Below, piece after piece: positions 1 through 27,945 of a stretch of DNA of 27,945 nt. The DNA comes from a virus. Every line of letters starts with the position of its first letter. Position 1 is the stretch's first letter. Where the stretch lies: positions 1 through 27,945 of the IMG/VR virus record IMGVR_UViG_3300048672_000292. One strand, written 5' to 3'. Both the position numbers and the translations under genes were made by a program. The notes beneath the pieces are model-generated. The model searched no databases, had not been told where the DNA came from, and was given only the letters and a program-made list of their open reading frames with translations.

Positions 1-255
1 ACCGTGACAGCATCGACAGCCGCATCTTATAGCGTGAATTTTGTTAATCGTAATTCAACACCTGTAACTATTACATTCGCTATGTCAGCATCATCTGCTA
101 CACCAACAAATGCTGAATTATCAATGATTAACATGGTTATTCCCGAAAACGGAGTGATTGAGCGAACTGGGTGTATCGCCACTTCTGAAAAATTCGTTGT
201 TGTAAATTCAAGTCATGCAAATGTTAGCGCACAAATTTACGGATTCGAGGAGTAA
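1..255 (+). CDS. Partial virion-region protein, 5' end outside window
   Basis: The frame is open from base 1 and ends in TAA at 253-255. A GTG at 4-6 is in frame, but no ribosome binding site is visible, so the gene probably starts upstream. The visible 84 residues are Ser/Thr/Ala/Asn-rich with alternating hydrophobics, as in small beta-rich tail proteins. There is no recognisable catalytic motif. The next gene starts 3 bases after the stop, so both belong to one tail operon. Function is not identified; a structural role is inferred from position and composition. Confidence 0.6.
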   Translation, partial: TVTASTAASYSVNFVNRNSTPVTITFAMSASSATPTNAELSMINMVIPENGVIERTGCIATSEKFVVVNSSHANVSAQIYGFEE

Positions 256-258
256 GAA

Positions 259-1854
259 ATGGGATTTAATGTTATTGACTCAACAGCGACAAATGTAAAA
301 ATCAAAGGCGTTGCTGCGTCAGCGATTACGGCGGGTGATTTGGTCGGAAATTCAGAAATTGGAAAGGTTTTTAAAGTAAATGAAAAACTAGGCATAAGCG
401 TTACTAACAACACGGTTAATGGTGCGAGTGCAGTAGTACCTATCACATCTATTGATGCTACTACTGGTTATGATTCATCAAGTTTATATTCTATCAGTCG
501 ATTATGTGAATTAGAAAATGGGAATATCGCATTTGTTTATTCGGGCGATGGAGCAACGGAATCAACAGGATTAAATTTAAGAATACAAAATCCTTTTTTA
601 GTAAATGTGATTTCAAAAATAACATTGTCTAGCGCGGCATCGATAACAACATACAGATGTTTTAAATTAAACCCAACACAATTTGTTGTATTTTGGAATG
701 AAGCAGCTGTATTAAAGTTTGCAGTTGTTAATAATGACGGCTCGATAGCTATCAATTCGACGACAGTTTCAACTATGAGCGGATGGAATTGCTCAAGAAT
801 AGATAATGGGAAATTTGTTGTTGTTTATTACAAAGTGACATCAAATAACTGTGTATTTTCAATTTATAACGCAAGTGGAGTGCTTCAAGGCTCTGAGACG
901 ACTATTGAGGCATCTGGTTCTCCCGCAAATATCGCAATCAAATCATGCGTCAATAGCGATTTTGTTGTCAGTTATTATCGTTCTTCTGCTACAACTGCCT
1001 ACAAGTCAGCGCGATTTACATCTGCTGGTGTAATTGTAGGCTCGCTAACGACATTGGTAACAGGCGGAAGTACGTTAAGTGTTGGTGATTATAATAATGG
1101 TTTAATTGAATTATCAAATGGAAATGTTGTTGCTGTCGTTCCTGGAGCCGACGCTTATCCCGATATTCGGATTTTGAACGCATCAAATACGTTATTAACA
1201 AGTATTGATTTGGGTTCAGGTTCTATTACTGGAAATGAAGTTCATTGTTTAGTTCCTATGGATAATGGATTTGCTATTTTTGCAAGGGGTTCAACCAATG
1301 CTTATATGTGGCTATTTGATAATAATGGTTCAGCTATTTTACAAAAAACGCAAATCACAGGAGGTTTGAATGGAGATGGCACAACTAACGGCGCAATCGG
1401 CTCTGGAATAACAGCATTTGAATTAAAAGGCATTGGTTTTGTGTTGTTGAGGGTCGGATATTCTGCAACACCAACTTATGACGCTAAATTAGCCGTTGTT
1501 AATTATCAAGGTGCTGTTATAGGCAGTGTAATCAATTTAATAGTATCAGGCTCAAGCATAATAAGCGGTACGTCTGCGATTTTAACAAAAGACGGTTTAT
1601 TTATCGGAATGTTTAAATATGGAACGAGTACCTACTTATCCAATTTTTGCTACAACGTTTATCGAAGAAGCATCTTAGGTGTCGCTACTGAAGATGTATC
1701 TGAAAATCAACCGTTGAATGTACTCACAAAAGGCACTTACACAATCAACCAAAACTTTGGTATGGGCGGTAGTTTTGATAATACGATAACAGTTGTGCCT
1801 GGAACAAAAGGCACAGTCGTCGGCAATACCGCGATTCTACGGGGTACATTATGA
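259..1854 (+). CDS. Tail fibre / receptor-binding protein with predicted beta-propeller
   Basis: This is a 531-residue protein. Its N-terminal 60 residues (VAASAITAGDLVG) resemble phage fibre proteins that begin with a beta-rich module. From about residue 80 to 470 a motif recurs every 44-55 residues, with a hydrophobic strand after an N-G/D-G turn: ENGNIAFVYSGD (85-96), QFVVFWN (141-147), DNGKFVVVYY (182-191), VNSDFVVSYY (231-240), SNGNVVAVV (286-294), DNGFAIFARG (335-344), GIGFVLLRVG (391-400) and KDGLFIGMFK (444-453). This spacing suggests a 7-8-bladed propeller. The C-terminus is a short beta module. The stop overlaps the next ATG by ATGA. A role in host recognition is inferred; a structural tail-tip protein is the alternative. 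Confidence 0.6.
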   Translation: MGFNVIDSTATNVKIKGVAASAITAGDLVGNSEIGKVFKVNEKLGISVTNNTVNGASAVVPITSIDATTGYDSSSLYSISRLCELENGNIAFVYSGDGATESTGLNLRIQNPFLVNVISKITLSSAASITTYRCFKLNPTQFVVFWNEAAVLKFAVVNNDGSIAINSTTVSTMSGWNCSRIDNGKFVVVYYKVTSNNCVFSIYNASGVLQGSETTIEASGSPANIAIKSCVNSDFVVSYYRSSATTAYKSARFTSAGVIVGSLTTLVTGGSTLSVGDYNNGLIELSNGNVVAVVPGADAYPDIRILNASNTLLTSIDLGSGSITGNEVHCLVPMDNGFAIFARGSTNAYMWLFDNNGSAILQKTQITGGLNGDGTTNGAIGSGITAFELKGIGFVLLRVGYSATPTYDAKLAVVNYQGAVIGSVINLIVSGSSIISGTSAILTKDGLFIGMFKYGTSTYLSNFCYNVYRRSILGVATEDVSENQPLNVLTKGTYTINQNFGMGGSFDNTITVVPGTKGTVVGNTAILRGTL

Positions 1855-2210
1855 AGTTAATGAACGGAACGGATTTAATTACTGAATCACCTGTCATAGA
1901 ATGGAATGAGCGCGAACAAGGCTGGCAAGCTGGAAATACGGTTTATGTTGATACCCAACGAAGTTATACCGTTGTTCAGAATATGCCCAATTCGATTTCA
2001 ATGCGCCAAGCGCGATTGCAATTATTAGCGATGAATTTGCTCGATGCTGTTAATACTCAAATTTCAACGATGCCTACCGCTGCACAGATTGAGTGGGAAT
2101 ACGCAACAGAAGTAAAGCGTGATAATCCGTTAGTTTTAGCGTTGCAAACTGCACTATCAATGACAGATTCAGATATGGATTTGTTTTTTAGTGATGCGAT
2201 TCAATTATGA
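1851..2210 (+). CDS. XkdW-like small tail-region protein
   Basis: This 119-residue protein has the layout of a common phage tail-gene neighbour. A variable N-terminus is followed by an SMRQARLQLL helix, a mid segment with IEWEYATEV-R-NPLV, and a C-terminal LSMTDSDMDLFFSDA segment. From memory this matches the XkdW-type family found near fibre genes in Bacillus and proteobacterial phages; its molecular role is unknown. It is coupled to the fibre gene by ATGA at 1851-1854 and to the next gene by a second ATGA overlap. A fibre-assembly helper role is possible but not shown. Confidence 0.55.
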   Translation: MKLMNGTDLITESPVIEWNEREQGWQAGNTVYVDTQRSYTVVQNMPNSISMRQARLQLLAMNLLDAVNTQISTMPTAAQIEWEYATEVKRDNPLVLALQTALSMTDSDMDLFFSDAIQL

Positions 2211-2548
2211 AATTCTGGCTTAATCTTTTAGTCAGCATTGACCAGTTTTTTAACACGGTAGCTGGCGGGAATCCTGACGTAACCGTGAGTTCTCATTGCT
2301 ATACAATGACGTATGTGTCAAAAGATTACCGTTGGTTGAAATTACGAAATATCATTGATTATACGTTTAAACCAATTGAAAAACAGCATTGTTATCTAGC
2401 ATGGCGAAACGATGAAGATGAAGATGAAACTGAAAACTTAATTAGAACAAGTATTGTTGCAATTGTCGGTTGTGCAATACTTTTTATTCCAATCCGACTA
2501 CTTTCACTTTTTGGAGTTAAAAATGGCACTCAATACCCAACTCGCTGA
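2207..2548 (+). CDS. Small phage protein with GG-PD-T signature and C-terminal membrane segment
   Basis: This 113-residue protein starts in an ATGA overlap with the preceding gene. The N-terminal half carries a signature (SIDQFFNTVAGGNPDVTVSS) that I recall from widespread, functionally unassigned phage proteins near tail or lysis genes. A KQHCYLAW segment and an acidic patch (EDEDETE) follow. A hydrophobic stretch near residues 83-102 (IVAIVGCAILFIPIRLL) could cross the membrane. Its 3' end overlaps the start of the next gene by 26 bases. Function is unknown; a membrane-linked late role is only inferred. Confidence 0.55.
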   Translation: MKFWLNLLVSIDQFFNTVAGGNPDVTVSSHCYTMTYVSKDYRWLKLRNIIDYTFKPIEKQHCYLAWRNDEDEDETENLIRTSIVAIVGCAILFIPIRLLSLFGVKNGTQYPTR

Positions 2549-2933
2549 CGCAACCGTTAATGCACAAGCTAATACTTTTGCAGCGTTATGTAATAGCGGA
2601 ACAATTAAATTTTATGATGGTACGCAACCAGCTACAGCCGATACCGCAATTAGCTCACAAACATTAGGTGTAACTCTCACTTTCGGAGCAACTGCATTCG
2701 GTTCACCCGTATCAGGGTTATTAACTGCTAATGCGATTACAAGCGGAGTTGCTGTAGCGACAATTACCCCTACATGGGCTAGGGTATTTAAGTCTGACGG
2801 TACTACTGTGGTTGGTGACTTTTCAGCAGGTGTATCGGGTGCAAATGCTACTATCGGTGCATTTACAAGTGGCACAACTGTTAGCTGTTCGTCATTTACA
2901 CACGAAGTTTATAACTCATATTCTGGTGTATAA
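2523..2933 (+). CDS. Small virion protein, YDGTQPATAD family
   Basis: The start at 2523 is preferred over an upstream in-frame ATG at 2454 because GGAG lies about 8 bases before it and the protein then opens as MALNTQLADATVNAQ, typical of this family. The 136 residues include IKFYDGTQPATAD and a C-terminal FTSGTTVSCSSFTHEVY. From memory these occur in short beta-rich proteins encoded among tail genes of many proteobacterial phages. A virion structural role is inferred. There is no signal peptide or membrane segment. Confidence 0.65.
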   Translation: MALNTQLADATVNAQANTFAALCNSGTIKFYDGTQPATADTAISSQTLGVTLTFGATAFGSPVSGLLTANAITSGVAVATITPTWARVFKSDGTTVVGDFSAGVSGANATIGAFTSGTTVSCSSFTHEVYNSYSGV

Positions 2934-2935
2934 TT

Positions 2936-3343
2936 ATGCTATTAGCTGAAATCCAAAAAATAGGGCTAACGGATGATGCTGAGATTGTGGCGTATTTTAA
3001 TACTCCTTCAATTCCTGCTAAAGGTTCAATTGAAACCAAGTTAATCAAGCAGTATTTGATTCTACGCGATTTGCGTGTTGCGATTGCAAACAGTCAGTCA
3101 TTACCTTGTCAACAAGTGATGTTGGCATTATCAGACTTTGAAACATTCGACTGCTCTAATCCACTGATTCTCGCAAAATTAACTCAAGTATTAGATACGT
3201 TAATCGCTGACACACTTGTTCCTGCTTTCACGATTGACGATAAGAATTACATCTTATCGTTAGCTGATAAACTGATTACACCTGCGGAATCATTGGGATT
3301 GATTGTAAATTTTGAAACTGTTGCGCAAGCATTGAGAGGTTAA
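2936..3343 (+). CDS. Conserved phage hypothetical protein of tail operon
   Basis: This 135-residue, largely helical protein opens MLLAEIQKIGLTDDAEIVAYFN. It has no cysteine pair, nucleotide-binding motif or membrane segment that would suggest a job. The DAEI-AYFNTPSIPAKG region looks like phage proteins encoded beside short tail proteins, but I cannot name the family. It begins 2 bases after the previous stop and ends 1 base before the next start, so it is co-translated with structural genes. A tail assembly role is a guess. Confidence 0.55.
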   Translation: MLLAEIQKIGLTDDAEIVAYFNTPSIPAKGSIETKLIKQYLILRDLRVAIANSQSLPCQQVMLALSDFETFDCSNPLILAKLTQVLDTLIADTLVPAFTIDDKNYILSLADKLITPAESLGLIVNFETVAQALRG

Positions 3344-3344
3344 T

Positions 3345-3800
3345 ATGAGTACGTCAAAACTAATACAAGGGGCAAAAACCACCTTAACCTCAACAGGGTT
3401 CGCAACACTTGCTTCAGCGACTTATGTTGCTACATCTGCCTACAACTGTGCAACAAATCAACCGTTAGACGTAGCTATTGAAGTTGAATGTGCAACAACG
3501 AATACACCAGCAGGAAATAAACAAGTCGTTGTATTCGCTAAATCGTCATTAGATGGTGGTACAACATGGTCGAGTGGTGTTGAATCGGGTACATCGACAA
3601 CTGACGAACCTAACTTACGTTTCTTAGGTACTATTCCAATGAATAGTGTAACAACAACCCAACGTGGTGTATTTAGCTTGTTTTCAGCATTCGGGTTTAT
3701 CCCATCACAGTTCAAATTAGTCTTAAAGAATGATTTAGGTGTCGCATTAACAAGCGGTACTATTTCAACTGCTGAAATCACTGGGCAGTCGGTAGCATAA
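3345..3800 (+). CDS. Small virion protein, beta-rich
   Basis: This 151-residue protein is Thr/Ser/Val-rich. The features SAYNCATNQPLDV, GNKQVVVFAKSSLDGG and a C-terminal GTISTAEITGQSVA recall, from memory, a family of short proteins found beside LamG-type and fibre genes in Acinetobacter- and Moraxella-type phages. The pattern of alternating polar and hydrophobic residues implies an all-beta fold. No enzyme motif is visible. It lies tightly between the preceding small gene and the large LamG-like gene, so a tail or fibre component is the best inference. Confidence 0.6.
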   Translation: MSTSKLIQGAKTTLTSTGFATLASATYVATSAYNCATNQPLDVAIEVECATTNTPAGNKQVVVFAKSSLDGGTTWSSGVESGTSTTDEPNLRFLGTIPMNSVTTTQRGVFSLFSAFGFIPSQFKLVLKNDLGVALTSGTISTAEITGQSVA

Positions 3801-3801
3801 C

Positions 3802-5472
3802 GTGTCAGAGTTAATTCTGAAAAAAGTTAGGATTGCTCAGCCACAACAAGCGGTTGGGATTGATAGAAGTACACTACTTGGAAAGACTGTTACGCATTGT
3901 TTTAATTTTGCTGAAAATCGGGAATTAGTAACTGGTGCAAAAATTACTAAGGGTGTCGCCGCATCGGTTGGGTGCAGTTCAAAAGCTGGTAAATCGTTAA
4001 AGTCAGATGGGTCTGGTGCTTGTGCATCCGTAGATATTGACTTATCGGGCTACAATAAAATCTCGATTAGTGGCTTCTACAAGCCACCGTCATCCCCTAC
4101 TACAGACGCTAGACTTATTGAATACGGCGTTTCTACTAGCGGAAACAGTGCAATGCACGGGTTCACGATAGACCAGGACTATTGGCAAGCAAAACCATCA
4201 ATAGCAGTTGGTGTATGGGATGGTAACTCAACTGTATATAACTACATTCCCAGACCTTATGCGGCTAATGAATGGTTACACTTCTGCTTCACAATAGATA
4301 GAAGCTCTAAAGTTATAAAGTTTTATATCAACGGTAAAGAGGTATTGAGTACAAACGCGACTAACAATTCTCTAAGTGGTAATTTCTCAAAAGAAACGTT
4401 ATATTTCTTTTCAATAGCGGGTTCTAGTTATTTTGGAAAAGGTGAGTTATCAAATGTAGTTCTTCGCGGCGGTTATATTATGTCAGCCGCAGAAACCTTT
4501 GCTGAATTTAGTAACCCTTGGCAAATCTTTGCCCCCGAAAGAAGGGTTATTAGTTTTGATTCTGTTGTTGTGGGAGGTGGAGTCAATTGTTATATTTCAG
4601 CAAGCCAGATTCAAGCTATTTTAGCAGCAAATTCTCGTTCATTAGCTTCAACTGGTAATTCTAAACAAGTTCAATCTGAAGTGACCGCTTTGTCACGGCT
4701 GCTCAACAGTAATGTGCAAACTAACGAAGTACAAACAGAATCTTTATCATTAAGTAGGAACGTATTAAGTTCTGTTATAGAAAAACAAGTTGAATCCACA
4801 GTATCTGTTCTAAATAGAACAGTCATATCGTCTATATCAAGCAAGCAAACTGAATCTGATTTAGTGTTGTTAAATCGAAGTTTATCGTCATCCGTTAGTA
4901 TTAAACAGGTTGAATCGTCATTAAGTATATTTTCACTCACATTAGACACTGTTTTTAGCTCACAAACAAAACAAGCACAACAACAACAATCTGCGTTTAA
5001 TAGAGGTGTCAATACTCTCGGTTCAAGTAAGCAAACACAGTCAAGTGTGATAGTGAATGAGCGTAGTTTGTCTAGTAGTTTAGTCACAAAGCAGTTACAG
5101 AAATCAACACTTATTACGTCATTAGCTATAAATAGTATTGTTGGTATCAGTGAAGTTCAAAAAGATAACCTCGCTTTATCGACATCGTTAGATGTTCTAG
5201 TTAGTATCCAACAGAAACAAACACAGTCTGGTTTGTCGAGTTATTCGTTAGTAATTACATTGAACACTGTGTCTAAACAATCTCAATCCACTGTAGTTGC
5301 AACAAACAGGTATTTGACTAGCGGTGTAGCGACATCTCAAGTAACTAAATCAAGAGGGATGTTCGGTGAAGTTATTGCATTCTTTGAACCGTCATCATTA
5401 AGACGTTATATTGTCCCGTTTTATAACCGTGAATATAACATTGAATTTCAAAATAGAAGGTATTTAGTATGA
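3802..5472 (+). CDS. LamG-like tail protein with 20-residue tandem repeats
   Basis: This protein has 556 residues and starts at GTG 3802; no in-frame ATG lies close by. Residues about 35-235 look like a concanavalin/LamG-type jelly-roll (ISISGFYKPP, EWLHFCFTIDRSSKVIKFYINGKEV, SNVVLRGGYIMSAAE), a fold often used for carbohydrate binding on fibres. Residues about 286-517 are about 11-12 degenerate repeats with a 20-residue period: S-K-Q-x-[EQ]-S, then L-x-R-x-L-x-S-x-V. Conserved Arg residues fall at 299, 319, 339 and 359; two units are 22 residues long. The C-terminus is aromatic and basic (RRYIVPFYNREYN). The start follows the previous stop directly and the end overlaps the next gene by ATGA. 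A fibre or tail-surface role is inferred; the repeats may form a fibrous stalk. Confidence 0.65.
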   Translation: MSELILKKVRIAQPQQAVGIDRSTLLGKTVTHCFNFAENRELVTGAKITKGVAASVGCSSKAGKSLKSDGSGACASVDIDLSGYNKISISGFYKPPSSPTTDARLIEYGVSTSGNSAMHGFTIDQDYWQAKPSIAVGVWDGNSTVYNYIPRPYAANEWLHFCFTIDRSSKVIKFYINGKEVLSTNATNNSLSGNFSKETLYFFSIAGSSYFGKGELSNVVLRGGYIMSAAETFAEFSNPWQIFAPERRVISFDSVVVGGGVNCYISASQIQAILAANSRSLASTGNSKQVQSEVTALSRLLNSNVQTNEVQTESLSLSRNVLSSVIEKQVESTVSVLNRTVISSISSKQTESDLVLLNRSLSSSVSIKQVESSLSIFSLTLDTVFSSQTKQAQQQQSAFNRGVNTLGSSKQTQSSVIVNERSLSSSLVTKQLQKSTLITSLAINSIVGISEVQKDNLALSTSLDVLVSIQQKQTQSGLSSYSLVITLNTVSKQSQSTVVATNRYLTSGVATSQVTKSRGMFGEVIAFFEPSSLRRYIVPFYNREYNIEFQNRRYLV

Positions 5473-5756
5473 GTTTTTGGACAAAAGAAGGTGATAAGAT
5501 AGTTGGGACAAAATCATCAAAAGCAACATTAGACTTCCCGATTGATTTTACGAATTGGTTAGATACCGATACATACTCATCACACACGATTACGAATACA
5601 GGTAACATAAACATTGTGTCAAGTACCGTAATAGGCTCAATGATTGTTCCACTTATTGGTGGAGGATTTATCAACGAACTCGCTAAATTTACTATTCGTA
5701 TTGTGTCTACAGGCGGAAGAATTGATGAATTTTCATTTTATCTACGAATAACGTAG
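5469..5756 (+). CDS. Fibre/tail-adaptor-like small protein
   Basis: This 95-residue protein begins in an ATGA overlap with the LamG-like gene. The order MSFWTKEGD, then DFPIDFTNWLDTDTY, then a C-terminal GGRIDEFSFYLRI matches, from memory, a short Ig-like beta family often annotated as phage fibre-tail adaptor protein. It is the last + strand gene before the convergent terminator. Its place right after a fibre-like gene supports a connecting role; this is inference. Confidence 0.6.
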   Translation: MSFWTKEGDKIVGTKSSKATLDFPIDFTNWLDTDTYSSHTITNTGNINIVSSTVIGSMIVPLIGGGFINELAKFTIRIVSTGGRIDEFSFYLRIT

Positions 5757-5777
5757 AATTCTTCTACCTTACTTACT

Positions 5778-5804
5778 AAAAAGGAGCTTTAAAAGCTCCT
5801 TTTT
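5778..5804. terminator. Bidirectional intrinsic terminator between converging operons
   Basis: A 12-base-pair inverted repeat (AAAAAGGAGCTT, 5778-5789; AAGCTCCTTTTT, 5793-5804) has a 3-base loop. T runs flank it on both strands. It lies between the + strand tail operon (stop 5756) and the - strand lysozyme (stop at 5808), so it should stop transcription from both sides. Confidence 0.85.
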
Positions 5805-5807
5805 TAT

Positions 5808-6287
5808 TTATACTGACTTGCCCGTTTTCATTACTTCTGCCAGTCGAACTGCCCTGCCTTTTACTTGTCTAGCCCATCGTGAATGTAACATTTCTTTCGA
5901 TGCTAATGTTGTTCTACCTTGTGCTACATAGTTAAGCGTTTTGTCAAAGTCAGTTAATCCACCTAATCCTAAATTATAACCCATATCCATCATTACCGAT
6001 GCACGTTGATTAGACAACCCATTAAACCACCCAAACTTTGCTTCTAAGCCTTCTTTTACACTTAGACATACATTCGTAGCTAGTTGTCTTGCACGAAGCT
6101 CTGAGATACCATTACGTTTAAATTTAGATATTTCTTTCTTATCTAAGTGAAGTTGATTGTAAGTTAAGTTATAACCATAACCTATTGCTAACGTACCGTG
6201 TGAATCTCTGTGTGCTTTATGCGAAAAACCTTCATGTGCGATAGCACTATTTACACACATTGATAATAATATAGCTGAACTTATCAT
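5808..6287 (-). CDS. GH24 lysozyme with N-terminal signal, altered triad
   Basis: This 159-residue T4-type lysozyme would cleave the glycan backbone of peptidoglycan. The first 17 residues (ISSAILLSMCVNSAIA) are hydrophobic and end at a plausible signal peptidase site, so export or signal-arrest-release is likely, although the usual positive charges are missing. Catalytic Glu19 lies in HEGF and Asp28 follows at the T4 E11-to-D20 spacing. The residue in the T4 Thr26 position is Ala34 (GTLAIGYG), so the E-8-D/C-5-T triad lacks its Thr; Thr32 is close by. AAGGTC precedes the ATG. It is clearly paralogous to the lysozyme at 10727-11194 (shared GYNL, WF-GL, KTG). Activity is uncertain. Confidence 0.85.
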   Translation of the reverse strand: MISSAILLSMCVNSAIAHEGFSHKAHRDSHGTLAIGYGYNLTYNQLHLDKKEISKFKRNGISELRARQLATNVCLSVKEGLEAKFGWFNGLSNQRASVMMDMGYNLGLGGLTDFDKTLNYVAQGRTTLASKEMLHSRWARQVKGRAVRLAEVMKTGKSV

Positions 6288-6314
6288 ATTAAATGACCTT
6301 ATTGTTGTAGAGTT

Positions 6315-6434
6315 CTACAATAGAACTAAAACTAAACTCACCCAAGATGATGCTGCGACACCATCGAAAATGTGACTAATAAAACAGGGTTTCTTCTTTA
6401 CGCTGAATTCAGCATATAAATCTTCGTATTGCAT
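6315..6434 (-). CDS. Possible 39-residue membrane peptide upstream of lysozyme
   Basis: This small ORF has an ATG at 6432-6434 and a GAGAG-type ribosome binding site 6 bases upstream. The N-terminal half is charged (VKKKPC) and the C-terminal half is hydrophobic (VAASSWVSLVLVLL). It ends 27 bases before the signal-peptide lysozyme, so a lysis-related membrane role is conceivable but only from position. The evidence is a start site plus composition; it could be a chance frame. Confidence 0.35.
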   Translation of the reverse strand: MQYEDLYAEFSVKKKPCFISHIFDGVAASSWVSLVLVLL

Positions 6435-6489
6435 AATTGCTCTCGTTACTAAGGAAGGTGTATTTTACTACATCTTCCTTAAATTTACC

Positions 6490-7167
6490 TTAATTTAATG
6501 TGTCTTGAATTCGCTTCGTAGCTATTTCAAAATAACCTTCATCTAACTCACATCCAATGAAGCGTCTATTAGTATTTAAACAAGCTATTCCAGTTGAACC
6601 ACTACCCATGAAAGGGTCTAAGATAATATCATTTTCATTGCTAGAGTTTTTAATATAAAATTCCATCAAATCAACTGGTTTTTCAGTTGGATGTACTTTA
6701 TTACCTAAGATATTATTAAATTGATGGACGGTTTTACTCCCGCCAATATCGTTAATCCACTTAGCTTTACCTTTTCTAGCAAAAATAATGTATTCACAAT
6801 TCTTCATGTAATACTGTGACGGAGTGTTGTTATTCTTCTGCCACACTAGGAGGTTATGAATTTGAAATCCAGATGTAACTACTGCTTGTTGTAATTCAAA
6901 TAGATTTGAAAAATTAACCATAAAGTAAGCATGAGAACCTTCTTTAAGAACACGATAGCATTCAGGCAACCACTCATTAAATTTAGGAACAGTTTTCATT
7001 AACTCTCGATTACCGCTTAACATCCCTTTAGGTCTAGTTGAGTTTTTACCGTTACTATCTCCTCCAGTGATAATTTTATACGGAGGGTCTGTCACTATTA
7101 AGTCTACCGAATCATTCTCCAATTTTTTCATAAATTCAATACATTCAGCATTTTCTAATCTAATCAT
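6490..7167 (-). CDS. DNA N4/N6 amino-methyltransferase, beta class
   Basis: This 225-residue enzyme would transfer a methyl group from S-adenosylmethionine to adenine N6 or cytosine N4. Motif IV DPPY is at residues 27-30 and motif I DPFMGSG at 184-190. That order is typical of the beta class, and HPTEKP (159-164) is the usual conserved element between them. AGGAGAAG precedes the ATG. No partner restriction enzyme is seen, so an orphan phage methylase that protects against host restriction or marks phage DNA is most likely. It follows the Rha gene after a terminator, so it may need read-through or its own promoter. Confidence 0.92.
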   Translation of the reverse strand: MIRLENAECIEFMKKLENDSVDLIVTDPPYKIITGGDSNGKNSTRPKGMLSGNRELMKTVPKFNEWLPECYRVLKEGSHAYFMVNFSNLFELQQAVVTSGFQIHNLLVWQKNNNTPSQYYMKNCEYIIFARKGKAKWINDIGGSKTVHQFNNILGNKVHPTEKPVDLMEFYIKNSSNENDIILDPFMGSGSTGIACLNTNRRFIGCELDEGYFEIATKRIQDTLN

Positions 7168-7189
7168 TTTTACTTCTCCTAGTTATTTA

Positions 7190-7218
7190 AAAAACCGCTA
7201 CCTACTTCAGATAGCGGT
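7190..7218 (-). terminator. Intrinsic terminator after rha
   Basis: On the - strand a 7-base-pair stem (ACCGCTA 7200-7194 on one side, TAGCGGT 7218-7212 on the other) encloses an 11-base loop. It is followed by six T residues. It lies just downstream of the rha stop codon (7232) and upstream of the methyltransferase start. Confidence 0.8.
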
Positions 7219-7231
7219 AGATTGTGTTTGG

Positions 7232-7924
7232 TTATTTTAAAACCAACTCCATCTTATCATCATGTGATTCAGGTTTCAAGTCATCAAAATCATAATCAGG
7301 ATAAGCGATTTGAAATGCTTTGATTGGGTAAAGATGTTGAAACTCATATCTTGGACTAGGGACTTTCTTAACTTCAAATCCTAATCCTAATGTAACTGCT
7401 TTAAGTGTCTGCCATTTGAACACAGTTTCTCTAACACCTAAGAACTTAGCAGCTCTAAGAATTGAGCAATAGCCAAATTCATTATCAATCACAGTGGTAA
7501 GAATTGCGACCTTAGCTTCAGCTTTAGCTTGATTTTCTAAAGCAAGTTGTTTAGCTTGTTCAGATTCAATCAACGCTTGTAATGCTTCAATATATGTTGT
7601 TGGTAATTGTGGCTTTTGTTGTTCTTCAAGTTCAATCATTTTATCATAAACAGCCGCTTGAACTTTGTAACTTTCAGACATTACCATTAAATTAGATTCC
7701 CTTTTCGGGAGAGCGTAGCAAGGTCTAGTAGTCCCATCTTTGCCAATATAACTGTGCGAAAAATTCCGCGCAGCTTCTTCTCCTAATACTTTCAACATTT
7801 TAGCCATAAAATCATTATGTCTTATTTGTTTGCGACCTTCTTCAATTCTTACAGAATTTATTAAATTAACTAACTCTAAAGAAGTCATTGTTTGTACATT
7901 TTGAAACTCTACTAAATTACTCAT
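7232..7924 (-). CDS. rha: Rha-family phage regulatory protein
   Basis: This 230-residue protein has an N-terminal Rha domain (residues about 8-100: MTSLELVNLINSVR, HNDFMAKMLKVLGE, and SESYKVQAAVYDKMIELE at its end). An Ala/Glu/Gln-rich helical linker spans about 105-140. A C-terminal domain (about 150-225: SILRAAKFLGVRETVFKW) has a helix-turn-helix-like look. Rha proteins are phage regulators known from lambdoid phages, and antirepressor-type proteins share this two-part layout. GGAGAAAAG precedes the ATG. A good promoter and a strongly structured leader lie upstream and a terminator lies downstream, so this is a one-gene transcription unit. Its targets are unknown. Confidence 0.82.
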   Translation of the reverse strand: MSNLVEFQNVQTMTSLELVNLINSVRIEEGRKQIRHNDFMAKMLKVLGEEAARNFSHSYIGKDGTTRPCYALPKRESNLMVMSESYKVQAAVYDKMIELEEQQKPQLPTTYIEALQALIESEQAKQLALENQAKAEAKVAILTTVIDNEFGYCSILRAAKFLGVRETVFKWQTLKAVTLGLGFEVKKVPSPRYEFQHLYPIKAFQIAYPDYDFDDLKPESHDDKMELVLK

Positions 7925-7947
7925 GTGTCTTTTCTCCAGACAAAAAT

Positions 7948-8040
7948 AAAACCACTACCACTGCATCACTTCGCCAAAAGTAAAACCAATTATTAAATTA
8001 GTTATGATGAGTATTAGTGGTTTTAGGTTTTACAATTGGC
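7948..8040 (-). promoter_or_regulatory. Structured leader RNA of rha with mutually exclusive stems
   Basis: On the - strand, GCCAA-TT-GTAAAACC (8040-8026) pairs with GGTTTTAC-TT-TTGGC (7987-7973): 13 pairs interrupted by a TT/TT internal loop. Inside the loop, AAACCACTA (8023-8015) can pair with TAGTGGTTT (7956-7948), which lies just before the rha ribosome binding site and is followed by TATTTTTG. The two stems cross, giving a pseudoknot or alternative folds; the second resembles a long-loop terminator. The first stem begins where transcription from the 8047-8075 promoter should start. This would suit attenuation or translational control of rha; the mechanism is inference. Confidence 0.55.
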
Positions 8041-8046
8041 ATAGTT

Positions 8047-8075
8047 AATATACCAGAATGTTACTATTGTGTCAA
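8047..8075 (-). promoter_or_regulatory. Sigma-70-type promoter for rha
   Basis: The - strand carries TTGACA (8075-8070), a 17-base spacer, then TATATT (8052-8047), preceded by TGG as an extended -10. The -35 is perfect and the -10 matches 5 of 6 positions. The predicted start is near 8040, giving a leader of about 115 bases before the rha ATG. The -35 box lies inside the last codons of the polymerase gene. Confidence 0.7.
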
Positions 8076-9302
8076 ATCATATTTAATCCCAATGTCTTTT
8101 AAAATTATATATGCTTCATTCACATACCAATTATAATCCAAATCAATTGGAATGTCTTTAGTTAATTTCATCATTGGGCGACTTTTATCGCTGGTATTAA
8201 CTAAACTACCATTCTTAGCGTAGTGAATTGCAGTATTTGTAGATGTACTGTGATAGAAACGAACTGTTTTACCTAAGTATTCGGTATCTTTTATAGCTCC
8301 ACCTGTTACATTACGAACAGTTAAGAACTTGCGAATATCAGTACATGAATAAATATGTTCTTCAATAGAACTTTCTCCTTGTAAATAAGCACAAATAGCG
8401 TCGTTACAAATCGTATTCCTAGCATTTTTACTTAATGAATCTTCTGAAAAACAACCTTTACGTTTAATAGAACCATCGGTTTTAATTGCTATGTAATTGT
8501 TGATGTTAAGTGAATGTGTCGATTTATAAAATGTGTATTCCATCTTATATAAAGTTTGATTCTCCCAATCTTCAATAACTTTAATCAAGTTCTCACGTTC
8601 AGTTCGTTTTATTCTTAAAGTAATTCCGTCTGTATTGTTACTGGTAATAAACCATCCGTTCCTTTCAATTCTTTCACATAGCATCAACATACACATCTGA
8701 CCTCCTATTGTCGTAGATAATAATGTTTCTGGTGAGTATAGGATGCTATATCTACTCCCTAGCTTACCGTAAGAACCATTAGCACAAATTTTCAATACCG
8801 CATCTGTAACTTTATCTTTATTCTTTTTAGCAATAAGCCGTCTATCTCGAATCGAAGTGTATACTTTTGAAAATACTTTACCAATTAACTCAGGATAAAG
8901 ACCTCTGTTAATAATCCATGCTGGATACATACTTGCAATATCAGCATCAATCAATTCATATTCGTCATCTTCATAATAACTTACGCCTTCTTCTGACGAG
9001 TGACTACCTCCAATTCCGATACGAATTTTACTACCAGCGACATCAATCATTGTATTCTCTAACCAACCTGCTTGAATAACACCGTTAATTAAATCAAACT
9101 TAGTGTTGATAATGTTATTGTATAGTTCTTGTAAATCTTTACGTTCAAACACAATAAAAGGTTGTCTTTTTACTGTTACGAATGGAATTATTTTTTCAGG
9201 ATTAGGTACTAATTTTCTACCTAAAAATTGCTCACATTCTATTTTTATAATAGATTCACCAATTTGAGCATCACTTTTACTCCTAGCATCAAATCCATAC
9301 TC
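8064..9302 (-). CDS. Family B DNA polymerase, C-terminal (palm/fingers/thumb) part
   Basis: This frame carries the polymerase half of a family B enzyme: motif A DADIASMYP, motif B KICANGSYG and motif C SNNTDGI. Motif C has NTDG in place of the usual DTDS, a variant I recall in other phage polymerases. The frame opens upstream of any ATG with EYGFDARSKSDAQIGE, which continues the exonuclease half at 9302. The first ATG in this frame (9150-9152) would remove conserved sequence, so it is not a credible start. With the upstream part it makes a protein of about 724 residues. The two parts are one gene separated by a frameshift at 9302-9304. Confidence 0.88.
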   Translation of the reverse strand, partial: EYGFDARSKSDAQIGESIIKIECEQFLGRKLVPNPEKIIPFVTVKRQPFIVFERKDLQELYNNIINTKFDLINGVIQAGWLENTMIDVAGSKIRIGIGGSHSSEEGVSYYEDDEYELIDADIASMYPAWIINRGLYPELIGKVFSKVYTSIRDRRLIAKKNKDKVTDAVLKICANGSYGKLGSRYSILYSPETLLSTTIGGQMCMLMLCERIERNGWFITSNNTDGITLRIKRTERENLIKVIEDWENQTLYKMEYTFYKSTHSLNINNYIAIKTDGSIKRKGCFSEDSLSKNARNTICNDAICAYLQGESSIEEHIYSCTDIRKFLTVRNVTGGAIKDTEYLGKTVRFYHSTSTNTAIHYAKNGSLVNTSDKSRPMMKLTKDIPIDLDYNWYVNEAYIILKDIGIKYDLTQ

Positions 9303-10237
9303 CCAATATCCTTCCGCAACTCAATCTGTGGAATCAGTTTATTATACAAATATGCAGTCGTTTCAACGTCATTTAAACAATATCTTCGCACAATAGCAAT
9401 CTGTTCAGACGATAGATTGATACCAGGTTTGAAAGGTAAATCCTGTAAATTAGGTGTGTGTAATCTTGCTCCATATAACTTCAACGACCCTTTCAATGGA
9501 GCAACTTCAATTAAGTCAATGTGGTCGATGTTTTCTAACTTCACACCTTTAAACTGTTTCACGACTTGGTAAGGACGTAATCCGTTTTCATCGTTAATCA
9601 ATAATTCGGTGACTTTCCACAAATCGTCTAAACCTTTACCTGCTAACGCTACTTGTAATAAAGGTAAATCAAATTTAATGCCGTTAAACGATACTAATGT
9701 GTGGTTATTGATGAACCACTGGATGCCTTCGCAATCTAACGATTGCTCATCAGTCGCTTCAAAATACCAGCATCTACCAGTACGATAACCTAAGAACATG
9801 ATTAGAAAATAGTTACCGTAAATCTCGATGTCAAATATCAATTCTTCATCTTGTGGCTGAGTAATATCTTTAAAGAACTTGTACTGATAATTTAACGATT
9901 CTTCTAAGTTAGGTAGATAATCAGGTTCTTCCCATGTACGTTTAGGAATTACCTTTTCTTTCGCTTTCTTAGGCTTAACTTCTGTGAACCCACCTAACAA
10001 ATCGAACTGATACTTTACATCCTGAACTATACCGAAGTATTCTTCTATTTTTTGAATATGAAAATCATTAAACGAATCACAGTTGTTAAATAAATCTACT
10101 ACCTGTGATTCGTTTAACTTTTCTGCAAAAAGTTTATCTTCTTCTAACAAATCTAATTCAACTAAAACATCTTTAATTAGGTCATGTTTTAAATATGTGA
10201 CGTGTGCTAAGTCGATACTTGAAATATATTTAGCCAT
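9245..10237 (-). CDS. Family B DNA polymerase, N-terminal 3'-5' exonuclease part (frameshifted)
   Basis: The frame encodes an N-terminal extension (1-130) and the proofreading exonuclease: Exo I FDIEIYGN (135-142), Exo II SFNGIKFDLP (183-192) and Exo III YCLNDVETT (286-294). After residue 312 (KDIG) the protein no longer looks like a polymerase and stops at 9245. A step of -1 at GGG (9304-9302) restores EYGFDARSK and the palm domain. AGGAGGG precedes the ATG, a strong site. The role is phage genome replication. Either a one-base loss in a G run (real or a sequencing error) or unusual frameshifting explains the break; the cut-off form alone would have no polymerase domain. Confidence 0.88.
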   Translation of the reverse strand: MAKYISSIDLAHVTYLKHDLIKDVLVELDLLEEDKLFAEKLNESQVVDLFNNCDSFNDFHIQKIEEYFGIVQDVKYQFDLLGGFTEVKPKKAKEKVIPKRTWEEPDYLPNLEESLNYQYKFFKDITQPQDEELIFDIEIYGNYFLIMFLGYRTGRCWYFEATDEQSLDCEGIQWFINNHTLVSFNGIKFDLPLLQVALAGKGLDDLWKVTELLINDENGLRPYQVVKQFKGVKLENIDHIDLIEVAPLKGSLKLYGARLHTPNLQDLPFKPGINLSSEQIAIVRRYCLNDVETTAYLYNKLIPQIELRKDIGSMDLMLGVKVMLKLVNLL

Positions 10238-10253
10238 AGTTCCCTCCTAGACA

Positions 10254-10290
10254 ATAAAAAACCTAGTTTATCACAAAGATAAACTAGGTT
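10254..10290 (-). terminator. Strong intrinsic terminator after lysis cassette
   Basis: On the - strand a perfect 13-base-pair stem (AACCTAGTTTATC, 10290-10278; GATAAACTAGGTT, 10272-10260) encloses a 5-base loop. It is followed by TTTTTATTGT. It lies between the holin-like gene (stop 10311) and the polymerase start (10237) and should separate lysis transcripts from replication genes. Confidence 0.92.
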
Positions 10291-10310
10291 TCAATGAATT
10301 TCACTTAAAT

Positions 10311-10727
10311 TTAAAAATAAGGTTTAAGTAAAATCGTAAGCCCTGTTGTCACACATAGTCCGATAAAACCATATAAGATTTTCTCTAAATTAGCTAATTT
10401 AGATTCAATTACTTTTGTATCTGTCACAATTTCTTCAATCTCATCTATTCGTTTATTTAATTTATCGAATTGTGTTTGATTCTGTGCAGCAACTTCAGTC
10501 GCTTTTGCGCTTCGTTCATCTAATTTAGTTAAAATGATATTTAACGAAATAGCAAGGTCACTTAATCCTTTACTCAATACTTTCATTTCTAATGAAAGGT
10601 TAGTGTCTACTGTAGTGATAACCTTTTTAATTGAGTCTAAACTATGTTCAAGTGAGTCTATTCTTGTTTCATTACGCTGACTATCTTTAGCACAATGTAC
10701 TTTGGTTATAATATCGCAATCTTCCAT
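10311..10727 (-). CDS. XhlA-like holin candidate with coiled coil and C-terminal membrane anchor
   Basis: This 138-residue protein is mostly a long heptad-rich helix (about residues 20-112: LEHSLDSIKKVI, LNKRIDEIEEIV, LANLEKIL). It ends in one hydrophobic segment (about 116-134, ILYGFIGLCVTTGLTILL) and a short basic tail. Hemolysin XhlA-type proteins have this layout and act with a holin or endolysin at the inner membrane. Its ATG overlaps the endolysin stop by one base (TAATG), so the two are co-translated. A pore-forming holin, or an accessory to one, is the best inference; no second membrane holin is seen beside it. Confidence 0.65.
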   Translation of the reverse strand: MEDCDIITKVHCAKDSQRNETRIDSLEHSLDSIKKVITTVDTNLSLEMKVLSKGLSDLAISLNIILTKLDERSAKATEVAAQNQTQFDKLNKRIDEIEEIVTDTKVIESKLANLEKILYGFIGLCVTTGLTILLKPYF

Positions 10728-11194
10728 TATCTTACCCTCCCTGTTTTTAAAATCCCTGCAACTGATTTGGCTCTATTAGGCGTTTGTTTTGCCCAATTAG
10801 AATCTAACATTTCAACAGATGCTTCCGCGTATCGTCCTTTTTCAATCAGCTTTAATGTGTTAGTAAATTTTAATAAGCCGCCTACACCCATCTGATATGC
10901 CATATCAATTAAGACGTATTTTACATTTGATTCTAGTCCATCGAACCATTTTAGCTCTGTTGAAAGTCTATTTTCAATTTGATTACACACTAACTTAAGG
11001 TAATATGTCGCTTTATCGTGTGATATTCCAACATCATAAAGCGATTTAATTTCACCTTTCGGTAATTTCAATGGATTAGCGATTAAATTATAACCGATAC
11101 CTATTGTGTCGAATCCAGCAGGGCATTTATAAACCCGACTTCTAAATCCTTCATGTTCTTCTAGCTTGCTTGCTTGTACATCTGTTAATGGCAT
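10727..11194 (-). CDS. GH24 endolysin (T4-type lysozyme), E-C-T triad
   Basis: The start at 11194 (MPLTDVQASKLEEHEGF) is chosen over an upstream ATG at 11248 because AAGGAAAG lies just before it and the extra residues would translate through a terminator hairpin. It has 155 residues. Catalytic Glu is in HEGF; nine residues on, at the T4 Asp20 position, is Cys (YKC), and Thr occupies the Thr26 position (FDTIGIG). The E-8-D/C-5-T pattern with Cys occurs in other GH24 endolysins, and T4 lysozyme tolerates D20C. There is no signal peptide, so release would need the following holin-like gene. It is paralogous to the lysozyme at 5808-6287. Confidence 0.88.
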   Translation of the reverse strand: MPLTDVQASKLEEHEGFRSRVYKCPAGFDTIGIGYNLIANPLKLPKGEIKSLYDVGISHDKATYYLKLVCNQIENRLSTELKWFDGLESNVKYVLIDMAYQMGVGGLLKFTNTLKLIEKGRYAEASVEMLDSNWAKQTPNRAKSVAGILKTGRVR

Positions 11195-11217
11195 TTTACT
11201 TTCCTTATACGCAAAAA

Positions 11218-11255
11218 AAATTCTGTGACATATTATAGCATATATCACAGAATTT
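11218..11255 (-). terminator. Intrinsic terminator upstream of endolysin
   Basis: On the - strand an 11-base-pair stem (AAATTCTGTGA, 11255-11245; TCACAGAATTT, 11228-11218) with an AT-rich loop is followed by TTTTT. It closes the unit ending with the gene at 11277-11543 and isolates the lysis cassette. Confidence 0.8.
11232..11240 (-). promoter_or_regulatory. Extended -10 promoter inside terminator loop, for endolysin-holin
   Basis: The loop of the hairpin carries TGCTATAAT on the - strand, a perfect extended -10 element (TGnTATAAT). No good -35 is present at 17 bases, which is acceptable for extended -10 promoters. Transcription would begin near 11225, in the 3' arm of the terminator, about 30 bases before the endolysin ATG. 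This lets the lysis cassette be driven separately from the genes upstream. Confidence 0.55.
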
Positions 11256-11276
11256 GTATATCAACAACCGTAACTA

Positions 11277-11543
11277 TTAAACTCTACATTTATAACTTTC
11301 TACAAACTCAATCAAAGTGTTCATTGTATGATTATAATCGTTTTTAATTTGAAGAATTCCTTTACTCAGTTCATAAACCTGTTGACGTAACTTTACATTT
11401 TCTTGAATTAAGAATTCTTCGTATGTATCTGGTTCGTCACCCTGCTCATCCCAGTCATCATCACATTCTTCGTAATCAAGTTCTTGTAATTCATAGTTCA
11501 ATACATCAATCAACTTCTTAATTACTTCTTTTTCATTACTCAT
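11277..11543 (-). CDS. Acidic hypothetical protein, coiled-coil prone
   Basis: This 88-residue protein is not recognised. The N-terminal half is very acidic (LQELDYEECDDDWDEQGDEP). The C-terminal half is helical with heptad-like spacing (LRQQVYELSKGILQIKND). The acidity could mimic DNA, as in some small phage inhibitors, but there is no specific family match. It starts 9 bases after the MazG-like stop and is the last gene before the terminator at 11218-11255. Confidence 0.55.
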   Translation of the reverse strand: MSNEKEVIKKLIDVLNYELQELDYEECDDDWDEQGDEPDTYEEFLIQENVKLRQQVYELSKGILQIKNDYNHTMNTLIEFVESYKCRV

Positions 11544-11552
11544 TTCGCAGCC

Positions 11553-11870
11553 CTATTGTTGTTTGTTAATCTGTTGTTGTAATTCCATCACAAATTGAAT
11601 CGCTACATATTTCAATTTTGACAAGTTAATATCTAATTCAGGTTTGATTTCCTGAATGCGGGTAGCATAACATAATGTGTCTAATAACTCTTCTTTTAAA
11701 TGAGTACACCATTCAGCAGTTGAATAATCATCCCGTTCAAGTGTGACCCCGTACTTTGATTCACCTAACTTAGCTCTATCTTGAACTTCCCCTGTAATTT
11801 CACTAATTAGTTTCTCACCGTAACATGATGATTGAATTAACTTACAGACATTATCTTCAATTCTACTCAC
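11553..11870 (-). CDS. MazG-like all-alpha pyrophosphatase candidate
   Basis: This 105-residue protein starts at GTG with the strong site GAGGAGG. The core DRAKLGESKYGVTLER, then WCTHLKEELLDTLCYATRI, resembles small phage proteins related to the MazG/all-alpha NTP pyrophosphatase fold, where the EE-x2-D helix binds a metal. Only part of the usual acidic motif is visible. If active it would hydrolyse nucleoside triphosphates, which fits the nearby nucleotide metabolism genes. The GTG overlaps the stop of the 39-residue membrane ORF by GTGA. Confidence 0.45.
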   Translation of the reverse strand: MSRIEDNVCKLIQSSCYGEKLISEITGEVQDRAKLGESKYGVTLERDDYSTAEWCTHLKEELLDTLCYATRIQEIKPELDINLSKLKYVAIQFVMELQQQINKQQ

Positions 11871-11986
11871 GAATAACCTCCTCTATCATTGTCAAAAAGC
11901 ATTATAATTAAAAAATAGAAACCTACTATAGCAATTGTATTATTTACTATGCTTATAAGTTCTATTGATATGTGTGCTAGATTCAT
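11867..11986 (-). CDS. 39-residue membrane peptide overlapping its neighbour out of frame
   Basis: The ATG at 11984-11986 has a strong AAGGTG site 6 bases upstream. The peptide has an amphipathic start, then a hydrophobic segment (IAIVGFYFLIIMLF, about residues 18-31), then a charged tail (DNDRGG). It overlaps the 3' end of the gene at 11940-12155 by 47 bases in another frame, and its TGA overlaps the GTG of the MazG-like gene. The ribosome binding site and coupling at the 3' end support it; function is unknown. Confidence 0.5.
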   Translation of the reverse strand: MNLAHISIELISIVNNTIAIVGFYFLIIMLFDNDRGGYS

Positions 11987-12155
11987 GCTTCACCTTATTT
12001 TTAAATTGTGCGTTAGCTGTAAAACAACTACGAGGTTGTTTCTTTGTACTTATTACCGACGCTATCTTATTACATTCTGTATAACTTGTAAATGCTAAAT
12101 AGTCTGCATTTTGTACCGAACCGTTAGACAACATAACAAAAATTACCCATTTCAT
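11940..12155 (-). CDS. Small exported protein with two cysteines
   Basis: This 71-residue protein has a short hydrophobic N-terminus (MKWVIFVML). A small module follows, TSYTECNKIASVI...PRSCFTA, with one Cys in the first helix and one about 16 residues later. The gene at 22568-22756 has the same plan (signal, F-S-x3-C-x2-A, later Cys). The C-terminal 25 residues are basic and overlap the coding frame of the membrane peptide at 11867-11986. Export to the periplasm is inferred; the role is unknown. Confidence 0.55.
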   Translation of the reverse strand: MKWVIFVMLSNGSVQNADYLAFTSYTECNKIASVISTKKQPRSCFTANAQFKNKVKHESSTHINRTYKHSK

Positions 12156-12550
12156 CTTTCAATTACATCCCATTTTTTAGATTTCCAATAAATCTCTTGG
12201 AACAATGTTTCTTTATCATTCTTTTCAAGATACGCTAAAAACAACTTTGCTTTCAATTTGTATGTACTATCAGGTGAACCTTTCACATCACAGATAATAA
12301 ACTTACCGCGCTTAACGTCGAAATATGAAAAATCAGGTTTGTACACAATATCACGAATCTTTACACCATTACGTCTAAATCCTTCCATAATCACATAACT
12401 AGGTTGAAGTTCTAAATGTAAAATTTCACCTAAAATAGCGCGTTCTTTAAGATGTAAATAATACTTCGATTCGATAGTTGAATCAAACTTAATTTCATCA
12501 ACTATGGTCTTTTTTGCACCAAACTTTGAGCCTCGTGTACGTTTAATCAT
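12152..12550 (-). CDS. DUF1064 PD-(D/E)XK nuclease
   Basis: This 132-residue protein has the DUF1064 pattern: KFGAKKTIVDEIKFDSTIESKYY at the N-terminus, LQPSYVI in the middle, YKPDFSYF and then IICDVKGS. The Glu of STIES, the Asp of KPDF and the Asp-x-Lys of CDVKG are the expected metal-binding and catalytic residues of a PD-(D/E)XK fold. Relatives are proposed to be structure-specific endonucleases that resolve branched phage DNA before packaging. ATGA-type overlaps join it to both neighbours. Confidence 0.8.
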   Translation of the reverse strand: MIKRTRGSKFGAKKTIVDEIKFDSTIESKYYLHLKERAILGEILHLELQPSYVIMEGFRRNGVKIRDIVYKPDFSYFDVKRGKFIICDVKGSPDSTYKLKAKLFLAYLEKNDKETLFQEIYWKSKKWDVIER

Positions 12551-12780
12551 TTCTTATTCTCATTTAGAATCTTAATAGCTAAAGATACCTGAGAATCTAT
12601 AATCACAGTAGTTGGTTTAGGAACTTGTGCAATCTGACGTTCTCGTTCTTCACGATTTTTATTAGCATAATAAAAAGCTGCACCAGAACCAGCAGAGGAA
12701 ACAACTGCGCTTACAGCAGCTCCAATTGCTAATACATTACTACTGTATATTAAAATCAAACCCATTACTATTTTATTCAT
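12547..12780 (-). CDS. Small membrane or exported protein, Gly/Ala-rich
   Basis: This 77-residue protein starts after AGGAGG. Residues 1-18 (MNKIVMGLILIYSSNVLA) look like a signal peptide or first membrane segment. A Gly/Ala/Ser-rich stretch (AAVSAVVSSAGSGAAFYYA) follows, then a charged helix (NREERERQIAQV). The stop overlaps the DUF1064 start. There is no family match. The plan suggests a small inner-membrane protein with a cytoplasmic tail, but a lysis or superinfection-exclusion role would be speculation. Confidence 0.55.
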   Translation of the reverse strand: MNKIVMGLILIYSSNVLAIGAAVSAVVSSAGSGAAFYYANKNREERERQIAQVPKPTTVIIDSQVSLAIKILNENKK

Positions 12781-12803
12781 TCTAATTCCTCCTATCTTAA
12801 AGA

Positions 12804-12831
12804 AACCTACCTGAAGTTAGTCAGGTAGGTT
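12804..12831 (-). terminator. Intrinsic terminator after nrdA
   Basis: On the - strand a perfect 11-base-pair stem (AACCTACCTGA, 12831-12821; TCAGGTAGGTT, 12814-12804) with a 6-base loop is followed by TCTTTAAG. The tail is less T-rich than the others, so read-through into the small genes downstream, which lack an obvious promoter, is possible. Confidence 0.75.
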
Positions 12832-12844
12832 GTTTGTGGTTAAA

Positions 12845-14557
12845 CTATTGACACGCTTCGCATGATTCGGTTTTAATTTTACTTTGATGACTATAACCTG
12901 AGCGAGTTACTAGATAATACAAGCCTTCAATTTGTTCGTTATTGAACGCATCTTCGTGTAACTCAGCAATAACTGCTTCTGGTGTGTCAGCAGGAATGAA
13001 TAAATTAACTGACTGCCACTGGTCAACATATTTATTACGAATCGCAGCATAACGTAAAAGCACATTCTGATTCATCTCAAATGCTGTCCTAAATACTGCT
13101 TTCTCATGGTCATCCAACCAATCTACATTTTGAACTGACCCTCCATCATCAACAATTTTATCAATTTCATCATAGTTAAATTTACCTTTAACTTTCATAA
13201 CAGCTACAAGTGAACCATTTATACGATCAATTTCACCCGACGCTGTTTGTTGTGTGTAAGTGGAGCTAGGGTTAGGTGAAACTCCTTCCGATACACCAGC
13301 CATCAATAACGAAGTTGATTTAGTAGGCGGACACGTCATTGTGTGAGTATTTCTAACACCGAATCCTTCACACCATTCTGGTTCTCCTAATTCTACAGCC
13401 ATCCATTGTGATGCACGTTTGGATTCTTTTTGCATTAACTCGAACATTTCACACATTTTAAACTGCGAGTCAAGAGATTCAAAAATAATACCGTGGTCTT
13501 GCATATAAGTATGCAGTCCACAAACACCTAATCCCAACGCGCGTCCTTTTTCAGTACATCTAACGATTTTCTCTAAACCTGATATTGAACGAGCCTTAGT
13601 TAAGAACTCCTCACAAACGCAGTCAAGGAATACCGTAGCCCAAAACACAGCGTCAGTATCCTTCCAATCATCGTAAGTTGCTAGATTCATGCTAGATAAT
13701 ACACAACTATAAGTATGGTCTTTATCTGAAAATAACGTGATTTCCTGGCAAAGCTGACTACATTTAACAGTTAATCCGTGCTTCTTATACATCTCAGGAA
13801 CATGACGATTTACTTTATCAGTAAAGAAAAAATATCCCCGACCTGTGGTTAATTTCAACTTCATGGTTCTTTGGAATCTTCTAGTTGATTCTTCTTCACC
13901 ATTATTTAAGTTGGTAATGAAGTCGTCTGAAACACACCATCCGATATTAACGTCATCTGGCTCTGACGAAACATAATCAACGATTTCATCAAAATCACCG
14001 TGTTCAATCGGAATATACCCAGCCCAAGCACCACGTCTAACTCCTCCTTGTGATACATTTCTAGTCATTGTCACAAAGTCTTTAAGCACTGGTAGTACAC
14101 CACTTGCTTTGTTACCATCAGCGATTTTAGAACCTCTAGGTCTAATATCACCTAAATAACTAGCCGTGCCAAAACCTAGCTTAGAAAGGATTGCACATTC
14201 GCGTAATGCAGAATAAAAACCATCAATTGAATCTTCAACCACGTTAGCAGCGCATGATACAGGCATACCTCTATTAGTCCCCATGTTTGCTAATACTGGA
14301 GTCGAAGGTGATAGCCAACCGTTCCATAGCAATTTCAAGAACCATTCGTACCCTTCTTGTTCTTTACCAATACCCGCTAGATGTTTGGCTGCTGTTGCCG
14401 CAATACGCTCAAATTGACCTAACACACTTCTACCATTTGTATCATATTCATAGCGAGAAACGAACATTTGATAGCCAGGTGTGATGTACCAATCAGGAAC
14501 TAATCCTTTAGCCTGTAGGTCTTTTCTTTCTTGTGATAATTTTTTATATTTAGACAT
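12845..14557 (-). CDS. nrdA: Class I ribonucleotide reductase large subunit
   Basis: This subunit reduces ribonucleotides to deoxyribonucleotides together with NrdB. The start at 14557 (MSKYKKLSQERKD) is chosen because upstream sequence codes for nrdB in another frame. It has 570 residues. Redox and radical cysteines are visible: C102 (PVSCAANVV), C270 with E272 (SQLCQEI) and C285 (SCVLSSMNL), plus the C-terminal pair SCEAC (566, 569). There is no N-terminal ATP-cone, so overall activity control by ATP/dATP is probably absent. The position equal to E. coli Asn437 reads Gln268. It overlaps nrdB by 8 bases. Thioredoxin or glutaredoxin is not encoded here, so a host reductant is likely. Confidence 0.95.
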   Translation of the reverse strand: MSKYKKLSQERKDLQAKGLVPDWYITPGYQMFVSRYEYDTNGRSVLGQFERIAATAAKHLAGIGKEQEGYEWFLKLLWNGWLSPSTPVLANMGTNRGMPVSCAANVVEDSIDGFYSALRECAILSKLGFGTASYLGDIRPRGSKIADGNKASGVLPVLKDFVTMTRNVSQGGVRRGAWAGYIPIEHGDFDEIVDYVSSEPDDVNIGWCVSDDFITNLNNGEEESTRRFQRTMKLKLTTGRGYFFFTDKVNRHVPEMYKKHGLTVKCSQLCQEITLFSDKDHTYSCVLSSMNLATYDDWKDTDAVFWATVFLDCVCEEFLTKARSISGLEKIVRCTEKGRALGLGVCGLHTYMQDHGIIFESLDSQFKMCEMFELMQKESKRASQWMAVELGEPEWCEGFGVRNTHTMTCPPTKSTSLLMAGVSEGVSPNPSSTYTQQTASGEIDRINGSLVAVMKVKGKFNYDEIDKIVDDGGSVQNVDWLDDHEKAVFRTAFEMNQNVLLRYAAIRNKYVDQWQSVNLFIPADTPEAVIAELHEDAFNNEQIEGLYYLVTRSGYSHQSKIKTESCEACQ

Positions 14558-15542
14558 TTTTGTATTTACCTTTAAAAACGAAACCGCTTTCATCCCAATT
14601 TCTGTTGTATTCAGCCGACATCCCCGTAAAAAAATCATTAAAACTGTAGTTCTTAATTCCTTTATAAAAATAATCCGCAATCTTATTTGATTCCACCACA
14701 AACAACTCAGCATAACCTAACTGTGTTAAACAAATGTTAATGCGAGATTTTACAAATAACTTCAAGTCATCTTTATTGCAGTTCTCAATATCACCTTTTT
14801 CAAAAATCATTTCGATGATACGAGATTCATGTTCGTAAATAGCTTCCGCCATTTCAATCACATCATCGAGTAACGCTTCTTCATGCGATGACTTTAGCTT
14901 CATTTGTGCTTTTAATGACTTAAACGCCCATGCACCTGCTAAACTGTGTAACTGTTCATCGCGAATCGAAAAGTTAATCCCTCTCACCATATTGGTAAGT
15001 TTATTTTTACCGTTAGACTGAAAGTGTTTCAAGAATGCAAACGATGAATAAAGAATCGACCCTTCGATTAAAGAAAAACCTGCAATCGATACAAGGTCAT
15101 TCTTGCTATTCACAACTGTGTCAATAAAATCCATACGAGATTTAAGTAACGGGTCAGTCACATAAGATTCATAAAATTCATCCGTGTTAATGTGAAGCAA
15201 CTCGTTAATCTTGTTATAAAACGGTTTGTGAACCGCTAATTCAAACATTCCGAATGTAGCAGCCATTGCTTGAATTTCAGGACGTTTAAACATTCGTATG
15301 AATCTACCAGTCCAGTAATCGCTTCCTGCTTTCAGCTCATACAGTGTGAATAACTTTAATGTAGTGATTACACCATGTTTTTCAGATTCAGTAAAGTCAG
15401 TCAAGATTGACGCAATATCTTTCTCAACATTAACTTCTTTAGCTGTCCAGAAAATATCTAATTGGTCTTCCATAAACTGTACTGCTTCAGGATACCTAAT
15501 CACAAACGATTCTGTTTTTTCTTGAATGTGCAGTTTAGCCAT
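14550..15542 (-). CDS. nrdB: Class I ribonucleotide reductase small (radical) subunit
   Basis: This 330-residue subunit houses the metal/tyrosyl radical that starts catalysis in NrdA. ATG 15542 is chosen over an in-frame GTG at 15551 because AGGTGGG sits at the right distance. Probable ligands are E69 (TLYEL), E160 (SLIEGS), and E196 and H199 (IRDEQLH). H105 and the radical Tyr109 keep the usual four-residue spacing in VHKPFY. The Glu before the His is four residues away (E101-LAV-H105) rather than three, so the place of E. coli Glu115 reads Leu. The gene follows a tiny membrane ORF by one base. Confidence 0.93.
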   Translation of the reverse strand: MAKLHIQEKTESFVIRYPEAVQFMEDQLDIFWTAKEVNVEKDIASILTDFTESEKHGVITTLKLFTLYELKAGSDYWTGRFIRMFKRPEIQAMAATFGMFELAVHKPFYNKINELLHINTDEFYESYVTDPLLKSRMDFIDTVVNSKNDLVSIAGFSLIEGSILYSSFAFLKHFQSNGKNKLTNMVRGINFSIRDEQLHSLAGAWAFKSLKAQMKLKSSHEEALLDDVIEMAEAIYEHESRIIEMIFEKGDIENCNKDDLKLFVKSRINICLTQLGYAELFVVESNKIADYFYKGIKNYSFNDFFTGMSAEYNRNWDESGFVFKGKYKNV

Positions 15543-15543
15543 C

Positions 15544-15645
15544 TTACCCACCTACTAATTTACTAAAGAATACAAACGTTCCTGATAACACCCCTAAATA
15601 AGCAGCAATCACAAATGATAATAAAACACCCGCTAATTCTTTCAT
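15544..15645 (-). CDS. 33-residue membrane peptide between small gene and nrdB
   Basis: The ATG at 15643-15645 has GAGGAG eight bases upstream and overlaps the preceding stop by ATGA. The stop (15544-15546) is one base before the nrdB start. Residues about 4-28 (LAGVLLSFVIAAYLGVLSG, then TFVFF) form a single strong membrane segment. The site, the overlap and the composition together make a real gene likely. Function is unknown. Confidence 0.6.
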   Translation of the reverse strand: MKELAGVLLSFVIAAYLGVLSGTFVFFSKLVGG

Positions 15646-15863
15646 GCTGAAAACTCCTCAATGTGTCGGATTAAATCCGTAATTTCACCACCTACTTGTG
15701 CTAATTCTTTCTGTAACCCTGTTAAGTAAGGAAGAATACCTTGAGCTATATCTTTCTTAACTTGTCGTTCACAAATAGTCTTAGCAAAATCTAAAATTGA
15801 TTCGTTCGTCCATTCCAACTTAACTAATGCGTCACGACCTAACTGTTCTTGTTCACTATTCAT
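15642..15863 (-). CDS. Hypothetical helical protein
   Basis: This 73-residue soluble protein is probably all-helical (ALVKLEWTNESILDFAKTI, GLQKELAQVGGEITDLIRHI). GGAG lies 10 bases before the ATG. There is no recognised family, cysteine pair or catalytic motif. It is co-translated with the membrane peptide that follows. Confidence 0.55.
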   Translation of the reverse strand: MNSEQEQLGRDALVKLEWTNESILDFAKTICERQVKKDIAQGILPYLTGLQKELAQVGGEITDLIRHIEEFSA

Positions 15864-15884
15864 CTTTCACACTCCGTAAGTTTG

Positions 15885-16007
15885 TTAATTCTTTTTAAGC
15901 AATTGATACTTCTGTTTCAATAGCGATACTTGTTTCTGCTTTCGGTTAATCTCACTTCCAACTAACGCTATTTCAGCCTGATAACCTCTAATTAAATCAG
16001 CTTTCAT
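15885..16007 (-). CDS. 40-residue basic helical peptide
   Basis: The ATG at 16005-16007 overlaps the preceding stop (ATGA) and has AGGTGA upstream. The peptide is helical and increasingly basic (INRKQKQVSLLKQKYQLLKK), suggesting a coiled coil or nucleic-acid contact. There is no family match. Support comes from the start site and the overlap. Confidence 0.5.
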   Translation of the reverse strand: MKADLIRGYQAEIALVGSEINRKQKQVSLLKQKYQLLKKN

Positions 16008-16141
16008 TCTATCACCTGACCTTCTTTATCAAACGAATCTTCTGTGTACTTAGTCTGAATCCATGAAGATAAATGATATAACTCCTCTGGAGTAATTAAA
16101 CATTCTTCACAGATTTCAACCATCATTGTTTTAAAGTCCAT
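16004..16141 (-). CDS. 45-residue acidic peptide
   Basis: The ATG at 16139-16141 has GGAG about 9 bases upstream; the TGA overlaps the next ATG. The sequence is acidic with a Cys pair (EICEECLI) and a helical middle (TPEELYHLSSWIQTKY). Two ATGs close to the start leave a few residues uncertain. Not recognised. Confidence 0.5.
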   Translation of the reverse strand: MDFKTMMVEICEECLITPEELYHLSSWIQTKYTEDSFDKEGQVIE

Positions 16142-16181
16142 GCTTCGCTCCGCTACGCGATAACTTTGTTATCATAATCAA

Positions 16182-16394
16182 TCACCCGATGTCGCCTTTT
16201 AAAACAAGTTTAACTGTGTCATCATTCCAAGAAATAGGGAATGTTTCCCCTAGGTTTGTGTACGGACTAAAGTCTGGGAAATCTTCTTCTGTCCAGTATT
16301 CAAAATCTTGTTCGCCTGATTTACTATACCATGTGATAAACTTCTCAGCTTGTTCTCTGGTACTAAAACCAGTTACTTCTACTTTTATTCCCAT
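16182..16394 (-). CDS. Hypothetical protein, small alpha/beta
   Basis: This 70-residue protein starts MGIKVEVTGFSTREQAEKFI, a beta-strand then helix like a ferredoxin-like unit, and ends with a beta-rich, Trp/Asp-rich segment. It overlaps the preceding gene by 10 bases. No family recognised. Between its stop and the next small gene is a perfect 6-base inverted repeat (GATAAC, 3-base loop, GTTATC; 16159-16173). Confidence 0.55.
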   Translation of the reverse strand: MGIKVEVTGFSTREQAEKFITWYSKSGEQDFEYWTEEDFPDFSPYTNLGETFPISWNDDTVKLVLKGDIG

Positions 16395-16642
16395 GTTTCA
16401 CCTCGTGTATGTAAATAAGAAGCTAGATTATCTACTAATGTTTGCGATTCGTCAACATTTCTTTTATAGTAAATCGACCTATTACTTCTATCATCATGTT
16501 TATAAAACTCTTGTAGATAATGCACACAGAAATCGGCAATATCAACATCACCGAATTCCTGTAAATTGTGTTTCATTTTAGCGTATAACGCTGCGTTCAT
16601 ATTAACGCCACCTTTATCTAAACTGTGAATGCTAGATACCAT
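16385..16642 (-). CDS. Hypothetical protein, two possible starts
   Basis: Up to 85 residues. ATG 16642 has AAGGTAGG close upstream and overlaps the preceding gene. ATG 16600 (MNAALYAKMKHNLQEFG) has AAAGGTGG and may be the main start, giving 71 residues. The helical core is DVDIADFCVHYLQEFYKHDD with a His/Arg-rich end. Not recognised. Confidence 0.5.
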   Translation of the reverse strand: MVSSIHSLDKGGVNMNAALYAKMKHNLQEFGDVDIADFCVHYLQEFYKHDDRSNRSIYYKRNVDESQTLVDNLASYLHTRGETWE

Positions 16643-16784
16643 AACCTACCTTCAAATCAAAGAAATCAAAACAAGAATAAACCACATAATCTAACCAACC
16701 TGCTTTAGTTGATACATTATCTTCATGTGGTACATCTAACCATGCGAAACTAATGTGGGAAACTATCTCAGTAAATCTGTTCAT
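16632..16784 (-). CDS. 50-residue hypothetical peptide
   Basis: The ATG overlaps the preceding stop (ATGA, 16781-16784) with AGAGGA upstream. It is rich in aromatic residues (WLDVP, GWLDYVVYSCFDFFD). It overlaps the following gene start by 11 bases. Unknown; supported by its start site and coupling. Confidence 0.5.
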   Translation of the reverse strand: MNRFTEIVSHISFAWLDVPHEDNVSTKAGWLDYVVYSCFDFFDLKVGYGI

Positions 16785-17359
16785 ATTAAATCCTCTATGA
16801 GTTCAGGGTGTTCTAATTGTGATAATAGCTGTTCGATAAACATATCCCAGTATTTGTATCTGTGTCCTTTACGTTGTGAAATAATGTTACGAATAGTAGC
16901 ATAGTTCAACTTTACCATCCTCGTTTGTAAATAACCTTCTGGTAATGAATCTTTTAAATAAGATAAATCTAAACCTTTATTATCCTTAAACTCATTCCAT
17001 ACACAAAGGAATGCTTTTACCATTCTATTCGGAGTATCGGATGAAAAGTCATCTGAAGTAGGTGGTCGTTTATCTAACTTGTGCATTGTACTCCCAGACA
17101 ACATATCGCAACCAATACGGTATGTATCAAATTCTACCCATAATCCACGAGTAGTTTTAATATCTACCCACACATCAATAAACCGTAAAAACTTAGCGTG
17201 TTCTGGGGTTTTAACGCACAATAATCCAGCTCGTTTAATTGCTTTAGGTGTTTGCTGTTCCCACCATTCATCCACATTAACAGATTCATCTAAGTATGAA
17301 TATGACATACCTTTTAATGCCCATTCATAACCAGCTTCTTGTCTAATTTTAACTTCCAT
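16781..17359 (-). CDS. Conserved-looking phage protein of unknown function
   Basis: This is a 192-residue protein. ATG 17359 (MEVKIRQEAGYEW) with GGGGAAGA upstream is preferred over a TTG at 17371. It has the order MLSGSTMHKL, LPEGYLQTRMVKLNYATIRNI, SQRKGHRYKYWDMFIEQLL. I have seen similar segments in phage proteins from several hosts without an assigned role. The QR-x2-HR stretch faintly recalls flavin-dependent thymidylate synthases, but the ThyX Ser/Arg signature is missing, so I do not call it. The TAATG overlap with the upstream small gene shows co-translation. Confidence 0.6.
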   Translation of the reverse strand: MEVKIRQEAGYEWALKGMSYSYLDESVNVDEWWEQQTPKAIKRAGLLCVKTPEHAKFLRFIDVWVDIKTTRGLWVEFDTYRIGCDMLSGSTMHKLDKRPPTSDDFSSDTPNRMVKAFLCVWNEFKDNKGLDLSYLKDSLPEGYLQTRMVKLNYATIRNIISQRKGHRYKYWDMFIEQLLSQLEHPELIEDLI

Positions 17360-17484
17360 TATCTTCCCCAAACATTTACTTTAATTCCGTTAAACATTTC
17401 AACGGAAGGTTTCTTTTTAATCTTAATTTTAACTTTCTCAGTCGGATTTAACTTCAACTTAATTTTCATTCGTTTAATGGTCAT
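17359..17484 (-). CDS. 41-residue lysine-rich peptide
   Basis: The ATG at 17482-17484 has GAGG about 10 bases upstream. It ends TAATG with the next gene and overlaps the preceding one by 11 bases. It is strikingly basic with alternating hydrophobics (MTIKRMKIKLKLNP, VKIKIKKKP), which suits a short beta hairpin binding nucleic acid. Function is inferred only from charge. Confidence 0.55.
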   Translation of the reverse strand: MTIKRMKIKLKLNPTEKVKIKIKKKPSVEMFNGIKVNVWGR

Positions 17485-17680
17485 ATATAGCCTCAATCAC
17501 TTTACTACCTGCCGAATTCACTTTCAAAATAATATCTTGAAATTCACCCAATGCTTTGTCCAATCGTCCATTTTCTTTGTGTAAAACCTTAAAATATCTA
17601 TCCCTAGCAAATATGTTAATCTCCGCATCGTTAAATCCTGCGTCATCCAATGCACTTAAAATATCATTATATTCTTTCAT
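17474..17680 (-). CDS. Hypothetical protein downstream of helicase
   Basis: This 68-residue protein starts 8 bases after the helicase stop. The sequence MKEYNDILSALDDAGFNDAEI, then FKVLHKENGRLDKALGEF, predicts mostly helix. There is no motif. It is part of the same operon; a replication link is only positional. Confidence 0.5.
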   Translation of the reverse strand: MKEYNDILSALDDAGFNDAEINIFARDRYFKVLHKENGRLDKALGEFQDIILKVNSAGSKVIEAIYDH

Positions 17681-17688
17681 AAATTACC

Positions 17689-19455
17689 TTAAAATGGAAT
17701 GTTATCTTCGTCATAATCGAATGACGGTACTTTTACTTCTTGCAATGTAGGTAAAACCATATTTTCATCGAATTCTACCTTATTTACGTTTAAATACCTT
17801 CCAGAACTTTTAACTAAAATTCGTTTAGGTTTTGGTAATTGTGACACATACGATAATACTTCGTCAACTGTTTTTGGTGATTTACCGATAATTCGTTTCG
17901 ACCACCATGTATATGCTGCTCCACGCTGCCATGTTCCTTGAGCATCTTCAAATCCTACCCATTCAACCGCACTCAAGTAAGGTTCGTTATAGACAACTTT
18001 CAGCATTGGAACACCTGTCTTACGGTTGATATGTTTTGAATAACTAACTGAAGTCACGTCATACCAAGTTGGCTCTACTTCAGGCGGTTTAGGCAACTTC
18101 ATATCACTTCTAGGTTTAGTAGCGATAATATCTAACGAACTTGCAATTTCAGTAATTTTAACCTCGAATGCGAATTCAGTACCGCACTCTGGGCAAAATC
18201 TCACTGAAGGATGACAGATTGTTTCGCATTGGACACAAGTTTTCATAGGTTGCTTACCACCGCCTTTTCCTTTTTTAGAAGGTATTATCGGGTCATTTAA
18301 AAAGCCGTTCCGCGAAGTATTCCCAGCACAGTCTAAAATTAACGCTCCCTTAGGTTTCTCTCCATGTAAAATAGCGTCAATGCGTTCTTCCAATGTATCG
18401 ATAGGCATTCCGTGTTTTGGTGCAATTCTAAGCGACCTGCCGTATTTTTGTTGGTGTAGTGCAGTTGAATTAGTAGGTTGTAAATCCAAAATCAAATCTA
18501 TCGCTTGAAAATCAAAACCCACACACAATACCTTATTGTTTACGCAAGCTCTATATTTACCTGATTTAAAGTCTAAAATGTTTTGGTCACGCTCAGATTC
18601 TGGCATTCGGCTATGCACCATTGTTGAAGGTATTTCAAACTCATCATTCAACATTTGTGTGATATGCTCGGTATGCTCAATTCCTGTAGCAAATACAATC
18701 CAATGCTTTCTATCTGCTCCATAAACTAACGCTTCTTGAATAGCCGACCTCGTGATTTCTTCTTTATCAGACGCATCTTGTAAATCTTTATCTTTAAAGT
18801 CACCGTGCGCCATTTTTATCTTAGATGTGTCAATTTGAGTTACCATTTTTTTAGATATTGGCTCAGAGATATATTTATTTTCAAAGAACCATTTAAATGA
18901 TTTGAAATCAGTCATATCAATAATCATATCGTCAAAAATATGACCATCCATTAAATGACCACCTGATAACCTATACGGGGTAGCAGTCAATCCTATCACG
19001 TTCATATCGCTATTTTTTTCTTTTAAACTTGTGATAAATCTACGATATTGTGTATCCTCTTTGTGCGAAATTGTTTGTGTTTCATCCACAATTAGTAAGT
19101 CAATAGATGTTAATTCACCTACTTTTTTAAACATAGAGCCTATGGTGGCAAACGTGATTTGACCTAATTCCTTACGTTTTAATCCTGCACAATATACTGC
19201 TGTTGGAGCTGTTTTCCATAATCTAAGCAGTCCATCTTCATCTTGTGCTACCAGTTCTTTCGTTGAAGTTAGCACAATAACTCTTGTTCTTGGATTTTGC
19301 ATAAGAATATCTTTTATTATTCCAGCAATAATGAGTGTTTTACCGACACCTGTTATAGCACATAATAATCCGTTTTTACCTGATGAATTAAAATGCCATT
19401 TCACTGATTTGTTTTTAGCTATATTCTGATAATCTCGTAATTTAATTTCAGACAT
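17689..19455 (-). CDS. SF2 DNA helicase with C-terminal zinc finger
   Basis: This 588-residue ATP-driven helicase has motif Q/I region LRDYQ and Walker A TGVGKT (35-40), Walker B/box II DETQ (124-127) where many relatives have DEAH, motif III TATPYR (157-162), and motif VI QKYGRSLR (336-343). A Cys4 zinc finger follows (C407-x2-C410, C421-x2-C424, with C414 near). RAD3/RecQ-like box-II variants occur among phage replicative or recombination helicases. ATG 19455 is read from a ribosome binding site inside the end of the HNH gene, which it overlaps by 8 bases. It is probably used at replication forks together with the phage polymerase; direction and loading are unknown. Confidence 0.9.
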   Translation of the reverse strand: MSEIKLRDYQNIAKNKSVKWHFNSSGKNGLLCAITGVGKTLIIAGIIKDILMQNPRTRVIVLTSTKELVAQDEDGLLRLWKTAPTAVYCAGLKRKELGQITFATIGSMFKKVGELTSIDLLIVDETQTISHKEDTQYRRFITSLKEKNSDMNVIGLTATPYRLSGGHLMDGHIFDDMIIDMTDFKSFKWFFENKYISEPISKKMVTQIDTSKIKMAHGDFKDKDLQDASDKEEITRSAIQEALVYGADRKHWIVFATGIEHTEHITQMLNDEFEIPSTMVHSRMPESERDQNILDFKSGKYRACVNNKVLCVGFDFQAIDLILDLQPTNSTALHQQKYGRSLRIAPKHGMPIDTLEERIDAILHGEKPKGALILDCAGNTSRNGFLNDPIIPSKKGKGGGKQPMKTCVQCETICHPSVRFCPECGTEFAFEVKITEIASSLDIIATKPRSDMKLPKPPEVEPTWYDVTSVSYSKHINRKTGVPMLKVVYNEPYLSAVEWVGFEDAQGTWQRGAAYTWWSKRIIGKSPKTVDEVLSYVSQLPKPKRILVKSSGRYLNVNKVEFDENMVLPTLQEVKVPSFDYDEDNIPF

Positions 19456-20539
19456 TTGAATCTCCTAAATTAGCAAATACACCGTGATATTTAATAGCTG
19501 CTGTATCGTAAGCTAATTTAGCAGATTCAATATCGTTAAACCAACCTAAATACTTAGATTTACCATCGGTCATTATTCTAGCAATATATCTATTAAATCT
19601 TTTGTTAAATGAAACTCCTTTAGGTAAAACTTTATTATAATGACTTTTTCGATTCATTCCATTTGTAACATAATCTGCTTCTCTAAGATTTTCGATTTTG
19701 TTATTTAATTTATTACCATCAATATGGTCGATTAATTTTTTTGGGTCTGTCCCATTAAACATCAACCATACTAACCGATGAATCTTATATTTTTTACCGA
19801 ATAACTCAACTTTCAAATAAGTAGTATCTAGCGCACCTGCTTCTTTACCTGCGTGTTGAGAATTGAATGTACGACATGATTTAGCAGAATAATATCCACC
19901 TTCAACAAATCTTTCTTTCCAGAACAATTTACCGTCATCATATCGCAATAACATATCGACAATATCTTTAGTAATCAGTATATCTTCATATAGTTTCTTT
20001 TTACTTGAGGCTCGATAATTACTTAAATCGGATTCAGATTCTGCTTTTTTTCTAGCAGTAATAGCTTCTTCTATTGAATCGAAATTACCTAAGTGATAAT
20101 TTACATTATTTCTGGTTATATTAGCATACCAATTTGATTGATGTTTATTAAAATACACACCGATTGTTCCAGATGTATTATTAGCTTGCATCAATTTTAT
20201 TTTACCAATATCTTGCATATCACCATCGGCTAAATTTTCAATTTTATTATCACTTATATCTCCATTTAAGTGATAAATAGAATCGGAGGGGTTATTTCCA
20301 GTATTAAATTTCCATATCAATATATGAGCTTTAAAATTAGTTTTATTCAAACCAATATCAATATAACCATTGTGTGAAACACCTGCTTTTTTACCAGATA
20401 ATTTACTGTTACATGAATACATAGCTGCTTCTGTTTTAAAATGCGATAAAGGTCGCTCTTTCCAGAATAACGCTCCGTCAATATATTCAAAACATTCTTG
20501 TAGGTATTCTTGAGTTGGTATTTTTTCTAAATTTGTCAT
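19448..20539 (-). CDS. Free-standing homing endonuclease with two HNH-AP2 units
   Basis: This 363-residue protein is made of two similar halves. Half 1: HNH region about 72-105 (AHILIWKF, YHLNGDISDNKIENL) and AP2-like DNA-binding segment about 122-168 (SGTIGVYFNKHQSNWYA). Half 2: HNH 254-285 (HRLVWLMFNG, DHIDGNKLNNKIENLR) and AP2 about 305-350 (LPKGVSFNKRFNRYIARI). HNH_3 plus AP2 is the usual layout of phage homing nucleases; two in one chain is unusual. Half 2 keeps the H-x-DGN core while half 1 reads HLNGD, so half 1 may bind rather than cut. AGAGG precedes the ATG. No intron is evident around it. Confidence 0.87.
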   Translation of the reverse strand: MTNLEKIPTQEYLQECFEYIDGALFWKERPLSHFKTEAAMYSCNSKLSGKKAGVSHNGYIDIGLNKTNFKAHILIWKFNTGNNPSDSIYHLNGDISDNKIENLADGDMQDIGKIKLMQANNTSGTIGVYFNKHQSNWYANITRNNVNYHLGNFDSIEEAITARKKAESESDLSNYRASSKKKLYEDILITKDIVDMLLRYDDGKLFWKERFVEGGYYSAKSCRTFNSQHAGKEAGALDTTYLKVELFGKKYKIHRLVWLMFNGTDPKKLIDHIDGNKLNNKIENLREADYVTNGMNRKSHYNKVLPKGVSFNKRFNRYIARIMTDGKSKYLGWFNDIESAKLAYDTAAIKYHGVFANLGDSNV

Positions 20540-20586
20540 CTTTTTAATTCCTCTTATAGCGTTTAAGGTTAATTATGATTAGCGTT

Positions 20587-20653
20587 TTCTTTCCTAAGAA
20601 AGAAGTGGTCGAACTTGCTAAAGGTTATTTCGCTCCGTCGAGCTAGACCACTT
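20587..20653 (-). other. Structured intergenic element before HNH gene
   Basis: The 120 bases between the micro-ORFs (stop 20664) and the HNH start (20539) hold nested inverted repeats. An 8-base-pair closing stem (AAGTGGTC 20603-20610; GACCACTT 20646-20653) surrounds two smaller hairpins (GCTC-cgtc-GAGC, 20632-20643; AACTT with AAGGTT, 20612-20626), like a three-way junction. A separate 7-base-pair hairpin (TTCTTTC, GAAAGAA; 20587-20604) adjoins it. There is no T tail on the - strand, so it is not a normal terminator. It could be a regulatory RNA or part of the homing insertion. Confidence 0.4.
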
Positions 20654-20663
20654 AAGTATTCTA

Positions 20664-20741
20664 CTACACTCTAAACAACTTCTCAACTGCTATATGAGTT
20701 GCTTTCTTACGACTACTAGCAAAGTTAGTTTTTATACTCAT
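20664..20741 (-). CDS. Micro-ORF, 25 residues, last of chain
   Basis: The ATG 20739-20741 overlaps the preceding stop (ATGA) with AAGGAA upstream. It is basic (ASSRKKATHIAVEKLF), lacks a membrane segment and ends in TAG. Support rests on the coupling and site; it is too short to assign a function. Confidence 0.4.
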   Translation of the reverse strand: MSIKTNFASSRKKATHIAVEKLFRV

Positions 20742-20818
20742 AAATACATTTCCTTCCCTTTTAATTTTTTAAACGCATCTTTATGAAACGTAATCGTACT
20801 TTTAGTAAGAGCTATCAT
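20738..20818 (-). CDS. Micro-ORF, 26 residues, basic
   Basis: It begins 9 bases after the preceding stop without a clear Shine-Dalgarno site, so it would depend on coupling or be chance. Its TGA overlaps the next ATG. It is lysine-rich (HKDAFKKLKGKEMYL). Its 3' part supplies the ribosome binding site of the next micro-ORF. Confidence 0.35.
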   Translation of the reverse strand: MIALTKSTITFHKDAFKKLKGKEMYL

Positions 20819-20827
20819 TTCATTAAA

Positions 20828-20926
20828 CTAAATCAAATCAGATTCCCATTGTTTAATGATATTACGATGTTTCTTTTTAAGCAAACCTGCTTTCGTAAGC
20901 ATTTTCTTTTCTACACCATTCGTCAT
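20828..20926 (-). CDS. Micro-ORF, 32 residues, strongly basic
   Basis: ATG 20924-20926 with AAGGGA eight bases upstream; ATGA overlap with the preceding micro-ORF. It is Lys-rich and helical (TKAGLLKKKHRNIIKQWE). Charge suggests RNA or DNA contact; unknown. Confidence 0.45.
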   Translation of the reverse strand: MTNGVEKKMLTKAGLLKKKHRNIIKQWESDLI

Positions 20927-20991
20927 AAGTATGTCCCTTTCTTTGGTGGCGGGTATAACTTTTCTAACGGAGATAACGGACATTCTTTCAT
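20923..20991 (-). CDS. Micro-ORF, 22 residues, proline-rich
   Basis: ATG 20989-20991 lies in an ATGA overlap with GGAG about 10 bases upstream. It contains KLYPPPKKG, a proline-lysine motif. The TGA overlaps the following ATG. Unknown role. Confidence 0.45.
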   Translation of the reverse strand: MKECPLSPLEKLYPPPKKGTYL

Positions 20992-21068
20992 TTTAAATTC
21001 TCCAATTTATCCCATTCATAGGTAATTTTAGCTTTCTCTTTCAAGAATAAATCTAACTCTATACTCAC
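20988..21068 (-). CDS. Micro-ORF, 26 residues, GTG start
   Basis: The GTG 21066-21068 overlaps the nuclease stop (GTGA) and has GAGG eight bases upstream. It is a charged amphipathic helix (IELDLFLKEKAKITYEW). The stop overlaps the next micro-ORF by ATGA. This is the head of the downstream chain. Confidence 0.5.
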   Translation of the reverse strand: MSIELDLFLKEKAKITYEWDKLENLK

Positions 21069-22000
21069 ATTAAATTCCTCATTTCCCATTTACTACAACC
21101 GTGCATCATTTTGTCTTTAGGGATTACACACATATACTTCTTGCAGCACCATCGGCTCGCTTCATTTTCATGTTGGCTAGGATAACTGTGTTGGCATGAG
21201 CGACAGTTAACATCGACAGAATCTGTATTGTTTAAGTGACATAAATACGCCATATCGCACCACTTACATGATACAGAATCAGGTTTGAATTCTCGTTTCG
21301 GAGGATTATCTTGAAATACAATTTCATCGAATCTATCTAAAAAGTGATTAGCTACATAAGTATTATGTTCAATAATCTCAACATATAAATCATCGTCATT
21401 CTTGTTTTTACACATATAAACCGAATACTGCGCGTTATATTTCTCTAAGCCAACTTGTATCTGGGCGTAATGTGAAGGTTTCTCTTTCTGTACGCCCCCT
21501 TTAACTAATTTCTTAAATAACTTATCGGAACTCGTTTTAAACTCCCCTGTCACAATATAATCCTCAAGATAAGGTACGTTCTTTAAGATACCATCTAAAC
21601 TACCTCCAGCGTGACCGTTACTATGTGAAAAGTTATATTGTTTCCCATCTTCTGTTTGTTGAAATACTTCAACACCAATACACTCTAGCATTGAAATAAA
21701 CTCAGCTTCGGCTCGATGACCAGTATTAAATAGTTTCAGAAGTCTTGACTCAAAATAATTCATCTGAATCCAATGGAAGGAATACCAAAGTTTTCGAGAA
21801 CATTCATCACCGATAAGGCTTGCTCCAAGATGCGACCTCGTTGGCTTAACTGGTGACGGAGCATACGCATCATTCATCATCGGAAGCCATTTCTTTAAAC
21901 CAGCTCGATATAACGTACCCTGGTCTGAATAAATCTGCTCATCAATCATTCGTTTTATAGTTGAAGCGATTTCAACTAAGTCTGGTTTATATGTGTTCAT
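21065..22000 (-). CDS. Cas4/RecB-like PD-(D/E)XK exonuclease with Fe-S cysteines
   Basis: This 311-residue nuclease has the core GHRAEAEF (Glu98/100), SLDG (Asp136), EFK (Glu153, Lys155) and QIQVGLEKY (QxxxY-like, about 180-188), as in RecB/Cas4-type exonucleases. A Cys at 67 plus C245-x2-C248-x5-C254 match the four cysteines that hold the 4Fe-4S cluster of Cas4/AddB enzymes. A further Cys-rich tail (C266, C269, C285, C286, C291, C302) may bind a second metal. With the AAA_24 ATPase and DUF669 protein it makes a phage recombination set: end resection, ssDNA binding and annealing. Its ATG overlaps a 38-residue membrane ORF (ATGA). Confidence 0.85.
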   Translation of the reverse strand: MNTYKPDLVEIASTIKRMIDEQIYSDQGTLYRAGLKKWLPMMNDAYAPSPVKPTRSHLGASLIGDECSRKLWYSFHWIQMNYFESRLLKLFNTGHRAEAEFISMLECIGVEVFQQTEDGKQYNFSHSNGHAGGSLDGILKNVPYLEDYIVTGEFKTSSDKLFKKLVKGGVQKEKPSHYAQIQVGLEKYNAQYSVYMCKNKNDDDLYVEIIEHNTYVANHFLDRFDEIVFQDNPPKREFKPDSVSCKWCDMAYLCHLNNTDSVDVNCRSCQHSYPSQHENEASRWCCKKYMCVIPKDKMMHGCSKWEMRNLM

Positions 22001-22113
22001 TTTAAGTATCCCATAGGGTCTGATATTGCAATAAATTCTATAACACTTATTATAATAATCGCTATCACTGAAATAAACATCATTGTTGCTGTAAAATCGT
22101 CTACTTTCTTCAT
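21997..22113 (-). CDS. 38-residue membrane peptide coupled to nuclease
   Basis: ATG 22111-22113 is in an ATGA overlap with the preceding ORF, and its TGA overlaps the nuclease ATG. One strong hydrophobic segment (MMFISVIAIIIISVIEFIAI) follows a charged start (MKKVDDF). The ribosome binding site is weak (AGAG, close), so translation may depend on coupling. Unknown role. Confidence 0.55.
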   Translation of the reverse strand: MKKVDDFTATMMFISVIAIIIISVIEFIAISDPMGYLK

Positions 22114-22196
22114 GACTCTGATGCTTTCAATATATATAGAAAATAAGATATTATTGTTAATATGAAAAATACAGCTAATCTTAGCATATCATCCAT
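22110..22196 (-). CDS. 28-residue membrane peptide
   Basis: ATG 22194-22196 is one base after the preceding TAG, with AGG in the overlap. A single membrane segment (LAVFFILTIISYFLYIL) fills most of it. The TGA overlaps the next ATG. It is one of two adjacent membrane micro-ORFs in the chain. Confidence 0.5.
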   Translation of the reverse strand: MDDMLRLAVFFILTIISYFLYILKASES

Positions 22197-22197
22197 C

Positions 22198-22389
22198 CTA
22201 TAAGCGAGGCTCATATATTTCAGCGACTGTGTATCCTCCGTCATCTGTTTCAATTATCACAGTGTTATTTGGATATTGTGACCTTATATCAAGTAGCACA
22301 GTAATTAGTTCATTTAATTCATCTGGTAATGCACCTAAACTCATACTTTCAACTCGTGTATGACTTTTGTAAAATTCTTTCATATTCAT
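22198..22389 (-). CDS. Hypothetical 63-residue protein
   Basis: ATG 22387-22389 lies in an ATGA overlap with the 59-residue gene upstream; Met3 is an alternative start. A helical N-terminus (ALPDELNELITVLLDI) is followed by a beta-hairpin-like end (NNTVIIETDDGGYTVAEIYE). This small alpha/beta shape is common among phage accessory proteins, but I cannot name the family. Confidence 0.55.
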   Translation of the reverse strand: MNMKEFYKSHTRVESMSLGALPDELNELITVLLDIRSQYPNNTVIIETDDGGYTVAEIYEPRL

Positions 22390-22565
22390 CTACCTTCTCC
22401 CAACTTAAAACTCTCAACCATCCCATCAAATAACAGTTCTTTTAGCTTTTCATAACTATCAGAACAGATACTTTCGTCAATACACAAATCCCATAGTTTC
22501 GCTTTATATTCTTGTTTCAACATGTGAAACACTTTATGTCGCGTCATTTCTACTTCTGGATTCAT
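22386..22565 (-). CDS. Hypothetical 59-residue protein
   Basis: ATG 22563-22565 has a strong AAGGAG site. The sequence is helical (FHMLKQEYKAKLWDLC, SYEKLKELLFDGM) with two Cys. The stop overlaps the next ATG by ATGA. It is just under the length many gene finders use. Unknown. Confidence 0.6.
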   Translation of the reverse strand: MNPEVEMTRHKVFHMLKQEYKAKLWDLCIDESICSDSYEKLKELLFDGMVESFKLGEGR

Positions 22566-22567
22566 AA

Positions 22568-22756
22568 CTACTCCTTATTTTTGTAACAACCGATATGGAA
22601 CTGTTCTAAATGCTTAAATTGTGTTACTGATTCCGTTAGAGCGAGCTTCGCATTTTCACACGCTTTCATTGATTCAAATTGCATTGTTTGTGATGTTGAA
22701 TTAGGTCTAGGCGAACCATTGGTATAAAAGAATAAAATCATTAGTAATGTTGTCAT
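22568..22756 (-). CDS. Small exported protein with two cysteines
   Basis: This 62-residue protein has AAGGTGA before its ATG. The N-terminus is hydrophobic (TTLLMILFFY), then a module FESMKACENAKLALTES and a late Cys (HIGCYKN). The plan matches the gene at 11940-12155 and, from memory, small periplasmic phage proteins with F-x-S-x3-C-x2-A. Export and a disulfide are inferred. Confidence 0.6.
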   Translation of the reverse strand: MTTLLMILFFYTNGSPRPNSTSQTMQFESMKACENAKLALTESVTQFKHLEQFHIGCYKNKE

Positions 22757-22775
22757 AAATCACCTTATAAAATAA

Positions 22776-22807
22776 AACCCTACCTAACTTAAACATCAGA
22801 TAGGGTT
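22776..22807 (-). terminator. Intrinsic terminator after DUF669 gene
   Basis: On the - strand, AACCCTA (22807-22801) pairs with TAGGGTT (22782-22776); two more pairs extend it past a mismatch. TTATTTTAT follows. It lies 27 bases after the DUF669 stop and isolates that gene from the micro-ORF operon. Confidence 0.7.
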
Positions 22808-22834
22808 ATTGAAAAATAAAAAAAACCGTTTAAA

Positions 22835-23494
22835 CTATTCAGTAAGCCACGCTGGTTCATTACTAATATCAGCTTCGGTAGTTGTTACTGAAGGTGGTAC
22901 TGGTGGAGCTTTTGGTGCAACAGGTGGTGAAGGTGGTAATCGTGGAGGAATACCCGCTACAGGTGACGCAGGTGCAACTGACTGAACACCATTACCACCT
23001 AAATCAATCAATGATTGTTTAGCTGATTTCAAAGGGATTTCTTCACCTGGTACACTGGTATTTACTGAGTAGTAGCCTTTAATTACGTTGTTAATAGCTT
23101 GTCGCGCTTGACCTGTTCTGTTATCCGTAAAATTACGGATTTCGTGTTCAATTTTAACTTTGAATGGTTTTTTATGAACTTCGTTTAAACCCGCTTTAGG
23201 ATATGCCCCGATAGCTAAGAACATTGACTTCATCTGTCCTTTTGCAATAGTGACCGCTTGTTCATTCGGATTCTTCAAGCTGAAATAAATTTTAGTTTCT
23301 GCACCTTTATATTCACCTTCAATGACCTGTAATGTAATGTGTTGAACTAAATGCGTATCTTCAGTTTTACCTGCACCTGGTTTAATATCGCTTTCACTAA
23401 TAATAACTTTTACGATACCTTCAGGAAATGCTAATTTTGATTCGCCTGACGCTTCAACTTCGTTCCAGTTAGTATCTTGATAAAATGTATTCAT
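22835..23494 (-). CDS. DUF669 single-stranded DNA-binding protein
   Basis: This is a 219-residue protein. ATG 23494 (MNTFYQDTNW) with GGAG upstream is preferred over a TTG 15 bases before. The N-terminal two-thirds have the DUF669 pattern (FPEGIVKVIISESDIKPG, ETKIYFSLKNPNEQAVTIAK, GLNEVHKKPFKVKIEHE). A Pro-rich linker (PPRLPPSPPVAPKAPPVPP) and an acidic/aromatic tip (EPAWLTE) follow, like the tails by which SSB proteins recruit partners. DUF669 commonly sits beside AAA_24 ATPases, as here. Promoter- and terminator-like elements flank the gene, so abundant independent expression is likely. Confidence 0.85.
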   Translation of the reverse strand: MNTFYQDTNWNEVEASGESKLAFPEGIVKVIISESDIKPGAGKTEDTHLVQHITLQVIEGEYKGAETKIYFSLKNPNEQAVTIAKGQMKSMFLAIGAYPKAGLNEVHKKPFKVKIEHEIRNFTDNRTGQARQAINNVIKGYYSVNTSVPGEEIPLKSAKQSLIDLGGNGVQSVAPASPVAGIPPRLPPSPPVAPKAPPVPPSVTTTEADISNEPAWLTE

Positions 23495-23523
23495 GGTTCT
23501 TTTCTCCAATTGATTAAGATTAA

Positions 23524-23589
23524 ATGCTAGTTTTAGTGAAGGTCTAGCAACTTCGTAATAGTTTATCGTGAATGTGTAGGAAATGTCAA
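23524..23589 (-). promoter_or_regulatory. Possible promoter and leader hairpin for DUF669 gene
   Basis: On the - strand, TTGACA (23589-23584), an 18-base spacer and TAAACT (23565-23560, 4 of 6 matches). Downstream in the leader, TGCTAG (23549-23544) and CTAGCA (23529-23524) form a 6-base-pair hairpin. The -35 is perfect but the -10 is weak, so this is only a candidate. Confidence 0.35.
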
Positions 23590-23808
23590 CTTACCGCGTG
23601 AAATAAATTGATTATCTTTTTCATCTCGTTCTCGCTTACAGAGAATTCGTTTTTCAAACCGTGAGAAATAAGGTTCTAATCTATCTAACGAATTCCATGA
23701 TTCAGTTTCAACATCATCATAACGCGGTAACGCTCCACTATATTCAGCCATATCTACGGTAATAAAACTACAACCTACTAACTTCGCTACTTCTGTTGCA
23801 GTAATCAT
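23563..23808 (-). CDS. Hypothetical 81-residue protein
   Basis: Starts MITATEVAKLVGCSFITVDM, a helix-turn-helix-like opening, and ends with a basic stretch (RILCKRERDEKDNQFISRG). The ATG overlaps the membrane micro-ORF stop (ATGA). No family recognised; a small DNA-binding role is only suggested by the N-terminus. Confidence 0.5.
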   Translation of the reverse strand: MITATEVAKLVGCSFITVDMAEYSGALPRYDDVETESWNSLDRLEPYFSRFEKRILCKRERDEKDNQFISRGKLTFPTHSR

Positions 23809-23879
23809 AATTCATCGTACACGGATTGTAAAGCAATCATTGTAATTACACCTGCTACAAAGATACTTAATTCTAACAT
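23805..23879 (-). CDS. 24-residue membrane peptide
   Basis: ATG 23877-23879 with strong AAGGAAC upstream, starting 9 bases after the ATPase stop. One membrane segment (ELSIFVAGVITMIALQ). TGA overlaps the next ATG. A good site, hydrophobicity and coupling support translation; unknown role. Confidence 0.5.
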   Translation of the reverse strand: MLELSIFVAGVITMIALQSVYDEL

Positions 23880-23888
23880 AACTGTTCC

Positions 23889-24695
23889 TTATTTTGAACG
23901 ATAATCATATTTTGGTAAGTTAGCTTTGTTTTCAAACACGATATTAGCAAACTCATTCCAGCCGTTGTCCTTAGGAATTTCAATGAGATTTACAATATCG
24001 TATCTATTCTTAGCTCTATCACGGTTATTCATCACCGTGTTTAACATGATTTTACGACCATTTGACGAATCGACATTGAGGTAGCCTATTGTGTCACACA
24101 TTTGTGATAACAATTCTCTTGCCCCGTAGTTATTAGATTTCTTAGGTGAGTAAATTAACAGTTCATTAAACGGTGTTTCAATCCCATATTCAGTATCTTT
24201 GACTACATCAGAAAACACATGGCAGGTCATCAATGTGTTAATTCCTGATAACGTGAACCAGTCGTACCATGCGATAACTTTCTGCCATTCTTTAGTCGCG
24301 ATACCATGCGCCTTAGCAAACCCTCCATGCGCTGAAATCATTGTACCTGTAAGCGAATTATTTGCAACTGGGTCTAATCGCATTACATACTCGTTAATCA
24401 TCCGTTCTAATGCTGAAATAGAATCTGTCACGATAGATTCAAATGGCATTTTACCTGCTGAAACTAACTCCGATAATTCAGCTAACACAGACAAGTATTC
24501 TTCAAATGAATCAATCGGAACAATGGTAACTTTTTCAGCATCGACATTCGAATATCCTTTCTCGACTGCTAACAGGATAGGTTTTGGCGACGAACATAGG
24601 AACTGTGTTTTACCCACCCCTTCCTGCCCAGCTACAATCATCCGCATCCCTTCTTTCTTACCTGTATCTTTTAACGCTTTACCTAAAACACTCAT
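23889..24695 (-). CDS. AAA_24 / Sak4-like RecA-fold ATPase
   Basis: This 268-residue protein has Walker A GQEGVGKT (23-30) and a Walker B-like strand SIVTDSIS (Asp91), the layout of phage AAA_24 proteins. Sak4 members are single-strand annealing proteins with a RecA-type core and work with an SSB. The DUF669 protein and Cas4-like nuclease nearby support a recombination set. A CHVFSD element (about 158-163) sits near the sensor region. No C-terminal extra domain. A fork-remodelling or DNA-repair ATPase is the alternative. Confidence 0.83.
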   Translation of the reverse strand: MSVLGKALKDTGKKEGMRMIVAGQEGVGKTQFLCSSPKPILLAVEKGYSNVDAEKVTIVPIDSFEEYLSVLAELSELVSAGKMPFESIVTDSISALERMINEYVMRLDPVANNSLTGTMISAHGGFAKAHGIATKEWQKVIAWYDWFTLSGINTLMTCHVFSDVVKDTEYGIETPFNELLIYSPKKSNNYGARELLSQMCDTIGYLNVDSSNGRKIMLNTVMNNRDRAKNRYDIVNLIEIPKDNGWNEFANIVFENKANLPKYDYRSK

Positions 24696-24696
24696 T

Positions 24697-24930
24697 TTAA
24701 TTCTCCAAACCTAGTTGTAATTTAATTTTTAACATTTCGTCATTAGACACATTGAACACTCTGCCTAACGGCTCAAGTCTTGCACCATGATACTTAATCA
24801 TAAATAACCCATCTGTAGTAGACTCAATGACAATACTGTAATTACAAATTACAGTCATAATAATCTTACGGATTGTCAATTCAACCTTTGCGCCTTCAAC
24901 TGTTTCAAAAGACATTGAGTATTTCATCAT
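24697..24930 (-). CDS. Hypothetical 77-residue protein
   Basis: Starts MMKYSMSFETVEGAKVELTIRK and continues with alternating strands (VICNYSIVIES, GLFMIKYHGARL), so it is probably a small beta protein with a C-terminal helix. The ATG overlaps the preceding stop by ATGA and the stop precedes the ATPase start by 1 base. No family match. Confidence 0.5.
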   Translation of the reverse strand: MMKYSMSFETVEGAKVELTIRKIIMTVICNYSIVIESTTDGLFMIKYHGARLEPLGRVFNVSNDEMLKIKLQLGLEN

Positions 24931-25133
24931 AATATCAACCCTTTAAGTAATTCATTATCTCTAATATCCGCAATTCGATACAACATTGCAGACCGTTCAT
25001 TAGTATCTAATCGTAATGGCTCTGGAAACAAACCTAATTTAATGTAACGAACTAAATATCCATTCGATTTATTCAATAATCTACACAGATGTCGTAATGA
25101 AATGAACTCTCGATTGAATTCTAATTGTGTCAT
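24927..25133 (-). CDS. Small helix-turn-helix protein, MerR/excisionase-like
   Basis: 68 residues with an HTH-like segment ISLRHLCRLLNKSNGYLVRYIKLGLFPEPLRL, the look of small MerR/AlpA/excisionase DNA-binding proteins, where a winged helix follows. A transcription or recombination directionality role is possible. It is joined by ATGA to both neighbours. Confidence 0.6.
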   Translation of the reverse strand: MTQLEFNREFISLRHLCRLLNKSNGYLVRYIKLGLFPEPLRLDTNERSAMLYRIADIRDNELLKGLIL

Positions 25134-25387
25134 TCCGAACCTCCTGCGCGATTGAACTTAGCGAGTTCACACCTAACCGCATCGACATCTAGGTTCTTAA
25201 TGTGTTCCTGCGCTTCATTAAACGCTTGAATACGCAAAGCCAAGGTTCCAACAGTTGTACCAGCCTTATTTGTACCACCGTTGAATATAACATCGACAGG
25301 GAGCTTTAAATTCAGTAAGTAATCAAGCGTTTCAATACGGTGCTTTAAGTCTACGACTTGCTGCGATAAAACCATTTCTAGTGTCAT
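25130..25387 (-). CDS. Hypothetical 85-residue helical protein
   Basis: The sequence is mostly helix (LSQQVVDLKHRIETLDYLL, LRIQAFNEAQEHIKNL). Coding bases are richer in G+C than most of the window (30 and 27 of 60 in two consecutive lines, against 14 of 60 in a polymerase line). No family recognised. Both ends overlap neighbours by 4 bases. Confidence 0.5.
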   Translation of the reverse strand: MTLEMVLSQQVVDLKHRIETLDYLLNLKLPVDVIFNGGTNKAGTTVGTLALRIQAFNEAQEHIKNLDVDAVRCELAKFNRAGGSE

Positions 25388-26085
25388 GATTGCACCTGTT
25401 CAAATTTAGCAAGGAAAATTTCTTTTGGTCTGTTATATACCTCGCCATTGTTTTTGTAAGTAACAATTTCAATATCTTCTTCCCACATCCCGTTACATAA
25501 TTTCGATTGACCTTCTAACTTGGTTATAGCGGTAACTTCGTAATCATCACCTGTTTTGCCTTCTGACTTGTATCGCCAAACCTGCCCTGCTTCAACCTGT
25601 GGCGTAGGTTTTGGGCGAAACTCAATCTTTAGTATTTCTGAATCGACTTGATTGTTTTTGTCATCCAAAAAATACTTAACTACCTGACAAGTGACGGCAG
25701 ATGCAGGTGAGGCACTCCAATCAGGCGTGAATTGCTGTGACTTGAGTTGCTCGAGTTCTTTCATAGCCGCGTTGTACTGACGCTCAAGCAATTTATCAGT
25801 TTGTGCGAAGGTTTGGGCTTTAAGAAATTCACTAATTACGGTTTCAGTTGTTTCTGTCCACGTCATTGTTTGGTGTTCGTTGTTAAAAAGACAAACTGCT
25901 AAGGATTTAACTTGTACGTCACTAAGTCCAACAACCGCTGGATAAACTGGGTTTTGTTCTAGCCATTCTGTGATTAAACAAACCAAAGTATTTTCTATTT
26001 CTCTATCTGAAACTTTTGGCGCTATGTATTTAGCTAACTCTCTAATTTTTACATTATTATAAATCATTTCATTCACCTTGTTCAA
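25384..26085 (-). CDS. Hypothetical protein with C-terminal DUF1653-like domain
   Basis: 233 residues. The N-terminal 150 are helical (YIAPKVSDREIENTLVCL, NAAMKELEQLKSQQ) and not recognised. The C-terminal 70 (VEAGQVWRYKSEGKTGDDYEV, then YKNNGEVYNRPKEIFLAKF) resemble DUF1653-type small beta domains that end in W-R-P-x2-M/F-F. Function of that domain is unknown. Overlaps the preceding gene by 17 bases. Confidence 0.5.
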   Translation of the reverse strand: MNKVNEMIYNNVKIRELAKYIAPKVSDREIENTLVCLITEWLEQNPVYPAVVGLSDVQVKSLAVCLFNNEHQTMTWTETTETVISEFLKAQTFAQTDKLLERQYNAAMKELEQLKSQQFTPDWSASPASAVTCQVVKYFLDDKNNQVDSEILKIEFRPKPTPQVEAGQVWRYKSEGKTGDDYEVTAITKLEGQSKLCNGMWEEDIEIVTYKNNGEVYNRPKEIFLAKFEQVQS

Positions 26086-26254
26086 TTATCATTCGTTGAG
26101 CGTCAACGATGCACTGTTGTAATCTCAATGCTTCAGTAGCATAAAGATTATACTGCATTGAATCACCTTTATCGCCTAATGTCCATAACATTGCTTTACG
26201 CTCGTTATATTCAATAGACCATTCATCAATCAATCCTAATAACTGGGTTCTCAT
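26069..26254 (-). CDS. Hypothetical 61-residue helical protein
   Basis: ATG overlaps the HTH gene stop (ATGA). The peptide is helical (LLGLIDEWSIEYNERKAML, EALRLQQCIVDAQRMIIEQ) and may be a two-helix hairpin. Unknown. Confidence 0.45.
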   Translation of the reverse strand: MRTQLLGLIDEWSIEYNERKAMLWTLGDKGDSMQYNLYATEALRLQQCIVDAQRMIIEQGE

Positions 26255-26529
26255 AATCCTACCCTTGTGTTAAATTTAACCGCTTGTTTATTAAACCAAC
26301 TTGTTTCAATCATTGTAGGTACTCTAGTCTTAATAGCCGTACCATTTAAAATAGCTTTTACATCAGCTCTACGATACACATTCACAAACTGTGTTGAAAC
26401 TCTCATTTTACCTAATACTTCAAAATGATTATCTCTTAAATACCGCGTAATCGTATTCTTGCCGTAACCTGTTTCAGCTTCAATTTGACGGATAGTTATT
26501 CCATCTAGTGGTAATTTTTCTAATATCAT
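26251..26529 (-). CDS. Helix-turn-helix DNA-binding protein
   Basis: About 92 residues from ATG 26529 (GGGAAC 8 bases upstream); a frame extending to TTG 26592 exists but lacks a good site. The HTH TIRQIEAETGYGKNTITRYL is clear, followed by a wing-like basic segment (VYRRADVKAIL). It heads a multi-gene unit and lies beside a 200-base intergenic region with inverted repeats, so it may control early transcription; the target is inferred. Confidence 0.65.
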   Translation of the reverse strand: MILEKLPLDGITIRQIEAETGYGKNTITRYLRDNHFEVLGKMRVSTQFVNVYRRADVKAILNGTAIKTRVPTMIETSWFNKQAVKFNTRVGL

Positions 26530-26625
26530 ATCTGTTCCCATAAAATAACTTAAAAGACGACTTGCAATAATCCACCTATTCAGATACCGCAAGTCATTGT
26601 CAATTTAAGTTCATTGTGAAAGGTG

Positions 26626-26644
26626 TTCTGAATATAATTCAGAA
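26626..26644. promoter_or_regulatory. Operator-like perfect inverted repeat
   Basis: TTCTGAAT-ATA-ATTCAGAA: 8-base arms and 3-base centre. It contains TATAAT on the + strand. It is placed upstream of the HTH gene, as an autoregulatory operator would be. No good -35 partner was found on either strand. Confidence 0.5.
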
Positions 26645-26677
26645 TCACAACACTTAATGCACGCTGTTTCTTCCTAT

Positions 26678-26724
26678 GCTAACCACATTCGTGCTGGGTT
26701 AGTCTAACTCAAATCCGTGTTAGC
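26678..26724. repeat. Tandem hairpins with the same CTAAC/GTTAG stems
   Basis: CTAACC (26679-26684) pairs with GGTTAG (26697-26702); one base later CTAAC (26704-26708) pairs with GTTAG (26719-26723). GCTAAC (26678) and GTTAGC (26719) could also pair around both. The rest of the 26530-26729 gap holds only the operator-like repeat at 26626-26644. There is no T tail, so this is probably not a terminator; origin or regulatory roles are open. Confidence 0.4.
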
Positions 26725-26729
26725 AACGG

Positions 26730-27764
26730 TTATAATCGCATTCCCATGATAACTACTTTAAAGTTATCACCTGAGAACAATAATCGTTCATGTGTGTAGT
26801 ACACATCACATTGTTCTGGTAACGATGATAAAACATCAACAAAATAATTGTAATTTAACGCAATTTCTGTAGCATTGACTACTAAATCAATGGTCGCTAA
26901 TTCAGTTCCTTCCACACTTAGAACGGAAGTATTCGTATCATTAAATTTCAATCGAACCACGAGGTGTGTCCCTGTTACGAAAGGTTTAATTTCTTTAACC
27001 TTCTTCAACGCTAATTTAACATTTTTAATCAAACCTTTCACCATATCTATCGAATCAATTACCTTACTGAAATCAGGATAACGTGAATCAACTAACTTAG
27101 AGTACAACGTGATATTGTCAAAACTAAATACAGCAAATGTGTGTGCATCACCGTGCTTAAAACCGATCGTAATGTTAGATTCAGGCTTTAACGACATTAG
27201 TAGTTTAACCGTATCTCGGTTGATAATTACACTTGCATCAAAGTACGATTCGCAACTAGCGATACGTTGCAATAACTTGCTCCCATCTGACGAATTAACG
27301 TCAAGTGTATTACCTTTAACATCAAACTGTGAGGCATTAAGATGATATCGAACATCGTTCTTTGCCATAAATTTATCGGCGTTAGCTAACACAGAAGTTA
27401 ATGCTTCAGGTGTAATTGACATCCATTCAGTCACTTCTCCTTCACCACTATAATCTGTGAGTTCAGGGAACACAATTTCTTTATCTGGTTTAGATAAGTT
27501 CATTTGTCCAAATGACACTCGCCCTTCGTTAAACATCATATTATCAAATGATTTAGCAAATACTGTAGTAAATTGCTTTCCTTCAACGATAACGCTAGTT
27601 TCAGCAGAATTAAATCTGTCATCTTTAATTATTAAGTATTGTTCACAATCTGTAGCGACTAAGCTCCCTTCTTTAATTTCAACGAATGGTACGAAAGATA
27701 AGTTAGATTTAGTTGAAGTTACCGCTTTAATTGCTTTAATTGTGTTTATGTGTTTGTTTTTCAT
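26730..27764 (-). CDS. Beta-type DNA sliding clamp
   Basis: 344 residues with the three-domain look of DnaN: YHLNASQFDVKGNTLDVNSSDGSKL in the middle domain, SRYPDFSKVID (RYPDY-type), LALKKVKEI, and the C-terminal IALNYNYFVDVL, LLFSGDNFKVVIMGMRL, which recalls the MPMRL end of bacterial beta clamps. As a ring it would tether the phage polymerase to DNA; an intact family B polymerase would need a clamp-binding motif, not sought here. No clamp loader is seen in the window, so a host loader or an off-window gene is likely. Confidence 0.82.
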   Translation of the reverse strand: MKNKHINTIKAIKAVTSTKSNLSFVPFVEIKEGSLVATDCEQYLIIKDDRFNSAETSVIVEGKQFTTVFAKSFDNMMFNEGRVSFGQMNLSKPDKEIVFPELTDYSGEGEVTEWMSITPEALTSVLANADKFMAKNDVRYHLNASQFDVKGNTLDVNSSDGSKLLQRIASCESYFDASVIINRDTVKLLMSLKPESNITIGFKHGDAHTFAVFSFDNITLYSKLVDSRYPDFSKVIDSIDMVKGLIKNVKLALKKVKEIKPFVTGTHLVVRLKFNDTNTSVLSVEGTELATIDLVVNATEIALNYNYFVDVLSSLPEQCDVYYTHERLLFSGDNFKVVIMGMRL

Positions 27765-27791
27765 AATTGATACCTTTGTGGTTAGAGTTAA

Positions 27792-27829
27792 ACTTCGACG
27801 ACTAAGATACTAAAAATAATCGTCGAAGT
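27792..27829. repeat. Perfect 10-base inverted repeat upstream of clamp
   Basis: ACTTCGACGA (27792-27801) and TCGTCGAAGT (27820-27829) with an 18-base loop. An overlapping alternative uses GTTAAAC (27787-27793) and GTTTAAC (27836-27842). It lies between the upstream gene stop and the clamp ATG. A leader or operator is more likely than a terminator because there is no T tail on the - strand. Confidence 0.5.
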
Positions 27830-27837
27830 AAAGTAGT

Positions 27838-27945
27838 TTAACTATTATTTTTCAATAACTGTTCACACGCGATAACCGCCCATGATTCCAAGTTAATTTC
27901 ACCCGCATAGTGTTTGTTCAAAATAAAGTTAGGTTCATACCAATC
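27838..27945 (-). CDS. C-terminal end of an unidentified gene
   Basis: The - strand frame is open from the right edge to TAA at 27838-27840, giving 35 residues ending WAVIACEQLLKNNS. The start is outside the window. It lies upstream of the clamp in the same direction. Too short to assign; the Cys/Gln-containing helix shows nothing specific. Confidence 0.6.
   Translation of the reverse strand, partial: DWYEPNFILNKHYAGEINLESWAVIACEQLLKNNS

Follow-up and report, generated by a model that had tools for sequence, protein, structure and literature searches.

A chain of five very short open reading frames (ORFs 1-5) occupies 405 bases (positions 20664-21068, minus strand) of a 28-kb virus record, analysed here over its 27,945 nucleotides and referred to as the window. 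The last of these frames, ORF5, is not a micro-gene by origin: it encodes the final 23 residues of an adenine methyltransferase of the D12 class. The other four look coding as a group, none of them being secure singly, and we lean towards reading ORFs 1-4 as expressed, lineage-specific accessory micro-genes, a view we prefer by a modest degree of confidence.

The chain is located on the minus strand between the gene of a Cas4-like nuclease, a Cas4-domain exonuclease (21065-22000; phrog_1990, E 2e-77), and the gene of an HNH/AP2 endonuclease (19448-20539), which precedes a DNA helicase gene (17689-19455; phrog_16, E 6e-77). ORF1 (20988-21068, 26 codons) begins with a GTG at 21068 behind the Shine-Dalgarno (SD) sequence GAGGA, and its start is overlapped by the end of the Cas4 gene in the arrangement AUGUGA. 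ORF2 (20923-20991, 22 codons, ATG at 20991) has the SD sequence GGAG, and is followed by ORF3 (20828-20926, 32 codons, ATG at 20926), ORF4 (20738-20818, 26 codons, ATG at 20818, no SD sequence) and ORF5 (20664-20741, 25 codons, ATG at 20741). The five frames and their lengths agree with an earlier, sequence-only reading of this DNA, which had left the strand unstated, and so do its four 4-base overlaps and single 9-base gap, the junctions from Cas4 through ORF5 being -4, -4, -4, +9 and -4. That reading had also credited four of the five ORFs with good ribosome binding sites. For ORF1 to ORF5 the calculated SD duplex energies were -6.3, -6.4, -5.0, +0.6 and -7.5 kcal/mol, and the median for genes was -6.05; four of the five starts are thus gene-like, ORF4 being the one without an SD site. 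The same reading had called several products strongly basic, which is correct for ORF3, ORF4 and ORF5 (pI 9.9-11.2) but not for ORF1, which is acidic. Other frames are open across the same bases: a 51-codon ORF (20983-20828) that extends the ORF3 frame upstream, a 33-codon version of ORF1 from an ATG at 21089, and, antisense to the chain, an 80-codon ORF (20783-21025). With such frames present, the earlier remark that standard gene finders would pass over these 400 bases is doubtful. Upstream of Cas4 lie two further micro-ORFs of 34 and 38 codons (21997-22214, minus strand) with one hydrophobic stretch apiece, the second of which overlaps the first by four bases and the Cas4 start by another four. 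Since 4-base overlaps are found here too, the tiling style appears to be the operon's own.

A DNA search with the chain segment gave a sole match, to the 3' end of Obolenskvirus adenine methyltransferase genes. At the protein level, residues 3-25 of ORF5 (IKTNFASSRKKATHIAVEKLFRV) were identical at 21 of 23 positions to the C-terminus of a 235-residue D12-class enzyme (tblastn E 2e-6, 50,697 phage records). The same residues share 83-91% identity, in the same frame, with the C-termini of D12-class (Dam-like, PF02086) methyltransferases from the Obolenskvirus phages AB1, IME-Ap7, Scipio and BUCT628, and from Proteus phage PM75, Acinetobacter phage BS46 and Alcaligenes phage CASP1. Unlike these enzymes, ORF5 has its own start codon and has lost more than 200 N-terminal residues, including all catalytic motifs; neither the SAM-binding nor the DPPY catalytic motif is present in it, it gave no Pfam match, and it cannot methylate. 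As the rest of the methyltransferase was found nowhere in the window, the C-terminal match marks ORF5 as a stump. The methyltransferase motif was likewise found in none of 176 Acinetobacter genomes. The stump is fused to an ATG-AGT start that has a good ribosome site upstream, and ORF5 may still be translated. In comparisons with eight methyltransferase copies, 65-73% of the DNA differences fell at third codon positions, and this excess argues that protein-level selection acted on the ORF5 sequence through much of the period after the split, a selection that may have been confined to the period of the whole enzyme. Phage-like codon usage is absent from ORF5, which is what foreign DNA might show. 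The sequence-only reading had counted five micro-genes; its claim is backed independently by codon usage for ORFs 1-4, as set out below, and falls for ORF5.

Searches with ORFs 1-4 in Pfam, PHROGs, phage records and the 176 Acinetobacter genomes revealed nothing significant. Two pattern scans of viral-contig DNA, which covered ORF2 and ORF3 only and required near-exact core peptides, gave no match to either. Among the sequences searched, none was thus a relative that carries ORFs 1-4. A match of E 0.08 to the joined ORFs was disregarded, as it spans the artificial linkers between them, and the matches of ORF3 to Salmonella phage RecA-like proteins (E 3-5) were put down to chance.

L014 and L022 are the nearest relatives; downstream of Cas4 they have 36 bp, then an int-alpA-type RNA and then the helicase gene, with neither the micro-ORF chain nor the HNH gene. 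In phage HD01 and many viral contigs the Cas4 and helicase genes overlap or almost touch, and in other relatives up to about 2 kb lies between them (helicase start estimated). The content of this slot, whose downstream edge is the helicase gene, was variable across 80 further Cas4 loci; inserts elsewhere consist of tiled small genes, or of single genes which by inspection resemble J-domain proteins, an endonuclease or a cytosine methylase fragment. In L013 and L018 a methyltransferase of another class, N6_N4_Mtase, is found directly upstream of the RNA. As the site is empty or differently filled in relatives, the chain can be regarded as cargo in a variable slot. An apparent slot insert in L020 was rejected, as it is actually within the helicase (approximately 4083-5140) and intein-like by translation. 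The HNH/AP2 gene, for its part, fits exactly between RNA leader and helicase, a position that is empty in L014 and L022 and filled in L013 and L018. Upstream of Cas4 in L014 (4706-5607), a C-5 cytosine DNA methylase is apparently broken into two frames that overlap and match the corresponding halves of the family in Pfam, the gene being decayed or frameshifted.

At the edge of the slot is a putative sigma-70-type promoter, TTGAGA-17-TAGAAT (20658-20686, minus strand), the -35 box of which falls within the final codons of ORF5. It is the best site in 3.4 kb, a region in which the count of promoter-like sites is not above that of shuffles. The corresponding sites of L018 (TTGGAA-17-TATACT) and L014 (TTGCAA-17-TAGACT), weak singly with shuffle p values of 0.05 and 0.13, respectively, have the same spacing and the same distance to the RNA as the site in the window, and in the window and L018 the -35 box is contained in the final codons of a methyltransferase, a different one in each. 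This geometry suggests that the ORF5 DNA is retained as promoter sequence, probably because its 3' end holds the -35 box. No intrinsic terminator was found after the chain.

Directly after ORF5, as a leader of the HNH and helicase genes, there is an int-alpA-like structured RNA (RF02996; 20588-20653, minus strand). The int-alpA RNA is known from integrative elements and its family is named for its integrase-AlpA location; an Acinetobacter copy, L099, is located between integrase and AlpA genes. The window copy matched RF02996 from end to end with 28.9 bits, under the Rfam cut-off of 35.8, while the copy in L014 (6572-6639) scored 37.9 bits and was above it; a further copy is present in L018 (706-772). 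The likeness to int-alpA RNA consists of a shared core and a covarying outer stem. The core reads CUAGCUCGACGGAGCGAAA, with an 18-base core identical in six copies, and 6 of the 12 consensus pairs of the outer stem display two-sided changes between phage and bacterial copies. In contrast to int-alpA RNA, the window RNA precedes phage helicase and HNH genes and not an integrase-AlpA pair, its score is below the cut-off, and its second inner hairpin is reduced, the model positions being deleted or mispaired. Over this RNA the window and L012/L013 share a stretch of 51 identical bases, whereas identity between the HNH proteins encoded downstream is only 67%. Assignment of the RNA to the HNH gene was dropped, as the L014 RNA leads a helicase without an HNH gene. 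Searches for the RNA in plasmids and in annotated phage records gave no match.

The strongest competitor to the micro-gene reading is that the 405 bases are leftovers of gene exchange, a methyltransferase stump together with scraps, the peptides being idle and only the 3' end of ORF5 being kept, as promoter DNA; translation may still occur in such a case and would hold ribosomes on the operon mRNA. We consider this a serious possibility, if a less probable one. In its favour, ORF5 is demonstrably a stump with the -35 box inside its 3' end, close relatives lack the whole segment, and ORFs 1-4 are without homologues in the searches made. However, scraps would not be expected to have four overlaps of exactly 4 bases together with four SD sites, nor gene-like codon usage across some 100 codons, and ORFs 1-4 nowhere resemble the methyltransferase.

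The sequence-only reading had held that such tiling and ribosome sites on one strand are hard to obtain by chance. Dinucleotide shuffles of the chain stretch, with frames of at least 20 codons, were used to count chains after the Cas4 stop. Under a loose rule, chains of at least four ORFs were found in 948 of 720,000 shuffles and chains of at least five in 123, while five ORFs with at least four overlaps of 1 or 4 bases were found in none of the 720,000, in keeping with that earlier judgement. These tests were devised once the chain had been seen, and the last count leaves ample margin for the approximately 40 gene ends in the window. Elsewhere in the window, after any stop and on both strands, there was no chain of at least four ORFs of 20-45 codons. 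Codon usage was scored relative to the region's own base composition. Pooled ORFs 1-4 scored 0.059 per codon; the shuffles gave -0.185 (sd 0.072), with 1 of 3,000 scoring as high. Among pieces of real genes, the pooled score ranks above the 5th and below the 25th percentile. It is thus improbable that ORFs 1-4 are mere chance frames of AT-rich non-coding DNA, with a tiling that is a coincidence picked from the whole window. In favour of such a coincidence are the shortness of the individual frames, the frequency of loose chains of at least four, and the single-ORF codon scores, which are weak and overlap those of off-frame pieces; the number of gene ends examined is nevertheless insufficient to explain the observed overlaps, and codon usage is in agreement with the tiling. 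The codon signal also disfavours the 51-codon extension and the antisense frames. Least probable of all is that fewer, longer genes are present, the 51-codon gene in place of ORF2 and ORF3 and the 33-codon gene in place of ORF1, since, although both frames are open, the extension frame scores -0.56 over ORF2 compared with +0.23 for ORF2 itself, and the SD sites sit at the short starts.

Under the favoured micro-gene reading, the 405 bases would be cargo in a phage operon, placed between its genes for the Cas4-like nuclease and the helicase. Ribosomes ending Cas4 would reach AUGUGA and could proceed through ORFs 1-5 at the start-stop overlaps, ORFs 1-4 being read successively by termination and re-initiation at the ATGA and GTGA overlaps with the help of local SD sites. 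They would end on ORF5, which holds the last 23 codons of the former methyltransferase in frame behind a start codon and a ribosome site, and the putative promoter would start the transcript of the int-alpA-like RNA and the HNH and helicase genes. It could further be envisaged, as a rather doubtful extension, that the whole is an exchangeable module, in which ultra-small (22-32 residues), mostly basic peptides made by coupled translation act on host defence systems or polymerases, and a fixed edge of promoter and int-alpA-like RNA keeps incoming cargo operon-compatible.

Intergenic microproteins of 15-70 codons have been predicted in bacteria (PMC11188072). The chain resembles these catalogued microproteins, and the tiled small early genes of tailed phages, in size, in its single strand and start-stop overlaps, in its SD sites, in the lack of known homologues and in its variable position. 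It differs from the small genes in its five consecutive members of 22-32 codons, which are unusually small, and three of its products are strongly basic whereas the catalogued microproteins are mostly hydrophobic (PMC11188072). Start choice and termination-reinitiation on GUG have been studied at AUGUGA in E. coli (PMC9841429), and the Cas4/ORF1 junction is of this type, with an SD site upstream; it differs from the E. coli case in that a long gene has this AUG as its final sense codon, and it is known here from sequence. The chain is a statistically strong case of phage frames as short as 22-32 codons, a length close to the limit for gene callers. That one seemingly orphan micro-ORF turned out to be the stump of a known enzyme is a caution for catalogues of small ORFs. 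The fixed promoter and RNA edge beside changing methyltransferase cargo suggests how incoming genes may stay compatible with an operon, which can be tested.

The Cas4, helicase and ribonucleotide reductase proteins of the window are approximately 36-44% identical to those of siphophages such as Acinetobacter phage HD01 and Pseudomonas phage PaMx25, and IMG/VR fragments are a nearer match to all three. An IMG/VR search with exact Cas4 peptides revealed no close relatives of Cas4. Translation of the large ribonucleotide reductase subunit of L014 (10905-13658) displayed an intein-like insertion. The small subunit in the window is 95% identical to that of L014, while the Cas4 protein is just 51% identical, and strong mosaicism was seen within 6 kb (window 14713-12845 and 15551-14550, minus strand).
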